This document shows, one piece after another, positions 1-60,608 of a DNA stretch of 60,608 nt. Under the pieces are notes generated by a model. That model was given only the letters and a program-made list of their open reading frames with translations. It was not told where the DNA came from and made no database searches. This DNA comes from Bacteroidota bacterium (GTDB taxonomy: Bacteria > Bacteroidota > Bacteroidia > Chitinophagales > UBA8649). The stretch spans positions 1 to 60,608 of the forward strand of contig PKDX01000011.1 in assembly GCA_002862745.1 (NCBI GenBank), written 5' to 3'. Both the position numbers and the translations under genes were made by a program. Every line of letters starts with the position of its first letter. Position 1 is the stretch's first letter.

Positions 1-1
1 C

Positions 2-223
2 AACGACACGGTGCTGCACATCGCAAACCCTAACCTACCTTTTGGAGGAATGAATACCTCAGGCATAGGAAAAAGCCATGGTCACCACGGCTTCCTTGAC
101 TTTAGTAATGAACGAAGTGTTTTCGAACAGCGCAGCCTATTAAGCTCAGCAAGCCTTACGTATCCCCCCTATACCAAATGGACCCAACGGCTTATTCGGT
201 TTATCACACGTTGGTTAAGCTAA
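2..223 (+). CDS. aldehyde dehydrogenase, C-terminal fragment (5' end outside window)
   Basis: Only the last 73 codons are present; the reading frame is open to the left edge. The segment NPNLPFGGMNTSGIGKSHG, followed by a GF..FSNERSVF block, is the conserved C-terminal end of NAD(P)-dependent aldehyde dehydrogenases, which oxidise aldehydes to carboxylic acids. The catalytic Cys and Glu lie upstream and cannot be checked. The arrangement HG-GF--FS--RSV and the hydrophobic, basic tail (TQRLIRFITRWLS) look most like class-3 (fatty aldehyde) enzymes, whose tails can bind membranes; that subclass is an inference. The gene converges on the RadC-like gene and overlaps its end by 9 nt. Confidence 0.85.
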   Translation, partial: NDTVLHIANPNLPFGGMNTSGIGKSHGHHGFLDFSNERSVFEQRSLLSSASLTYPPYTKWTQRLIRFITRWLS

Positions 224-790
224 ATCACCTTCCTCAGCAAAACTGTAGTACGTATTGGGTCCTATAATCAAATGGTCCAAGACACATATACCTAGCATGT
301 GGGCTAACTCTACAACCCGTTCGGTTAATTTAAAATCCTCTTGGCTGGGGCGCAACACGCCGCTTGGGTGATTGTGTGCCACAATAATGGACTCACTTGG
401 GTATGCAATAGCCGGCTTAAACAAAAGTCTCAAATCAACCATTGCTGAACTAATGCCTCCACGCGCTATTTCATGAATTCCTTGTATATGATGTGCTCGA
501 TTGAGGTACATCACAACAAATACTTCCTGCTCGAGCAATTCGAACTTGGAGCTGAGCGTCATATAAGCTGATTGGCTCGAGGTAATTACTGAACACTGGT
601 TGGCATGCCAAAAATTTCTTCGACCCAAAACATAGGCCGCATGAATTTTACGCCTGTCCTCACTGAGTTCGAGCGGATTATGGAGCTGATTAAAAAATTC
701 CTTTTCGTCAATACCAAGCCATCTCAAAAGCTGGCGATTACTTACGGCATTCCAAGCATAAAATGATGCCCCTGAAGACGATTGTGTCAT
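215..790 (-). CDS. RadC-like JAB/MPN-domain protein with a short N-terminus
   Basis: A 191-residue protein whose C-terminal two thirds is a RadC-type JAB metalloprotease-like domain: the HNHPSG motif is followed by SQED, giving the zinc site H-x-H-x(n)-D. RadC family members are usually about 220-230 residues, with an N-terminal UPF0758 helix-hairpin-helix part. Here that part is short and diverged, although a remnant can be traced (LLRWLGI...AAYVLGRRN). RadC has no firmly established biochemical role; the old DNA-repair assignment was withdrawn. The start codon overlaps the stop of the upstream T9SS cargo gene as ATGA, so the two are probably translationally coupled. That pairing is odd, because one product is cytoplasmic and the other secreted. 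Confidence 0.85.
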   Translation of the reverse strand: MTQSSSGASFYAWNAVSNRQLLRWLGIDEKEFFNQLHNPLELSEDRRKIHAAYVLGRRNFWHANQCSVITSSQSAYMTLSSKFELLEQEVFVVMYLNRAHHIQGIHEIARGGISSAMVDLRLLFKPAIAYPSESIIVAHNHPSGVLRPSQEDFKLTERVVELAHMLGICVLDHLIIGPNTYYSFAEEGDLA

Positions 791-2844
791 TCATGCAATT
801 TCAGCAAAGGAATTGTTTCTGTGGTTGTAGAATAATAAAGGATAAGTACAGAAAACTCATTGTGTATGGCTTCTGTCGGAATGGAGGCCGAAGCACTACT
901 CCTTCCCTCTTGATATATGACTTGACCCAAAGAATTCACTATTTCTAGTTTTATCCATGGCTGAGAGGCGTTAACTTGCCATACATTGTCCGATGGGTTG
1001 GGATATACCTGAATGCTCGGGCGATCTATCTCCGAAAGACCTGTTGTTGTCTGCTTTTCAACAACGCGCAAAGTGTCTGGAAGAAAACAGCCTGACTCCA
1101 AGGTTCCATTGAGAAACTGTATATAGGTTTCCTGAAAGCCCAAAGGAATAAGCAATTCCTGACTACTAGCTTTTTTGACCACCTCATCTGGCGTAACAAT
1201 TACAATTTCGGCAAAAACTCCTGAACCAGATACTTGACTTGTGGAATTCTGCGATAAGGCAAAGTCCAATTGCCCCTCGAGTGGATCTCTTCGCTGAATA
1301 GATAGGGTGGAGACCCCTTCTTCGCCGAACCAACTTGCGGGAAAGGAAGCCGTTAAACTGTCCTCGTTTACAAGCGTCGAGGTATCTAAGTCAAGCTCTA
1401 AGGCCACACCAGATGCCGCCTGTGAAGGAAGATCTAGGCTAATTCCTATGGTTACTGAGTCTCCAAAAAAGACCGAATCAGGCATTACAAAATAGAATTC
1501 ATAGGGACAGTTTTGCTGCCCGGATGCTGATTTTTCACTATTATGTTCAGCTCGGTAATTCTGCAAGAATGCTTGGACATCAGCAGAATCAATTACCCCA
1601 TTTCCATTGCAGTCGGCGTTTTTCAGATTAATACTCGTAATGGTGGTATCCAACCAATCCGAAGAGGCATATCCTACCCAGTCAATGTTTTGATCCAATG
1701 GGCTTCGCAAATCCCCGGTAACGGAAAAGCTTGGGGCAAAACTCAAAAAGTCCACGAAGTTTACATCACCATCTCGATTAACATCACCGGCAAAAACCAG
1801 GCCATCTACTGTGGGTGTGGCATGAAGGTGTCTAATAGTAGTCGGTATGGCTTGTGCTGTTAGTTTACGACTAACTACATCATCTAATCGGTAGCTGTAT
1901 AGTGTAGTTTGCTCATTAACTTGACCCAGGTTGGTTACAAGCTGGAAAAAAAGAATATTGTCTTCGGTGGATAAGGCCGCCGCATTTTTGGGTATTGATA
2001 TAACGGTTGGCGCCGGCACGGTATCCGGGATATTGTATTCCAAGATTTGATTTCCCAACGTGTCCATACTGAAAATCACCACCTCTCCCGATGCTTTTTG
2101 ACCAACACCAATAAGCCTATCAACCGAATCATGGTAGAACATTTCGGCTTGGGTAAAATAAATTGGATTGGGGATAGTGACTTGGTTGGTGAAAAAGTTG
2201 TTCGCATCAAATGAAGACAAGTATGGTATCACTACAGAACCCAAGGTGGTCGTATCATAATAATAAAAGTAGGCTTTGTCATTTTCAGCACTGTATGCTG
2301 TCGCCCTTGTTGGAATCGGATCAAAACAATTTAAGGGTACACTCTGAGGCCCCGGAATTAGTTGGTTTTGGTTGTTGTAGGAGAGGGTATTGAATGAATC
2401 CGCACTAAGACATAATAAATTATCATTGTTTTGTGAGTAAAAGAACTCATCATAAGAAAACAAAACAGGGATTGTCAAATAGCTCGTTAGCCCTGTTTGA
2501 AGAGAAGGAATGGCTACTTTATAGTTCTGCGAATTGGACTGATTGCTTAAGAAAACATAAGCATCACAGGAGGCATTCGATCCGAGTGTTCGGGCTGGAT
2601 AGAAAATTCCACGATTATTTATTGAACTTGCTAAGGCAAGGGTATCTAGCCCAGGTATATTTTGAAGAAACAGGTTTCCATTATGAGCATCTACAGAATA
2701 ATAACCTGCAGGAATGCTGTTTCCTGTATCTACAAATCCTCCAAGAGGGATTCTGTTTTCGAAATATTCAGTCTGCGCTCTTCCAGTTGAAAGGGCAGAA
2801 ACCCATAGGGCAACACTAATACAGAATATGAAAGAATAACGCAT
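787..2844 (-). CDS. secreted T9SS cargo protein with dockerin-like repeats and a type A sorting domain
   Basis: This 685-residue protein starts with a clear signal peptide (about residues 1-24, ending GRAQ). The first 350 residues or so resemble a repetitive, propeller-like surface domain, rich in Asn, Ser and Tyr, but I cannot assign a family. Two calcium-loop segments follow: GDVNRDGDVNFVDF near residue 355 and DCNGNGVIDSADVQAF near residue 410. Both fit the D-x-N-x-D-G dockerin/EF-hand loop. A cohesin-like beta domain may follow. The last 80 residues (VYPNPSDNVWQV ... to the C-terminus) form the Por-secretion type A sorting domain, which directs cargo through the type IX system to the cell surface. 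No enzyme motif was seen. The partner bound by the dockerin-like loops is unknown, and they may simply bind calcium. Confidence 0.85.
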   Translation of the reverse strand: MRYSFIFCISVALWVSALSTGRAQTEYFENRIPLGGFVDTGNSIPAGYYSVDAHNGNLFLQNIPGLDTLALASSINNRGIFYPARTLGSNASCDAYVFLSNQSNSQNYKVAIPSLQTGLTSYLTIPVLFSYDEFFYSQNNDNLLCLSADSFNTLSYNNQNQLIPGPQSVPLNCFDPIPTRATAYSAENDKAYFYYYDTTTLGSVVIPYLSSFDANNFFTNQVTIPNPIYFTQAEMFYHDSVDRLIGVGQKASGEVVIFSMDTLGNQILEYNIPDTVPAPTVISIPKNAAALSTEDNILFFQLVTNLGQVNEQTTLYSYRLDDVVSRKLTAQAIPTTIRHLHATPTVDGLVFAGDVNRDGDVNFVDFLSFAPSFSVTGDLRSPLDQNIDWVGYASSDWLDTTITSINLKNADCNGNGVIDSADVQAFLQNYRAEHNSEKSASGQQNCPYEFYFVMPDSVFFGDSVTIGISLDLPSQAASGVALELDLDTSTLVNEDSLTASFPASWFGEEGVSTLSIQRRDPLEGQLDFALSQNSTSQVSGSGVFAEIVIVTPDEVVKKASSQELLIPLGFQETYIQFLNGTLESGCFLPDTLRVVEKQTTTGLSEIDRPSIQVYPNPSDNVWQVNASQPWIKLEIVNSLGQVIYQEGRSSASASIPTEAIHNEFSVLILYYSTTTETIPLLKLHE

Positions 2845-2973
2845 ATATCCAATGTACGGAAGAAGCTAAAGATTATTACTTACAGGGCTTACAAATAATA
2901 AAATTTGTGAGCATCATATTAATCTTATTTTGTAGTTTTCTGCTGATATTCAACTATATATAAAATAATTTGT

Positions 2974-4464
2974 GTGGAAAATTCGAAGCTATTTAATGTA
3001 TACAGTAGCCTTAACAAGCAAGAAGCGAAGCGGTTTTATCGAATGGTTCAAAGCTCGTATCAAAAAGAGCATCGAATCCTGCGACTAACGAGTTATATGA
3101 TAAAGCACCATGGCCAATGGGGCAAAACGAAATATTGGAAAAAAGACAAAATCTATCATGCTGTCTTTGGTAAGGACACCCCGTACAACGACTTAAAACT
3201 TCGAGAAACATATTCCGGGCTGTATGCTGAGCTCAAGCGCTTTATCATGCAAGAGGAGCTAAAGTCGGATGATTTCTTTGCTCAACTTTATCTTGTTCGA
3301 AGCCTGAGAAAACGAAAGGCTAATAAGGCCTATAATGCTGAACGGGGGAAGCTCCAAGAGCGGCTCAAACAACATGGAGCACAAGACGCGGAATTTTATC
3401 AAAAGAGTTTTCTAGTCGCAAAAGAAGATCGATTACATCACGGGCAGCAACAGCTTCGCGTATTTGACAAAGCATTACAAGAAATGTTAGACGCATTAGA
3501 TGCCTTCTATTTTTCGCTCAAGCTTAGAGAAAGTTGTGAGATGCTCAATCTTGAGCGTATCCAGGGAAAAGAATACAAAAGGCCCTTTCTCGATGACTTG
3601 GTTGCCCTCTTAGAGCGCGAAAATTCTGAACAAGGATTATCGTCATCAGTAGAAGTTTATTTGACTGTTTATCGATCCTTAACCGAGGGGGATGAGGTCT
3701 ATTTTGATCGCATGGAAGGGCATTTAGAGCGACTAGAGGGCGTCTTTACTGAATCCGAAAGACGCGGAGTCTTTACCTACATGCTCAATTTTTGTATTTC
3801 TAAAGTAAACCAGGGTCAACAGGCCTATTATCCCAAGCTGCTCGATTTGTATTTACTGGGCGTTGATAAGGGGCTAATTCTTGACCAAGATAGCCTACAC
3901 CACAATCACTATAAATCGATGGTAACCATTGCCATTCGTATGGAACGGTATGAATTGGCCGAGTCCATCCTAGAAGACTATCGCCACTTGATTCATCCAA
4001 GTTGGCAAGAAAATGCATACTTCCTAAACCTGTCTGATATTCGGTTTGCCCAAAAAAATTATGACCTTGTCTTGGACACCTTAAATCGAGTTGAATTTAC
4101 CGACGGACGGATGGCCGCTTCGGCCAAAAAGACTCAGCTTCAAACCTATTATCATCTCCGAGAGGAAACCAGTCTCCCCTATCTTATCAATGCCATAAAA
4201 ATCTTCATCAAGCGAAACAAGGAGCTTCCCGAGATGTACAAGGAATACTATCTGAATTTTGTGAAAGCCTTTCAACGCTTAGTCGACATAGACTGGAAAC
4301 AGGACTATGTGGGCCGCAAGAAACTCATTGAAAAAATGCATCAAATCCATGCCTATGTGGAAGATAATCCCATGTTTGATAAGGTTTGGTTGCGCAGTCA
4401 GATTGTTCGGTTGAATAACGAATTGAACCTGTCACTCAATTTTGATCGCTCAACGCCTTCCTAA
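2974..4464 (+). CDS. uncharacterised all-helical (TPR-like) protein
   Basis: A 496-residue protein without a signal peptide or membrane segment. The sequence is rich in Leu, Lys, Glu and Tyr and appears entirely helical. The second half has helix pairs reminiscent of tetratricopeptide units (for example RYELAESILEDYRHL, then SDIRFAQKNYDLVLDTLNRV), suggesting a scaffold that binds other proteins. I do not recognise a named family; it resembles proteins of unknown function found across Bacteroidota. The start is GTG at 2974; the first in-frame ATG lies well inside the conserved helical part, so GTG is preferred. It lies 35 nt upstream of kmo on the same strand and may share a transcript with it. 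The divergent upstream gap (2845-2973) is AT-rich with no convincing promoter match. Confidence 0.75.
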   Translation: MENSKLFNVYSSLNKQEAKRFYRMVQSSYQKEHRILRLTSYMIKHHGQWGKTKYWKKDKIYHAVFGKDTPYNDLKLRETYSGLYAELKRFIMQEELKSDDFFAQLYLVRSLRKRKANKAYNAERGKLQERLKQHGAQDAEFYQKSFLVAKEDRLHHGQQQLRVFDKALQEMLDALDAFYFSLKLRESCEMLNLERIQGKEYKRPFLDDLVALLERENSEQGLSSSVEVYLTVYRSLTEGDEVYFDRMEGHLERLEGVFTESERRGVFTYMLNFCISKVNQGQQAYYPKLLDLYLLGVDKGLILDQDSLHHNHYKSMVTIAIRMERYELAESILEDYRHLIHPSWQENAYFLNLSDIRFAQKNYDLVLDTLNRVEFTDGRMAASAKKTQLQTYYHLREETSLPYLINAIKIFIKRNKELPEMYKEYYLNFVKAFQRLVDIDWKQDYVGRKKLIEKMHQIHAYVEDNPMFDKVWLRSQIVRLNNELNLSLNFDRSTPS

Positions 4465-4499
4465 CGCATTGTTTCTTGTAGATTGCATAAACATTAACC

Positions 4500-5831
4500 A
4501 TGAGCATAGCAGGGAAACATTTTGCCATTATTGGTGCCGGAATTGTCGGAAGCGCATTGGCCCTATGGTTAAGTGGGCAGGGGGCAGTGGTGTCAATCTA
4601 TGAGCGGCGAAGGGCCCAAGCCTTTTTGAAGAGACCCACCATTCAAAAAAGAAACATCAATCTTGCCTTAAGCCACCGTGGGCTGAAAAGCCTTAATCTT
4701 CTTGGACTGAAGGACAAAATCATGCCCTTGTGCTGCCCTATGTTTGGAAGAAGAATTTATCCTTCGGCTGATAAAGCGCCGTTTTTCCAACCCTACGGGC
4801 TTCCCCACCAAGCCATTTATTCTGTGTCCCGATTTGACCTAAACCAAATGCTTCATAGCGCACTTGATAAGGCTAAATCCATTGAAATGCACTATAACAA
4901 CACGTTGAATACCGAGGAAAACGATCTGCTAGAAAAGTTAGAAGCCGAGTTCGATGGGATTTTCTGGTGTGATGGCATACACTCAAGTGGAAGAACTCTT
5001 CTTGAACGATTGGGCCACGTGAACACCACAGTAGATCGAGCCAATTACGGATACAGAGAAGTGCCGCTGCGCGGCCCCGTGATTAAAAGTAAAGAGGCGC
5101 AGGCTCTGCATATCTGGCCACGGGACAAAAGCATGCTCATTGCCCTCCCTCAAGCCGACGGCTACTATGCCGGCACCCTGTTTGCACCCTTTGAGGGGGC
5201 GGGCGGGCTCGATAGCACAACAACTCAAGGGGATTTCCAACACTCAATACAATCAACATACCTTGGAAAGGACTCTTCCTTTTCCCTCACAGATACCCCA
5301 TTGGCAAATCTCCCAGCCTCTTGGCTTAAATCCGTCGCTGTTGGCCCGTGGAATTATGGTAAACACCTCTTACTGGGCGATGCAGCACACGCCATTCTTC
5401 CTTTTTATGGTCAAGGAATGAACGCAGGACTAGAAGATGTCTACGTGTTGTCCGAAATAGCGGCCGACAACAAGAGCCCCGATGAAATATTTTCCGCTTT
5501 TTACAGCCGGCGTAAAATTGATGCAGATGCCATAAAGACCCTGGCGGAAAGAAACTATTGGAACATGAAAAATGGCACTGTAAATGATGAGCAGCTTTTG
5601 TATAAAAGGTTTGAGCAATTTCTTTTGACGCACTTTCCCAATGAATTTGAGGGACAATACCAACGCATAAGTTTTGGGGATGAGCCCTATCACAAAGCGC
5701 TTAGCAACGGTGATATAATCTTTGCCCAATGTCAAGCTTTCTTAAAAGATTTTGACCGGCCTGAGGATTGGAGTGTGCCAGAAGCAATGGCCGCGTGTAA
5801 ATCACTGTTATCCTCCTTCCATGCGGACTAA
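4500..5831 (+). CDS. kmo: kynurenine 3-monooxygenase (FAD-dependent)
   Basis: A 443-residue flavoprotein hydroxylase that converts L-kynurenine to 3-hydroxykynurenine using NADPH and O2, in tryptophan breakdown and de novo NAD synthesis. The N-terminal Rossmann motif is IGAGIVGSALALWL (residues 11-24). The family signature RNINLALSHRG (51-61) contributes to the substrate and flavin pocket. The second FAD motif, GDAAHAILPFYGQGMNAGLED (split here as GDAAHAILPF, 293-302, and YGQGMNAGLED), is nearly identical to KMO family members. The length is typical. The C-terminal membrane anchor of eukaryotic KMO is absent, as in other bacterial enzymes. The stop overlaps the likely recJ start by 11 nt. A probable tryptophan 2,3-dioxygenase start lies at the far end of the window. 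Confidence 0.93.
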   Translation: MSIAGKHFAIIGAGIVGSALALWLSGQGAVVSIYERRRAQAFLKRPTIQKRNINLALSHRGLKSLNLLGLKDKIMPLCCPMFGRRIYPSADKAPFFQPYGLPHQAIYSVSRFDLNQMLHSALDKAKSIEMHYNNTLNTEENDLLEKLEAEFDGIFWCDGIHSSGRTLLERLGHVNTTVDRANYGYREVPLRGPVIKSKEAQALHIWPRDKSMLIALPQADGYYAGTLFAPFEGAGGLDSTTTQGDFQHSIQSTYLGKDSSFSLTDTPLANLPASWLKSVAVGPWNYGKHLLLGDAAHAILPFYGQGMNAGLEDVYVLSEIAADNKSPDEIFSAFYSRRKIDADAIKTLAERNYWNMKNGTVNDEQLLYKRFEQFLLTHFPNEFEGQYQRISFGDEPYHKALSNGDIIFAQCQAFLKDFDRPEDWSVPEAMAACKSLLSSFHAD

Positions 5832-7491
5832 AACCTATTATGAGTCCAACAAAGAGGCAATTGATGCCTTGTCTCAGGCACTTAAAGTGAACACGGCCTA
5901 TGCTTGCTTAATGCACCAACGCAACATTGAATCGATCGAAGAGGCCAAACACTATTTAAACCCCGCAAAGGAAGATCTCAAAGATTTTTCCTTGTTAAAA
6001 AACAGTCATAAAGCGGCAGACTACTTGGAGCACCATATACAATCAAAGCACCGCATTATGTTGTATGGAGATTATGATGTCGACGGGACCTCGTCCATTG
6101 CATTGTTATATCAAGCCCTAAGACTTGTCCTAGACGAAGACTTGATAATAACCTATTTCCCTGATCGAAAGGAAGAGGGATATGGAATCTCTATCAAGGG
6201 AATTGAACACGCCATCAAAAACGACATATCGCTTGTTATTGCCGTCGATTGTGGAACAAAAGATTTTGATAGTGTTCAATTGGCACGCGATCATTCTATA
6301 CATGTTATTATCTGCGACCATCATGAGGTAGGAGAAGAAATTCCTAACGCGATTTACATCAATCCAAAACAACATGATTGTGAATATCCATTTACATCAT
6401 TAAGTGGGTGCGGGGTACTCTTCGGTATGCTAAACCATTGGGCAAAAACCTATCACCCAGAACTCGACATGTATCAATTTATCGATTATGTTGCTATTAG
6501 TATCACCTGCGACATGGTCGCACTTGAAGAAGATAACCGCGTACTTGCTAGCCTGGGGCTTGAGGCCATGAGGCAAGGAAACTTCTCCGCGCCTAATATC
6601 CCTCGACTTATTGGAGACCGCTACATTGACGAAGAGAGTCTCACATTCTACCTTGGGCCTAAGATTAACGCCGCTGGGCGGTTACAACGTGCCGATATGG
6701 CACTAGAAGCTTTGATAGGCGATGATGCTCGCCTCGTAGACCAGCTGGATAAAGAAAACTCAAAAAGGCGAAGCCTTACCCAATCGATGACAAAAGAGGC
6801 ATTGGCCCAAATTCATTCCGCTGAATATCCCTATTCGAACGCCTCCCTTGTGTGGCTTCCAAAAGGACACAGCGGGGTGGCCGGACTTGTTGCCTCACGA
6901 CTTGTTGAGGTTAATCAAAAACCTGCCATCATTCTATGCGGGGATAAAGAAGAGGCCACCGGCTCTGCAAGAAGCGCTGGAAATCTCAACCTGTATAATC
7001 TTATTCAGGAAAACGAGGACCACCTTCTGCGTTGGGGCGGTCATCATGCAGCAGCGGGAATGTCATTAAAAAAAGAATCCGTAAAGGCCTTCTTTTTATC
7101 CATAAATGACAGCATTGGTGAGGTATCCTTTGAGTTAGAAAAAACCAACATAGATTGTGCTGTTTCGTTTGCTTCACTCACCCCAACCTTTTGCCAAAAC
7201 CTTGTGCGATTCGGACCCTTTGGCATGGGAAATTCTTCGCCTGTCTTTTGCGCCGAAGGTATAACTCTCAGGACCAACGGGCTTCGAAGCCTCGGTTCCT
7301 CTGGCAGCCACTATCGCCTGACACTTTGTGATCCACAAGGCAATCAACGTGACGCTTTGTATTTTAATGCTCCCCGTAATCTTAAGGAAATTATCAGTGG
7401 TCCATTTTGCCTTGTCTTTGGCCTAAGGCCTAATCTTTGGAGAGGGGTGTTGTCTTGGGATATCGTGGTAAAGGAGATCTGGTCAGAATAA
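5821..7491 (+). CDS. recJ: single-stranded-DNA-specific exonuclease RecJ
   Basis: RecJ is a 5'-3' single-strand exonuclease used in recombination, mismatch and base-excision repair. All core motifs are present: DYDVDGTS (about residues 84-91) and VDCGTKDFD, then the DHH triplet (166-168) with HEVGE after it. In the DHHA1 part, GHSGVAGLVASRL, GSARS and GGHHAAAG (near 406) are present. About 556 residues is normal. I chose the ATG at 5821 over an upstream TTG at 5752, because the residues from MRTKTYYES onward match where RecJ proteins begin and the TTG lies well inside kmo. The 11-nt overlap with kmo indicates co-transcription. No defect is visible. Confidence 0.95.
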   Translation: MRTKTYYESNKEAIDALSQALKVNTAYACLMHQRNIESIEEAKHYLNPAKEDLKDFSLLKNSHKAADYLEHHIQSKHRIMLYGDYDVDGTSSIALLYQALRLVLDEDLIITYFPDRKEEGYGISIKGIEHAIKNDISLVIAVDCGTKDFDSVQLARDHSIHVIICDHHEVGEEIPNAIYINPKQHDCEYPFTSLSGCGVLFGMLNHWAKTYHPELDMYQFIDYVAISITCDMVALEEDNRVLASLGLEAMRQGNFSAPNIPRLIGDRYIDEESLTFYLGPKINAAGRLQRADMALEALIGDDARLVDQLDKENSKRRSLTQSMTKEALAQIHSAEYPYSNASLVWLPKGHSGVAGLVASRLVEVNQKPAIILCGDKEEATGSARSAGNLNLYNLIQENEDHLLRWGGHHAAAGMSLKKESVKAFFLSINDSIGEVSFELEKTNIDCAVSFASLTPTFCQNLVRFGPFGMGNSSPVFCAEGITLRTNGLRSLGSSGSHYRLTLCDPQGNQRDALYFNAPRNLKEIISGPFCLVFGLRPNLWRGVLSWDIVVKEIWSE

Positions 7492-7573
7492 TGATTATTG
7501 GCTCGTTGGAATTACCTTACACTGTACATATTGATTCCATATGCTTTCCTTGGATTATTGCGATATTCACAGT

Positions 7574-8110
7574 ATGAGTGAGGTAAAAGAGTTTGTTGTG
7601 CTTGTTGATGATCAGGATAATGTATTGGGCACCATGGAAAAAATGGACGCCCACAAAAAAGGATATCTACACAGGGCAATAAGCGTATTGCTTTTTGATA
7701 AAGACCACCGAATGCTCTTACAAAAACGAGCAAGCACTAAGTATCACTGGCCTAACATATGGAGCAATGCCGTCTGTAGCCACCCAAGACACAATGAGAC
7801 TTACGAGGCCGCAGCGCGCCGTAGGCTGCCCGAAGAACTTGGGATTACAGCAAACCTAGAATGGCAGTTTTCCTTCATTTATAAAGCTACCGACGAGGCA
7901 ACCGCATTGCATGAGCACGAATTAGACCATGTATTCTTTGGGCAAATTGACGAAACACCTTTTCATGTCAACCCCAACGAGGTCGACGCAGTTAAGTGGA
8001 TTGAACGGGAAGCCCTAGAAAATGATGTTGCCAATAACCCGGATCAATATTCTTTCTGGTTTAAAATCATTCTCCAAGAAATTAACCAACGAAATCTTTG
8101 GCCCTCCTAA
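7574..8110 (+). CDS. idi: isopentenyl-diphosphate delta-isomerase, type I
   Basis: This Nudix-fold enzyme interconverts isopentenyl diphosphate and dimethylallyl diphosphate, the C5 units of isoprenoid synthesis (it would feed the polyprenyl synthase at 51152). The key motifs are HRAISVLLF, LLQKRA, the catalytic-cysteine segment WSNAVCSHPR, the Nudix-like RRRLPEELGI, and the Glu-rich metal site HEHELDHVFFGQ. From the ATG at 7574 (MSEVKEFVVLVD) the protein has 178 residues, typical for type I enzymes; an upstream ATG at 7541 would add an unconserved 11-residue extension. The gene lies 82 nt after recJ and just before the glycosyltransferase, on the same strand. Confidence 0.93.
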   Translation: MSEVKEFVVLVDDQDNVLGTMEKMDAHKKGYLHRAISVLLFDKDHRMLLQKRASTKYHWPNIWSNAVCSHPRHNETYEAAARRRLPEELGITANLEWQFSFIYKATDEATALHEHELDHVFFGQIDETPFHVNPNEVDAVKWIEREALENDVANNPDQYSFWFKIILQEINQRNLWPS

Positions 8111-8145
8111 TGGAAGTTGTCGTTTCATCGTGAGCGTACCGTATT

Positions 8146-10038
8146 ATGATAGATGTATCGATAATCATTGTAAACTATAACGTCAAGCAGTTTCTGCTTC
8201 AAGCGCTTGATAGTGTATACAAAAGCCAAGGAGTAAGTTTTGAGGTCTTTGTTGTAGACAACAACTCTACAGATCAATCTATGGAAAGCGTTAAAGAGTT
8301 GTTTCCCTCTGTTCAGCGTATTGAGAACAAAACAAACCTAGGATTTGGTAGGGCAAACAATCAGGCATTGGCCAAAGCAAAAGGAAAATACACCCTATTC
8401 CTAAACCCCGATACCGTTATTGAAGAAAACACGCTGTTTACATGTTTTCAGGCCATGGAGTCCAACGAGTGCCGAGGTGCCCTTGGTGTCCGAATGGTGG
8501 ATGGACAAGGGAAATTTCTTCCTGAATCCAAGCGCGGCCTACCTACGCTTTGGTCATCGTTATGCAAATTCGCCGGATTGTACAAAATCGCTCCAACCTC
8601 TTCATGGCTAAACGGCTATTATGCCGGGCATCTCCCTGAGCACGAAAACAATACGGTCGATGTGTTAACAGGTGCCTTCTTTTTTGGAAGAAGAGAACTA
8701 ATACAAAAATTAGGTGGCTTCGATGAAGACTTTTTTATGTACGGCGAGGATGTTGACCTCTCACATAGAGTGCAGCTTGAAGGAAAGGATCTACACTATT
8801 TAGGTGGGACTACTATAATTCACTATAAAGGAGAAAGTACCAAAAAGAGAAGCTTTAACTACGCCTTTAGCTTCTTTGATGCCATGGGAATTTTTGCAGA
8901 AAAACACACCTTTCATTGTTGGCCAAGGATCATAAAGCGCCTGATGCGAAGCCTGTTCCAAGGGGCCGCCCTTCTTTTTTACATGATTAAGGTCACCAAA
9001 CGAATACTTCCAGCTCTTGCTGAACTGTTGATGGTATATGGAAGTTTTTTTAGTGTATCAACCCTCTATGCTCGTTATCTAAAACCAGCAATTGGTCAGT
9101 TTCCCAATGAATTTTTACTAGAATTTTTGCCTGCCTACAGCATGGTGTATTTTCTGAGTCTTCTGCTTAGTGGGGCCTATGCCAAGCACCACTCGTTGCG
9201 AAGTTTCTTGGCTGGAAGTGGAATTGCATTGATTGCCATAACCTTTATATATGGTCTACTACCCGAAACGCTTCGGTTTTCTCGAGGATCCATTCTTGCA
9301 GGGTGGGGCGTAGCCGGTCTCCTCGGATTGGCCATACGTAGCATGCTGTATCTGCGCCGGCATCGGCAAGAGAAAGCCAGAACCCAAAAAGCTCTTTTTG
9401 TAGGCCGCCCCACAACGTTTAAAACCTTTCAAGATGCTTCCGTCCATGGCAAAAGTGCAATTCAAATCAACTTGTCGGATATTCTGGGTATTGAGGATTT
9501 AGCCCAGATCCATGGGGCATCAAAAATTATATTGTGCGCCGAGTCTATACCCTCGCGCACCATGATTGAATCCATTGGCTTTGTTGGTGGAAGAATCCCC
9601 TGTTACATCTATCGAAAAGAAAGCGACTCTCTCGTGGGCAATTTCCATAGAAATCGTTCACGAATGGAATTAGAAGAACCTGTCGATTTGAACTTAAATC
9701 TTATACGATACAGAGCATATAAACAACTTACAGATATATTAATCAGCTCATGTATTCTCTTACTAGGATGTACCACAATTCCTCTTCTATCCCACGAAGG
9801 GAGAAAAAAAATAACTTGGGCATTCGCTGTGATCTTGGGTAAAAAAACATGGGTCGGATATCATAAGCCCCATAGCATTGGCCTGCCAATAGTTAAAGAG
9901 GCGTGGACGACCTGTGCACTCTTAGAGGGAAAGACAGGAGAAAATGTTACGAAGGAACAAATCATTACCTCCAACTTTCTTTATGCAAAAAACTATCATC
10001 CCTTAGATGACATACGAGCGCTAATCAGCAAAAAATAA
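8146..10038 (+). CDS. family-2 glycosyltransferase fused to a sugar-phosphate-transferase-like C-terminal region
   Basis: A 630-residue protein. Residues 1 to about 240 are a GT-A family 2 glycosyltransferase of the rhamnosyltransferase type: VSIIIVNYNV, VVDNNSTDQS, the metal-binding LNPDTVI, and the acceptor-site block GGFDEDFFMYGEDVDLSHRV. Several membrane helices follow, between roughly 280 and 400. The last 220 residues resemble the scaffold of polyprenyl glycosylphosphotransferases: a nucleotide-fold-like patch (KIILCAESIPS), an amphipathic KQLTDILISSCILLL helix and the terminal GKKTWVGYH motif. The catalytic core of those transferases (the KFRTM region) is missing. It is probably a membrane-bound enzyme of surface polysaccharide or lipid glycan assembly. 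The fused architecture seems to recur in Bacteroidota, but the role of the tail is unknown. Confidence 0.85.
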   Translation: MIDVSIIIVNYNVKQFLLQALDSVYKSQGVSFEVFVVDNNSTDQSMESVKELFPSVQRIENKTNLGFGRANNQALAKAKGKYTLFLNPDTVIEENTLFTCFQAMESNECRGALGVRMVDGQGKFLPESKRGLPTLWSSLCKFAGLYKIAPTSSWLNGYYAGHLPEHENNTVDVLTGAFFFGRRELIQKLGGFDEDFFMYGEDVDLSHRVQLEGKDLHYLGGTTIIHYKGESTKKRSFNYAFSFFDAMGIFAEKHTFHCWPRIIKRLMRSLFQGAALLFYMIKVTKRILPALAELLMVYGSFFSVSTLYARYLKPAIGQFPNEFLLEFLPAYSMVYFLSLLLSGAYAKHHSLRSFLAGSGIALIAITFIYGLLPETLRFSRGSILAGWGVAGLLGLAIRSMLYLRRHRQEKARTQKALFVGRPTTFKTFQDASVHGKSAIQINLSDILGIEDLAQIHGASKIILCAESIPSRTMIESIGFVGGRIPCYIYRKESDSLVGNFHRNRSRMELEEPVDLNLNLIRYRAYKQLTDILISSCILLLGCTTIPLLSHEGRKKITWAFAVILGKKTWVGYHKPHSIGLPIVKEAWTTCALLEGKTGENVTKEQIITSNFLYAKNYHPLDDIRALISKK

Positions 10039-10045
10039 GAAAGGA

Positions 10046-11467
10046 CTATTTAGACCCGTGCTTAAAAAGTTGGTTGGCCACAATCATTTCTGCCACACCT
10101 TCTGGAACCGAATTTTCCCAACCGGCCTCTCCTTCTTGAATGGACTTGACTATATCATCAGAGAAAATGGTTAAAACCTCTGGGTTTAGTGCTTCTATCT
10201 CAATCAATGCCTGGTTACCTAGCAAAAAGTCGTGAAGCGATCGTGTTGAAGGAGGGGGTAACATCGTCGAGGCCGTATAGACTTGAGCATTTTCCGAAGC
10301 TTGGAATGGATATACCCAGAAACTGCCACCATGCCTGAACACTCTTCCATAATTGTGCATTATTGACAACTCTCTCCCCTCATTAGCCGCACGTTCATAA
10401 ATCTCTAAAAGATATTTTACGCCAACAATAAGTCCTTTGTGAGCAACTCGACATTCATTGAGGTAATTGACCAATTCATAGTGGTACTCAAAATCCGAGA
10501 TCATCACGTAGTGGCCTTGAGAAGACAAAATATCAGCACGGTCAAGGAAGTCCTGTTCGTGGTCTTCTATGTCGGATTCTGTTTGTAGGAGCTGTAGCGT
10601 CATTTCTGCCAGTCGAAACACATCACATTCTTCTACGTCTTCTTTCATCTCGCAAAATGCCCGTACAGCCGAATCAAACATATCTGCCGTAACCTTGGTA
10701 AGCGGCCGAAATCGGCCACGCAGCGCAAAAACATTTTTCTTATACAATAGGTCCTTGGGTTGATACACCTTGCCGTCTTGGCCAAAAATCGTAGCCTTGG
10801 TAAAACCCATTTTCACAAGTAATAAGCTGACAATTCGAATGTCGACTGACGCAAAGCAAGGACCCGACAAGCGAATCATATCAATTTCAAGAAGATCGGT
10901 GCTTAGGTCTTGCTTCATAGACTGAAGAAAAGCCGCAATGTCGCCTCCATGATGATAGCATGCCCACAGTAAATTCACTCCTAATTCACCAAGCACACGT
11001 TGTTGAAGAATTGTGTTGTTATCATGTAACCGCACATGCATGATTATATCACTTGGTGGGCTATCGGGTTCTAGCTGAAAGCGCACACCCATCCACCCAT
11101 GCGGCTTATTGCTTCTAGAATAGTTTAGTGTAGTTACCGTATTGGCAAATACAAAAAAACAGCGGTCTTTATATTCCTCTTGGACCAGACGTTCTTCAAG
11201 GAGATTGTACTCGTGATCTAACATTTTTAAGCATCGGGACTCACTAACATATCTTCCTCCTGCTTCAGATCCGTAAATGTTGTCAGAAAACACCATGTCG
11301 TAGGCTGACATAGACTTTGCGATAGTTCCACCCGCTGCGCCCGCCTTAAAAAAGTTTCTGGCAACCTCTTGCCCCCCACCTATTTCAGCGAAAGACCCAT
11401 AAATTGTTGGATTTAGGTTTATGGCCAGCGCCTTTTCTCGAATGGTGGTTGGGTTTTCTGTATTCAT
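10046..11467 (-). CDS. widely conserved protein of unknown function (IGGGQEVARNFF family)
   Basis: A 473-residue soluble protein with no signal peptide or membrane segment. It belongs to a strikingly conserved family, recognisable by SFAEIGGGQEVARNFF near the N-terminus, then GGTIAKSMSAYDMVFSD, RYVSESRCLKMLDHEY, HGWMGVRFQ, EIDMIRLSGPCF and LLYKKNVFALRGRFRP. From memory the family occurs in many phyla (cyanobacteria, planctomycetes, Deinococcus, Bacteroidota) and carries misleading database labels such as TonB-dependent receptor or nicotinate-nucleotide adenylyltransferase. Nothing in the sequence supports a beta-barrel or the HxGH nucleotidyltransferase motif. It follows the E2 gene by 7 nt, so the two are probably co-transcribed; this hints at, but does not prove, a metabolic role. 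Confidence 0.85.
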   Translation of the reverse strand: MNTENPTTIREKALAINLNPTIYGSFAEIGGGQEVARNFFKAGAAGGTIAKSMSAYDMVFSDNIYGSEAGGRYVSESRCLKMLDHEYNLLEERLVQEEYKDRCFFVFANTVTTLNYSRSNKPHGWMGVRFQLEPDSPPSDIIMHVRLHDNNTILQQRVLGELGVNLLWACYHHGGDIAAFLQSMKQDLSTDLLEIDMIRLSGPCFASVDIRIVSLLLVKMGFTKATIFGQDGKVYQPKDLLYKKNVFALRGRFRPLTKVTADMFDSAVRAFCEMKEDVEECDVFRLAEMTLQLLQTESDIEDHEQDFLDRADILSSQGHYVMISDFEYHYELVNYLNECRVAHKGLIVGVKYLLEIYERAANEGRELSIMHNYGRVFRHGGSFWVYPFQASENAQVYTASTMLPPPSTRSLHDFLLGNQALIEIEALNPEVLTIFSDDIVKSIQEGEAGWENSVPEGVAEMIVANQLFKHGSK

Positions 11468-11474
11468 TGAAGTT

Positions 11475-12848
11475 TTATAGGGATTGCATAGTGTTAAAGC
11501 CCTCTAATAAATCAGCAACCCGGCGCACAAATTGTCCCCCAAGGGCTCCGTCTACCAATCTATGGTCGTAGGTGTGGGATAAAAACATCTTGTGACGTAT
11601 GCCTATTTGGTCGCCCAATGGAGTCTCAATAACGGCAACCTTTTTTTGTATGGCACCTACTGCTAAGATGCCCACCTGTGGTTGATTGATAATTGGAGTT
11701 CCCATTACATTGCCAAAACTCCCCACATTGGTTACCGTATAGGTACCCCCCTCAATTTCATTAGGTTTGAGGTTGTTAGTGCGTGCACGATTAGCCAAAT
11801 CATTTACCGCCTTAGTTAAGCCAAGAAGGCTTAATCTGTCAGCATCCTTAATCACAGGAACAATAAGGTTTCCTGAGGGAAGTGCTGTTGCCATTCCAAT
11901 GTTAACCGACTTGTGAAGAATAATATGATCTCCATCTAAGGAAGCATTCACATAAGGAAAATCTCTAAGGGCCTGAGCAACAGCCTGTAAGAAAATAGGT
12001 GTAAAGGTTATTTTCTCCCCCTCTCTTCGTTGAAAATCATCTTTTATATTATTTCTCCAATTCACAATTTCAGTGACATCGGCTTCAACAAATGAAGTAA
12101 CATGCGCAGAGGTTGCTTTGGAGTGAACCATGTGTTTTGCGATAAGCTTTCGCATCCGATCCATCTCTATAATTTCTACCTCTCCACTAAATGAGGATGA
12201 AGTTGGGGCCGGGGCCTGCGTCACAGCAGGCTGCTTCATTGACTGAGCGGCAGGTTTTGTTGCGACTTCTTTTTCTTTAATCGGCTGAGTAGCAATTTGA
12301 GGTGAAGCTTGCCCAGGTGCTACTGCACGAGAAGACACGTAAGCGAGAATATCTTTTTTGGTAACACGACCCTCTTTGCCTGTTCCCGCAATAGCATCCA
12401 ACTCTTGTTGACCAATACCCTCAGCTTGTGCGATTTTTCGAACAAGCGGGGAGTAAAACCGTCCTCCGCCATTTACTTGAACTGACTCGACCGCTACCGT
12501 TGTTTTTTCAGGTACATAGGGAACTTTTTCTTCCTCGGGCTCTGCAGCTAGCTCTTCAGGGTTTACTTGGGTACCTATATCCATTGAATTGCCATCAGGC
12601 GCGTCACCCTCTGTAGCAATTACACAGAGAATTTCGCCCACCTGAACCACGTCCCCTTCATTATGGGGAAGATCTACAATAACCCCCTCAAATTCAGAAG
12701 GAACCTCGGAATCTACCTTGTCTGTGGCTATTTCAGCAATCGGCTCATCAAGTTCTACAGGGTCACCCACGCCCTTGAGCCAGGTTAACACAGTTGCTTC
12801 TGTTATACTTTCTCCCATTTTGGGCATCAGTTGCTGCCTATTTGCCAT
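11475..12848 (-). CDS. dihydrolipoamide acyltransferase, E2 of a 2-oxo acid dehydrogenase complex
   Basis: A 457-residue E2 protein that transfers the acyl group from lipoyl-lysine to CoA. One N-terminal lipoyl domain carries the lipoylation site IATDKVDSEVPS (Lys near residue 45). An Ala/Pro/Glu-rich linker follows. Then comes the peripheral subunit-binding domain (YSPLVRKIAQAEGIGQQELD near 130-170), a second linker rich in Pro, Gln and Thr, and the catalytic domain ending with SHTYDHRLVDGALGG, which carries the acyltransferase His and Asp. A single lipoyl domain of the GESITEATV type fits branched-chain or 2-oxoglutarate E2 of Bacteroidota; the substrate cannot be fixed from sequence alone. 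E1 genes are not nearby; an E3 (lpdA) lies at 33440. A good promoter match sits just upstream. Confidence 0.93.
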   Translation of the reverse strand: MANRQQLMPKMGESITEATVLTWLKGVGDPVELDEPIAEIATDKVDSEVPSEFEGVIVDLPHNEGDVVQVGEILCVIATEGDAPDGNSMDIGTQVNPEELAAEPEEEKVPYVPEKTTVAVESVQVNGGGRFYSPLVRKIAQAEGIGQQELDAIAGTGKEGRVTKKDILAYVSSRAVAPGQASPQIATQPIKEKEVATKPAAQSMKQPAVTQAPAPTSSSFSGEVEIIEMDRMRKLIAKHMVHSKATSAHVTSFVEADVTEIVNWRNNIKDDFQRREGEKITFTPIFLQAVAQALRDFPYVNASLDGDHIILHKSVNIGMATALPSGNLIVPVIKDADRLSLLGLTKAVNDLANRARTNNLKPNEIEGGTYTVTNVGSFGNVMGTPIINQPQVGILAVGAIQKKVAVIETPLGDQIGIRHKMFLSHTYDHRLVDGALGGQFVRRVADLLEGFNTMQSL

Positions 12849-12876
12849 AGTGTTAAAATTACCCTTTATACTTCCT

Positions 12877-12908
12877 TAAAGATATTCTAAAGTTTGTGGT
12901 TGAACAAA
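12877..12908 (-). promoter_or_regulatory. candidate Bacteroidota promoter of the E2 gene
   Basis: On the minus strand TTTG is followed after 20 nt by TATCTTTA. This fits the Bacteroidota -33 (TTG) and -7 (TAnnTTTG) pattern with one mismatch in the last box position. It lies about 30 nt upstream of the E2 start codon. Confidence 0.5.
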
Positions 12909-12920
12909 CCAACACCCTGG

Positions 12921-14162
12921 TTAAGCCTCAAGAGATCCCTGCAGGGCAAGGCGAATCATATTAAGGGCTAATGTCGTCGTTAGCGCAATGTTTACCGCCC
13001 TGTCTTTATGAAGCCTAAACTTTTTATGGTAGGTTGTTTTATTATAGCACAAAGCTACATGCACCGTGCCCACTGGTTTTGTAGGGCTGCCACCTTCTGG
13101 GCCGGCAATTCCGGTTACCGCAAGTGCCATGTCTGAATGAGCATTGGCCTTAGCCCCCTCTGCCATTGACCTTGCCACCTCTTCACTCACTGCCCCACAA
13201 GAAGCTAGAAGGTCCTTTTTAACATCAATTTCCTTGTGCTTCCAATCATTAGAGTACACCACATGTCCACCCAAAAGGTATTGGCTCGATCCTGGATGTT
13301 TTACCAATGTGGCCATAATATTACCCCCTGTGCAACTTTCGGCAAATGCGAGTTTTATTTTATGCTCTATAAGCAGGTTATGTACCACATGAGAAAGAGT
13401 TGTGTTTTCCTTGGCAAACACCAAATGCCCTAAACGATCCTCAATGGCTCGGGCAATCTTTATGCTCTCCTTTGCCAATTCGTTGGAGCTGGTAAGTCTC
13501 AGGCGAACTCCCTGAAGCGATGGAAGATAGGCCAACGCCACCTCCTTAGGCATATTTTGCTCAATGCTTTCAAGTGCTACGGACAAGCTTGACTCCCCTT
13601 GGCCAGCAGTCATAATCCATTGAATAAAAGGTGGTTCTACATCATATCGCGAACGAATGCGGGGCAAAACCTCTTCCTCCATAATGATTTTCATTTCATA
13701 GGGAACTCCTGGCAGAGAAATAATCGCGCCTTGGCCCTCTTCGACCCAGGTTCCAACGGCAGTCCCTTTCGTATTGGGCAGTATTTCTGACCCCTCACAT
13801 ACCCATGCCAACTTTTCATTAAGGGCAACAACCCGTGGACCTCTCGGCGCAAAATGTTTTTCAAGACTACTTGCTAAACCTTCATCTCGCACAAGCGGTC
13901 TTTTGCAGAACCCGGCAATTGCCTCACGTGTCTTATCGTCCTGTGTTGGTCCTAACCCTCCGGTCAATATGACGACCTCTGCCTTGTTAAGGGCAACTTC
14001 AAGAGCCCCTTGTATGTCGGCAAGGCCATCTCCTACGGTGATACGCGTGCTGACGACTGCTCCACTGTTAGTCAATTCTTGAGACAACCAGGTGGCGTTC
14101 GTGTCATCTATATTGCCATAAAGAAGCTCATCTCCAACTGTTACTATAGCGCACTTAATCAT
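12921..14162 (-). CDS. cinA: CinA family nicotinamide-nucleotide amidohydrolase
   Basis: A 413-residue, two-domain CinA protein. The N-terminal MoCF-like domain (COG1058, ADP-ribose pyrophosphatase type) shows ITVGDELLYGNIDDTNA-like opening residues, ILTGGLGPTQDDKTREA, and SLPGVPYEMKIIMEEEV. The C-terminal PncC domain has AESCTGGNIMATLV and AVTGIAGPEGGSPTKPVGTV, with the catalytic Ser/Thr region that deamidates nicotinamide mononucleotide to nicotinate mononucleotide for NAD recycling. Length and domain order are typical. It begins 9 nt after the lptD stop, so it is probably the second gene of a lptD-cinA transcript. There is no competence gene nearby. Confidence 0.93.
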   Translation of the reverse strand: MIKCAIVTVGDELLYGNIDDTNATWLSQELTNSGAVVSTRITVGDGLADIQGALEVALNKAEVVILTGGLGPTQDDKTREAIAGFCKRPLVRDEGLASSLEKHFAPRGPRVVALNEKLAWVCEGSEILPNTKGTAVGTWVEEGQGAIISLPGVPYEMKIIMEEEVLPRIRSRYDVEPPFIQWIMTAGQGESSLSVALESIEQNMPKEVALAYLPSLQGVRLRLTSSNELAKESIKIARAIEDRLGHLVFAKENTTLSHVVHNLLIEHKIKLAFAESCTGGNIMATLVKHPGSSQYLLGGHVVYSNDWKHKEIDVKKDLLASCGAVSEEVARSMAEGAKANAHSDMALAVTGIAGPEGGSPTKPVGTVHVALCYNKTTYHKKFRLHKDRAVNIALTTTLALNMIRLALQGSLEA

Positions 14163-14171
14163 AAAAATCCC

Positions 14172-16820
14172 TTAAAAATCATCAAAACTTCCCGGAGGTT
14201 TTTGACGGCTTAGTTTTAAAAATTGTAACACATCACTTAATACCCTTAACTCAATACTATATGTCTGGCGTGAAATGGGATAGGCCGTCCAGTTAAAACT
14301 AAGCGACCAGCAATGAAGGTCGCGCATAACACGAACATTAGTCAGCGTTAAATCTCTATTTCTGAAATCATATCCCGTTGTGGCAACAATCTTCCATTTT
14401 GGAGTAATATTTACGCTACCATTCATAGACAAACTTTGGGTAAATAAGATGGTGTCAGGGTTGTAGGAGATACCCGTTTGCCTATTCAAATTATAACGTG
14501 CTGACAAGGTCCATGGGATGTCAAAATCATAGAAAGCATCCATATTGGCGAGGTAATACTCTCGCTCACTCATGCTTCCTGCGCTTTCAGGAAGGTTTTT
14601 TTTCTGTCTTGGCTTTCCTTTTAAATCAAGGTTGAGAGATAACTGGCTGTTGGTGAGTCGAAAAAAGCGCTTAGACGTCTCCCAATACAGCGTGTTGATT
14701 CTTCGATTGTTGGAGTCTACATCATAAGGGTCAAATGTATTTCTAAACTGGATACGAATGTATTGTCCAACCTTGGTTTGAAGGTTTACGGTAAGGGGGC
14801 TTGAGCGAAGCGAATCGGCTGTAAAGTTGTAGCTCCAATCAAGGTTTAATTGCTCTAAAAGAGGAAGATTTACAAGATTCTTATAGGGCATATTAACTCG
14901 TGGAGAAGGGCCGCAATAAGTTGCTGTAGAATCTTTGGAGGGCTTACACACCTTCATATCAAAGGTGTTATTGATGGCAATTCGAAATAAATTGCTTCCA
15001 CCCCTTCCCGGCGCGCCCCCATAAATGCTCGATAAAATAGAATATGGGTCATATACCACCGTGTTACCTGTTGTTGTATTGAGATATTCCCCATAATAAC
15101 CCCACTTCTCTTGACCGAAATCTGGCCTATAAGTATATGAAACGCTTGGTTTCATTACGTGGCGGATGGCCCGTAATCGTTTGGATTGAGAAAGGTTAAA
15201 AATCCCAGTAAGTACCGTATTGGCCGTCAAGCTGAAATCAAACGATCGAATCGCCTGAAAGCCAGCCAGCGTGTCAACAAACACTTGATCAAACAATGTG
15301 TCTACTTCGCCCGAGGGAATATCCACGAAGACCGTGTCTTGAAAACGACGTGTCGACGTTTGTGGGTACCATTTTTCTTCATATGAAAACCGCGGGCTTA
15401 TATTGATGTGTTTAAACACGGGAAGGTTAATATCCGCACTTGCATTATGACGAATTCCATATTGTATGCTTTCTGTAAACTGAGGGGTGAACAAAAGGGA
15501 ATCAAAAGAGGTTACCGAGGCTTTTCCCCTCAAACTGTAGGTGAATCCCAATCGTTTGTACCATGGAGTTTTTCCTAAATTTTTCTTAGTAGAGATACTA
15601 TTAAGGGGAGTGAACCGACTGACTGCAAACGTAACTTCGGGTAGTGTGAAACTTATTCTACCCGTCTGAAGGTTTTGATCGTGCCGTGCTTGTATGCTAA
15701 GATTGTAAGGTTTCCCTATAAATTTTCTGCTGTAGCTCAAGCGACTAGTTAGCGCAACCTCAAGCAGCTGATTGGTCGTCTGAAGGCTGTTGTTGTTATA
15801 GGATCGCGTGGAGCCCGATACATTGGCGGAAAAAGACGAATTTGGACGCGCCTTGGGGTCCATTTGATGTGACCACGTCAGACGCATATCATGACTTGGC
15901 TTACTATCGGCTTGATCGGGGTCGGGTGAAGGGGTGAGAAAATATGACCACTGAAGTCGTCCATTCCTCTTATAGCGCTTTTTATATTGAACGTCTGTGT
16001 TTAGGCCAAAGAGTCCTCTAGAATAAAGGTCGGCTGTTGTGGTCAGCGTAAACCCATCGTTTATTGCCCAAAAATAGCCGCCACCTTTAAGGAAAAAACC
16101 AGCGTTTGGCGCTTCGCCCGGTTCGGGAAAAATTACCCCAGAACGCCTTCCCTTGGTATTAGGGAAAAGGGCAAAGGGGAGTCCCAGCGGAGTGGGAACC
16201 TCTGAGACGTGTAGCAAAACTGGGCCCGTGTATACCCCTCGTTCAGGAACGACTACACTGCGGTTGGCTTGAAGGTGAAAGTGAGGATGGTCCCGATTGG
16301 TACATGTCGTATATCGAGTGGATAAACCATAGATGTTTGTTGTGCTATCGCGAATTGCAACCTTACTTGAAAGAGTTGCCCCCTCGTGCTCTGTATAGGC
16401 CTCATAAATTATTCCGCGCTCTCGCTCAATTTGATACACCATTTTCTTGGCTTCAAAATCCTGATCGCCCGTGGTGAAGTGTGGTATCTCTATCCATTCG
16501 CCCGCGCTATCCAAGACCGCCTCTGCATATACCTCTGCATTTTCTCTATCGTAAACAATGTAGCCGGCAACGAGACTCATATCGTCATGAGTTACTTCCG
16601 CATCGCCATAGAGATAGAGCTTTTTATCGTCAAAATTGTATACCGCCGAATCCCTTGCCTTGTATTGAACTGGATTTTCAAGTGCCGCGGAAGCGGAGAG
16701 TGACCTACCCTCATTGCCCTGAGCCAATAGATCTGCACCGCCCATCAAAGTGGCCGAAAAGTAGCACAAAAGCACGATGAACTGTATATTTCTTGGCATC
16801 CTCAAGAGAAAGATTGGCAT
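14172..16820 (-). CDS. lptD: LPS-assembly outer-membrane protein LptD
   Basis: An 882-residue protein with a signal peptide (hydrophobic segment about residues 10-34, ending LLAQ). An N-terminal OstA/LptA jelly-roll segment is visible (DSAVYNFDDKKLYLYGDAEVTHDD, split over the limit as YLYGDAEVTHDD). The LptD barrel domain then begins with the segment PFALFPNTKGRRSGVIFPEP, diagnostic of LptD/OstA in Bacteroidota, followed by many alternating beta-strand motifs. LptD inserts lipopolysaccharide into the outer leaflet and works with LptE and the LptB2FG motor (lptB is at 52140). It is divergently transcribed from the amidase across 37 nt that hold a palindrome and a promoter-like box. A start at an internal Met (residue 8) is also possible. 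Confidence 0.9.
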   Translation of the reverse strand: MPIFLLRMPRNIQFIVLLCYFSATLMGGADLLAQGNEGRSLSASAALENPVQYKARDSAVYNFDDKKLYLYGDAEVTHDDMSLVAGYIVYDRENAEVYAEAVLDSAGEWIEIPHFTTGDQDFEAKKMVYQIERERGIIYEAYTEHEGATLSSKVAIRDSTTNIYGLSTRYTTCTNRDHPHFHLQANRSVVVPERGVYTGPVLLHVSEVPTPLGLPFALFPNTKGRRSGVIFPEPGEAPNAGFFLKGGGYFWAINDGFTLTTTADLYSRGLFGLNTDVQYKKRYKRNGRLQWSYFLTPSPDPDQADSKPSHDMRLTWSHQMDPKARPNSSFSANVSGSTRSYNNNSLQTTNQLLEVALTSRLSYSRKFIGKPYNLSIQARHDQNLQTGRISFTLPEVTFAVSRFTPLNSISTKKNLGKTPWYKRLGFTYSLRGKASVTSFDSLLFTPQFTESIQYGIRHNASADINLPVFKHINISPRFSYEEKWYPQTSTRRFQDTVFVDIPSGEVDTLFDQVFVDTLAGFQAIRSFDFSLTANTVLTGIFNLSQSKRLRAIRHVMKPSVSYTYRPDFGQEKWGYYGEYLNTTTGNTVVYDPYSILSSIYGGAPGRGGSNLFRIAINNTFDMKVCKPSKDSTATYCGPSPRVNMPYKNLVNLPLLEQLNLDWSYNFTADSLRSSPLTVNLQTKVGQYIRIQFRNTFDPYDVDSNNRRINTLYWETSKRFFRLTNSQLSLNLDLKGKPRQKKNLPESAGSMSEREYYLANMDAFYDFDIPWTLSARYNLNRQTGISYNPDTILFTQSLSMNGSVNITPKWKIVATTGYDFRNRDLTLTNVRVMRDLHCWSLSFNWTAYPISRQTYSIELRVLSDVLQFLKLSRQKPPGSFDDF

Positions 16821-16834
16821 TATTTTCGAATATC

Positions 16835-16846
16835 GAAGCTAGCTTC
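16835..16846. promoter_or_regulatory. 12-bp perfect palindrome between lptD and the amidase gene
   Basis: GAAGCTAGCTTC is its own reverse complement. It sits in the 37-nt gap between two divergent start codons and just downstream of the minus-strand promoter-like box, where an operator would be expected. The binding factor is unknown and the palindrome may be chance. Confidence 0.35.
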
Positions 16847-16848
16847 AA

Positions 16849-16875
16849 CAAATTTAGATGTTCACGCCTAAACAA
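16849..16875 (-). promoter_or_regulatory. candidate lptD promoter
   Basis: On the minus strand a perfect TAAATTTG (TAnnTTTG) box at 16849-16856 is preceded by TTG at 16873-16875, a spacing of 16 nt. The -33 part lies inside the first codons of the divergent amidase gene. The spacing is at the short end of the Bacteroidota range. Confidence 0.4.
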
Positions 16876-17934
16876 CGACAGTTAATCCTAAAGGTTGTCC
16901 TAAGCCTTATTCTTGGTGCACCCTTTATTCTAAACGCACAAATACACCATGTTGTATTGGATGCGGGCCATGGCGGAAAAGACCCTGGTGCGGTCGCCTT
17001 TAATACACAAGAAAAAGATGTTGCTTTATCCGTGACATTGAAGGTTGGAAAGCTTATTGAAAAACACCTACCAACGGTTGAAGTGTCTTACACGAGAGAG
17101 ACCGATAAGTTTGTCGAACTTTTCCAAAGGGCGAAAATTGCTAATAGTCAAGAGGCTGATTTTTTTATAAGTATCCATGCCAACGCCGCGAGCAACGAAA
17201 GTGCTCGTGGGACAGAAACCTTCGTGTTGGGTTTACACAGAAATGATGCAAACCTTGAAGTTGTTCGGCGAGAAAATGCCGTTATAAGTCTAGAGGGGGG
17301 ATATGAACAAGAATATGTCGACATCACATCCCCCGAAGCACAAATACTACTTGAGCTTCATCAACAAAACTATCTTGACCAAAGCATTCAGCTTGCAAGC
17401 CTTGTAGAAAATCGCTTCATCAATCATGCGGGGCTTAAATCGCGTGGTGTGAAGCAGGCCGGCTTCCTAGTGTTATACAAGACGTCTATGCCTAGCGTGT
17501 TAATTGAACTCGGCTTTTTAACCCACAGAGAAGAGTGTGTCTTCCTTGCCTCAGAAACAGGCCAAAACATCTTGGCCGAAAGTATATTCTTTGCCTTTCG
17601 GGATTTCGTAGAAAAAAACGCATCGAATAACCAGGGAAAAACCATAGATCCCGAGACCACAAACCGAATTGAAGAGGTGGATAACACGCCTTCCGTTGGC
17701 TCGGGCACAACGTATAAAGTTCAATTGTTTGCCACAGGAAAAGAGTTGCCGAGCAACCATGCCATTTATTCTGTTTTTAATTCCATCACTACCGAGGCTG
17801 TTGGGTCCCTTTCGCGCATCTTAACAGAAAGCACGTCGTCCAGGGCCGAGGCGCTTCGATGGATCGGGCAAGCCAAAGCAGCAGGATACGAAGATGCCTA
17901 CCTTGTCACTTATCTTAATGGAATTCGACAATAA
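16858..17934 (+). CDS. N-acetylmuramoyl-L-alanine amidase (Amidase_3) with C-terminal SPOR-like region
   Basis: A 358-residue cell-wall hydrolase that cleaves the bond between N-acetylmuramic acid and L-alanine, probably in the periplasm. It has a signal peptide (about residues 1-27, ending LNAQ). The Amidase_3 domain shows HHVVLDAGHGGKDPGA (zinc His), VSYTRETDKFVEL, ADFFISIHANA (second His) and, near its end, MPSVLIELGFLTHREE with the catalytic Glu. The last 80 residues (TTYKVQLFATGKELP onward) look like a SPOR peptidoglycan-binding domain. It is first in a run with mlaD and the OstA-like gene, so this is an envelope-building cluster. Confidence 0.92.
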   Translation: MFTPKQRQLILKVVLSLILGAPFILNAQIHHVVLDAGHGGKDPGAVAFNTQEKDVALSVTLKVGKLIEKHLPTVEVSYTRETDKFVELFQRAKIANSQEADFFISIHANAASNESARGTETFVLGLHRNDANLEVVRRENAVISLEGGYEQEYVDITSPEAQILLELHQQNYLDQSIQLASLVENRFINHAGLKSRGVKQAGFLVLYKTSMPSVLIELGFLTHREECVFLASETGQNILAESIFFAFRDFVEKNASNNQGKTIDPETTNRIEEVDNTPSVGSGTTYKVQLFATGKELPSNHAIYSVFNSITTEAVGSLSRILTESTSSRAEALRWIGQAKAAGYEDAYLVTYLNGIRQ

Positions 17935-17973
17935 TCAATAAATAGTCCTATAGGATTTCTTAGTTTTAAATCT

Positions 17974-18936
17974 ATGCATCGCGAAATAAAAGTTGGTCTC
18001 TTTTTTTTAGTCGTCATCGCCATGGTCTTCGGCGGAATACAGTTTCTAAAGGGACGAGGTGTGTTGCATATTGATCAGGAGTTTATTGTGTATTACGACA
18101 ATGTTCGCGGCTTGGCTCCTTCCGATGACGTGATTATTAACGGCCTTGTTGTAGGAAAGGTTTCTTCTTTAGAATTAGATAAAAACAACGGCGAAAGTGT
18201 GGTGAAGGTGGTTTTTACCCTTGATAATTCTATTGACCTACCCAAAGGGTCGAAAGCGAAGCTTGTAGGGCCCGATTTTTTAGGGGAAACAAATATTGAC
18301 CTCATTATGGGGGAAGAATCCTCAATACTTCCATCGGGCAGCACAATTGAAGCGCAATATGATTCTACCATTTTTGATGAATTGGCCACTATGTCAGAAA
18401 GCGTGGACCCCATTCTTCAAAACGCCGACAGCTTGCTTAGAAATATAAATAAACTTTTTGCCTCAACGGTAACTGCTTCTGACATTACACTAAACGGATT
18501 GGTTAACGACATTGACCAACTCGTCAAAACCTATGATGTGCTTGGTCATAAAACATCGATCATGCTGGACGGAAAAGGAGAACAAATCGGTCAAGTTTTA
18601 GCAAACCTCAACGGCATAACGCTCAACCTTAAAAACCAAACCGATGTGTTGTCAGGCATATTGCAAAATGTTGACACACTAACCACTAACCTAGCACGGG
18701 TTGACTTTGATAATACCGTAAATCGATTGGACGACGCTATTTTAAGTGTTAACTCGTTAGTTGACACCATCCAATATGGAGAAGGAAGCCTACAGCGGCT
18801 TATCAAAGATGATGTTTTACATGAAGAGCTTTTAACCACCGTCCTGTCACTTGATTCCTTACTAACCGACCTCAAAAACAATCCTTCCCGGTATGTGTCG
18901 TTTTCCCTTATAGAGCGGAAAGAGCGCCGCAAGTAG
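17974..18936 (+). CDS. mlaD: MlaD/MCE family lipid-transport protein
   Basis: A 320-residue protein with one N-terminal membrane helix (VGLFFLVVIAMVFGGIQFL, about residues 7-25) and a single MCE domain. The MCE signature includes YYDNVRGLAPSDDVIINGL, VGKVSSLEL and the DLPKGSKAKLVGPDFLGE block. The last 180 residues are helical, with regular Leu/Asp spacing, as in MCE proteins that form a channel or needle. Such proteins move phospholipids between inner and outer membrane as substrate-binding partners of an MlaFE ABC transporter; neither mlaE nor mlaF is adjacent here. It lies 39 nt after the amidase and 1 nt before the OstA-like gene. A run of eight T occurs in codons 10-12. Confidence 0.9.
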   Translation: MHREIKVGLFFLVVIAMVFGGIQFLKGRGVLHIDQEFIVYYDNVRGLAPSDDVIINGLVVGKVSSLELDKNNGESVVKVVFTLDNSIDLPKGSKAKLVGPDFLGETNIDLIMGEESSILPSGSTIEAQYDSTIFDELATMSESVDPILQNADSLLRNINKLFASTVTASDITLNGLVNDIDQLVKTYDVLGHKTSIMLDGKGEQIGQVLANLNGITLNLKNQTDVLSGILQNVDTLTTNLARVDFDNTVNRLDDAILSVNSLVDTIQYGEGSLQRLIKDDVLHEELLTTVLSLDSLLTDLKNNPSRYVSFSLIERKERRK

Positions 18937-18937
18937 T

Positions 18938-20578
18938 ATGAAATGGTTGGTCTGTAATTTCTTATTGCTCCTATCGATTGGATCACATCCCCTCTTTGCA
19001 CAATCTAATGCGCCCGTCCAGGATACTGCAGTCACTGACAGTGTCTATCTCCAAGCATTTCAGCAAATGCATATTTTTCAAAGCGACACTAATACTCGAT
19101 ATGTATTAGTCGGAGATGTTGTTCTTTCTGCCGACAGTAATTTGTTTTTTTGCGACAGCCTCATCTTCGATAGTGACATAGACTCTGGTGTCATTCGTGC
19201 CTACAACAATATTCAAGTAACCACTATCGAGGGTATTGTAATCACCTCTGACTCTCTAGTCTACTCATTACAAACTAGTGCGGGAAGGTTTCTTGGCCAC
19301 TGCACATATACAGAAAATGGTAAGCGCATCAAAAGCCCCTATATATCGTTTAACACAGCCACCGGTGAGGGTCAATTTGCAGGTGGGGGACAACTGAGGC
19401 AAGGAAACACTCGTATTCGGAGCAATTATGGAAATTATTCGTCAAGAGGGGGGCGCTCAAGGCTGACGGGTGATGTTGAAATTCGGCAAGGGCCGACTCT
19501 AATCCAGTCGAAAGACATTATATATAATTCAAAAACAGGAGCTGGAAAAATTTTGGACTCTACCGTAATTTATGAAGAAGACTTAACCATTTATTGCCAC
19601 AAAGGGCAACTCGGTGGAGAGGGTCGGCCATCGACTTTTGGAGAAGGAACACTCTTTGTTTCCGGAAGTAAGATAGGGTGGTGCAACAACACCCGATTCA
19701 ACCCACAAGACAGCACCATTAACCTTTTGTCGGATTACCACATCTACGACACCATTGATAGTATTGGTATGTGGGGGGTTCTCGCTACGCTTGATGATAA
19801 GAATGGGTCTCTCCGGGGATACCGTAGGCCAATGGTGTATTCGGTTGGTGACCAGGACACCCTTTTTTTGGCAGCCGACACCCTTTTTGCCTTAAAAGAT
19901 TCGATAGATGGAGTAGACACTATGGCCAAACCCACCCAGCTTTTTGGATGGGGGTCTGGCATGTTCTTTAGTCAAAATGAGCAGGGCCAGGCCAATACGA
20001 TTCATTGGGTAGGTGCCACAGATTACTTAGCACTTAATGGTGATGTTGTGTTGTGGAATGATTCTGTTGAAGTCCTATCAGATGCTGGCCAAATGGAAAC
20101 AGACAGCAACCATCAGGCCAAAAGAAAACTATCCTTTTGGGGAGACGCTTTTTGGAGTAGGGCGTTAACACCTCGGGGTTTTTTTGATCAAGTAGCAGGA
20201 GACAGTCTATGTATCATACTTCGTGATACCCTCATCCAACAAATTGAAGTACGCAACAACGCCCATATTTTAGTTTTTATTGAGTCAGAAACTGACGGGC
20301 TTTATGAAAATGGAAATCGGTCAGACGCCACCTACGCGCTCGTTCGACTTGATTCCCTGGGAGAAGTTCTTTCTATGCGGCTAGAAGACGGGGTGGTTGG
20401 AGATGTTTTTGCCATTGTTGATGAAGGGGGGGGCGCTCAACCCACAATGCTTGACGCTTACCGCAGTATGCGGCACGTACGGCCCGATTCGTATGTTGAT
20501 CTTACAAGCAATCCCGCAATTGTGCCCAAAGACCCCCTTACATTATACAGAAGGTACGTTAATCAGTGGGCAAAATAG
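18938..20578 (+). CDS. OstA-like (LptA-fold) periplasmic protein
   Basis: A 546-residue secreted protein (signal peptide about residues 1-22, ending LFAQ). The first half is the OstA-like domain of Bacteroidota, repeating beta-strand pairs such as LVGDVVLSADSNLFFCDSL, RAYNNIQVTTIEGIVITSDS and RLTGDVEIRQGPTLIQSKD. These resemble the stacked strands of LptA/LptC jelly-rolls that carry LPS across the periplasm. The protein is about three times longer than LptA, and the second half continues with similar strands. The likely role is a periplasmic LPS bridge, inferred from fold and neighbours. It follows mlaD by 1 nt and overlaps the convergent hypothetical gene by 20 nt. A G8 run lies near the 3' end. 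Confidence 0.87.
   Translation: MKWLVCNFLLLLSIGSHPLFAQSNAPVQDTAVTDSVYLQAFQQMHIFQSDTNTRYVLVGDVVLSADSNLFFCDSLIFDSDIDSGVIRAYNNIQVTTIEGIVITSDSLVYSLQTSAGRFLGHCTYTENGKRIKSPYISFNTATGEGQFAGGGQLRQGNTRIRSNYGNYSSRGGRSRLTGDVEIRQGPTLIQSKDIIYNSKTGAGKILDSTVIYEEDLTIYCHKGQLGGEGRPSTFGEGTLFVSGSKIGWCNNTRFNPQDSTINLLSDYHIYDTIDSIGMWGVLATLDDKNGSLRGYRRPMVYSVGDQDTLFLAADTLFALKDSIDGVDTMAKPTQLFGWGSGMFFSQNEQGQANTIHWVGATDYLALNGDVVLWNDSVEVLSDAGQMETDSNHQAKRKLSFWGDAFWSRALTPRGFFDQVAGDSLCIILRDTLIQQIEVRNNAHILVFIESETDGLYENGNRSDATYALVRLDSLGEVLSMRLEDGVVGDVFAIVDEGGGAQPTMLDAYRSMRHVRPDSYVDLTSNPAIVPKDPLTLYRRYVNQWAK
20426..20433 (+). repeat. G8 homopolymer in the OstA-like gene
   Basis: Eight consecutive G encode Gly-Gly near residue 498. 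The same GGGCGCTCAA ending follows a G6 run at about 19448-19460 in the same gene. G runs of this length can slip in replication, but no frame change is seen here. Confidence 0.5.
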
Positions 20579-21464
20579 CCGAAGGGTCGGGAATCCATTC
20601 CCAATGCGCCCCATTCCAACGAAAGCCGGCATCTGTCCCGTCAGGCACATAGTTATAGAGTGTTTCTTTGGCTGAGCGGTGAATTGGGCTAAGGTGGCTA
20701 TATGTTATTGTCTTTGATGATTCATCAACAGATAGCCTAACGGTCGTCCCCTCTTTGTGTTCGAAAAACAACCGGTTTGTAAGCGAATCCTGAGAAGCAA
20801 CGTCCCCTTCTGCCACAATTGGCATGTCTGGAGGATACGCAAATTGTGGTGCGCCAAAACGGACATCTCCATCTTTAATCACCAACACATCCAATATCTT
20901 GAAATCGCTTAGACTGTCCTTTCTGTCATAGCCCATGAGCAAATAATGCCCGTCATTGGACTCTGCAATAGTCGATATATTATAATAAACTTGGCCAAAC
21001 CAATTGTTTCTTGAAAGGACTTCTTTGGTTCTATATGAGTGCATATCGCTAGCGTCAAACAAGGGAAGAAGGGACCTGGGGCTTTTCCGTTGCTGTATTA
21101 CACCAAAATGCCTTACGTGGTTGTCTGTTATAAGGAGCTCCCAGGTAAGAATTCGAAAAGAACTATCCGGAGGATAGACCTCAAACAGTCCAGTAAGCAA
21201 CGAAGAAAAGTTTACCGATAACTCGACGTCTGCTGAAAGGGCTCGCGACAAAAGGGGTATAAACGCCATGTTCGCGTTGCTTCTTGCCCTTGAAGCACTT
21301 TCCGTTGCATTTACGATAACCCATTGTTCGACAAGTTCCCTATAAAAAACGTCTTCTTGATTATCCTGTGTAGTTATGGACGGCTGGGCAAAAAGGGGGC
21401 TAACGCACGTTAGTAAACAGATGATTATTATGTCACGACAATATATCACCACACTACAACGCAT
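20559..21464 (-). CDS. secreted protein of unknown function
   Basis: A 301-residue protein with a signal peptide (hydrophobic segment about residues 9-26, ending LFAQ). The rest is soluble, with mixed beta content. Recognisable blocks are FGQVYYNISTI, HYLLMGYDRKDSLSDFKILDVLVI, FGAPQF and ITYSHLSPIH, ending with RWNGAHWEWIPDP. It resembles a set of periplasmic Bacteroidota proteins of unknown function; no catalytic motif is visible. It converges on the OstA-like gene with a 20-nt overlap. The thiolase stop lies 26 nt upstream on the same strand, so it may be transcribed with the thiolase. Confidence 0.75.
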   Translation of the reverse strand: MRCSVVIYCRDIIIICLLTCVSPLFAQPSITTQDNQEDVFYRELVEQWVIVNATESASRARSNANMAFIPLLSRALSADVELSVNFSSLLTGLFEVYPPDSSFRILTWELLITDNHVRHFGVIQQRKSPRSLLPLFDASDMHSYRTKEVLSRNNWFGQVYYNISTIAESNDGHYLLMGYDRKDSLSDFKILDVLVIKDGDVRFGAPQFAYPPDMPIVAEGDVASQDSLTNRLFFEHKEGTTVRLSVDESSKTITYSHLSPIHRSAKETLYNYVPDGTDAGFRWNGAHWEWIPDPSAILPTD

Positions 21465-21490
21465 AAACTTGAAGCTTTGGTATTAAAAGC

Positions 21491-22663
21491 TTAGAGGGCC
21501 TCAATCACCATGGCGCTGGCACCACCACCCCCATTACAAATACCAGCCAAGCCGTATCGTTTACCCATGCGTCGTAACTCAGAAACAAGAGCCATCACGA
21601 TTCTACACCCCGAAACACCGATTGGGTGACCGATGGAGACTCCACCACCATTTACATTGGTCATGTCATGACTAAAGCCCATGGCTTTCATATTAGCCAA
21701 TGCCACAACAGAAAAGGCCTCATTAATTTCTACTAAATCAATGTCTGAGGCCTTGAGCCCTGCCTTGTCCAATGCCAATGGCATGGCTAGGGATGGAGTC
21801 ATCGTAAACTGTTTAGGCTTTTGGGCCGCATCTGCATAGGATACAATGCGTGCAAGAGGTTTGTGGTCTGCTATCCACTGATCACTTCCCAAGACTACGG
21901 CCGCAGCACCATCATTAATATTTGAGGCATTTGCTGCGGTAACGCTTCCCTCTTTATTGAAGACTGGGCGCAAACTTGGTATCTTTTCAAAGCGGACTTT
22001 ATCTATATCCTCGTCTCGAGAGACGACCAAGGGGTCTCCTTTTCGCTGAGGAATTTCAATTGGGGCTATCTCTGAGTCCAGCCATCCATTGTTCGATGCT
22101 TCTTGAGCTCTTTTGTAGGAGGCGATAGCATAATCATCTTGTGTCTCCCGGTCTAGCCCCTGCTCTTCGGCACATAAATCTCCGCAAACACCCATCATTG
22201 ATCCATCATAAGGGTCCTGAAGACCATCTCTTACTATACCATCTACAAGACTTCGGTTACCATACTTTGCACCCCACCGAGCATCTTGAGAATAAAAGGG
22301 AGACTGACTCATGGATTCCATACCGCCGGCTACCATCAAGCTTCGATCACCGACACGAATCGACTGACTTGCCATCATAATTGACTTCATGCCCGAGGAG
22401 CAAACCTTATTAATGGTTGTGCATGGAGTAGACTCTGGAAGTCCGGCCGCAAGAGCCGCCTGTCTTGCAGGCGCTTGTCCAGCGCCAGCTTGCAAGACCT
22501 GTCCCATATAAACCTCTTCAATAGCTTCTGGACCAACAGATGCCCTAAGAACAGCATGTCGAATACTGTGAGCGCCGAGCTCTACGGCACTTAACGTAGA
22601 CAAAGCGCCTCCAAAACTTCCAACAGGGCTTCTAGCCATGCCCAAAATATAAACATCTTTCAT
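21491..22663 (-). CDS. acetyl-CoA C-acyltransferase (thiolase)
   Basis: A 390-residue thiolase of the acetoacetyl-CoA/3-ketoacyl-CoA type. The acylated cysteine is in TTINKVCSSGMKS (Cys88), the active-site His in GGGVSIGHPIGVSG (about 346), and the second Cys in GICNGGGGASAM (about 376). The NEAF motif (IDLVEINEAFSVVAL) is also present. The enzyme condenses or cleaves acetyl-CoA units; the direction (beta-oxidation, ketone or PHB metabolism) cannot be told from sequence. The closest resemblance is to degradative acetyl-CoA C-acetyltransferases. The gene is divergent from the 7TM-HD gene across 54 nt that include an 11-nt inverted repeat (CCTTTGAAAGG). Confidence 0.93.
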   Translation of the reverse strand: MKDVYILGMARSPVGSFGGALSTLSAVELGAHSIRHAVLRASVGPEAIEEVYMGQVLQAGAGQAPARQAALAAGLPESTPCTTINKVCSSGMKSIMMASQSIRVGDRSLMVAGGMESMSQSPFYSQDARWGAKYGNRSLVDGIVRDGLQDPYDGSMMGVCGDLCAEEQGLDRETQDDYAIASYKRAQEASNNGWLDSEIAPIEIPQRKGDPLVVSRDEDIDKVRFEKIPSLRPVFNKEGSVTAANASNINDGAAAVVLGSDQWIADHKPLARIVSYADAAQKPKQFTMTPSLAMPLALDKAGLKASDIDLVEINEAFSVVALANMKAMGFSHDMTNVNGGGVSIGHPIGVSGCRIVMALVSELRRMGKRYGLAGICNGGGGASAMVIEAL

Positions 22664-22717
22664 ATTGAAAATTTAATATCCTTTGAAAGGCCTAAAGTAC
22701 TTAAATTGCATGGAGAA

Positions 22718-24928
22718 ATGCAGAAATTAAAACCCGTTTCTCTTAGTGGCTATTTATCCCTTGGGGCCTGTATCTTGTTATGGGCCGGTATTATCGCCTT
22801 TACATCGCCTAGACATTCCCTTGTTCTAGATACCGCGGGAAGCGGGGAAATTTGGCAGGGCCAAGACCTTGTGGCGCCCTTTGCCTTTGACATTTTAAGA
22901 GACTCAGTAGATATAAATCAAGACGTTACCGAAATCAAAAGGCAATTTCCCATTCCTCTTTTTTTTAATGATTCCGCCTCCGTGCGCCAACATATTGCGC
23001 TATACAATGTTGAGTTCAGCCTGTTGTTTCAAGAGGAAAAAAGGCGTTTTTTAGATCAACTTCAGCCATCGCCAGATAGCTCTGCTTCGGATATTCAGGG
23101 TGTTATAAGTGCAGTTTACGAGTCTATGCGAAAAGAGGAGGCCGAAAAACAATATCCTTCTTCTGACAGCCTTTCGATGGTTAGGTTTGGGCAAGAATAT
23201 ATACGGTCCTACTATCAACAACATGCCATTGTTTTGAGCCCGACGTTCTCTTTAGAAGGAGATGCTCGTTTTCTATTAAACAACAAAGTATTGGCCTTGA
23301 GCCAGCTTCTTTCCATGGCAACCTTTGAAGGGGAAGACCTTTTCTTTGATCAAGAGATTCTAGACGGCTTGCCCGGTTGGGAGTTGTTTTCCTCAAAAAA
23401 TGAATGGTCTAAAACCATGATAGAAAATGCCCTACCCAAACACCCCCTATCAACACTGGACATGGGGAAATACAGAAAGAATAGCGCAGAGGTTCAGCTG
23501 GACATCCAGCGGGCCATGCTTTCCATTGACTCCATTAAAGAGCATTATGAAAAAGGAGAGTTGATTGTCGCTCAGGGCGAAAAAGTTGGTCCTGACCAGG
23601 TACAGGCCCTGGAAATTTTACGGACAAAGTCGAAAGACAGCCTATTGTCAGACACTGAGCTCTTTCGTATCGATCTTGCCAAATTCCTGCTCATTGTTCT
23701 TATTTTATTCGGCGGGGGAGTAGCGGTAAGCAAGTCGGCGACCAAACGTGCCTTCAGTATACGGCTGAACATTGTCACAACATCACTTATTGGCCTGTTT
23801 TGTTTAACAGCCGTTTTTACTGAGCTCTATATTCCTGGACATCTTTCTATTATACCGCTAGCCATTGCCCCTGTAGTTATCTTAGCTTTTTATGATCGGG
23901 AATCGGCATTGGTTGTGCTTTTAGCAACAGCGGGCCTGTCCTCCATCATTGTTAGTGATAGTTGGGCCTTCCTTATTCGGCACCTAGTTGTTGGGGTCGG
24001 GGTAATTTATTGGGTTAAAACCATTCGATATTGGTCGGATTTTTTGCGGCTTAGTTTACTAGTTCTGTCCATTAATGCCGGGTTTGAAAGCCTTCTCTTT
24101 ATGTTGGGTGGAGCTGAAATCAGCGCAGATGCCCTATGGGTGCTCTCAGATGTGGCGGTTCAATCATTTCTTACTTTTCTTGCTCTTCCCATAATCCTTT
24201 TGTTTGAGCGACTCTACGGCACGCTGTCTGAATTGCGCTTGGTTGAACTTTCGGATATAAATAAACCCCTACTTAAAAAGCTTTCTAATGAAACCCCAGG
24301 GACCTTTCAGCACTCATTACAGGTTGCAAATCTTGCAGAATATGCGGCTGAAACAATAGGTGCAGATGGCCTTTTAGCAAAAGTTGGTGCATTGTATCAC
24401 GATGTGGGCAAAATGAATGATCCACAGTTTTTTATCGAGAACCAACACCCCGGGCAAAACCCGCACGAACGGCTTGCGGCAAGAATTAGTGCACAAAAAA
24501 TTATCGAACATGTCACTCAGGGGTTGGTAACAGCTAAAGAGTATCGGCTTCCCCATGCACTACAACAGTTTATTTTAACCCATCACGGCGATAGCAGGGT
24601 CGAATACTTTTACCAAAAATCATTACGAGACGATGATGAAACCAGAGAAAGTGATTATAAATATCCTGGCCCGCCACCACAAACCAAGGAAGAGGCAATA
24701 CTCATGATGGCAGATGCCGCAGAGGCGTCTTCCAAGAGCCTAAAAGCCCCAGATGAAGAAAGCATATCTGCTATGGTGGATAAGGTTATTGATAAACAAA
24801 TGCAAGAGGGCCAATTTAGGGCATCAAACATCACAATCCAAGAGATAAATATGTGTAAAGCCGCCTTTAAGTCAAGGCTTAACAACATTCACCACATACG
24901 TATTGCCTATCCCCCTGAAAAGAAATAG
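22718..24928 (+). CDS. 7TM-HD phosphohydrolase (PgpH/YqfF-like)
   Basis: A 736-residue membrane protein of the 7TMR-HD family. An N-terminal helix (LSLGACILLWAGIIAFTS) is followed by a long extracytoplasmic 7TMR-HDED domain (to about residue 320), then about seven hydrophobic helices (320-500), then a cytoplasmic HDIG domain. HD motifs: GTFQHSLQVANLAE, LYHDVGKMNDP, NPHE and THHGDSRVEYFY. In Firmicutes PgpH hydrolyses c-di-AMP; the same activity is possible here but not shown. I take the ATG at 22718 rather than a TTG four codons earlier. No diadenylate cyclase gene is in the window. Confidence 0.9.
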   Translation: MQKLKPVSLSGYLSLGACILLWAGIIAFTSPRHSLVLDTAGSGEIWQGQDLVAPFAFDILRDSVDINQDVTEIKRQFPIPLFFNDSASVRQHIALYNVEFSLLFQEEKRRFLDQLQPSPDSSASDIQGVISAVYESMRKEEAEKQYPSSDSLSMVRFGQEYIRSYYQQHAIVLSPTFSLEGDARFLLNNKVLALSQLLSMATFEGEDLFFDQEILDGLPGWELFSSKNEWSKTMIENALPKHPLSTLDMGKYRKNSAEVQLDIQRAMLSIDSIKEHYEKGELIVAQGEKVGPDQVQALEILRTKSKDSLLSDTELFRIDLAKFLLIVLILFGGGVAVSKSATKRAFSIRLNIVTTSLIGLFCLTAVFTELYIPGHLSIIPLAIAPVVILAFYDRESALVVLLATAGLSSIIVSDSWAFLIRHLVVGVGVIYWVKTIRYWSDFLRLSLLVLSINAGFESLLFMLGGAEISADALWVLSDVAVQSFLTFLALPIILLFERLYGTLSELRLVELSDINKPLLKKLSNETPGTFQHSLQVANLAEYAAETIGADGLLAKVGALYHDVGKMNDPQFFIENQHPGQNPHERLAARISAQKIIEHVTQGLVTAKEYRLPHALQQFILTHHGDSRVEYFYQKSLRDDDETRESDYKYPGPPPQTKEEAILMMADAAEASSKSLKAPDEESISAMVDKVIDKQMQEGQFRASNITIQEINMCKAAFKSRLNNIHHIRIAYPPEKK

Positions 24929-24980
24929 TGATAATAATTAGCAGGAATCCTAGTATTTTGTTTTTCTATGACCAAAAATA

Positions 24981-25010
24981 GTTGAGGCCCCTACCAAGAG
25001 GGACCTCAAC
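24981..25010 (+). other. 12-bp hairpin in the gap upstream of dnaG
   Basis: GTTGAGGCCCCT and AGGGACCTCAAC pair with one mismatch around the 6-nt loop ACCAAG. It lies 52 nt after the 7TM-HD stop and about 100 nt before dnaG. No U-run follows on the plus strand (the next bases are A/C-rich), so it is not a classical intrinsic terminator. A leader element, small RNA or processing site is possible. Confidence 0.55.
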
Positions 25011-25033
25011 ACCGAACCAAAACAAAAACCAAA

Positions 25034-25058
25034 ATTGTTATCCATTATTAACAATGGA
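25034..25058 (+). other. overlapping, mutually exclusive short hairpins upstream of dnaG
   Basis: ATTGTTA (25034-25040) can pair with TAACAAT (25049-25055), or TCCATT (25041-25046) with AATGGA (25053-25058). The two stems share bases and cannot form together. They are AT-rich and weak, about 50 nt before the dnaG start, in a gap (24929-25108) that otherwise shows no gene. Confidence 0.35.
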
Positions 25059-25108
25059 CAGTAGTAATACAATTAAAAGGATAAAAAAGTTTTTTAAGAT
25101 TTCACTTT

Positions 25109-27043
25109 ATGCCAAAAATTTCTGAAACATCCGTTAATGCAGTGCTCGGCGCACTAGACATTATCGACGTATTGTCAGACTATTTAACGCTTAAAAAAAG
25201 TGGGTCAAACTATAAGGCAAACTGCCCCTTTCATGACGAGAAAACACCTTCATTCATGGTTTCTCCGAATAAGGGGATCTACAAATGTTTTGGTTGTGGA
25301 AAATCTGGTAACGCCCTGCGGTTTGTCATGGATCACGAGCAACTCACCTTCATTGAGGCTATAAAACTTCTAGGGAAAAAATATAATGTTGAACTCATTG
25401 AAGAAGCTCAAAGCCCTGAGCAAGTACAATTATTAAGCAAAAAGGAAAAAATGTATGTGGCCCTAGATTGGGCCAAAAACTTGTATATATCCATACTAAA
25501 CCATGAAGTTGATGGCAAGATTGCTCGAGAGTATATCAAGTCAAGGGGTATCAGCCCAAAAGCTCAAGAAACCTTTGGACTGGGCCTTTCCCCTAAGGGG
25601 TGGGATAGTCTACTTCGGGCCTCTCAGGTGCATAAACTTGATGAGGGGGTTTTAAATGATGCCGGTCTAATTGTAAAGCGGGAAGAAAAAACATTTGATT
25701 TCTTTCGGGAGAGACTAATGTTTCCCATCATTGATACGAATGGCCGAGTGCTTGGGTTTGGTGGGCGAGATTTAAAGGGTGACGGAAAGGGGCCCAAGTA
25801 TATCAACACTCCTCAAACCGAGGTCTATGATAAAAGCAACGTCCTTTATGGATTGTTTCAAGCAAAAAGAGCCGTTCGAAATAAGGACCGCCTTATTCTA
25901 ACCGAGGGATATACCGATGTTATCGCCCTTCATCAAGCGGGTATTGAAGAAGCTGTTTCTGCCTCTGGAACGGCCCTTACCGAGGGTCATATCCACAAAA
26001 TAAAACGCTTCACTAAAAATGTAGTCTTGTTGTTCGATGGGGATGGTGCAGGACAGCGAGCGGCAAAAAGGGGTATAGAACTTTGTCTTCGAATGGGTTT
26101 GTTTCCAAAGGTTTGTTTGTTGCCAGAAGATCACGACCCTGATAGTTATATACACAAGTTTGGCGGACAACATCTAACCGACCACATCAGCACAAAGGCC
26201 CAAGATGCCGTCTACTACGAGTTGTCGCTACTAGCGGGCATTGCATCGACCCTAGATCCCCAGCACAAGGCGAGTGAGGTTGAACAACTTCTTGGCCTAG
26301 TTTCTTATGTTACTAGCCCTATTCAACGTGGTATTTATATCAAACAAATTGGGCATGAGCTATCCATAGATGAAGAAATTTTACATGGAGAGCTCCGTCG
26401 GATTAAAGGGGCCACAAAGGCTAGTCTCAATAGGCCTAAATCTGTTTCGGCATTAACCAAACCTTATAGTTCAAGGAAAACCAGACCCCAACAATACCTC
26501 GAAGATCTTTACCTCAACCTTGCCCTTAGAGAGCTTAATCTTATTAGAATACTTGTTGAGCATGGACACCGACCCTATGATGACGAGCGCTCTGTGACCC
26601 ATTTTGTACTAGACTCATTGGCTGATGAGGATTTGCAAACCCCACTTCACCAAAGAATATTTGCTCGGCTGCGAGAGGGAAGTGTTCAATCCGAGAAGCT
26701 TATCCATGATAGCGACATTGAAATCGCCCAACATTGTACATCGATCTACCTGTCGGAGTATAGTGCTGTCCAAAATTATGAATCCCTATCCCTCGAGGGA
26801 TGGCGAAAACGATCAGGCCCCATAGTGGGGATCGACCAAACCTATAAAAGCGATGTTGATCGAGAAATACAGTGGTTTGAGTGGGAATTACACCAACAAT
26901 TAGAGTTTGAGTGGGAAATGCGCTATAAAGATGCTGTACTTAGCGAAGAAGAGACATTAAAAATGCTTGCCCTCAAACAAAAAATTAACGCATTAAAGGT
27001 CAAAACCTCGAACCCTTTAGGGATTTGTGTTCGAAGGATTTAG
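25109..27043 (+). CDS. dnaG: DNA primase
   Basis: A 644-residue primase that makes RNA primers for replication. The N-terminal CHC2 zinc ribbon is intact: C39, H42, C60 and C63 in CPFHDEKTPSF and CFGCGKSGNA. The catalytic TOPRIM core follows, with FDFFRERLMFPI, LGFGGR, LTEGYTDVIAL and VLLFDGDGAGQRAA. The C-terminal third is the helical helicase-binding region, ending with a long Glu/Gln-rich helix. Length is normal. It has its own 180-nt upstream gap with hairpins, so it may be regulated apart from the 7TM-HD gene. The stop overlaps that of the convergent hydrolase gene by 4 nt. Confidence 0.97.
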   Translation: MPKISETSVNAVLGALDIIDVLSDYLTLKKSGSNYKANCPFHDEKTPSFMVSPNKGIYKCFGCGKSGNALRFVMDHEQLTFIEAIKLLGKKYNVELIEEAQSPEQVQLLSKKEKMYVALDWAKNLYISILNHEVDGKIAREYIKSRGISPKAQETFGLGLSPKGWDSLLRASQVHKLDEGVLNDAGLIVKREEKTFDFFRERLMFPIIDTNGRVLGFGGRDLKGDGKGPKYINTPQTEVYDKSNVLYGLFQAKRAVRNKDRLILTEGYTDVIALHQAGIEEAVSASGTALTEGHIHKIKRFTKNVVLLFDGDGAGQRAAKRGIELCLRMGLFPKVCLLPEDHDPDSYIHKFGGQHLTDHISTKAQDAVYYELSLLAGIASTLDPQHKASEVEQLLGLVSYVTSPIQRGIYIKQIGHELSIDEEILHGELRRIKGATKASLNRPKSVSALTKPYSSRKTRPQQYLEDLYLNLALRELNLIRILVEHGHRPYDDERSVTHFVLDSLADEDLQTPLHQRIFARLREGSVQSEKLIHDSDIEIAQHCTSIYLSEYSAVQNYESLSLEGWRKRSGPIVGIDQTYKSDVDREIQWFEWELHQQLEFEWEMRYKDAVLSEEETLKMLALKQKINALKVKTSNPLGICVRRI

Positions 27044-27978
27044 TCCTTTAGGCCCTTTATCCAATTAATTACGTCGTGAGCCACTTCACCGGGCTCATTT
27101 ACCATAATACCATGCCCTCTGTTAGGATAAACCTTGAACTCTTTTATGGGCGAGCCTATAGCATCTACGAGGTGCTGGGTGTAGGCAACAGGAAAAATTT
27201 CATCTGCATCACCCTGAAAAACAAAAACAGGCAAAGTAAGCGCAGCAAGGGGGTTGGGCAATTTAGTGCTTGCCAAGGAGGCCAGCGTGCCTAGTGTTAT
27301 GTGCTCAAGTGCTAAGGGGTCTTCCTGCATAAAACTGCGCGCATTCCCGAAGTGCTTCACCCTCACCTTATACAGTGCCAAATAGGCGTGGATTGGGATT
27401 CTTATTTTGGGAAGAAGGCGAGCAAAGAGCTTCAGCATCGGTTTACCAAGTCTTCCCAACCACGGAAAGCGGCTTAACTGATTAGCTTCTTTAGCTGTTA
27501 AATTAGCAATGTTTTGACAAATAACACTGTCAACCGATACACCCTTTGTTGCTAAGTAAAGGGCTGTTATCCCACCCTGACTACTTCCTATTAGGTGCAC
27601 AGGTCCAGAAAAATTTTGTTTAGCATATTGTATTGCGTGCTCTGTATCTTCCATTATAGACTGGATGGTATAGTGACCCCGTAACCCTTTGCTTTGGCCA
27701 TGGCCGCGAGGATCAAGACCAACAACATTCATTCCCGCTATATATAAGGCATGTAGGAATTCAGCATAACACATGGCATACGTAGCTGTGCCTGGTATAA
27801 AAACAGCGGTTGGGGCATCCTCATTTTTTCTCAAAACGCGTAAATGAACCGATACCCCTCCAACCTGTATGGTCTCTTCAATAAAATCGCCAAGGATATT
27901 GGGCATGCCATTTTCCTCTAACAAATGCGTAAAATAATCGTTTGGTGTATTGAATTGGTGTCCTTTATAATCGAGCAT
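27040..27978 (-). CDS. alpha/beta hydrolase
   Basis: A 312-residue hydrolase of the alpha/beta fold, resembling monoglyceride lipase or lysophospholipase. The nucleophile elbow is IGSSQGG (Ser near residue 129), the strand before it carries GLDPRGHGQSKG, the acid is likely in FQGDADEIFP, and the catalytic His is in PNRGHGIMV near the end. It has no signal peptide. It is the last gene of the holB-to-hydrolase run, 17 nt after the YhhN-like gene; that protein belongs to the lysoplasmalogenase family, so a lipid-breakdown role for the pair is a reasonable guess. The true substrate is unknown. Confidence 0.87.
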   Translation of the reverse strand: MLDYKGHQFNTPNDYFTHLLEENGMPNILGDFIEETIQVGGVSVHLRVLRKNEDAPTAVFIPGTATYAMCYAEFLHALYIAGMNVVGLDPRGHGQSKGLRGHYTIQSIMEDTEHAIQYAKQNFSGPVHLIGSSQGGITALYLATKGVSVDSVICQNIANLTAKEANQLSRFPWLGRLGKPMLKLFARLLPKIRIPIHAYLALYKVRVKHFGNARSFMQEDPLALEHITLGTLASLASTKLPNPLAALTLPVFVFQGDADEIFPVAYTQHLVDAIGSPIKEFKVYPNRGHGIMVNEPGEVAHDVINWIKGLKD

Positions 27979-27995
27979 AGACTAATATAATTGAA

Positions 27996-28691
27996 TTAGC
28001 CGACCCTATCATGGTAAGACACCATGCCACGGATGATCAAAAATTGAGCTACAATGTAGGTGGCCATAATAATTCCAGATGTCATGGACGCTGACAAAAA
28101 GGCAAGGGCGTTTGAAAAGGCTCTCAAGGCAATGAACAAATCAGAAAACATAAAAAGCAAGGCACCACTAAAAATCAATATTGAATAACGCTCACTTCCA
28201 CTACCCTGGTGGGCTGCAGCAAGCACCATTAACGCGAGAACCAACGAATAAAGGGGTACGGCAAAGCGCACCAAGCCGCTGTAAGCCTCATTGCCCTCTC
28301 GCTCAAAATAAAACACCAATAAAATGGTTAAGGCCATTACGGCGACAAGGGTCACAATCCTTCTAAGGCGGTTAGCCAAACTGTACTCAAGCCCAGGCCT
28401 CATAGCCCATATATACAATACATGGGCGGTCAAAAAGGCGCAAAGACCCAGTATGAAATAGTAGGGGCTATATGATTGAAACAACAGAGATACATCCCCA
28501 ATCCAGGAAAAGAAAAGTGCTGCTAACAACACCATTTTAAATGGATGCTTTGGGGTGCTTTCTTGCCAAAAAGCAAGGGCCAAAAGGGGCATTAATGTGG
28601 GTTTTACTGCAAAAACCCCAGAGGGCAATCCTAGAAACTCCAACACAACCTCTAGAAGACCTATCAATAGGTAGAGCTTATAAAATATCAC
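27996..28691 (-). CDS. YhhN/TMEM86-family membrane protein (lysoplasmalogenase-like)
   Basis: A 231-residue integral membrane protein with about eight hydrophobic helices. The family signature FAVKPTLMPLLALAF lies near residues 27-41, and GDVSLLFQ with ILGLCAFLTAHVLYIWAM follows. YhhN/TMEM86 proteins hydrolyse the vinyl-ether bond of lysoplasmalogens in animals; bacterial members are less well known. Plasmalogens are not established in Flavobacteriales, so the substrate here is open. The start overlaps the stop of the upstream lipoprotein gene as ATGA, and an alpha/beta hydrolase follows. Confidence 0.87.
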   Translation of the reverse strand: MIFYKLYLLIGLLEVVLEFLGLPSGVFAVKPTLMPLLALAFWQESTPKHPFKMVLLAALFFSWIGDVSLLFQSYSPYYFILGLCAFLTAHVLYIWAMRPGLEYSLANRLRRIVTLVAVMALTILLVFYFEREGNEAYSGLVRFAVPLYSLVLALMVLAAAHQGSGSERYSILIFSGALLFMFSDLFIALRAFSNALAFLSASMTSGIIMATYIVAQFLIIRGMVSYHDRVG

Positions 28692-29272
28692 GGGTTTGTG
28701 TACTTAATCGAAGAGATTACCTTGCGCAACTTGTCTCCATGCTCCAACCTCCTTTTCTCCCCGCGTGTCCAGGCGGTAGCCTCAACAAAAGACGCACCAG
28801 CATCTAGTGTTCGGTGAAAATAAAAGATGGGATTATCCTCTCCCATGTAGCCAAAGAGCTCAGCAGTCAACACAATATATCCGTTATCTAGCGTGTCAAT
28901 TTGCTTATCTAAAACCTTCATGGATGTTGCCGCGCCGTCATTCATTAATCGATTAAGACAACGTGTTGAAAAGGACGTAAAGGGGTCTAGGGAGTCCGAA
29001 CCAAAGCTTTGTTTTTCATGCTCTATGATTACAAAATATAAGTTTCGATAGCGGTTGCAGTGTTCTGCAAGCAGACGCTGGCCGCTCTCAGCTTGTAACA
29101 AGGCTTCCGTGCAAGTCGGTATATCATCAGGAATTTGATAATTTATATTTCCTTCTCCATCCTTCAAAGTCATGGCATATTCCTCCCACTTGCCTGTATA
29201 CTGATCACAAGAAGAAAAGAAAAAAACTAGAATCATCAGGGTTACAGGAAATGTGCAAAGCTTCTTATTCAT
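28688..29272 (-). CDS. lipoprotein of unknown function downstream of gldH
   Basis: A 194-residue protein with a lipoprotein signal: a hydrophobic stretch ends in FFFSSCDQ, the Cys near residue 22 being the likely lipidation site. The mature part has mixed secondary structure (YFVIIEHEKQSF, GYIVLTAELFGYMGEDNP, FYFHRTLDAG), with no catalytic motif I can name. It lies 5 nt after gldH and is translationally coupled to the YhhN gene. Position suggests an envelope role, perhaps near the gliding/T9SS machinery, but this is only context. Confidence 0.72.
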   Translation of the reverse strand: MNKKLCTFPVTLMILVFFFSSCDQYTGKWEEYAMTLKDGEGNINYQIPDDIPTCTEALLQAESGQRLLAEHCNRYRNLYFVIIEHEKQSFGSDSLDPFTSFSTRCLNRLMNDGAATSMKVLDKQIDTLDNGYIVLTAELFGYMGEDNPIFYFHRTLDAGASFVEATAWTRGEKRRLEHGDKLRKVISSIKYTNP

Positions 29273-29277
29273 GATAT

Positions 29278-29754
29278 TTATTTGCTGGTAAAAAGTCCCA
29301 AAGAAAGCACCCCTTTTAGCGATGCATCACGTGACCATTGTTGTACGACAAGAGTGTCTTCGTCATGCAATGTAGGGTTTAATGATTCCAACTTCATGGT
29401 TATTTCGCATACACCCGCAGTACAGCTTCCAAGCCACTGTCCTTTCGAGTCCTGCAATGGCATTCTTAGGGTATCTTTTGCACCATCTCCTGAAAACAAT
29501 AATATTAGGTTCTGATAGGCATATTGTCCGTCAATGATTCGAACAGATATATCTAAATCATTGGTCTGTATAGCCTCGTCTTGGCCCTTTGTGCTCAATA
29601 CAAAAACAACGCTGTCATCCCAAGACCAACCTTGACTTGGCACATCATAAAACTGATAATATCCGTTATTGGGATCACAAGAGGCAAAGAAAAAAAGGCA
29701 GATTGTAATCACAGAGGCTCCAGCAATCTTTTGTAACAGAATAGAACTATTCAT
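29278..29754 (-). CDS. gldH: gliding motility lipoprotein GldH
   Basis: A 158-residue lipoprotein (lipobox LFFFASC, Cys near residue 26). GldH features are present: an opening YYQFYDVPSQGWSWDDSVVF, a central LDISVRIIDGQYAYQNL strand pair, DSKGQWLGSC, and a final SRDASLKGVLSLGLF. GldH is needed for gliding and for the type IX secretion-related gliding machinery in Flavobacterium. Its place next to ricT and holB is the usual gene order in Flavobacteriales and supports the call. With the T9SS cargo gene at 787, it shows that this organism has the gliding/T9SS gene set, though actual motility is not proven. Confidence 0.87.
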   Translation of the reverse strand: MNSSILLQKIAGASVITICLFFFASCDPNNGYYQFYDVPSQGWSWDDSVVFVLSTKGQDEAIQTNDLDISVRIIDGQYAYQNLILLFSGDGAKDTLRMPLQDSKGQWLGSCTAGVCEITMKLESLNPTLHDEDTLVVQQWSRDASLKGVLSLGLFTSK

Positions 29755-29785
29755 ACCTTAAAAATAGAGGTTAATTGCGTTCCCA

Positions 29786-30952
29786 TCAACGACGCTTATT
29801 TTTTCGTCTAGGTGGACGACCCTTCCTGTTGGAGCGACCCTGACCCCTCTTTCGGTTTTGGACGAAACGATCTAAATCAACACCTTCGACAGCCATGTCC
29901 ATGGAGTGGGCCTGTGGGTCTTGCTTTTTTTCCTTAGGTAGACGTTGCTTAGCTTTGGACAAAACACTTTCGACATCCTTGCCATCCTGAACCCGCTGAC
30001 GCAAATCATTGTATTCTTTAGGACTAACCACAACAAGCTCACCATTAGGCGATCGGTAACTAATGGATTTGGTAAGGTAATCCACGCTAACTACCTCATA
30101 AGTTCCCTTAGGTGATTTTATGTCTTTGACCCGCTTGGGCATAAACGCCTTCGCCTCAATATAGGTTTGGAGCTCAAAGTTTAGACAGCATTTCAGGCGG
30201 CCACATTGCCCTGCCAGCTTTTCGTTGTTTATGGCCAATTGTTGGTAGCGTGCTGCCGAAGTAGACACAGAATCAAATTTGGTCATCCAGCTCGAACAGC
30301 ACAATTCTCTTCCACAAGGACCAAGGCCACCTTTTACTCCTGCCTCTTGGCGATCACTAATTTGTCGCATTTCAACACGAGCAGAAAGAGAAACACTCGC
30401 CTGCCTAACCCATTCCCTAAAATCTATGCGCTTGTCCGACGTGTAATACACCGTTGCCTGTTGGCCATCACCACGATAAATTACATCACTCACCTTTATG
30501 GGAAGCTGCATCTCGCGAGCAATATCGCGGACCTTCTTTTGATACATTAAGCGTTTATCTAGCTGATCTTGGTGTGCTTTAATTTCCTTTTCGTTTGCTT
30601 TATCGAGCAAAACATCGAATGAGTCTTCCTGGTTTGTTTTTCCTTTTCCCCGATCATTTAACTCTCGAATTTTGCGAAGATGGCCAAGTTTTGCCAATTC
30701 GCCTGAGGCGGTTATCTGACCCAAGTCATACCCCCGATGGGCCCTGATTTTAACCCAATCACCCCTGAATAACTCAAGGCTTTTATTGTTTTCTGCATAT
30801 CGTTTGTGAAACTGACCCTCGACCTGTATTTCGACCAAGAGGTGTTCTCCGTTATCATAGGCCGGCAAATTTGCCAACCAGTCAAAGGTATTGTGCTTGG
30901 TGCACCCACTGCTACCATTACTACTACACCCCCCCGAAGTCGAACATGACAT
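29786..30952 (-). CDS. ricT: RicT/PSP1-domain regulatory iron-sulfur protein
   Basis: A 388-residue protein with the PSP1 C-terminal domain of YaaT/RicT. The two cysteine clusters GPCGRELCCSSW and AGQCGRLKCCLNFE match those that bind an Fe-S cluster in the Bacillus RicAFT complex, which affects RNase Y-dependent RNA processing. Two additions are typical of Bacteroidota: an N-terminal Cys-rich tag (CSTSGGCSSNGSSGC) and a very basic tail (GRSNRKGRPPRRKNKRR), which could bind RNA. RicA and RicF are not in the window. It lies between holB (30 nt gap) and gldH (31 nt gap). Confidence 0.9.
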   Translation of the reverse strand: MSCSTSGGCSSNGSSGCTKHNTFDWLANLPAYDNGEHLLVEIQVEGQFHKRYAENNKSLELFRGDWVKIRAHRGYDLGQITASGELAKLGHLRKIRELNDRGKGKTNQEDSFDVLLDKANEKEIKAHQDQLDKRLMYQKKVRDIAREMQLPIKVSDVIYRGDGQQATVYYTSDKRIDFREWVRQASVSLSARVEMRQISDRQEAGVKGGLGPCGRELCCSSWMTKFDSVSTSAARYQQLAINNEKLAGQCGRLKCCLNFELQTYIEAKAFMPKRVKDIKSPKGTYEVVSVDYLTKSISYRSPNGELVVVSPKEYNDLRQRVQDGKDVESVLSKAKQRLPKEKKQDPQAHSMDMAVEGVDLDRFVQNRKRGQGRSNRKGRPPRRKNKRR

Positions 30953-30982
30953 AATACCTCCGTTTGTATACTAAACTAAGGG

Positions 30983-32071
30983 TTAAAGTTTGATTTTTTG
31001 ATGGAGATTTAACCATAAGCCCATGATTCGTGTGGAGATCCGAACACTCTGTCCTAACTCTAGAGCAATTAAGGATAAGATAGAGGCTAACTCTCCGCGC
31101 ATCATCTTGTCTGTTTTATGATAATCCTCTGCAAGATGTGCTGCGTAGCGCAACGTTTTATGTTGCAGGGTCGCCGCGGCAGAACTCAACTTTTTTGCCG
31201 ACAATTCTAAACGCTTTATCGAGGTTGAACTAGGGGGCTGCGCCAATACATCCAGGAGCTCTTTAGCCAATTGCTCTGCTTCTTCGTGCTGGCCATGGTC
31301 TTCTTCCTGCTCAAAAACTTTTCCAGGAATATGCTGGGCCATTTTCCATTGATTTTCGGTAGGCCGTGGTGAACCATTAAATAAGCTATCGTCAAGGTGG
31401 GTAAGCTCCGAGTAGGCAACCGGTTTAAGTTGATAGAGTTGGCAACGGCTTAAGATGGTTGTTAAAAGCTGTTTGTGGTTTGGGGCAATTAAAACAAATA
31501 ATGTCTGGGGTGGGGGCTCCTCTAATAGCTTAAGAAGCTTATTGGACTCTTTGGCAAGTCGCTCAGCGTGCCAAATAATTTGTGCTTTCCACCCGCCTGC
31601 GAAACTGCTTAAAGTTAGGTTGGATAAAATTTGTTTAACATCCTCGGACGTTATATTGCCCGCGACATTTTTCTTTCCTTCTGTATTGAAGTGGTTTAAA
31701 AAGGTGTCTACTGATAAATAGGGATTCGCTTTGAGCATTGTATTTAGGACACCCCGTGCCTTTTGTCCTTGTTTTTTTCTTGCGGCAGTTAACATGGGAA
31801 AGGCAACATGAAGGTCGGGGTGTGATAGATCGCTCATTTTCTTGCAAGATGGACAGTGTCCACAGCCCTGCAAAAGAGAGGACGCCTTTGTGCCTGACTC
31901 CATGTCATTACGTGGTGTTTGACAAAGTAATGCTTCAACTAGGTTTAAGGCCATGGATAGCCCACCATAACCATCATCACCTGACAAAACCATCGCGTGG
32001 GGGATTTGACCACTTGCCAACATATTGTTCCATGTTGATTGGATTTTATTTTGCCCAATAACGGTATACAT
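30983..32071 (-). CDS. holB: DNA polymerase III subunit delta'
   Basis: A 362-residue clamp-loader subunit of the AAA+ fold. The N-terminus reads VIGQNKIQSTWNNML and IPHAMVLSGDDGYGGLSMA, where the P-loop is degenerate (no GKS/T), as in other delta' subunits that do not hydrolyse ATP. The zinc motif is CGHCPSCKKMSDLSHPDLH. Sensor regions KLLKLLEEPPPQTLFVLI and ILSRCQLYQL match the SRC motif of clamp loaders. It is first in the run with ricT and gldH. The 66-102 nt gap to divergent queD has only weak promoter matches. Confidence 0.92.
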   Translation of the reverse strand: MYTVIGQNKIQSTWNNMLASGQIPHAMVLSGDDGYGGLSMALNLVEALLCQTPRNDMESGTKASSLLQGCGHCPSCKKMSDLSHPDLHVAFPMLTAARKKQGQKARGVLNTMLKANPYLSVDTFLNHFNTEGKKNVAGNITSEDVKQILSNLTLSSFAGGWKAQIIWHAERLAKESNKLLKLLEEPPPQTLFVLIAPNHKQLLTTILSRCQLYQLKPVAYSELTHLDDSLFNGSPRPTENQWKMAQHIPGKVFEQEEDHGQHEEAEQLAKELLDVLAQPPSSTSIKRLELSAKKLSSAAATLQHKTLRYAAHLAEDYHKTDKMMRGELASILSLIALELGQSVRISTRIMGLWLNLHQKIKL

Positions 32072-32173
32072 TATAGAAGAAGACTTTCCTTAAAACTAAA
32101 CATTATGCCACCTTTTTGGTTATGGTTACATTAATGGATGTTTAAAACTTCATGGCCTATGATTGATTCTTCT

Positions 32174-32584
32174 ATGCTCACTGCAGTTGTTCGAAAAGCC
32201 CACTTTAATGCGGCTCACAGGCTGTACAACCCCAACTGGTCCGACGAAAAAAACGAAGCCGTTTTTGGCCTTTGCACCAACCCAAACTGGCACGGACACA
32301 ACTATGACCTAGAAGTTCGCGTGGTTGGAAGAGTAGACCCGGAAACCGGCTACCTAATCGACCTCAAACTCCTTAATGATTGTATCAAAACACATGTCAC
32401 CGAAAGGCTTGACCATCGCAACCTAAATGTAGAGGTGGAGGAGTTCGCGGACTTAATCCCTACGGTTGAAAACATATCCATGGTGATTTACAATAGGCTT
32501 CGCCCACACATCGACAGCTCGTTAAATCTCTACATTACCCTTTGGGAAACACCCCGAAACCGCGCTGAATATCCAGCACGCTAG
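32174..32584 (+). CDS. queD: 6-carboxytetrahydropterin synthase / 6-pyruvoyltetrahydropterin synthase family
   Basis: A zinc enzyme of about 136 residues in the PTPS/QueD family. Zinc-binding histidines are seen in KAHFNAAHRL and NWHGHNYDLEV, and the catalytic Cys is in GLCTNPN. LDHRNLN and the final TLWETPRNRAEY complete the signature. QueD makes 6-carboxytetrahydropterin for queuosine; PTPS makes tetrahydrobiopterin precursor. Both are close in sequence, so the product is not certain. I choose the ATG at 32174 (MLTAVVRKAHF) because family members start there; in-frame ATGs at 32138 and 32159 would add up to 12 unconserved residues. A pterin carbinolamine dehydratase gene sits at 47951. Confidence 0.88.
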   Translation: MLTAVVRKAHFNAAHRLYNPNWSDEKNEAVFGLCTNPNWHGHNYDLEVRVVGRVDPETGYLIDLKLLNDCIKTHVTERLDHRNLNVEVEEFADLIPTVENISMVIYNRLRPHIDSSLNLYITLWETPRNRAEYPAR

Positions 32585-32592
32585 GTGCATTA

Positions 32593-33438
32593 CTAAGCTA
32601 TCTTGTGTATGTTTTGCAAAACCGAGGGGACTCCCAGCTCCTCAACCTCTGATTTATTCGAAACAAGGTCAAGTCGACTCGGCCGTTTGTAGCCAAACGT
32701 TTGTTCTTTTAGAAATGCTGGAAGCAGCTGTATTGAGTGTTCGTTTATCGAACTTGTAATCTCCTTTGCCATTTCCATACGAGACATCAACTTGGGCCCT
32801 GAAATATGATATATGCCAGGCTTCCAATCCAATGCCGCCCAAAGCGCTCTAGCTACATCAATTGCATGGATAGGCCTTCGAAACTCATCAACAAACATGT
32901 TGAGCACCCCATTCTGCCTGCCTTGGTTTAGCATGGTCTCCAATGAACCCTTTCCTTTCTTGTGTAAGCCAAGGACAAGGGGCAACCTTAATACCAGCCC
33001 CCTGGCGTAACCCAAAACAATTTGTTCGGCCTCAAGTTTTTGTTGGCCATATTTGTGACACGGGCTTGGGGCCGTTGACTCACAAAGCAATCCTTCTTCT
33101 CCGGAAAAAACTTGATCAGTGGACGAAAATATTATGGGAAGATTTCTCTGCTTCGCAGCCAATACAAGATCTTTGGTAGCCCCCACATTAAGTCGGTGAG
33201 CCTCTGCAGATCGCTCACATACCGAAACATTGCCTTCAGCGGCCAGGTGAATAATTCCATCTATTTGCTGTTTCTCTATGAGATCAAGAAGGTCCTTTTC
33301 GTTAAGTGATAAAAGGTCGGCTGTGACCCCCTTTCCTGTCTGCGTCCTACTTAATGGGATAGGGTAATAGGGTTCAGGACAACCCCTCATAGCATAGCTT
33401 CCAATAAATCCCGAAGCTCCCGTAACAAGAACACGCAT
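32593..33438 (-). CDS. SDR-family NAD(P)-dependent oxidoreductase, RmlD-like
   Basis: A 281-residue extended short-chain dehydrogenase/reductase. The Rossmann motif VTGASGFIGSYAM is at the N-terminus, followed by GIIHLAAEGNVSVCERS, a Ser/Thr region FSSTDQVFSGEEG and the catalytic YGQQK. The fold and motifs are closest to dTDP-4-dehydrorhamnose reductase (RmlD), which reduces the 4-keto sugar in dTDP-rhamnose synthesis. Other Rml genes are not nearby, so the substrate is uncertain and it may act on another nucleotide sugar. It follows lpdA by a single base and converges on queD. Confidence 0.88.
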   Translation of the reverse strand: MRVLVTGASGFIGSYAMRGCPEPYYPIPLSRTQTGKGVTADLLSLNEKDLLDLIEKQQIDGIIHLAAEGNVSVCERSAEAHRLNVGATKDLVLAAKQRNLPIIFSSTDQVFSGEEGLLCESTAPSPCHKYGQQKLEAEQIVLGYARGLVLRLPLVLGLHKKGKGSLETMLNQGRQNGVLNMFVDEFRRPIHAIDVARALWAALDWKPGIYHISGPKLMSRMEMAKEITSSINEHSIQLLPAFLKEQTFGYKRPSRLDLVSNKSEVEELGVPSVLQNIHKIA

Positions 33439-33439
33439 A

Positions 33440-34837
33440 TTACATGTGAAGCGGCCTATTCTCTGTTGCCGCTAAACAAGCCTCTTTAAAACCTTCAGAA
33501 TAGGTGGGGTGGGGGTGGCTCATGCGGGCAATATCTTCTGCTGAGGCACGATATTCCAGTGCCAATACACCTTCCATTATCATATCTGCAGCGCGCGCTC
33601 CTATAATGTGTACACCTAAGATCTCGTCGGTTTCCTTGTGGGAAAGGATTTTGATAAAACCATCAAGATCCATGGAAGCTCGCGCCCGGCCAAGGGCTTT
33701 ATACGGGAATTTACCCACCTTATAAGGAATCTTTTCTTCTTTGATTTCCTGTTCGGTTTTCCCCACACCGGCTGCCTCTGGCCAAGTGTAAGCCACATTT
33801 GGAATTCTGTCATAATGAATATGAGGTCGCTGGCCTACCATATACTCTGCCACAAGAACCCCTTCTTCTTCAGCTTTATGGGCCAACATGGCTCCCTTTA
33901 TAACATCTCCAATAGCAAACACATTCCCTGCAGATGTTCTAAGGTTTTCGTCTACTTCGATTCGTCCTCTGTCATCACAAGCAACACCGATTGCCTCTAG
34001 ACCCAGGTTGGCCGTATACGGTTTGCGTCCAACAGCAACTAGACAGATATCTACCTCTTGATGGATTTCCTTTCCTTTTTGGGTTGCGACTATGGCAATC
34101 TTTTTTCCTTTTTTCTCAATGCCTGTTACCGACGTGCTCAAATGGAATTTTATCCCTTGTTTGGTTAACACCTTTTTTAACTCGCGGCTTAGGTCTACAT
34201 CCATAGATGATGCCAAAGAAGGTGCATTCTCATACACGGTGACATCTGTACCAAGCCGACTGTATACCGAGCCCATCTCTACTCCTATTATTCCTCCGCC
34301 AATAATCGCCATGGTCTTGGGAATGGCTGGTAAGGAAAGCGCTTCGGTCGACGTGATGATTTGCTTTCCATCAAGATGAATAAACGGAAGGTTTGCTGGT
34401 TCTGACCCTGTAGCGATAATCACCTTATCCGCTCCATATTGCGTTGATTTTTTATTGTGGCTGACCTTTATCGTGTTTTTGTCGACAAAGGAGCCCGTCC
34501 CTCGAAGCACGTCAATGTTGTTTTTCTTCATCAAAAAGTCGATACCATCCACATTGGCTTTGACCACCTCATTTTTTCGCTTAATCATTTGTCCAAAGTC
34601 AACCGTCACCTGACCAACGCCAATTCCGTGCTCAGCAAACTCCTTGTTTGCTTTAGATACATGCTCTGATGAATCTAGCAGTGCTTTCGATGGAATACAG
34701 CCAACATTAAGACATGTTCCACCGAGCGTTGGGTTCTTTTCTACTATGGCCGTCTTCATGCCCAATTGCGCACAACGTATTGCTGCGACGTAGCCACCAG
34801 GCCCGGAACCAATTACTATTACATCATACTTCGTCAT
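33440..34837 (-). CDS. lpdA: dihydrolipoyl dehydrogenase (E3)
   Basis: A 465-residue flavoprotein disulfide reductase that reoxidises dihydrolipoamide in the pyruvate, 2-oxoglutarate or branched-chain complexes and in the glycine cleavage system. The redox-active disulfide is in GGTCLNVGCIPSK (Cys near residues 43 and 48). FAD is bound by VIGSGPGGYVAA, NAD by IIGGGIIGVEMGSVYSRLG, and the second FAD segment is VFAIGDVIKGAMLAHKA. The C-terminal catalytic pair is HPHPTYSEGFKEA. Length is normal. It could serve the E2 at 11475. The 209-nt gap upstream separates it from divergent rplM. Confidence 0.95.
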   Translation of the reverse strand: MTKYDVIVIGSGPGGYVAAIRCAQLGMKTAIVEKNPTLGGTCLNVGCIPSKALLDSSEHVSKANKEFAEHGIGVGQVTVDFGQMIKRKNEVVKANVDGIDFLMKKNNIDVLRGTGSFVDKNTIKVSHNKKSTQYGADKVIIATGSEPANLPFIHLDGKQIITSTEALSLPAIPKTMAIIGGGIIGVEMGSVYSRLGTDVTVYENAPSLASSMDVDLSRELKKVLTKQGIKFHLSTSVTGIEKKGKKIAIVATQKGKEIHQEVDICLVAVGRKPYTANLGLEAIGVACDDRGRIEVDENLRTSAGNVFAIGDVIKGAMLAHKAEEEGVLVAEYMVGQRPHIHYDRIPNVAYTWPEAAGVGKTEQEIKEEKIPYKVGKFPYKALGRARASMDLDGFIKILSHKETDEILGVHIIGARAADMIMEGVLALEYRASAEDIARMSHPHPTYSEGFKEACLAATENRPLHM

Positions 34838-34998
34838 TGTCGATGGATTTTATTTTAATAAAGATATTGAATATTCCTAGGATGTTTTAAGGGAAATATT
34901 GGCTTTGTCCAAAGAATATAAAAGGCATCGTTGTGCGATTATTGTATTGATAATCAATGGATTTTTGTACCAAAAATTAAAAATTCATGGTTAATTCC

Positions 34999-35030
34999 TT
35001 GGTTTTCTAGCCTACATTCTGTTATCTTCG
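34999..35030 (+). promoter_or_regulatory. candidate promoter of the rplM operon
   Basis: TTG (34999-35001) and TATCTTCG (35023-35030; one mismatch to TAnnTTTG) are separated by 21 nt, the usual Bacteroidota spacing. Transcription would start near 35037, leaving only about 10 nt before the rplM ATG, so no room for a structured r-protein leader. Confidence 0.6.
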
Positions 35031-35046
35031 GCGCTCAAAGGAAAAC

Positions 35047-35499
35047 ATGGATACGTTGAGTTACAAAACCAAACATGACAATATCAAGGCTGAAGATAAG
35101 GCTTGGTTTATTGTTGATGCTTCAAATCAAACCCTTGGTCGCTTGTCGACACAGATCGCTATTGTTCTGCGTGGAAAGCACAAAGCTAGTTACAGCCCTC
35201 ACTTCGACAACGGAGATAACGTCATCGTTATTAATGCTGAGAAAGTGGCGCTCACAGGTAAAAAGTGGTCTCAAAAAAAATACATGCGCTACAGTGGTTA
35301 TCCAGGAGGCCTAAGAGCACGAAACGCTAACGAAATGCTCGAAAAAAAGCCCAAAGCCATCGTAGAAAAAGCCGTACGCGGCATGCTGCCGAAAAATCGA
35401 CTTGGTCGAGCACTTTTTGGCAACTTATATGTATATACCGGTAGCGAACACCCGCACGGTGCGCAGAATCCTAAAGAATTAACAATCCAAGCGAAATAA
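35047..35499 (+). CDS. rplM: 50S ribosomal protein L13
   Basis: A 150-residue L13, an early-assembling large-subunit protein. Signature segments: WFIVDASNQTLGRLSTQIA, VIVINAEKVALTGKKW, YMRYSGYPGGLR and the terminal VRGMLPKNRLGR-to-PHGAQNP part. It begins the operon rplM-rpsI-rpsB-tsf-pyrH-frr, the usual Bacteroidota order, and is followed by rpsI after 1 nt. A likely promoter is just upstream. Confidence 0.98.
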   Translation: MDTLSYKTKHDNIKAEDKAWFIVDASNQTLGRLSTQIAIVLRGKHKASYSPHFDNGDNVIVINAEKVALTGKKWSQKKYMRYSGYPGGLRARNANEMLEKKPKAIVEKAVRGMLPKNRLGRALFGNLYVYTGSEHPHGAQNPKELTIQAK

Positions 35500-35500
35500 C

Positions 35501-35887
35501 ATGGAAAAGAATGTAAGCGTTGGCCGACGTAAGGCGTCTATTGCACGGGTTCACATTTCCTCTGGAAAAGGGAAGATTACCATTAACGGCAAAAAGCTCG
35601 AGGAATATTTTCCTCAACCTGTAATGCAGCAGGTTGCAGCTAAACCTATAAATATGATTGGCAGCGCCAAGTCATACAACTACAATGTTAATGTTTGTGG
35701 TGGTGGCTTTAAAGGACAGGCCGAAGCGATAGCCCTTGGGCTTTCTCGAGCCATCCTTCTCTTTGACGAAGAGGCGCGACCAGAATTAAAATCAGCACGT
35801 TTACTAAAGCGAGACTCTCGTGTTGTCGAGCGCAAGAAGCCCGGCTTCCGTAAAGCGCGTAAGAAAGAACAATACAGTAAACGATAA
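35501..35887 (+). CDS. rpsI: 30S ribosomal protein S9
   Basis: A 128-residue S9. The N-terminal VGRRKASIARVHI, the central GGGFKGQAEAIALGLSRAIL and the conserved C-terminal tail KPGFRKARKKEQYSKR, which reaches toward the P-site tRNA anticodon, are all intact. It follows rplM by 1 nt and precedes rpsB by 20 nt. Confidence 0.98.
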   Translation: MEKNVSVGRRKASIARVHISSGKGKITINGKKLEEYFPQPVMQQVAAKPINMIGSAKSYNYNVNVCGGGFKGQAEAIALGLSRAILLFDEEARPELKSARLLKRDSRVVERKKPGFRKARKKEQYSKR

Positions 35888-35907
35888 ACCAATAGAATCT
35901 CTACAAG

Positions 35908-36663
35908 ATGATGGAAAAAGTATCACATAAAGACATGTTAGAGGCTGGAGTTCACTTTGGTCACCTAAAACGTAAATGGAATCCAAAGATGTTACCTTAC
36001 ATCTTTGCAGAACGAAAAGGTATTCACCTTATCGATTTAAATAAAACGTCTGAAAGCCTTGAAGAAGCGGCTCATGCAGTACGACAAATCGTTAAATCCG
36101 GTCGTAAAGTATTGTTTGTTGCCACAAAAAAACAAGCCAAAGAGGTTGTTAAAGCTGAGGCACAGAGAGCCAATATGCCTTACGTAACCGAGAGATGGTT
36201 GGGGGGTATGCTGACAAACTTCGCTACGATTCGTCGCTCTGTAAAGAAGATGGAAAGCATCCGAAAGTTACTCGATGACAAAAGCACAACTTCACTTACA
36301 AAAAAGGAGCGTTTGCTACTTGGTCGACAGCTGCAAAAACTCAGCACGGTGCTGGGGGGTATTGAAAACCTAAACCGTGTTCCTTCTGCAATATATGTTG
36401 TAGATATCACCTATGAAGATATTGCAATCAAAGAGGCGAAAAAGTTGGGAATTCGAACGTTGGGGATGGTTGATACCAATTCAAACCCAAATTCAATCAA
36501 CTTCCCAATTCCATCAAATGATGATGCAGCAAACTCAATTCAACTTATAACGCGCTATCTTGCTGATGCTGCGATTGCAGGCTCAAAAGACCGCGCACAA
36601 ATGAAAGAAGAGAGCGCAGAATCTGAAGAAAAAGCGCCTTCAGAAGAAAAGGCAGCAGAGTAA
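35908..36663 (+). CDS. rpsB: 30S ribosomal protein S2
   Basis: A 251-residue S2, needed to dock S1 and for late 30S assembly. Motifs: LEAGVHFGHLKRKWNPKM, GIHLIDLNKT, VLFVATKKQAKE, RWLGGMLTNFATI and LGMVDTNSNP. The C-terminal tail after residue 230 is acidic (Glu/Ser/Ala repeats), a common Bacteroidota extension. The start is MMEKVSHKD or one codon later. Its stop lies 31 nt before the tsf ATG. Confidence 0.98.
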   Translation: MMEKVSHKDMLEAGVHFGHLKRKWNPKMLPYIFAERKGIHLIDLNKTSESLEEAAHAVRQIVKSGRKVLFVATKKQAKEVVKAEAQRANMPYVTERWLGGMLTNFATIRRSVKKMESIRKLLDDKSTTSLTKKERLLLGRQLQKLSTVLGGIENLNRVPSAIYVVDITYEDIAIKEAKKLGIRTLGMVDTNSNPNSINFPIPSNDDAANSIQLITRYLADAAIAGSKDRAQMKEESAESEEKAPSEEKAAE

Positions 36664-36694
36664 TTTATTGATAACATTTCACGTATTAACGATT

Positions 36695-37525
36695 ATGGGA
36701 ATTTCAGCTAAAGAAGTAAATGAGTTGCGCAAAAAGACGGGTGCGGGGATCATGGACTGTAAAAAAGCACTTACCGCATCCGAAGGGGATATGGATGGCG
36801 CCATTGAATACCTAAGAAAAAAGGGACAAAAAGTAGCAGAGCTTCGAGCGGGTAGAGATGCCAACGAAGGAGCGGTAATCGCTGCAGTCAATACAGAAGC
36901 AAACCAAGGCGTCATTGTATACCTTGCGTGTGAAACAGATTTCGTAGCAAAAAACGATGACTTTGTGGCGTTTGCCAAACGTCTTGCGAGCCACGCTTTG
37001 GCTGAAAATATTGACAGTCACGATGCATTAATGGCTTCATTATTGGATGGCAAGTCTGTTGCAGACCACGTTGCTGAACGTGTTGGAATGATTGGAGAAA
37101 GCATTTCAATCAAGGCTTTTCACGCGCTGGAGGCGGCCAAAGTTGTTCCTTACATCCACGCTGGCAATCGAATTGGGGTCCTACTTGGCCTTAGCAAAGA
37201 CGTCGAGGGCGCAACAGAAGTTGGTCGTGATGTTGGAATGCAAGTGGCAGCAATGAGACCAATTGGCTTAGACGAATCCAACATTCCTGAAGATGTTCGC
37301 GAACGTGAGCTTCAAATTGCACGAGACAAAGCACTCCAGGATAATAAACCAGAACACATCATTGAAAAAATCGCTGAGGGATCACTAAAGAAATTCTACA
37401 AAGAGAACACCTTGGTGCACCAAAGTTTTGTGAAAGATCCGTCACTCACTGTAGCGCAATATGTGCAAAATTTAGACAAAGAACTTTCTATTACTGCTTT
37501 TTTACGCTGCGAATTGGGGGAATAA
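36695..37525 (+). CDS. tsf: translation elongation factor Ts
   Basis: A 276-residue nucleotide exchange factor that recycles EF-Tu. The N-terminal UBA-like part reads KEVNELRKKTGAGIMDCKKAL, and the core signature ACETDFVAKNDDF is intact. The last part, KPEHIIEKIAEGSLKKFYKE, is also conserved. I use the ATG at 36695; a TTG nine codons earlier is unconserved and sits almost at the rpsB stop. It lies 15 nt before pyrH. Confidence 0.97.
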   Translation: MGISAKEVNELRKKTGAGIMDCKKALTASEGDMDGAIEYLRKKGQKVAELRAGRDANEGAVIAAVNTEANQGVIVYLACETDFVAKNDDFVAFAKRLASHALAENIDSHDALMASLLDGKSVADHVAERVGMIGESISIKAFHALEAAKVVPYIHAGNRIGVLLGLSKDVEGATEVGRDVGMQVAAMRPIGLDESNIPEDVRERELQIARDKALQDNKPEHIIEKIAEGSLKKFYKENTLVHQSFVKDPSLTVAQYVQNLDKELSITAFLRCELGE

Positions 37526-37540
37526 GTATTTTCGCAATAC

Positions 37541-38269
37541 ATGGCATACAAGCGAATACTTCTCAAACTTAGTGGCGAAGCCTTAATGGGCGACAAAGCC
37601 TTTGGAATCGACCCAAACACAATACGACAATTTGCACTTGACATTAAAGAGGTTGTGGACCTTGGTGTTGAAGTTGCAGTAGTTGTCGGAGGTGGAAACA
37701 TTTTTCGTGGCCTCCAGGCCGCCGACACGGGTGTTGACCGGGTTTCAGGAGACTATATGGGCATGTTGGCTACCGTAATGAATGGTGTGGCGCTTCAGAA
37801 TGCCGCAGAACAAGTAGGTGTTGATACCCGATTAATTTCTGCTATCCAAATGCGAGAGATTGCAGAACCCTTTATTCCTAAACGAGCCAAAAGACACCTT
37901 GAAAAAGGCCGGCTTGTAATTTTCGCCTCAGGAACGGGAAACCCCTATTTTACGACCGATTCAGGTGCCGCGCTTCGCGCTTCGGAAATCGGGGCGGATG
38001 TGGTTCTTAAGGGAACCAAAGTAGATGGAATTTACGAAGAGGATCCCGTGAAAAACCCGCAAGCCAAACGATATAGGGAAGTCACCTTCAATGATGTTAT
38101 TCAGCACAATCTCGGTGTCATGGACATGACCGCCTTCACCCTTTGTCAAGAAAATACAATGCCCATTGTTGTCTTTAATATGAATACGGCTGGCAACCTT
38201 GTGCGCGTGGTAAAAGGTGAAAAAATTGGTACATTGGTGAACGGGGAAAAATCTAGATTCTATGAATAG
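37541..38269 (+). CDS. pyrH: UMP kinase
   Basis: A 242-residue uridylate kinase of the amino-acid-kinase fold, making UDP from UMP with ATP. Motifs: [56 protein letters not shown] and [15 protein letters not shown]. It sits between tsf and frr, a standard arrangement in Bacteroidota, and overlaps the frr start by 8 nt. Confidence 0.97.
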
Positions 38270-38825
38270 TTCAACACAAGAGGTGCTCTCTATGCTTTCA
38301 GAGAGTGAAGAACAAATCTTCGGCTCATTAAAACAAAATCTATCTAAGATTAGGGCGGGCAAAGCTAACCCAAGTATATTGTCATCCGTAATGGTTGAGG
38401 CTTATGGAAGCATGATGCCCCTTAATCAGGTGGCCAACGTTAATGCTACGGATGCGCGAACTCTAACCATTCAGCCATTTGACAAAACCGTTCTCGCCGA
38501 AATTGAACGCGCAATTCTTAGTGCAAACCTTGGATTAACCCCAATGAACGACGGGGAATTTGTTCGACTGTCCCTGCCAGTCCTCACCGAAGAGCGAAGA
38601 AAAGAGCTTTCCAAACAAGCTAAGGCTATGTGTGAACAAGCAAAAGTCAACCTCAGGTCAGCAAGGAAAGATGCCATGGATGCCGTTAAAGCATTGGGTG
38701 CCGACACGCTTTCTGAAGATGAGGTCAAAGATGGCGAAGGCGCTGTTCAATCAAGCATTGATGCCGCCAACAAAACAATAGACGGTATTTATCAGACTAA
38801 GGAGTCTGAAATAATGGCCGTGTAG
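38262..38825 (+). CDS. frr: ribosome recycling factor
   Basis: A 187-residue RRF that splits post-termination ribosomes together with EF-G. Core motifs are present: [41 protein letters not shown] (both cut here to their cores), [16 protein letters not shown] and the [11 protein letters not shown] helix. It is the last gene of the translation operon; about 34 nt separate it from the convergent superoxide dismutase gene, with no strong terminator hairpin visible. Confidence 0.97.
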
Positions 38826-38859
38826 CGGGCCACTACGTTTACTAGTACTTAATGGGGTC

Positions 38860-39459
38860 TTATCCTGCCCAGCGCTTGGACACAACATCCCAATTTACCA
38901 CACTCCAAAAGGCGTTGATATAATCGGGGCGTCTGTTTTGGTAATGCAAATAATATGCATGTTCCCACACGTCAAGGGCTAGTATCGGTCTGCCGTCACA
39001 TCCTATACCCGGCATTAATGGATTATCTTGATTTGCCGTGGAGCAAACCTCTAAGCTTCCATCGTCTTTTCTGCAAAGCCACGCCCAGCCCGAACCAAAG
39101 CGTGTTGCTGCCGCCTTATTAAATGCTTCTTTCATGTTATCTACGCTTCCAAAACAACGCTCAATGCAAGCGGTTAGATCCGCACTCATCTCTGTGGCTT
39201 GTGGCGAAAGGTTTTCCCAAAAAAGACAGTGATTATAATACCCTCCTCCATTGTTTCTCAACGCTGCATTATTCATATCCATCGATGTCATTAACCCTGT
39301 TAAGTCAGAAGAATCTAATGATGCCGCCTCTAGGGCTGCATTGAATTTTGCCGTGTAGCCAGCGTGGTGCTTGCTGTGGTGTATCTCCATGGTGCGTGCA
39401 TCGAAGTGCGGCTCAAGGGCATCGTAGCTATAGGTCAATTGGGGTAGTGTAAAGGCCAT
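38860..39459 (-). CDS. sodA: superoxide dismutase, Mn/Fe family
   Basis: A 199-residue cytoplasmic enzyme that dismutates superoxide. The metal ligands fit the family: His27 in MEIHHSKHH, a second His in the NNGGGYYNHCLFW region, and Asp plus His in LDVWEHAYYLHYQNRRPDY. The Gln in the C-terminal half (TANQDNPLM) and the Gly-rich GGGYYNH favour the Mn-type over the Fe-type, though cambialistic use is possible. I take the ATG at 39459 (MAFTLPQLTYSYDAL), which matches family starts; an ATG nine codons earlier overlaps tadA. A T8 run lies just before the start. Confidence 0.94.
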   Translation of the reverse strand: MAFTLPQLTYSYDALEPHFDARTMEIHHSKHHAGYTAKFNAALEAASLDSSDLTGLMTSMDMNNAALRNNGGGYYNHCLFWENLSPQATEMSADLTACIERCFGSVDNMKEAFNKAAATRFGSGWAWLCRKDDGSLEVCSTANQDNPLMPGIGCDGRPILALDVWEHAYYLHYQNRRPDYINAFWSVVNWDVVSKRWAG

Positions 39460-39475
39460 TTCTTTTTTTTCTAAG

Positions 39476-39961
39476 TTAAGCCTCATGGCGCAATTGTGCG
39501 AAGTAATCTCTAAGAAAAGTTTTGTACTCTATGGCAATCGCTTGAATTTCGGGATCTAGCCATGGCCTCTCCACGATACATTCCCAATGATCTTTCTTTG
39601 AATGCTTAATAGCATGATGGCTTATTGCACCAAACTTATCGTCTGGCAACAAATACTGTACTCGCTTTACTTGTGCCCAATGAATTGCGCCTGCACACAT
39701 TATGCAGGGCTCTAGAGAAACCATTACTGTGTAAGACGATAGGTGGCGCGTTTGGTTTGCCGTAGTGGCTGATGTAATGGCAAGCATTTCTGCATGAGCC
39801 GTTGGGTCTAGTAATAAATTTACCTGGTTCCAGCCTTTGGAAACAATCTTGTTTTTTTCATTGTCAACAACGATGGCCCCAACAGGTACCTCTCCATTTT
39901 CTGCTGCCCGATAGGCGTTTTTTAACACTTCGCGCCAAAGCATAATATCATTTGAATACAT
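39476..39961 (-). CDS. tadA: nucleoside deaminase, probable tRNA-specific adenosine deaminase
   Basis: A 161-residue zinc deaminase. The zinc site and catalytic Glu are in DPTAHAEMLAI and SLEPCIMCAGAIHWAQV. NGEVPVGAIVVD matches the TadA N-terminal strand. TadA converts the wobble adenosine of tRNA-Arg(ACG) to inosine. The C-terminal KDHWECIVERPWLD differs from E. coli TadA, so a guanine or other nucleoside deaminase role cannot be excluded. It precedes the superoxide dismutase on the same strand with a 16-nt gap. The minus strand has a TAATTTTG box at 39986-39993, about 25 nt upstream. Confidence 0.88.
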   Translation of the reverse strand: MYSNDIMLWREVLKNAYRAAENGEVPVGAIVVDNEKNKIVSKGWNQVNLLLDPTAHAEMLAITSATTANQTRHLSSYTVMVSLEPCIMCAGAIHWAQVKRVQYLLPDDKFGAISHHAIKHSKKDHWECIVERPWLDPEIQAIAIEYKTFLRDYFAQLRHEA

Positions 39962-39985
39962 AGCGGCTTTCCTTTGAACTTACAA

Positions 39986-39993
39986 CAAAATTA
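39986..39993 (-). promoter_or_regulatory. TAnnTTTG box upstream of tadA
   Basis: TAATTTTG on the minus strand is a perfect -7 box, 25 nt before the tadA start, but I see no TTG at the expected -33 distance. Confidence 0.3.
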
Positions 39994-40034
39994 GTTCGGC
40001 TTTGGTGTGTTTCATTGAGTATATATCGTTAACC

Positions 40035-40068
40035 TTGCTTCACATATACCCTATATAAACTACATTTG
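40035..40068 (+). promoter_or_regulatory. candidate promoter of the TolC/HlyD pair
   Basis: TTG at 40035-40037 and a perfect TACATTTG at 40061-40068 are spaced by 23 nt, within the Bacteroidota range. Transcription would begin about 50 nt before the preferred ATG at 40128. Confidence 0.5.
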
Positions 40069-40127
40069 TTTTGCTAATGGCTTATTTGTTCCGCATATCA
40101 TGTCACACGTTGTGCCCTCCTGCTATA

Positions 40128-41555
40128 ATGCGACAATACACGTTGCTAAGGACTAACATTACAGCATTTTTACTGTGTTTAAGCTCTTCCCTTCTCTTGG
40201 GACAGAACGCTGAGCAAGTCGAATATAGCCTAGACGATTGCCTGCTTTTTTCTCTTGACGTCGATAATTCATTACAACTTCAACAAATAAAAATCAGTCT
40301 AAACGCATTAGATATTAAGAGTAGCAGTCTTGGAATGTACACCCCCAACCTAAGCGCCTCCATTACAGAAAACTTAAATTTCAGCAATTCAATTGACCCG
40401 CTAACGTTCAACTTTGTAGCCCAAAACACGAATGCCACGCTAGGGTCAATCGATGTGGCCTGGGATGTGTTTAACGGCTTTCAAAAACAAAATGCACACA
40501 AAGGGCTCTTAACCGACCGATCCGTTTTTGAGCTAGAAGAGGATTTGTTGGAAAGAGAAATTGCTATTATAACCACCCAATCCTACTTTGCTGTGCTCGC
40601 TAGTAAAATCAGCCTGGACCTCGTTGATACTGCGCTAAATCAAAGCCTTGCGGATATCGAGCAGTACGACTTGCTTATTCAGGCAGGACTGCAGCCGGCT
40701 GCATCGCGTGTAGAGTTTGAAGTGAACCTTACCGAACAAGAGCTTCAACAAACTCGCGCCAAAGCCCAATTAAACCGGTCCAAGCTTAGCTTGACCCAGC
40801 TGTTACAGCAAAACGACGAGGCGCGTTTTACCCTTGACACATCAGGAATTTTTTCAATTATCCGTGATTCCTCTATGTATCTCAACCAATGGGGAGCAGA
40901 AAAAACACGTCTACTAGGAGAACTAAGACTTGCTGCCGAAAATTATCGTTATCAAGCTGTAAAGGGTCTGCTTTGGCCAACCATTAGCCTTGGCGCAAGA
41001 GTTAATACAAACTTCTTTAGCGCTAGCCAACAGATCAATGGCTTCAGCGAGTCAGGTATTCCGATAACTGGTGTGACCGCAAGTGGAGAAACGGTTACTT
41101 CTACTATTCCCTTTACTGAGCCTATTTACTCACCTAGACCGTTTGGTAATCAGCTAAAAACAAACTTTTCACAATCGGCTAATCTAACCATTAGCTTTCC
41201 TCTTTGGGGACGATATCAGCGCTTTCAAGCCATTCAACAACAACAACTTGCTCGAGAACAAACTACGCTCGCCAATGCCAACGACCTCAGAGAGGACGAG
41301 AACCGACTCGCATTATATATTCAAGATGCTCGCGGTTCGCTGGAGACATATCGACAAACCAAACGACTATATGACATCAATGCCAAAGCCTCTCAAGTGG
41401 CCCAAACAAGGTATGAAGGGGGCCTTATAAGCCCCTATGAGCTGTCTCTCGTTCGTAACCGACAACAATTGGCGCGCGTACAATTTTACCAAGCCCGACT
41501 TGATTTGGCCAGTAAGCTTCACCTTATTCGTGTTTTTTATGAATACTCTAATTAA
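40128..41555 (+). CDS. TolC-family outer-membrane efflux protein
   Basis: A 475-residue outer-membrane channel protein. From the ATG at 40128 it has a clean signal peptide (MRQYTLLRTN... ending SLLLGQ); the upstream ATG at 40071 would add an unlikely 19-residue extension. Two OEP repeats are seen, with typical periodic helices: YSLDDCLLFSLDVDNSL, ALDIKSSSLGMYTPNLSASI, a periplasmic VRNRQQLARVQFYQARLDLA helix near the end, and the usual turn NFSQSANLTISFPLW. It forms an exit duct for drugs, metals or proteins. The HlyD-like adaptor overlaps its end by 17 nt. The inner-membrane pump gene is not in this window. Confidence 0.9.
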   Translation: MRQYTLLRTNITAFLLCLSSSLLLGQNAEQVEYSLDDCLLFSLDVDNSLQLQQIKISLNALDIKSSSLGMYTPNLSASITENLNFSNSIDPLTFNFVAQNTNATLGSIDVAWDVFNGFQKQNAHKGLLTDRSVFELEEDLLEREIAIITTQSYFAVLASKISLDLVDTALNQSLADIEQYDLLIQAGLQPAASRVEFEVNLTEQELQQTRAKAQLNRSKLSLTQLLQQNDEARFTLDTSGIFSIIRDSSMYLNQWGAEKTRLLGELRLAAENYRYQAVKGLLWPTISLGARVNTNFFSASQQINGFSESGIPITGVTASGETVTSTIPFTEPIYSPRPFGNQLKTNFSQSANLTISFPLWGRYQRFQAIQQQQLAREQTTLANANDLREDENRLALYIQDARGSLETYRQTKRLYDINAKASQVAQTRYEGGLISPYELSLVRNRQQLARVQFYQARLDLASKLHLIRVFYEYSN

Positions 41556-42792
41556 TCCCTCCAAACGATTACAAATGGCCGTTCTTGGTCTTTGTTTTCT
41601 CTTAACACAGTGCGGAGGGGGAAACGAAGGATCCAAAGTGCTCGTTGACGAAACCAATCACCGGTCGATTACCGAAAAGGTTAGCGTAAGTGGAACCATC
41701 GAAGCGCTTGATAGTCGGGTTGTGTCGGCTGAAAACTCTGGCAGAATTACGTCGATTCATGTTGCCCTTGGTCAACAAGTAGATAGCGGAGACCTGTTGC
41801 TTTCTATTGATGCGGAGCTATACACCAACAACCTTGATCTCGCCAAAACCAACCTAAACCAGCGCAGGGCAGGACTATCAAGGGCCCAGGCTTATCAAAG
41901 CCAGGCTGAGGCTGCATGGCGGCTTTCTGAAGAGCAACTTAATGTACAAGTAAACGCCTATGAAAAGGGGCTTATCTCACAAACCGAGTTTGATGCCTTT
42001 CAATCAAACCACATTAGAATTCAGGGAGAATATGAATCCAGCAAACACGCTGCAGATGAAGCGCGATATCTTGTTCGGGCAGCAGAAAACAGCATTAATG
42101 ATGCAAAAAATGGATTGGCTCGAACTTCAATATACGCTCCTGCTGGTGGTGTGATTACCGAACTTAACGTTCACGAAGGGGAGACGATTGTTGGAACTGC
42201 TCAAATGCAGGGTAGCAGTCTGCTCACAATTACAAATTTTGATACATTGTTGTTTCGAGCGGAAGTATCTGAAAGCGATATTCCAAGAATTCACTTAGAT
42301 GACTCAGCAAAAATTGTCTTAGACGCCTATCCCGGAAAAACTATTTTCGCCAAGGTTTGGCAACTACCCTTATCCCCTAAACAAGGAATTGACCTAAGTA
42401 ATCAATTTGAAGTGGTTCTCATGGTTTCCCCTGAGCGGTTGACGGGGCTGGAAACAAGCCAAGAAATACCACTAAGACCGGGAATGAGAGGCAACGCGTC
42501 GGTGTTTACCAATCGGGTAGAAGACGTATTAAGTGTTCCCCTTCAGTGTGTAACCGTTAGGCCTAACGACGAGGGTGTTATCGAAGATGTTGTCTTTGTA
42601 TATACCAACGGAAAGGCGGCCATTCAGCCCGTTGTTACGGGAATTCAGGATGAACAATACATTGAAATAGTTGCCGGCCTTGAAGAGGGGTCTTCGATAA
42701 TAAGCGGGCCCTATGACGCCATTGCCAACACATTAGAAAATAATTCTGATGTTCTTAGAGTAAAAGAAGAAGAACTTTTCCAAGAGGAATAA
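41539..42792 (+). CDS. HlyD/RND-type periplasmic adaptor (membrane fusion) lipoprotein
   Basis: A 417-residue membrane fusion protein. From the ATG at 41539 it starts with a hydrophobic segment ending LLTQCGGG, which may be a lipobox. The barrel-sandwich hybrid (lipoyl-like) halves are RITSIHVALGQQVDSGDLLLS and TSIYAPAGGVITELNVHEGE (both shortened to their cores), with an alpha-helical hairpin between. A beta-barrel domain follows (LFRAEVSESDIPRIHLDD). Such adaptors link an inner-membrane pump (RND, ABC MacB-like) to TolC. Here the neighbour on the 3' side is rnc on the opposite strand, so the pump must be encoded elsewhere. Confidence 0.9.
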   Translation: MNTLINPSKRLQMAVLGLCFLLTQCGGGNEGSKVLVDETNHRSITEKVSVSGTIEALDSRVVSAENSGRITSIHVALGQQVDSGDLLLSIDAELYTNNLDLAKTNLNQRRAGLSRAQAYQSQAEAAWRLSEEQLNVQVNAYEKGLISQTEFDAFQSNHIRIQGEYESSKHAADEARYLVRAAENSINDAKNGLARTSIYAPAGGVITELNVHEGETIVGTAQMQGSSLLTITNFDTLLFRAEVSESDIPRIHLDDSAKIVLDAYPGKTIFAKVWQLPLSPKQGIDLSNQFEVVLMVSPERLTGLETSQEIPLRPGMRGNASVFTNRVEDVLSVPLQCVTVRPNDEGVIEDVVFVYTNGKAAIQPVVTGIQDEQYIEIVAGLEEGSSIISGPYDAIANTLENNSDVLRVKEEELFQEE

Positions 42793-42796
42793 GCCG

Positions 42797-43516
42797 TTAG
42801 TTCTTTATGGATTTTAGCAGATTTTGTGCTGCGCGCTGTTCAGCGATTTTCTTTGAACGGCCAAGACCCGTTTCCTTCCAATCACCCCATTGTATTATTG
42901 CCAAGAAACCAGAGCCCTTTTTATATTCGGCGGCATCAAAATGAACGCTTACCTTTTGTCCCGTCTGTTGGGCGTATTGCAGCAATTGACTTTTATAGTC
43001 TGTGTTTTGCGACTCTATTAGGGACCAGTCAATATGGGGGATCAAAATCTTCTGCTGAACAAATTGTTTTGCTTTTACATAGCCACCATCTAAATAGATC
43101 GCACCAATCCAAGCCTCTAACGCAGAACCAGGCACCTTGCTTTCCTCTAATTCTGCTTGGCTCAAATTTGTCACAATAAGTGGGGTTATTCCGATGCAAT
43201 TCGAGAGGCGGTTTAACGAAGACGCCTTAACGAGCTCTGACTTCATTTGAGTTAAAAGTCCCTCTTCTTTTTCTGAAAATTTTCTATACAACACATCCGC
43301 AATTACTGCATCGAGTACTGCATCACCCAAGAACTCCAAACGCTCGTTGTTTTCTTTTCCGTTTGTTGTTTGATGCAGGGCTAATGTAAAAAGGGTGGGG
43401 TCCTGTGCACCAAAACCATTGATTGACAATATGGTGTTTTCAAAAGAACTTTTTTTTGAAAACCACCGCTTCCTAAAGCTATCCCGCAAAGAGCCCACGG
43501 TGTTGGTTTTAATCAA
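42797..43516 (-). CDS. rnc: ribonuclease III
   Basis: A 239-residue double-strand-specific endoribonuclease. The nuclease signature ERLEFLGDAVLDAVIADVLY is intact, with acidic catalytic residues; the second acidic site lies in ALEAWIGAIYLDGGY. The dsRNA-binding domain follows (YKSQLLQYAQQTGQ ... SKKIAEQRAAQNLL). It follows fabF with an 8-nt overlap. The order acpP-fabF-rnc is a classic bacterial arrangement. Confidence 0.96.
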   Translation of the reverse strand: MIKTNTVGSLRDSFRKRWFSKKSSFENTILSINGFGAQDPTLFTLALHQTTNGKENNERLEFLGDAVLDAVIADVLYRKFSEKEEGLLTQMKSELVKASSLNRLSNCIGITPLIVTNLSQAELEESKVPGSALEAWIGAIYLDGGYVKAKQFVQQKILIPHIDWSLIESQNTDYKSQLLQYAQQTGQKVSVHFDAAEYKKGSGFLAIIQWGDWKETGLGRSKKIAEQRAAQNLLKSIKN

Positions 43517-44768
43517 ACTTTTTTAAAAGTACTGAAGCATTGTGGCCCCCAAAACCAAACGTGTTGCTTAGGGCATAGGTCACCTCTTTTGGGCGCGCCT
43601 TGTCAAATACGATGTCGAGTTCTTCGGGTAGGTTTGGGTCCGGTTTCGACACATTGATAGTGGGGGGAACAGTAGATTGCTGCATGGAGACCATCAGGGC
43701 TAATGCCTCTAAAGCGCCCGCGGCCCCAAGAAGGTGTCCCGTCATTGACTTTGTTGATGATATCAGCGTGTTGGATGATCGGCCCGACCATATGTCGTCT
43801 ATGGCAGCTAATTCTGCGAGGTCTCCTACAGGAGTTGATGTTCCGTGGACATTAATATAATCGACATCCTCTGGGCTTATTCCTGCTTCTTTAATCGCTA
43901 AATTCATTACCGCTTTAGCTCCCTCACCATCTGGGTGTGGGGCCGTGAGGTGGTAAGCGTCAGCCGACATGCCCGTTCCAACAATCTCACACAAAACATT
44001 TGCCCCTCGTTGCTGCGCTGACTCAAGGCTTTCAACAATTAATGCCGCACCCCCTTCACCCATGACAAACCCGTCTCTATCTTGGTCATAAGGGCGTGAA
44101 GCTGTTTTGTAATCGTCATTTCTTCGCGACAGCGCCCTCATTGCACTGAAACCTCCGATTCCTCCTCGTGTAATTGTAGCGTCACTCCCACCGCAAACCA
44201 CGGCATCAACCTTGCCCAATTTTATCAAATGAAAGGCATCGATAACGGCTATAGTTGATGAGGCACACGCAGCCACTGGCGAGTAGTTGGGCCCCCTATA
44301 TCCATGCCGCATGGATATATATCCTGCAGCAATGTCTACTATCATTTTTGGAATGAAAAAGGGATTAAAGCGCGGCGTTCCGTCTCCGGAATAGTGCGCC
44401 CCAATCTCTTGCTCGAAAAAGCCTAAACCGCCAATACCAGACGACCATATAACTGCCGTCCTTTCCTTGGCAACACCCTCTAAGTTCTTTGCATCCTTTA
44501 TCGCTTGATCAGATGCCACAATACCGAGATGGGTAAAGCGGTCCATTCGCTTCGACAACTTGGTGTCCATGAAATCTGTAGGGTTGAAATCCTTGACTTC
44601 ACAGGCAAATCGTGTAGGGAACTTTTCCGCATCGAACAGCGATATTGGAGCAGCCCCCGAGGTGCCCGACAATAGGTTGTCGGCAAATGCGCTGTAGTCG
44701 TTTCCAATGGGTGAGACTACGCCCACCCCCGTAACGACAACTCTCGTGGAGTTTGGGTGTTGAATCAT
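43509..44768 (-). CDS. fabF: beta-ketoacyl-ACP synthase II
   Basis: A 419-residue condensing enzyme of fatty acid synthesis that elongates acyl-ACP with malonyl-ACP. The Cys-His-His triad is in [15 protein letters not shown] (Cys163), [11 protein letters not shown] and [18 protein letters not shown]. The C-terminal [13 protein letters not shown] is typical. The start codon overlaps the acpP stop (ATGA), so the carrier and its synthase are translationally coupled. Length and active site are normal. Confidence 0.97.
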
Positions 44769-45001
44769 TTAGCGTTTGCTTCCAAATACTGGATTGCATC
44801 ATTCACAGTGGCAATGCTCTCTGCCTGCTCATCTGGAATAGAGATGTTAAATTCCTTTTCAAACTCCATGATTAATTCTACCGTATCAAGAGAGTCTGCA
44901 TTTAAATCTTTAGTGAAACTTGCTTGCTCTGTAACCTCGCTCGCATCTACACCTAGTTTCTCAACAATGATTTGAATTACTCTATCTTTAACTGCTGACA
45001 T
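44765..45001 (-). CDS. acpP: acyl carrier protein
   Basis: A 78-residue acidic carrier protein. The phosphopantetheine serine is in the DSL motif of [20 protein letters not shown] (Ser37). The protein carries growing acyl chains during fatty acid and lipid A synthesis. A good minus-strand promoter match lies immediately upstream, with a predicted leader of only about 10-15 nt, fitting a highly expressed gene. Confidence 0.97.
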
Positions 45002-45017
45002 AATTTTAAATTTTGGT

Positions 45018-45045
45018 CAAAAATACGTGGTTTTTAGAAAAACAA
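45018..45045 (-). promoter_or_regulatory. promoter of acpP-fabF-rnc
   Basis: On the minus strand TTG (45043-45045) is followed after 17 nt by a perfect TATTTTTG (45018-45025). This is a close match to the Bacteroidota sigma-ABfr consensus, placed about 17 nt upstream of the acpP ATG. A second TAATTTTG box overlaps the -33 region and could act as an alternative. Confidence 0.6.
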
Positions 45046-45073
45046 AATTAATTCCTAAAAACATTTGTGGGAT

Positions 45074-45490
45074 ATGACAGAGAATGAGGTTTATGGAATA
45101 AGTTCCGCTTTACCAGACTACCAGGTCGCCTTTCATCTTAATAGCTCTTGGCATTGCGAAGTGCTTCGACTAAAAGACGTGGAGCCCGGGGAGTTAAACA
45201 GCATTCCCTACACCATATTCGGACAATTCGACTTTCAGGTACAACGCGGAATCTATTTGTTGACCAATAAGCGACATCGCCAGTTTTTACTCGGCTTTGC
45301 CAAGCCTTTTGATTTTGTTTTATATTTTCAATTCCAAGATCCTATTTTGATTAAAACATGTATTAATCAACTGAAAACGATTGATAATATCGCAATGGTT
45401 AAGGGCCTTGGAGAGGTTAGTCAGTACCCTCTTTTACAAAACATAATTGCAAAAACCAACCATGAAAACAATCCCTATAACAAAGGCTAA
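45074..45490 (+). CDS. IPExxxVDY-family protein (function unknown)
   Basis: A 138-residue small protein just upstream of pyk, matching in place and outline the Bacteroidota family named IPExxxVDY. Conserved-looking parts are DYQVAFHLNSSWHCEVLRL, IYLLTNKRHRQFLLGF and PFDFVLYFQF, the last at the place where the IPExxxVDY motif is normally found; that motif itself is not intact here. The start is the ATG at 45074 (MTENEVYG), not the TTG three codons earlier. It has no signal or membrane segment. It overlaps pyk by 29 nt, which suggests translational coupling with pyruvate kinase; no function is known. Confidence 0.75.
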   Translation: MTENEVYGISSALPDYQVAFHLNSSWHCEVLRLKDVEPGELNSIPYTIFGQFDFQVQRGIYLLTNKRHRQFLLGFAKPFDFVLYFQFQDPILIKTCINQLKTIDNIAMVKGLGEVSQYPLLQNIIAKTNHENNPYNKG

Positions 45491-46889
45491 AATTGTGGCC
45501 ACATATGGCCCATCTATTGCTGATGAGGCTATTCTTGAAGAATTGATCTTATCCGGCTTAAGCGTTGTACGCTTTAATTTTAGTCATGGAGACCATAGCT
45601 TCCACAAAAATGGGATAGCGACGGTCCGAAAACTCAATCAAAAACTAGGAAGCCATGTAGCTATTTTGGGCGACCTCCAGGGGCCAAAAATTAGAATTGG
45701 AGAAATTGATGGTTCCATAGAATTAGTCACAGGAGAGCAGGTAATCATAAGCCCCAATGAGGCGCCTTGTACAACACAACACTTAACGGTACGGTATCCA
45801 ACTCTTTTAAAGGATATTCAGTCTGGTGAACGCATCTTAATCAACGATGGCCGTGTGGAAATACGAGCCGTTGAAACCAAGGGGGGTGGTATACTTTGTG
45901 ACATCATTGAGGGTGGCGTTTTAACCTCCCGAAAAGGAGTCAACTTCCCTGATTCAAACCTTTCGGTTCCAACATTAACAGAAAAAGACGAGGTGGATTT
46001 AGTCTTTGCTATGGAGCAAGAGGTTAACTGGGTTGCCCTCTCCTTTGTCCGCAACGCCAAGGATATGATTGGGCTTAAAGAACGCCTTGGAGAGCTTAAC
46101 TCTTTTATTAAAGTAATTGCCAAAGTGGAAAAGCCAGAGGCATTACAAAACTTAGAAGGAATTGTAGAGGCCAGCGACGGAATTATGGTTGCAAGGGGAG
46201 ACCTGGGGGTAGAAATTCCCCAAGAACAGGTGCCCTTGTCTCAAAAAAATATTATCCAAACCTGTATTCGTCATGCTAAACCTGTAATTGTGGCCACCCA
46301 CATGATGGAATCAATGATTGAAAGCCCTGTTCCCACACGCGCAGAAATCAACGATGTTGCCAATGCCATTTTAGATGGGGCAGATGCTGTCATGCTTAGC
46401 GGGGAAACCTCTGTTGGAAAGTACCCTTTAAAAACAGTGCAAACCATGCGTTCGATATTGGATAGCATAGAAGCGCGCGGGCACATATTTAACAAAACGC
46501 GGCAAGCCTATGCGGGGTCAGAAAGCTACGAGTCTGACGCCCTTTGTAATGCAGCATGTCATTTGGCACAACAGGTAGAAGCCAAAGCAATAATCGGAAT
46601 GACAAAATCCGGATATACAGCATTTATGATTGCCAGCACTCGGCCCTTGGTCCCCGTATACATTTTTACGGACAACCGGCCCCTTCTAAACACCCTTAAT
46701 CTTCTATTTGGTATCCATGCGTTTTTTTACGACGGAAACTCTGGGACGGATGAAACCATTGAAGAGGTTATTCATATTTTGAAGCTCCACAACTTTGTTA
46801 CCTCCGACGACCTCGTAGTTAACCTAGCTAGCATGCCTTTTTATATAAAAGGTCGTACCAATACAATTAAAATAACCAAGGTTCAATAA
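45462..46889 (+). CDS. pyk: pyruvate kinase
   Basis: A 475-residue glycolytic enzyme that makes pyruvate and ATP from phosphoenolpyruvate. Motifs: KIVATYGPSI, VVRFNFSHGD, LGDLQGPKIRIG, the active-site IKVIAKVEKPEALQNL, MVARGDLGVEIP and the ATHMMESMIESPVPTRAE region, plus MLSGETSVGKYP. The C-terminal regulatory domain is present but short. I use the ATG at 45462 (MKTIPITKAKIVATYG), five codons after an in-frame TTG. It runs on to the M42 peptidase after 18 nt. Confidence 0.96.
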   Translation: MKTIPITKAKIVATYGPSIADEAILEELILSGLSVVRFNFSHGDHSFHKNGIATVRKLNQKLGSHVAILGDLQGPKIRIGEIDGSIELVTGEQVIISPNEAPCTTQHLTVRYPTLLKDIQSGERILINDGRVEIRAVETKGGGILCDIIEGGVLTSRKGVNFPDSNLSVPTLTEKDEVDLVFAMEQEVNWVALSFVRNAKDMIGLKERLGELNSFIKVIAKVEKPEALQNLEGIVEASDGIMVARGDLGVEIPQEQVPLSQKNIIQTCIRHAKPVIVATHMMESMIESPVPTRAEINDVANAILDGADAVMLSGETSVGKYPLKTVQTMRSILDSIEARGHIFNKTRQAYAGSESYESDALCNAACHLAQQVEAKAIIGMTKSGYTAFMIASTRPLVPVYIFTDNRPLLNTLNLLFGIHAFFYDGNSGTDETIEEVIHILKLHNFVTSDDLVVNLASMPFYIKGRTNTIKITKVQ

Positions 46890-46907
46890 AACAAAAAAGT
46901 TCCCCGA

Positions 46908-47969
46908 ATGAGTATTAAAAAGTTAAATGTCCAGCGCCTTGCGGAAATTTGTAAGATTCCCGGAGCGCCTGGGTTTGAAAAAGGAATTAGAGATCATGTT
47001 AAAAGTTTGGTGGTCCCCTACTGCAATGAAATCTATGAAGACGGAATGGGTAACCTCATTGCTCTAAAAAAGGGTAAATCATCTGAAAAAAGAGCCATGG
47101 TTGCAGCACACATGGATGAAATAGGGTTTATCGTTAAACATATAGATGATAAGGGCTTCATCTTTTTTCACCCGCTTGGTGGGTTTGACCCTAAAACCTT
47201 AACAGCCCAGCGCGTAATTATTCATGGAAAAGAAGATATAATTGGGGTTATGGGTTCTAAGCCCATCCACGTTATGTCTCCTGAAGAACGAGGCAAAGCC
47301 CCTAAGCTCTCTGATTTCTTTATTGATACAGGGCTTCCGAGTGAAACCGTACACAAGCTGATATCAGTGGGTGATGCCATCACGCGAGAACGTGATTTAA
47401 TCACTATGGGTGATTGTGTAAACTGTAAGTCCGTTGATAATCGCGTGTCTGTTTTTGCTTTAGTTGAGGCTCTTGAGAAGCTTAATGGTCAAGCTGTTCC
47501 TTACGACATATACTGTGTGTTTACAGTACAAGAAGAAGTTGGTCTTCGTGGAGCAATTGTTGCTGCACATCACATTAACCCAAGCTTTAGCTTTGGATTG
47601 GATACTACCATTGCCTATGATCTTCCCGGCGCACTACCCCATGAATATGTCACCGCTATGGGCAAAGGGGTTGCTATAAAGGTCATGGATACTTCTGCCA
47701 TCAGTGATCGCAGAATGGTAGCCTTTATGAAAAGTGTCTGCGAAAAAGCTGGCCTAACTTATCAATTAGAAATTCTTACAGGAGGAGGGACTGATACGGC
47801 AGGAATGCAGCGAATGGCGACAGACGGAACAATAGCCGGAGCCATATCTTTCCCAACAAGACATATTCACCAAGTGATAGAAATGGCCCATAGTGGCGAT
47901 ATTCTTGGGGGTATAGACCTTCTTGTTGAAGCACTTAAATCACTTGACACATGGGATTGGACCGCATAG
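46908..47969 (+). CDS. M42-family metallopeptidase (glutamyl aminopeptidase type)
   Basis: A 353-residue dinuclear zinc/cobalt aminopeptidase of the M42 family, often called endoglucanase in older databases although it is a peptidase that trims N-terminal residues from peptides. Metal and catalytic sites: MVAAHMDEIGFIV (His, Asp), KSVDNRVSVFALVEAL, FTVQEEVGLRGAI (Glu-Glu pair) and the terminal SFPTRHIHQVIEMAH. The protein likely forms a tetrahedral dodecamer, like its homologues. It is third in the pyk run and overlaps the pterin dehydratase gene by 19 nt. Confidence 0.93.
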   Translation: MSIKKLNVQRLAEICKIPGAPGFEKGIRDHVKSLVVPYCNEIYEDGMGNLIALKKGKSSEKRAMVAAHMDEIGFIVKHIDDKGFIFFHPLGGFDPKTLTAQRVIIHGKEDIIGVMGSKPIHVMSPEERGKAPKLSDFFIDTGLPSETVHKLISVGDAITRERDLITMGDCVNCKSVDNRVSVFALVEALEKLNGQAVPYDIYCVFTVQEEVGLRGAIVAAHHINPSFSFGLDTTIAYDLPGALPHEYVTAMGKGVAIKVMDTSAISDRRMVAFMKSVCEKAGLTYQLEILTGGGTDTAGMQRMATDGTIAGAISFPTRHIHQVIEMAHSGDILGGIDLLVEALKSLDTWDWTA

Positions 47970-48217
47970 TTCCTGGGTGGACAAAAGAGAATAACGCACT
48001 TGTTCGTACAGAGCGTTTCGAAGACTTTAACGAGGCGCTAGCGTTTATTGTGCGCGTTGGACTCCTTGCTGAACAAAGCGACCACCACCCAACATTTACA
48101 AATACATATAATGAGGTTTCCTTGTTGCTTACAACGCATGATAAAGGAAATACAATCACGGAAAAAGACTATGATTTAGCTGAGAAAATCAATGCTGTAT
48201 TAACAAGTGCTAAATAA
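47951..48217 (+). CDS. phhB: pterin-4a-carbinolamine dehydratase
   Basis: An 88-residue enzyme that dehydrates 4a-hydroxytetrahydrobiopterin, normally to recycle the cofactor after aromatic amino-acid hydroxylation. The family signature is complete: SDHHPTFTNTYNEVSLLL, then TTHDKGNTITEKDYDLA; the HH pair and the downstream THD His are the catalytic residues. It overlaps the M42 gene by 19 nt and lies 6 nt before ligA. No phenylalanine hydroxylase is visible in the window; family members are also proposed to help molybdopterin enzymes, so the physiological role is open. Confidence 0.9.
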   Translation: MGLDRIVPGWTKENNALVRTERFEDFNEALAFIVRVGLLAEQSDHHPTFTNTYNEVSLLLTTHDKGNTITEKDYDLAEKINAVLTSAK

Positions 48218-48223
48218 GAGTAC

Positions 48224-50329
48224 GTGATGAATCCGCTTCAAAGAACGAATAGCCTCCTAGCCGTAGTTAATCCATCTATCCAAGATTATCTAGAACTAAA
48301 GAAGCTTATTGGTGAACTTAACCGGGCGTATTACATCGAATCCAAAAGTGTACTTGATGATGAGCTTTATGATGCTCTATTTAAACATCTTATAGCTTGG
48401 GAAGAAAAGCTTCCATTGGGAAATGAAGAGCTCGCTGACTCGCCAAGCCAAAAGCTTACCGAAAACCTAACCAACGCGTTTCAAAAAGTTCGGCACGACT
48501 ACCCTATGCTTTCCTTATCCAATGCCTTTGATGATTCGGACCTTAAGCATTTTGTTGAAGACATAGGTGCAGAGCAAGCCGATTTTGTCATCGAACCCAA
48601 ATTTGATGGGGTTAGTATCGCACTTCATTATGAAAATGATGTCTTTGTGCAGGCGATTACAAGAGGAAATGGTGAAACAGGAGAAGATGTAACCAACAAT
48701 GTAAAAACGTTGCGAAACCTGCCCTTGCGTCTGCCACTAAGCCGTTTTGGAATCTCCCGTGCTGAGTTTAGGGGTGAAATATATATTCGCAAGGCTGCCT
48801 TTGATCAACTCAATACATCACGAGTAGAAGGGGGCTTAGATCCATTTCAAAATAGTAGAAATACCGCATCAGGTTCCCTTCGGCTAAAAGACGCACAAAC
48901 CGTGCGGTCTCGACCCCTAGAGGTCGTTTTGTTTCAGTGTGTACACTGTGATGCTCAAGACCCTGCAACAAGGCTAGATAAATACCATAGCAAACAAATG
49001 GAGCTCCTCTATTCTGTTGGACTACCCACCACACACCCTTATATAAAACTCAGTAACTCTATGGAGTCGTTGCAGGGTGTAGTTGACTATTGGAAAGACA
49101 AAAGAGAAGATTTTCCTATTGAGATTGATGGACTAGTTATTAAGGTAAATAATACCTTGCTGCATTCCCATATAGGGTCTACGGGCCATCACCCCAAATG
49201 GGCGACAGCGTTTAAGTTTACGGCTGCCTCTGTTGAAAGCACGCTAGAGGCAGTGGAATTTCAAGTGGGTAGAACGGGTGTCCTTACGCCTGTAGCAAAA
49301 ATTCAGCCAGCGCCACTACATGGTGTTATCGTGCGCAACATTTCGCTTCATAATCAGGATTTTATCGACCGATTAAACCTTCACATCGGGGATACGGTGC
49401 TCGTAGTACGCGCCGGAGATGTTATCCCTTACATTAAGGATTCATGGTCGGCTAGCAAGGGCCGGGGGAAACGGGTTGCCTTTCCTCAGGAATGCCCAGC
49501 TTGTAATAGCTCTGTTGTTCGCGAAGAAGAATCCGCTGCTTGGGTGTGCCCAAATGCACATTGTCAAGCAAAAAAACTAGAACAGCTTCAATACTTCGTG
49601 TCTAAGACCGCACTTGATATTGATGGGTTTGGCCGAGAAGTCATGAAGCTTTTATATGAAAAGGGCTTTGTTTCCTCGCGAGTAGACGTGTTTTCCTTAT
49701 ACAAACGCCGAGAGGAGTTAATCGTATTAGAAGGTCTTGGCCCTAAATCCATTGATAAGCTAATCGCTGCTATTGACACGGGCCGCAAACAAAGTCTTTG
49801 GCGTCAAATTGTATCCCTTGGGATTCCTCTTGTAGGGCCTCAGACAGCCAAAGCTATTATTAAGCATTTTAGAATCCGGACTCTTGAGGAAGTCGCCCTC
49901 CTCACGCTTGACCAACTTATTGAAATACATGATGTCGGAGAAAAGGTTAGCCAGTCGATTGTAGATTTTGCTAACGACCCCAATTCCTCTCAAGAAATAA
50001 AGGAACTCAGTACCTGCTTTGAATACAGCAATGCAAGCAGCCCACAGGGTGTATCTTCTGAGCTACTTGCATCTAAACGTGTAGTTGTTACTGGAAGCTT
50101 CGATTTTGCTTCGCGTAATGAAATCAAAGAATTCGTCGAATTACATGGCGGTATAGTTAGTGGTAGTGTTAGCAAAAACACTAGTGTAGTTTTTGTTGGT
50201 GAAAAGGCTGGAAGCAAGGCCGACAAGGCCCGCACCCTAGGTATTCCAATGCTTGGACCACAAGAACTGTTGCCATGGATTCAATACAATATCATTCCTT
50301 CAATACTTAAAAACGAGGACAGCGAATAG
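48224..50329 (+). CDS. ligA: NAD-dependent DNA ligase
   Basis: A 701-residue ligase that seals nicks in replication and repair. The adenylated lysine is in EPKFDGVSIAL (about residue 126). The N-terminal Ia domain, the OB-fold, the Cys4 zinc finger (CPACNSS ... CPNAHC), tandem helix-hairpin-helix segments and a C-terminal BRCT domain (VVVTGSFDFASRNEIKEFV) are all present. A GTG (48224) and an ATG (48227) are adjacent start options. Its last 23 nt overlap the convergent outer-membrane protein gene. Confidence 0.97.
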   Translation: MMNPLQRTNSLLAVVNPSIQDYLELKKLIGELNRAYYIESKSVLDDELYDALFKHLIAWEEKLPLGNEELADSPSQKLTENLTNAFQKVRHDYPMLSLSNAFDDSDLKHFVEDIGAEQADFVIEPKFDGVSIALHYENDVFVQAITRGNGETGEDVTNNVKTLRNLPLRLPLSRFGISRAEFRGEIYIRKAAFDQLNTSRVEGGLDPFQNSRNTASGSLRLKDAQTVRSRPLEVVLFQCVHCDAQDPATRLDKYHSKQMELLYSVGLPTTHPYIKLSNSMESLQGVVDYWKDKREDFPIEIDGLVIKVNNTLLHSHIGSTGHHPKWATAFKFTAASVESTLEAVEFQVGRTGVLTPVAKIQPAPLHGVIVRNISLHNQDFIDRLNLHIGDTVLVVRAGDVIPYIKDSWSASKGRGKRVAFPQECPACNSSVVREEESAAWVCPNAHCQAKKLEQLQYFVSKTALDIDGFGREVMKLLYEKGFVSSRVDVFSLYKRREELIVLEGLGPKSIDKLIAAIDTGRKQSLWRQIVSLGIPLVGPQTAKAIIKHFRIRTLEEVALLTLDQLIEIHDVGEKVSQSIVDFANDPNSSQEIKELSTCFEYSNASSPQGVSSELLASKRVVVTGSFDFASRNEIKEFVELHGGIVSGSVSKNTSVVFVGEKAGSKADKARTLGIPMLGPQELLPWIQYNIIPSILKNEDSE

Positions 50330-51044
50330 GGCTAAAGGCGGGGCTGCATATATTATAGGCAATACCTACAGATACTGAAAAATACGTGTCGCCCTGCTGT
50401 CGCACATAGCCATCTAAATTATCGCCAATGATCTGTCTATAGTTTAGCTCCGAAGAAAACACCCAGCTTGGACCAAACTTTGCTTTTATGCCTAAATAAA
50501 TTGGGAAGGTGGGGGCGACTTGGCGTGTTCTTTTAGTGAGGTATTCGTGTTCTAACTCCAAACTTTCTTCATTGAAGACATTCTGAAAAACATCAACATT
50601 TGACATTGCTGCGCCTGCACTTATTCCAAAATATGGGGTTACAGAAGATTGCTTAACACAATAAGGCATAGGGAAAATATCCACTTCTAATCCAGTGGTA
50701 AGTTCTATAAGCGACCCCTTCATGCTTAAATCCCTTTCGCTGCGGAAAGGATTGCGGGTATATTGATCATTGCTGTGGATTGAAAAGGCGGCGATACTGT
50801 TTTTCCACGATAACACCTTGGCAAAATGACGCTTATGTTCAAAGGAAAAGCCCATGGTGGTGGCTTGAACATTTACGTCTTTAAGGAAAACTGTACCCAG
50901 GCCGCCGCCGCCGCCAAGATCACCCATAAAGTTCACCATATGAAGTTTTGCACCGACCTCATTCTGTGCCTGAATGTTGACAGAGGTGACTAACAGAAGG
51001 GCTGCACTAATAAAGCAGGCCCAACGTTTTGTTGAGATAATCAT
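50307..51044 (-). CDS. outer-membrane beta-barrel protein, DUF6089-like
   Basis: A 245-residue protein with a signal peptide (about residues 1-26, ending NIQAQ). Alternating hydrophobic strands suggest an eight- or ten-stranded small barrel: NEVGAKLHMVNFMGDL, the outward loops, FGISAGAAMSN and the strand SVSVGIAYNI before a terminal Phe. This is the DUF6089 pattern of Bacteroidota outer-membrane proteins of unknown function. A run of five Gly near residue 44, encoded by (GCC)5 on the plus strand, is unusual. It converges on ligA with a 23-nt overlap and is divergent from ispB. Confidence 0.8.
   Translation of the reverse strand: MIISTKRWACFISAALLLVTSVNIQAQNEVGAKLHMVNFMGDLGGGGGLGTVFLKDVNVQATTMGFSFEHKRHFAKVLSWKNSIAAFSIHSNDQYTRNPFRSERDLSMKGSLIELTTGLEVDIFPMPYCVKQSSVTPYFGISAGAAMSNVDVFQNVFNEESLELEHEYLTKRTRQVAPTFPIYLGIKAKFGPSWVFSSELNYRQIIGDNLDGYVRQQGDTYFSVSVGIAYNICSPAFSPIRCPRF
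50901..50915 (-). repeat. (GGC)5 trinucleotide repeat in the DUF6089-like gene
   Basis: Five perfect GCC units on the plus strand encode Gly-Gly-Gly-Gly-Gly at the place where the family has a GDL turn. Slippage would change loop length by whole residues. Confidence 0.8.
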
Positions 51045-51151
51045 TTTCTACACGTTTAAAAAGTCTACACATTGTACCTTTATATACTAGGAAATGGTTT
51101 TAGAAGTTTCATTTTTCTGGCCTTGTTTTAAACTTTAACATAAATGGTGTT

Positions 51152-52138
51152 TTGAAAAACCAAACCATCCTCGATATACAGCGTCCAATAGAAGCAGATC
51201 TAGAAAAATTTCAAACTGTTTTTGAGTCTATCATATCCAGCGATGCCCCTTTGCTTAATAGAGTGTTGCGCTACATGATAAAAAATAAGGGAAAGCAACT
51301 GCGGCCTGTTTTTGTCTTGCTCGGCGCTCAAGCTTCACATGGCGTTGTTTCTGATAAAGCTCATGTTGGGGCGGCCCTTGTAGAAATTCTTCACTCTGCT
51401 ACGCTCATCCATGATGATGTGGTTGACCATGCGGAACACAGAAGACACATGTTTTCTGTGCCAGCACTTTGGAAGAGCAAGGTGTCTATATTGGTTGGCG
51501 ATTATCTTCTTGGTGCGGGACTAAAACTAGCTGTAGATCACGAAGCTTATTCCATGCTCAAGGAATTATCCCTGGCAGTGGAAGAAATGAGCAAAGGAGA
51601 ACTAATACAACTTGAGCGGTCACGCGTAGAGAGATACAATAAAGAGGTATACTTCAAGGTGATTAAAAAGAAAACTGCAGCCCTCTTAGCCGCAGCCTGT
51701 GCCATTGGTGCCCACAGTGCCGAGCATAAAAACCAGAAAAGCATTCGAGACGCTCTTTATAACTATGGGCTTAACCTTGGGATGGCCTTTCAGATCAAGG
51801 ACGATCTTTTCGATTTTGGAGAGGCCGAAGTTGGAAAACCACGTGGAAATGACCTTAGAGAAGGAAAGAAAACACTTCCCCTTATATTGGCCTATGAACT
51901 TGCTAGTCCTACCGACCGCCGTTGGCTCGAAAAACAAGCTCGCTTAAGCAGAACAAAAAACGTAGCCCGAAAAAAGACCATTGAGTACGTGAAGGGGTCC
52001 GGGGCCATTGAAGCCAGCAATAAAGAAATGTTGTCTTTTGCAGAAAAAGCAAAGGGTGCTTTACGTGTTCTCGAGCCAAGTAAGGCGGTAAACAGCCTGA
52101 TTCTTTTGGCAGATTATTCTATGGAACGAACGTTATAA
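51152..52138 (+). CDS. ispB: polyprenyl diphosphate synthase (octaprenyl type)
   Basis: A 328-residue trans-prenyltransferase that extends FPP with IPP to the quinone side chain. The first Asp-rich motif is LIHDDVVDHAEHRR, the second FQIKDDLFDFGEA; GKQLRPVFVLL and KTAALLAAACAIGA are conserved. The start appears to be TTG at 51152 (MKNQTILDIQRPIEADL); no in-frame ATG is nearby upstream. Chain length (C35 or C40) cannot be read with certainty from sequence. It would supply menaquinone; idi is at 7574. Confidence 0.92.
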   Translation: MKNQTILDIQRPIEADLEKFQTVFESIISSDAPLLNRVLRYMIKNKGKQLRPVFVLLGAQASHGVVSDKAHVGAALVEILHSATLIHDDVVDHAEHRRHMFSVPALWKSKVSILVGDYLLGAGLKLAVDHEAYSMLKELSLAVEEMSKGELIQLERSRVERYNKEVYFKVIKKKTAALLAAACAIGAHSAEHKNQKSIRDALYNYGLNLGMAFQIKDDLFDFGEAEVGKPRGNDLREGKKTLPLILAYELASPTDRRWLEKQARLSRTKNVARKKTIEYVKGSGAIEASNKEMLSFAEKAKGALRVLEPSKAVNSLILLADYSMERTL

Positions 52139-52139
52139 A

Positions 52140-52865
52140 TCAGCCTTTGCGAAGCTTAAATCGATCTCCTAGATATATTTTTTTCGCCAATGGGTTTTCG
52201 GCTAATTGTTGCGGGCTTCCCTCAGCGAACACTTTTCCCTCGTGCATTAAGTAAGCCCGGTCGACGATGTTCAGTGTTTCCTGAACGTTATGGTCCGTAA
52301 TCAATACACCAAGACCTAGAGATTTAAGTTTTACCACTATTCGCTGAATCGCTTCGACAGCAATTGGATCAATTCCTGCGAAGGGTTCATCGAGCAAAAC
52401 ATAGGATGGGCTGCTTGCTAGCGCTCGTGCTATCTCGGTCCTGCGTCTCTCCCCTCCTGAAAGCAGACCTCCTTTTGTCTTGCGCACATGACCCAAGTCA
52501 AACTCAGCAATCAACTGGTCACACTTTTCTTGGCGCTCCTTTTTTGATTTTACATGAAATTCAATAACGGCCATTAAGTTATCTTCCACCGAGAGGTGCC
52601 TGTATACCGACGCCTCCTGGGGTAAGTAGGTTATGCCCATCCGAGCTCTTTTATACATGGGCTTTGTTGTAATATCTACCATGTCAAGTTCGACCGACCC
52701 CTCATCCGGTTTTACTAGTCCAACAATCATATTAAATGTTGTTGTCTTCCCCGCCCCGTTGGGCCCCAAAAGGCCTACCACCTCCCCTTGATTTACACAA
52801 AAGCTCACCTTGTCAACAACAATTCGCCGGCCATATTTTTTTGTAAGACCTTGGTTTTCAATCAT
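52140..52865 (-). CDS. lptB: LPS export ABC transporter ATP-binding protein
   Basis: A 241-residue ATPase. Walker A is [13 protein letters not shown], the signature motif [15 protein letters not shown], Walker [15 protein letters not shown] and the switch His in VLITDHNV. LptB2 drives lipopolysaccharide from the inner membrane through LptFG to LptC, LptA and LptD (lptD at 14172 and an OstA-like at 18938). It overlaps the Ig-like lipoprotein gene by 8 nt and is the last gene of the minus-strand run starting at DUF4175. No LptF/G gene is in the window. Confidence 0.95.
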
Positions 52866-54198
52866 TTATAAAGTTTATCAATTCTGCGCTTTGTAGGGTT
52901 TTGGTAACTAAAAATTCTTGTTGTGCGCCTATTCCATACACATAATACAAAACCATGTTGTTTTCTACACTAGGGGTAAAGATAGCATAGCTCGGTTCTC
53001 CATAAAACGAATATATAACGCCTTCTCTATAGATATCACTCATTAAGAGTTCTCCATTGTCCGTAAACACATCGACATGTAGATTATCTGGCATGGTGGC
53101 GGTATCGCTTGGCAACGAAAACGTGACAAAATATAGTCCGGCATATCCACTTGACAATCCTTCGTTTTGAATTAGCGAATCAAGATCGTTAGAGGGTATA
53201 GAAAGCAAATAAGGAAGATTCTTAGCATTCTGATTTGTGTCTTTATTGCTGGCTAGCGTTGTATCAGAGACGAGAACTAGTGCCTGTACCGTATCCGAAC
53301 TGTATGTGCCAGTCATAGAGGCCAAAATCAGTTGCTGATTACTATCAACAGGCATCGTGTTTTCTACATCCTTTATACAAGCGTAGACCGTGTCGTGGCC
53401 CCAGCTATAGGTAGAAAAACTAAACCCATTTTCCCGGGCAATAGAATCCCAAGTATCCTGATTGGGTTTGGGGTGAATCATAAAACATTCATCAGCAACA
53501 GGATCAATTGTTGCTGGGCTTCTTAAGGGTGAATGAATGATCGTTTCGTTGCTTCCATCAAAAGACAGGGAAAGTTTGTTTTGGCGCTCAAAAGAGTCTG
53601 CAGTTCCGTTTGAGTTAGCATCCCAATACCATGTGTACGCGTAATCCCATGAGTTCTGCATATGATCTAAGCGACCCCTGAGTCTATTGTTTTTACGCAG
53701 TGGATAAGTTAAGGGTGGATTATCACTTTGAATTGAAGAGGAAAAAGTTGTTAAGTCAAGGTTCGGTGGAAGTATCGTAGTAGAATATGATACCGAATTA
53801 CTAGGAAGAAGGCCATATGTTGTGATCCATATCGATTGGGGCGGATATATGTTTCCCTCATTGTAGTCCTTTATAGCATCTTCTATAAGCAGATTATATG
53901 CTACTCCTCTTGTGATTTCTTCTATAGAAAGAATAAGTGATCGCCCACGTAATTCAATGGAGATAGGTGTTTGTGGAAAAACCTGTATGTTTTGCTTTTG
54001 TATCGGCTGAAGGTGTTCGTCAAAAGCCCATATCAGTTTCTCTCCAGCATAATTCACAATGGTGTCTTTGGGGGAAACTAGAGCAAGAGGTGGAGAGGTG
54101 TCCTTGGGCCCACCTGTGGGGGCAAAGGGGTTGGCACAACGTGATAAGGTGATTAGAAAACCAGCTGCCACAAAAAGTCTCATCCCGCGAAAAAACAT
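52858..54198 (-). CDS. lipoprotein with Ig-like (Big_5) domain, Bacteroidota type
   Basis: A 446-residue protein. From the ATG at 54198 a lipoprotein signal fits, with the hydrophobic segment ending [13 protein letters not shown] Bacteroidota pattern follows: [18 protein letters not shown], then an Ig-like part with [10 protein letters not shown] and the [14 protein letters not shown] strand. The remainder is a long beta-rich region with a calcium-loop-like [14 protein letters not shown] near residue 210. The function is unknown; it lies between mnmG (4-nt gap) and lptB (8-nt overlap), so a cell-envelope role is likely. The C-terminal half lacks any enzyme motif I recognise. Confidence 0.8.
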
Positions 54199-54202
54199 AG
54201 CC

Positions 54203-56062
54203 CTAGGATAGGTAAATTGATAGTGCCGTAATATCGCTTGCAGAAACACCACTGATTTGCTGCGCCTCTCCTAGCGTGGACGGCTTAAATTGCTTGAGCT
54301 TTTCCCTTGCCTCTTTAGATAGAGAGGGCATGTCGTCAAAATTAACCGTTGGCTTAATCTTGACCTTAGCCAGGCTTTGTAAACGCTTAACATTTTCTGC
54401 CTCCCGTGCTATATATCCCGAATATTTATGTTCGATTTCCGCAGTTTGAATAAAATGTGGGCGTTTTCCTTCTACAAGCGTCGCCAATTCATTGCAATAA
54501 GGCACTAAATCCTGTGTGTTTATGCCTGGCCTTGCCAGGATCTTTTCTAGTTTCATGCTTTGCCGTATTGGGTTTTGACCTCGTTCTTGAAGTAAGGAGT
54601 TTATGTCTTCTGGCCGTATCGATGTTTTATAAATACAGTCATTATAATCCTTGATAAAAAGAGCCTTTGCACGATACAGTTGAATTGACTCGGGTGATAG
54701 AAGGTTGTGTTTTTGAGCTATTGGCATTAACCGCACATCCGCATTGTCCTGACGCAAGGAAAGCCTAAATTCAGCGCGCGAAGTAAACATTCTATACGGC
54801 TCATTGGTGCCTTTGAATACAAGATCGTTGATAAGAACTCCAATGTATGCCTCTGATCGTTCAAGAATAAGAGAAGATTGACCAAGTACACTCAACGCCG
54901 CATTAATACCAGCCATAAGGCCCTGGCATGCAGCCTCTTCATAACCTGTTGTTCCGTTAATTTGACCCGCAAAGTAAAGTCCTATAATGGCTCTTGTTTC
55001 TAACGTTTGTTTTATCTGGTCCGGTGGAAAATAGTCATACTCAATAGCATAGCCTGGGCGAAACATTTTCGCCTTTTCTAAGCCAGGAATCGTGTATAGG
55101 GCCTCGAGCTGAGTTGAAAACGGGAGGGACGTTGAAAAACCATTTAAATAGGTTTCCACGGTATCTATCCCTTCTGGTTCAACAAAAATTTGGTGACGAT
55201 CTCTTTCACTAAAGCGATCGATCTTGTCCTCTATAGATGGACAGTATCGAGGACCCCTGCCTTCAATTCTACCAGAAAACATGGGTGATTTGCTAAAATC
55301 CCTTCGCAAAATATCGTGCGTTTGAGGATTGGTATAGGTTATATAGCAATGCCTTCTTTCTTGAAACAATTCGCTTGCTCCATAAGAAAACACCTCTGTG
55401 GGCTCTTCGCTTGGTTGTATTTCCATAGAAGAATAATCAATGGTTCTTCCATCTATTCTTGGCGGCGTGCCTGTTTTCATTCTTCCCGTAACAAAACCCC
55501 AATCACGCAATTGCCCACTTAGGCCTATTGAGGCTGATTCTCCTGCTCGACCAGATTTTCTTTGTTCCTCCCCTACATGAATAACACCACCAAGAAAGGT
55601 TCCCCCGGTAATAACAACCTTTTCCGCACGAATAGATAGGCCAGAGCGACACACCACTCCAGTAACCCTATCATTTTCTTTTTCTAGGCCAACCACCTCA
55701 TCTTGCCAAAAATTCAGGTTACTGGTATTTTCTAGCTCCGTGCGCCAAATCCTTGCAAAGAGGTGGCGGTCGTTTTGCGTTCTAGGGCTGTGCATGGCAG
55801 GCCCCTTTGATCTATTCAACATTCGGAAATGAAGCATAGAACGATCAGCAACTTTCCCTGAAAAACCGCCCAAAGCATCTATTTCCCGAACAATTTGGCC
55901 TTTGGCAACTCCACCCATTGCGGGATTGCAGGACATCTGACCAATGGCTTGCATATTCATGGTTATTAGGAGGGTTTTTGCACCCAATCGTGCGGAGATT
56001 CTCGAGGCCTCACAACCCGCATGACCACCACCCACTACAATAACATCGTACGTATCCATCAT
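54203..56062 (-). CDS. mnmG: tRNA uridine-5-carboxymethylaminomethyl modification enzyme MnmG
   Basis: A 619-residue FAD protein (GidA) that with MnmE modifies U34 of several tRNAs. Motifs: [21 protein letters not shown] (shortened core GGGHAGCEA), [61 protein letters not shown] and the [15 protein letters not shown] part. The C-terminal helical domain ends with [15 protein letters not shown]. The start overlaps the ybeY stop by 4 nt. A perfect parS-type palindrome lies 16-31 nt upstream, inside ybeY. Confidence 0.97.
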
Positions 56063-56490
56063 AGCGATTGGGATTTATGTTCCACGTGGAACAATTCAAG
56101 CAACCTGTTTTCCTCTAAGTGCATAATCCTCTTCTCTTTCTTACTTCCGTCGGTATACCCCACTACGTGTAATAAGCCATGAAAAACCATACGAAGTATA
56201 TAAGACAGGGGCCTTTCGTTGTCTTCTAAAAAAACATTTGTACCATTAATAAACAACTCTAAGTGTCTTCCCATTGGTGTTTCCCTTTCTTGGGTAATAA
56301 CGTCTGTATTGTGTTGGTGATTGAGTAAGGACGTGTTGTGTCTTGTTTGGCTCGCACTATCCGTTAAAATGATGTCAATGCCTCGCAAGGACAGATCGTA
56401 TTCTTGGCAAAAGATGGTTAAGGCCTCTTTTATCTCTCGAACAGTTATTGAGAACTCTGGATTGCCGTCGCGTAATACACGCACAAACAT
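56059..56490 (-). CDS. ybeY: endoribonuclease YbeY (rRNA maturation)
   Basis: A 143-residue metalloprotein of the UPF0054 family, needed for 16S rRNA 3'-end maturation and rRNA quality control. The zinc site is seen in [17 protein letters not shown]: the first two His of the H-x3-H-x5-H motif are present, but the third position is Asp, a substitution I also recall in other Bacteroidota. The C-terminal tail [14 protein letters not shown] carries the parS-like palindrome in its codons. It lies 9 nt after the HATPase gene and overlaps mnmG by 4 nt. Confidence 0.92.
56078..56093. other. parS-type ParB binding site (perfect 16-bp palindrome)
   Basis: TGTTCCACGTGGAACA is a perfect palindrome that matches the bacterial parS consensus TGTTnCACGTGAAACA at 14 or more of 16 positions and is the form reported for Pseudomonas-type sites. 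It lies within the last codons of ybeY (residues FHVEH), 16 nt upstream of the mnmG start. parS sites cluster near the replication origin. ParB and ParA are not in the window, so binding is inferred. Confidence 0.8.
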
Positions 56491-56499
56491 ACCGAAAGA

Positions 56500-56898
56500 T
56501 TATAGTCTGAATTGAAGTTCGATGGTTGCGCCTTCGTTACTGAAGACTACCCAATCCGCTAATTGTTTAATTAAAAACACTCCTCGGCCACCCACGACCA
56601 TTAGGTTGTCTGGATGTGTAGGGTCAGGCAAGCCGTTGTAATCGAAACCATCTCCCTCGTCATGTATATGAAAAACTAGTTTATCTGGGCTTTCCTCACG
56701 CTCAAACTCTAGGACCACTTTTTTAGAGTCATCCTCCTTGTTGCCATGGATAATGGCATTATTAACTGCTTCTGTTACACCAATAAGCATATTTCCAAAA
56801 ACCTCATCTGACACATTATGCTCTACAACGACCTGTTCTAGAAAATGCTCAATTTCCTTGAGGCTCTCATGTTTAGAAGAAACAATCAGTTGCTGCAT
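56500..56898 (-). CDS. HATPase anti-sigma-factor-like protein (RsbW/SpoIIAB type)
   Basis: A 132-residue serine-kinase-like ATP-binding protein. GHKL motifs: the N box GVTEAVNNAIIHGN, the G1 box IHDEGDGFDY and the G2 part GGRGVFLIKQLAD. It resembles anti-sigma regulatory factors that bind a sigma factor and phosphorylate an anti-anti-sigma partner. Neither a sigma factor nor a STAS partner is adjacent; in Bacteroidota this gene is instead found with ybeY and DUF4175, as here. Its target is unknown. It lies 29 nt after DUF4175. Confidence 0.88.
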   Translation of the reverse strand: MQQLIVSSKHESLKEIEHFLEQVVVEHNVSDEVFGNMLIGVTEAVNNAIIHGNKEDDSKKVVLEFEREESPDKLVFHIHDEGDGFDYNGLPDPTHPDNLMVVGGRGVFLIKQLADWVVFSNEGATIELQFRL

Positions 56899-56927
56899 AA
56901 ATCAAAGATAGTATATAATAATCTCAT

Positions 56928-59900
56928 TTATTGTGTAAATGATCTCCATAGTTTATCATAGAATGCTATTAAACCTGGGTTTTCCATTTGAGGTCTTTTT
57001 CGGCGCTGAAGGATTTGACTAATTTTTTGCTGAACCTCCTCAGGAACAATTAACACTTCCTCCTCGGTTGGTGAGGATGACTTACGGCTTTCCTTTTCGC
57101 CTTGTTTATTCGCCGCCTGCTCTAATTTTAACAGCTGAAGGTCTATATTTTGTAATCCTTCGCTGTATTCTTGTGCGCCTATAGCTGTGCCTTCCGATAA
57201 CATTTGTTCCTGGCGTTTCATTTGATCCAAAACCCCACGGCCCTCCTTTTCTAAATTGTTTGCTTTAAGCCAATTCTCAAGCGCATTTCTAATTTTTGCT
57301 TGCTCTTGGATTAGTGCCGCCAAGGCTTCATCCGCTTCATCACCACCTCCTTCTCCAGGGTTGCCCTGTTTTCCCTCGCCACTTTTTCCTTCTTTTTCTC
57401 CTTGTTGTCCCATGGCGGCTTGATCTGACATAATATCCTGAAGCCCCCCTTCCTTTGAAGGTTTACCACTTTGGCCTTGGCCGCTTCCACCAGGGTTCTC
57501 ACACATTTGGCTGCCTTGCATTTGACCGGAAAGGTTCATTTGGACATTCTGTAATGCCTCATCCAAGAGTAATGCAATTTCGTTGACTTCCATCATTACC
57601 CCTTGTGCCTGGGTGGCCCAGTTTGCCTGACTTCCTCGCTCAAAGCTTTTGTCTAACTGCTCTTGACGTTTTTCAATACGGAGTATTCCATCCATTATTG
57701 GCTTTTGCGCTGTTGGGCTTCGAGAAGCGAGTGCCATTAGTGTATCCTTTACCGCATCAAAGTTTTTGTTCCAAAGCGCCTGATTCCTCACCTTGCGCTC
57801 TTTAGTATAGACCCCTACGTTCGAAGAGGCATTAGAAAGAAACAGATCCTCTTCAATAAGTGATAAATCCACTAGATTCTCTAAAAGCTGCTGAAGTGTG
57901 GCCAAATCCATTTCTAACTGCTTTTGCTTAGCAGATTTCATAGCCATGGATAACATCGAGCTAAGTTCTTTCATTTTTTGAGAGGTATTTGATTTACTGG
58001 ATTCACTTGGCTCTTCTTGTTGCATTTCGTTTGAAAGTTCTTGAAGATCATTACCAATTTCTTCTGACAACTGTTCAATCGCTTCTGATTCTTCGCCTAG
58101 CAACTCTTTGCCTTCTTCAATGTCTTTCTTGATATCATCAAATTTTTCATTGATTTCCTCTTGTTTTGACAAGGCATCTTCCGCGTTGACATCCAGCGCT
58201 TCTTCGTCCTTACTTAACTGATCAAGTGCCTCTATAGCATCCTTTAAAGCATTTTCCTTCATAAGCTGTGAAAGCATTCGCTCCAACATTTCTAGAGACA
58301 TTTCTTCTTTGCTTTCCATCTCACTCAATTCCTCCAAAGCACCGTCAACACTTTCTTGATCCCCCTTTTCTAAAGCCTCCCTAATTTTTTCCATTAACTG
58401 CTCCCTCCTACTGTCTTCCTGATCTTCTTCAATTAATGGATTCAACACGTTGGTATCGATAGCATCATTAAACTCTTCCGACATCAACATAAAGGTTTCT
58501 AACTCCTCACTTAATAAATCCTTTTGAGCATTAAGTCTTTCTAAGCTTTCTAAAAAATCAAATATCTCCTGGTTATCTGCATTAGAATTAGCCTCCGTCA
58601 TTCGATCATTGCGTATATTTTCTAAACGCTCATTAATGTTTGACTGGTTATTGTTTAGACGATTGGCCGTATTCTCCATATTCTGAATCTCTTGATCCTT
58701 TTCATCATCCCAAGTATCTTGATTGGGTACAGTAAGAATCAACTTACGCGAATAGGCATACTGACTCCCTTTAACCTCATTGTTATCGCAAACACCATAA
58801 CTTACTTCTATAGCATCAATACCGGTCTTCCATAAATCTTTCCTCCTGAAATAATCAGCAAAATCACCTACCAATCCCTTATCATGAGTAACATTGTAAC
58901 GCTTACTTTCTATCACCTTCCCCGACCGAATAAAATTCACCCTCCGAAAAACACTTGATACTCCAAAATCATCTTGAAATGATCCTATTGCGGTATAAGC
59001 TCGTGCCGTAGTATCAAAATCCCATTCGATAGAAATGGTCGGTCTCTTGTCTTCGATAACATCAATATCCATCGTCCAAGTTGTATCCCCTTGAACTATC
59101 GCCAGACATTTAGAAGAATTCATTAGAAGTATGTCACTGTCAAATTGTACTGTAGAATCCTTTATATAAAGTGTACTAGCTCCATCGTCAACATATTCTT
59201 GAATACGCATAACACTGCCCTCCATTGCTTCAATTTTCCGAGGATTTATGAATTCAACCTGTTCTTGTTCTAGATAACTTGGCGGAATCAATAAAACCTT
59301 ATACGTATTTGACAAGGTAGATCGTACTTCAACCTGAAAAGAAGAAAGAATTTTATCTCCATCTCGCCAGGTAAAATGTAAATCTTGATTCACTGATTCA
59401 ATGAAATATGATAACGTATTATTTTTATATAAATGCTTGATTTTCAAATCATTAAGAAATAATTTAGCAGATATATCTCCTGTATCTTTAACAAGTGCCA
59501 GTAAGGTGTAAGGTTGACCTACCTGAACTGTTGTATCCGATACCCAAACAATACTATTATCATTGACATCTTCTGTATTCAATGTGAAGGCCGTTGAAAA
59601 AGCTGCCTTCCATGGGCTTAGGCTTATTAATAGTACCGCAGTTATAACAGACAATACTAATAGCTTTCTAAAGCTATGTTGCCGCCCGCTCTCCGTATTC
59701 CAGTCCGGTAGTAAATCATCAACTGGAGGAGCATTTTTGTCTGGATACCTCTGCTCAAATTCTAATCCATATTTAAGCTTATGCCTTATCTGATCGGCTT
59801 GATGGTTATATCGCAGCAAGACACCGCTTACTATATCCTGTTCGCTTCGCGTATAGGTATAGAATATCCTATATATAATAATAAAGAAAGCGACTGCATT

Positions 59901-60077
59901 ACAAAACAAAACCATCCATACTGGCCAGCTATAACTTCCACTGCTGGCAAATAACATGAGTATAAAGCTAAGTACACTCCATAGACCAGCACAAAGACAG
60001 AGAGTAATAGACACGTGGTATTCAAGGCGTTTATAAAGACCTACTTTACCTGATTCTATGATTTTATCTCTGATCAT
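56928..60077 (-). CDS. DUF4175-family membrane-anchored coiled-coil protein
   Basis: A 1049-residue protein. Two membrane helices lie near residues 24-70, a third around 140-160 (LLVLSVITAVLLISL). A large beta-rich, probably periplasmic part covers about 165-455. A long coiled-coil region follows (about 460-860, rich in Glu, Leu, Gln and Asn), then a Gly/Gln/Glu-rich low-complexity linker (870-940) and a final helical segment (RNALENWLKANNLEKEG). This is the DUF4175 layout of Bacteroidota, of unknown function; size and anchoring suggest an envelope scaffold. It is first of six minus-strand genes with short spacing: DUF4175, HATPase, ybeY, mnmG, lipoprotein, lptB. Confidence 0.87.
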   Translation of the reverse strand: MIRDKIIESGKVGLYKRLEYHVSITLCLCAGLWSVLSFILMLFASSGSYSWPVWMVLFCNAVAFFIIIYRIFYTYTRSEQDIVSGVLLRYNHQADQIRHKLKYGLEFEQRYPDKNAPPVDDLLPDWNTESGRQHSFRKLLVLSVITAVLLISLSPWKAAFSTAFTLNTEDVNDNSIVWVSDTTVQVGQPYTLLALVKDTGDISAKLFLNDLKIKHLYKNNTLSYFIESVNQDLHFTWRDGDKILSSFQVEVRSTLSNTYKVLLIPPSYLEQEQVEFINPRKIEAMEGSVMRIQEYVDDGASTLYIKDSTVQFDSDILLMNSSKCLAIVQGDTTWTMDIDVIEDKRPTISIEWDFDTTARAYTAIGSFQDDFGVSSVFRRVNFIRSGKVIESKRYNVTHDKGLVGDFADYFRRKDLWKTGIDAIEVSYGVCDNNEVKGSQYAYSRKLILTVPNQDTWDDEKDQEIQNMENTANRLNNNQSNINERLENIRNDRMTEANSNADNQEIFDFLESLERLNAQKDLLSEELETFMLMSEEFNDAIDTNVLNPLIEEDQEDSRREQLMEKIREALEKGDQESVDGALEELSEMESKEEMSLEMLERMLSQLMKENALKDAIEALDQLSKDEEALDVNAEDALSKQEEINEKFDDIKKDIEEGKELLGEESEAIEQLSEEIGNDLQELSNEMQQEEPSESSKSNTSQKMKELSSMLSMAMKSAKQKQLEMDLATLQQLLENLVDLSLIEEDLFLSNASSNVGVYTKERKVRNQALWNKNFDAVKDTLMALASRSPTAQKPIMDGILRIEKRQEQLDKSFERGSQANWATQAQGVMMEVNEIALLLDEALQNVQMNLSGQMQGSQMCENPGGSGQGQSGKPSKEGGLQDIMSDQAAMGQQGEKEGKSGEGKQGNPGEGGGDEADEALAALIQEQAKIRNALENWLKANNLEKEGRGVLDQMKRQEQMLSEGTAIGAQEYSEGLQNIDLQLLKLEQAANKQGEKESRKSSSPTEEEVLIVPEEVQQKISQILQRRKRPQMENPGLIAFYDKLWRSFTQ

Positions 60078-60425
60078 TATCTTAAGCTATTAACATATGT
60101 TGTTAATTACAACGTTAAAAGTACTTGCTTGATGTGGATATAGCTTGTAAAATTGAAATTGTAAATAATTGGTGGTTGAATTCTTGACTTTTCACCATTT
60201 AACAAACTTTCTTTCCACAATTCATATTTCAACAATTACTTTTTGGTTTTGAATTCACGGTGTGTTGATTATTATCAATTTTGCCTGAATAAGTAAACTT
60301 CATAGATGGAACAAAAGTTAACTTAGTGTTTGAAAGGTGTGAATCATAGGGATTGAGTAGAGTACTCCACATAATAACACACTTAATGATGACTATAGTT
60401 TTTTAAATGAAAGATTTTAATCATT
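60078..60425. other. AT-rich intergenic region between DUF4175 and the kynA-like start
   Basis: About 348 nt without a credible gene. It is divergent between the two flanking genes. A cluster of short dyads is close to the DUF4175 start (separate entry). I see no tRNA, no strong TTG/TAnnTTTG promoter pair and no cluster of DnaA boxes; TTTCCACA-like bases at about 60213 do not form a group. Confidence 0.6.
60090..60117. promoter_or_regulatory. cluster of overlapping short dyads upstream of the DUF4175 gene
   Basis: TTAACA/TGTTAA (60090-60106) flanks the 10-bp palindrome AACATATGTT. GTTGT/ACAAC (60099-60113) overlaps it, and AACGTT (60112-60117) follows. The group is 13-40 nt before the DUF4175 start codon, a fitting place for an operator, but AT-rich sequence makes chance matches common. 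Confidence 0.3.
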
Positions 60426-60608
60426 GTGATCTACGATAATTATATAGAATTACAAAAACTTTTGGATTGTAATAAACCTCAAGCTGATCCTAAATACGCT
60501 TTAGAAGAATCGTTTTTTATTCGTATTCATCATATCCACGAGATAAATTTTGCTCAAATTTTAGAAGACCTAAAATCATTTGATGCAAATCTTACAACGA
60601 GTTCACTG
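60426..60608 (+). CDS. probable tryptophan 2,3-dioxygenase family protein, N-terminal part (3' end outside window)
   Basis: An open frame runs to the right edge (61 codons). The start is probably GTG at 60426 (V/M-IYDNYIELQKLLDCNK); the in-frame stop upstream is at 60408. The segment DNYIELQKLLDCN, followed by ESFFIRIHHIHEINFAQIL, resembles the N-terminal part of tryptophan 2,3-dioxygenases (YL-L--LL--Q-P ... FI--HH--EL-FK-IL), where a His in this helix approaches the heme. Many substitutions relative to the family are visible, so this is a cautious call. With kmo at 4500 it would fit a kynurenine pathway, but the two genes are 56 kb apart. Confidence 0.4.
   Translation, partial: MIYDNYIELQKLLDCNKPQADPKYALEESFFIRIHHIHEINFAQILEDLKSFDANLTTSSL

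Follow-up and report, generated by a model that had tools for sequence, protein, structure and literature searches.

The window, i.e., the whole stretch of 60,608 nucleotides that was analysed, contains adjacent ybeY and mnmG genes and a putative parS site embedded in the last codons of ybeY (Table 1). The ybeY product was recognised by Pfam with a score of 34 bits against a cut-off of 25 bits. The ybeY stop and the mnmG start share four bases, thus 16 bp lie between the end of the site and the downstream mnmG start. The original prediction placed the site in the coding tail of ybeY just before mnmG, where it would encode FHVEH, and translation together with the positions of the open reading frames confirmed this reading near the YbeY C-terminus. 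In YbeY itself, the usual third zinc-binding histidine is replaced, and the resulting pattern HGxLHxxGxxD was also present in the related ybeY genes examined. Between mnmG and an ABC ATPase gene lies an open reading frame for 464 amino acids (52858-54252) that had no Pfam match; its identity between congeners is about 70 %, against about 90 % for the neighbouring genes.

Table 1 Features of the ybeY-mnmG locus and of the nearby AT-rich region
Feature	Position	Strand	Basis or remark
mnmG (gidA), gene anchoring parS across the phylum	54203..56062	-	ORF, Pfam GIDA, distances
ybeY, last codons carry parS	56059..56490	-	ORF, translation, Pfam PF02130
parS site TGTTCCACGTGGAACA, putative ParB nucleation site	56078..56093		unique in genome, junction conserved, mnmG-anchored across the order
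AT-rich (27-30% GC) conserved intergenic region, tentative oriC candidate	60078..60425		4 kb from parS

The site is a perfectly self-complementary 16-mer, the sole perfect 16-bp palindrome of the window. It shows zero mismatches to TGTTNCACGTGNAACA, which Livny et al. in 2007 reportedly gave as the chromosomal parS consensus of ParABS systems. Chance alone should produce about 1.0 perfect 16-bp palindrome, whatever its sequence, per 60 kb, hence the evidence lies in the match to the parS word rather than in the palindromy. From base composition, the expected number of exact copies of TGTTCCACGTGGAACA is 1.2e-5 for the window and 4e-4 for the genome, so that the predicted match to the consensus and its improbability by chance were both borne out. 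With up to two mismatches allowed, the window yielded just this match; chance matches at this threshold had a mean of 0.22 in the window, with at least one in 21 of 100 shuffles. Across the whole draft genome (2,060,357 bp in 72 contigs, 99% complete), one match was obtained with up to one mismatch, again TGTTCCACGTGGAACA. The genome scan proposed with the prediction thus returned a single copy, but its second part, a location near dnaA or parAB, did not hold: dnaA is on contig C12 and parB on contig C34, neither of them on the parS contig.

The partition proteins, on which the prediction had been made to depend, are encoded in the genome. A parA-parB operon was found on contig C34, and SMC and ScpA are also encoded. 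The ParB protein of this operon, the one ParB-family protein found in the genome, has the Pfam domains ParB_N, HTH_ParB and ParB_C, and among its sequence relatives of known structure are Spo0J (1vz0, 6sdk) and ParB (4umk, 6t1f). In an alignment to Noc it carries R-Y-K-G at the Caulobacter positions 173/179/184/201. RXXG is the parS-binding residue type, in which the R and G positions contact parS and differ in Noc (PMC7383237); the equivalents of R173 and G201 are both present. At two further parS-contacting positions, the protein has His for Caulobacter Gln162 and Lys for Ser172.

The conservation expected in relatives was found at the ybeY-mnmG junction of both congeners and, linked to mnmG, across the order. 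The two congeneric genomes (G300, G301) keep the exact 16-mer at the same place in the ybeY tail. It lies in a run of 17 nucleotides identical in all three genomes, while the flanking codons vary and the remainder of ybeY shows 73% three-way identity. Five codons for identical amino acids would all stay unchanged within the genus with a chance of about 0.05; taken from the genus alone, conservation at the DNA level is weakly indicated. Two other genera of the same family have paired GTTTCACGTGAAAC sites, in one genome (G299) at the ybeY-mnmG junction and in the other (G297) about 1.4 kb past the 3' end of mnmG. Within the order, GTTNCACGTGNAAC was present in 89 of 120 genomes. Among the matches listed, all 37 genomes with both sites and mnmG had one or more sites no further than 3 kb from mnmG, a position that a single site would take by chance in about 0.2% of cases. 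Relative to mnmG, 71 of the sites among the matches listed were upstream, 2 inside and 3 downstream, and the usual distance from the mnmG start in these matches was at most 150 bp. A parS word with one mismatch, such as TGTTCCATGTGGAACA, was observed at about half of 20 junctions that had been picked for the absence of the exact parS pattern. In the genus g166 (L228, L229, L234, L235, L240, L241), the mnmG-adjacent sites are a shared variant, TGTTCCATGTGGAACA or similar, which suggests that the parS word has shifted in this lineage, perhaps with a co-evolved ParB. A pair of parS sites, spaced by about 1.9 kb, exactly flanks mnmG in L019, L020, L022-L025 and other Flavobacteriaceae-like genomes. 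The ybeY-mnmG junction also occurs in named records, e.g., Flavobacterium soli, Olleya, Salinimicrobium and Chitinophaga, and these records, like the gene content, point to Bacteroidota as the phylum.

As control, 30 ybeY loci were drawn from the class without regard to parS. A parS-like site was present at 13 of the 17 loci adjacent to mnmG, but at only 1 of the 13 non-adjacent loci (one-sided hypergeometric p about 2e-4). Judged from these gene neighbourhoods, the association of parS is with mnmG, not with ybeY.

How the site relates to the ybeY reading frame differs between lineages. In many of them it starts 1-3 bases past the ybeY stop; in others, ybeY coding runs through it. Most of the coding overlaps read FHV[EK][HQLP], yet one tail (L315) reads VSRET, and another (L318) contains two sites, read VPRGT and FHVE. 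Overall, two frames are used, giving FHV[EK] or V[PS]R[GE]T, and YbeY tails without the site are also without FHVE. The same DNA with differing peptides argues for selection on the DNA and not on the peptide. One would otherwise have to assume that the FHVEH codons of a conserved peptide merely happen to spell parS. The five unchanged codons of the genus could indeed be a matter of chance, at the frequency given above, but against this explanation stand the minute number of copies expected in the genome, the recurrence of the same DNA behind the ybeY stop in five loci (L003, L068, L078, L102, L150), the use of two frames in the coding tails and the loss of FHVE where the site is missing. We consider a chance palindrome extremely improbable, and on the evidence of frame and position the chance and the peptide-conservation readings were both rejected. 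The idea that the coding tail had been shaped by the DNA signal is supported: in the two congeners, the 16-mer is kept while flanking codons change, and across relatives the ybeY tail has accommodated the site in either frame or ends before it.

The proximity to the replication origin, also part of the original prediction, was retained in part. Of five complete relatives sampled, three have the GC skew minimum at the site, namely G269 of the same order, G197 and G133; in the other two (G225, G032), the skew was weak and gave no placement of the minimum relative to the site. In G269, the site is at 631 kb, with a sampled change of skew sign between 608 and 660 kb and a local cumulative minimum at 640.66 kb. 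In G197, the site is at 1.553 Mb and the flip between 1.40 and 1.575 Mb; in G133, the site is at 1.587 Mb and the cumulative minimum near 1.63 Mb. The expected neighbourhood of dnaA and parAB was not observed: circular distances from the site to parB and dnaA were 0.74 and 1.43 Mb in G269, 1.03 and 1.55 Mb in G197, 0.84 and 1.70 Mb in G133, and 1.55 and 1.91 Mb in G225, i.e., about 0.7-1.9 Mb. As these genes are distant from parS, a test for a position near dnaA or parAB misleads in this phylum. For gut bacteria it has been reported that the origin is not systematically located at dnaA, and parS clusters and skew were used instead (PMC10197239). A cluster of six DnaA-box-like sequences was located at 640221-640509 of the G269 chromosome (G269:C1, L198), at the skew minimum, 9 kb from parS. 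Situated 1.43 Mb from dnaA, this cluster is a good oriC candidate.

For the genome of the window, we infer the origin proximity of parS from these relatives, because its 72 draft contigs cannot be ordered. On the congener contigs, no local skew flip was detected at parS; the minimum of G300 was 14 kb further right. Close to the site, an AT-rich intergenic region lies between a gene for 1049 amino acids and a tryptophan-dioxygenase-like gene, and it is conserved in both congeners. It contains TGTGGATAT at 60133-60141, which occurs twice also in the DnaA-box cluster at the G269 skew minimum. A DnaA-box scan of the window revealed no excess, with 14 boxes found against 16.4 expected, and the region at 60.1-60.4 kb is consequently just a candidate origin.

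Taken together, the sequence comparisons make it very probable that TGTTCCACGTGGAACA is a true parS of the chromosome and probably the sole strong one of the genome, at which ParB would act in origin segregation. ParB nucleation, the CTP clamp, spreading and ParA-driven movement are established ParABS biology (PMC7333895). By analogy, binding, spreading and segregation at TGTTCCACGTGGAACA are the most likely events in the host organism: the ParB encoded on C34 would bind the site, load as a CTP-dependent sliding clamp, spread across ybeY, mnmG and their neighbours and pass the freshly copied origin region on to ParA, which would segregate it. Loading of SMC-ScpAB at parS is likewise probable. 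In P. aeruginosa, a single parS near oriC suffices (PMC4368675), which makes a single site plausible for the genome of the window. The site would have been retained at ybeY-mnmG because this junction is origin-proximal, and, as intergenic space was lost in the genus, the end of ybeY now codes through parS.

A role in gene expression has to be weighed against segregation. The site could be an operator through which a transcription factor or ParB chiefly controls mnmG, with segregation being secondary. Its short distance to the mnmG start, here and usually in the relatives among the matches listed, would suit an operator, and in other bacteria ParB is able to influence genes located close to parS (PMC7022226; PMC5521831). 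However, the sequence is identical to the canonical parS word, and in some relatives the site is located on the downstream side of mnmG or at a distance of about 2 kb, as in G297 and in the flanking pairs of L019-L025. Such downstream, distant or flanking sites suit an origin marker more readily than they do an operator, and we regard a primarily regulatory function as very unlikely. An influence of ParB on the transcription of mnmG or lptB, as proposed with the original prediction, is possible but unsupported.

Both parS and intragenic parS sites are known elements. A literature search that did not cover the survey of Livny et al. 2007 returned no statement of a phylum-wide anchoring at ybeY-mnmG or of an overlap in several frames. 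We lean, by a modest degree of confidence, towards a general picture in which the centromere of the phylum is tied to mnmG and not to parAB or dnaA, parS kept its place at the origin-side ybeY-mnmG junction when the partition and initiator genes were separated from it, ybeY was in several lineages repeatedly extended through parS in any frame that happened to be open, and in the genus of the window one intragenic site may be the whole centromere. The mnmG-linked parS would offer a cheap sequence-only marker of origin and centromere where dnaA misleads, as well as a clear case of a protein end shaped by an overlapping DNA signal. It raises the question why parS remains with mnmG once parAB has moved elsewhere.

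Among the known systems, Noc and its binding site NBS resemble the present case in a 16-bp palindrome bound by a protein of the ParB family. In each half, the NBS departs from parS at two positions (PMC7383237), whereas the sequence at 56078-56093 is that of parS, and the lone ParB has R...G and not the Q...R of Noc. A Noc/NBS system was rejected as candidate on the parS sequence and on the single ParB with R-Y-K-G in place of the Q...K...K...R of Noc. The chromosomal parS sites of ParABS systems are matched in the perfect consensus, in a genome equipped with ParA, ParB and SMC-ScpA, and in the origin-proximal position seen in three of the five complete relatives. The window site differs from them in being anchored at ybeY-mnmG with parAB and dnaA distant, and in being apparently the single strong site of its genome. 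With the intragenic parS sites of P. aeruginosa (PMC4368675), it shares the embedding in protein-coding sequence; unlike in those sites, the overlap in the window is confined to the extreme 3' end of the gene and fixed beside mnmG, and sites of this type are read in different frames depending on the lineage.
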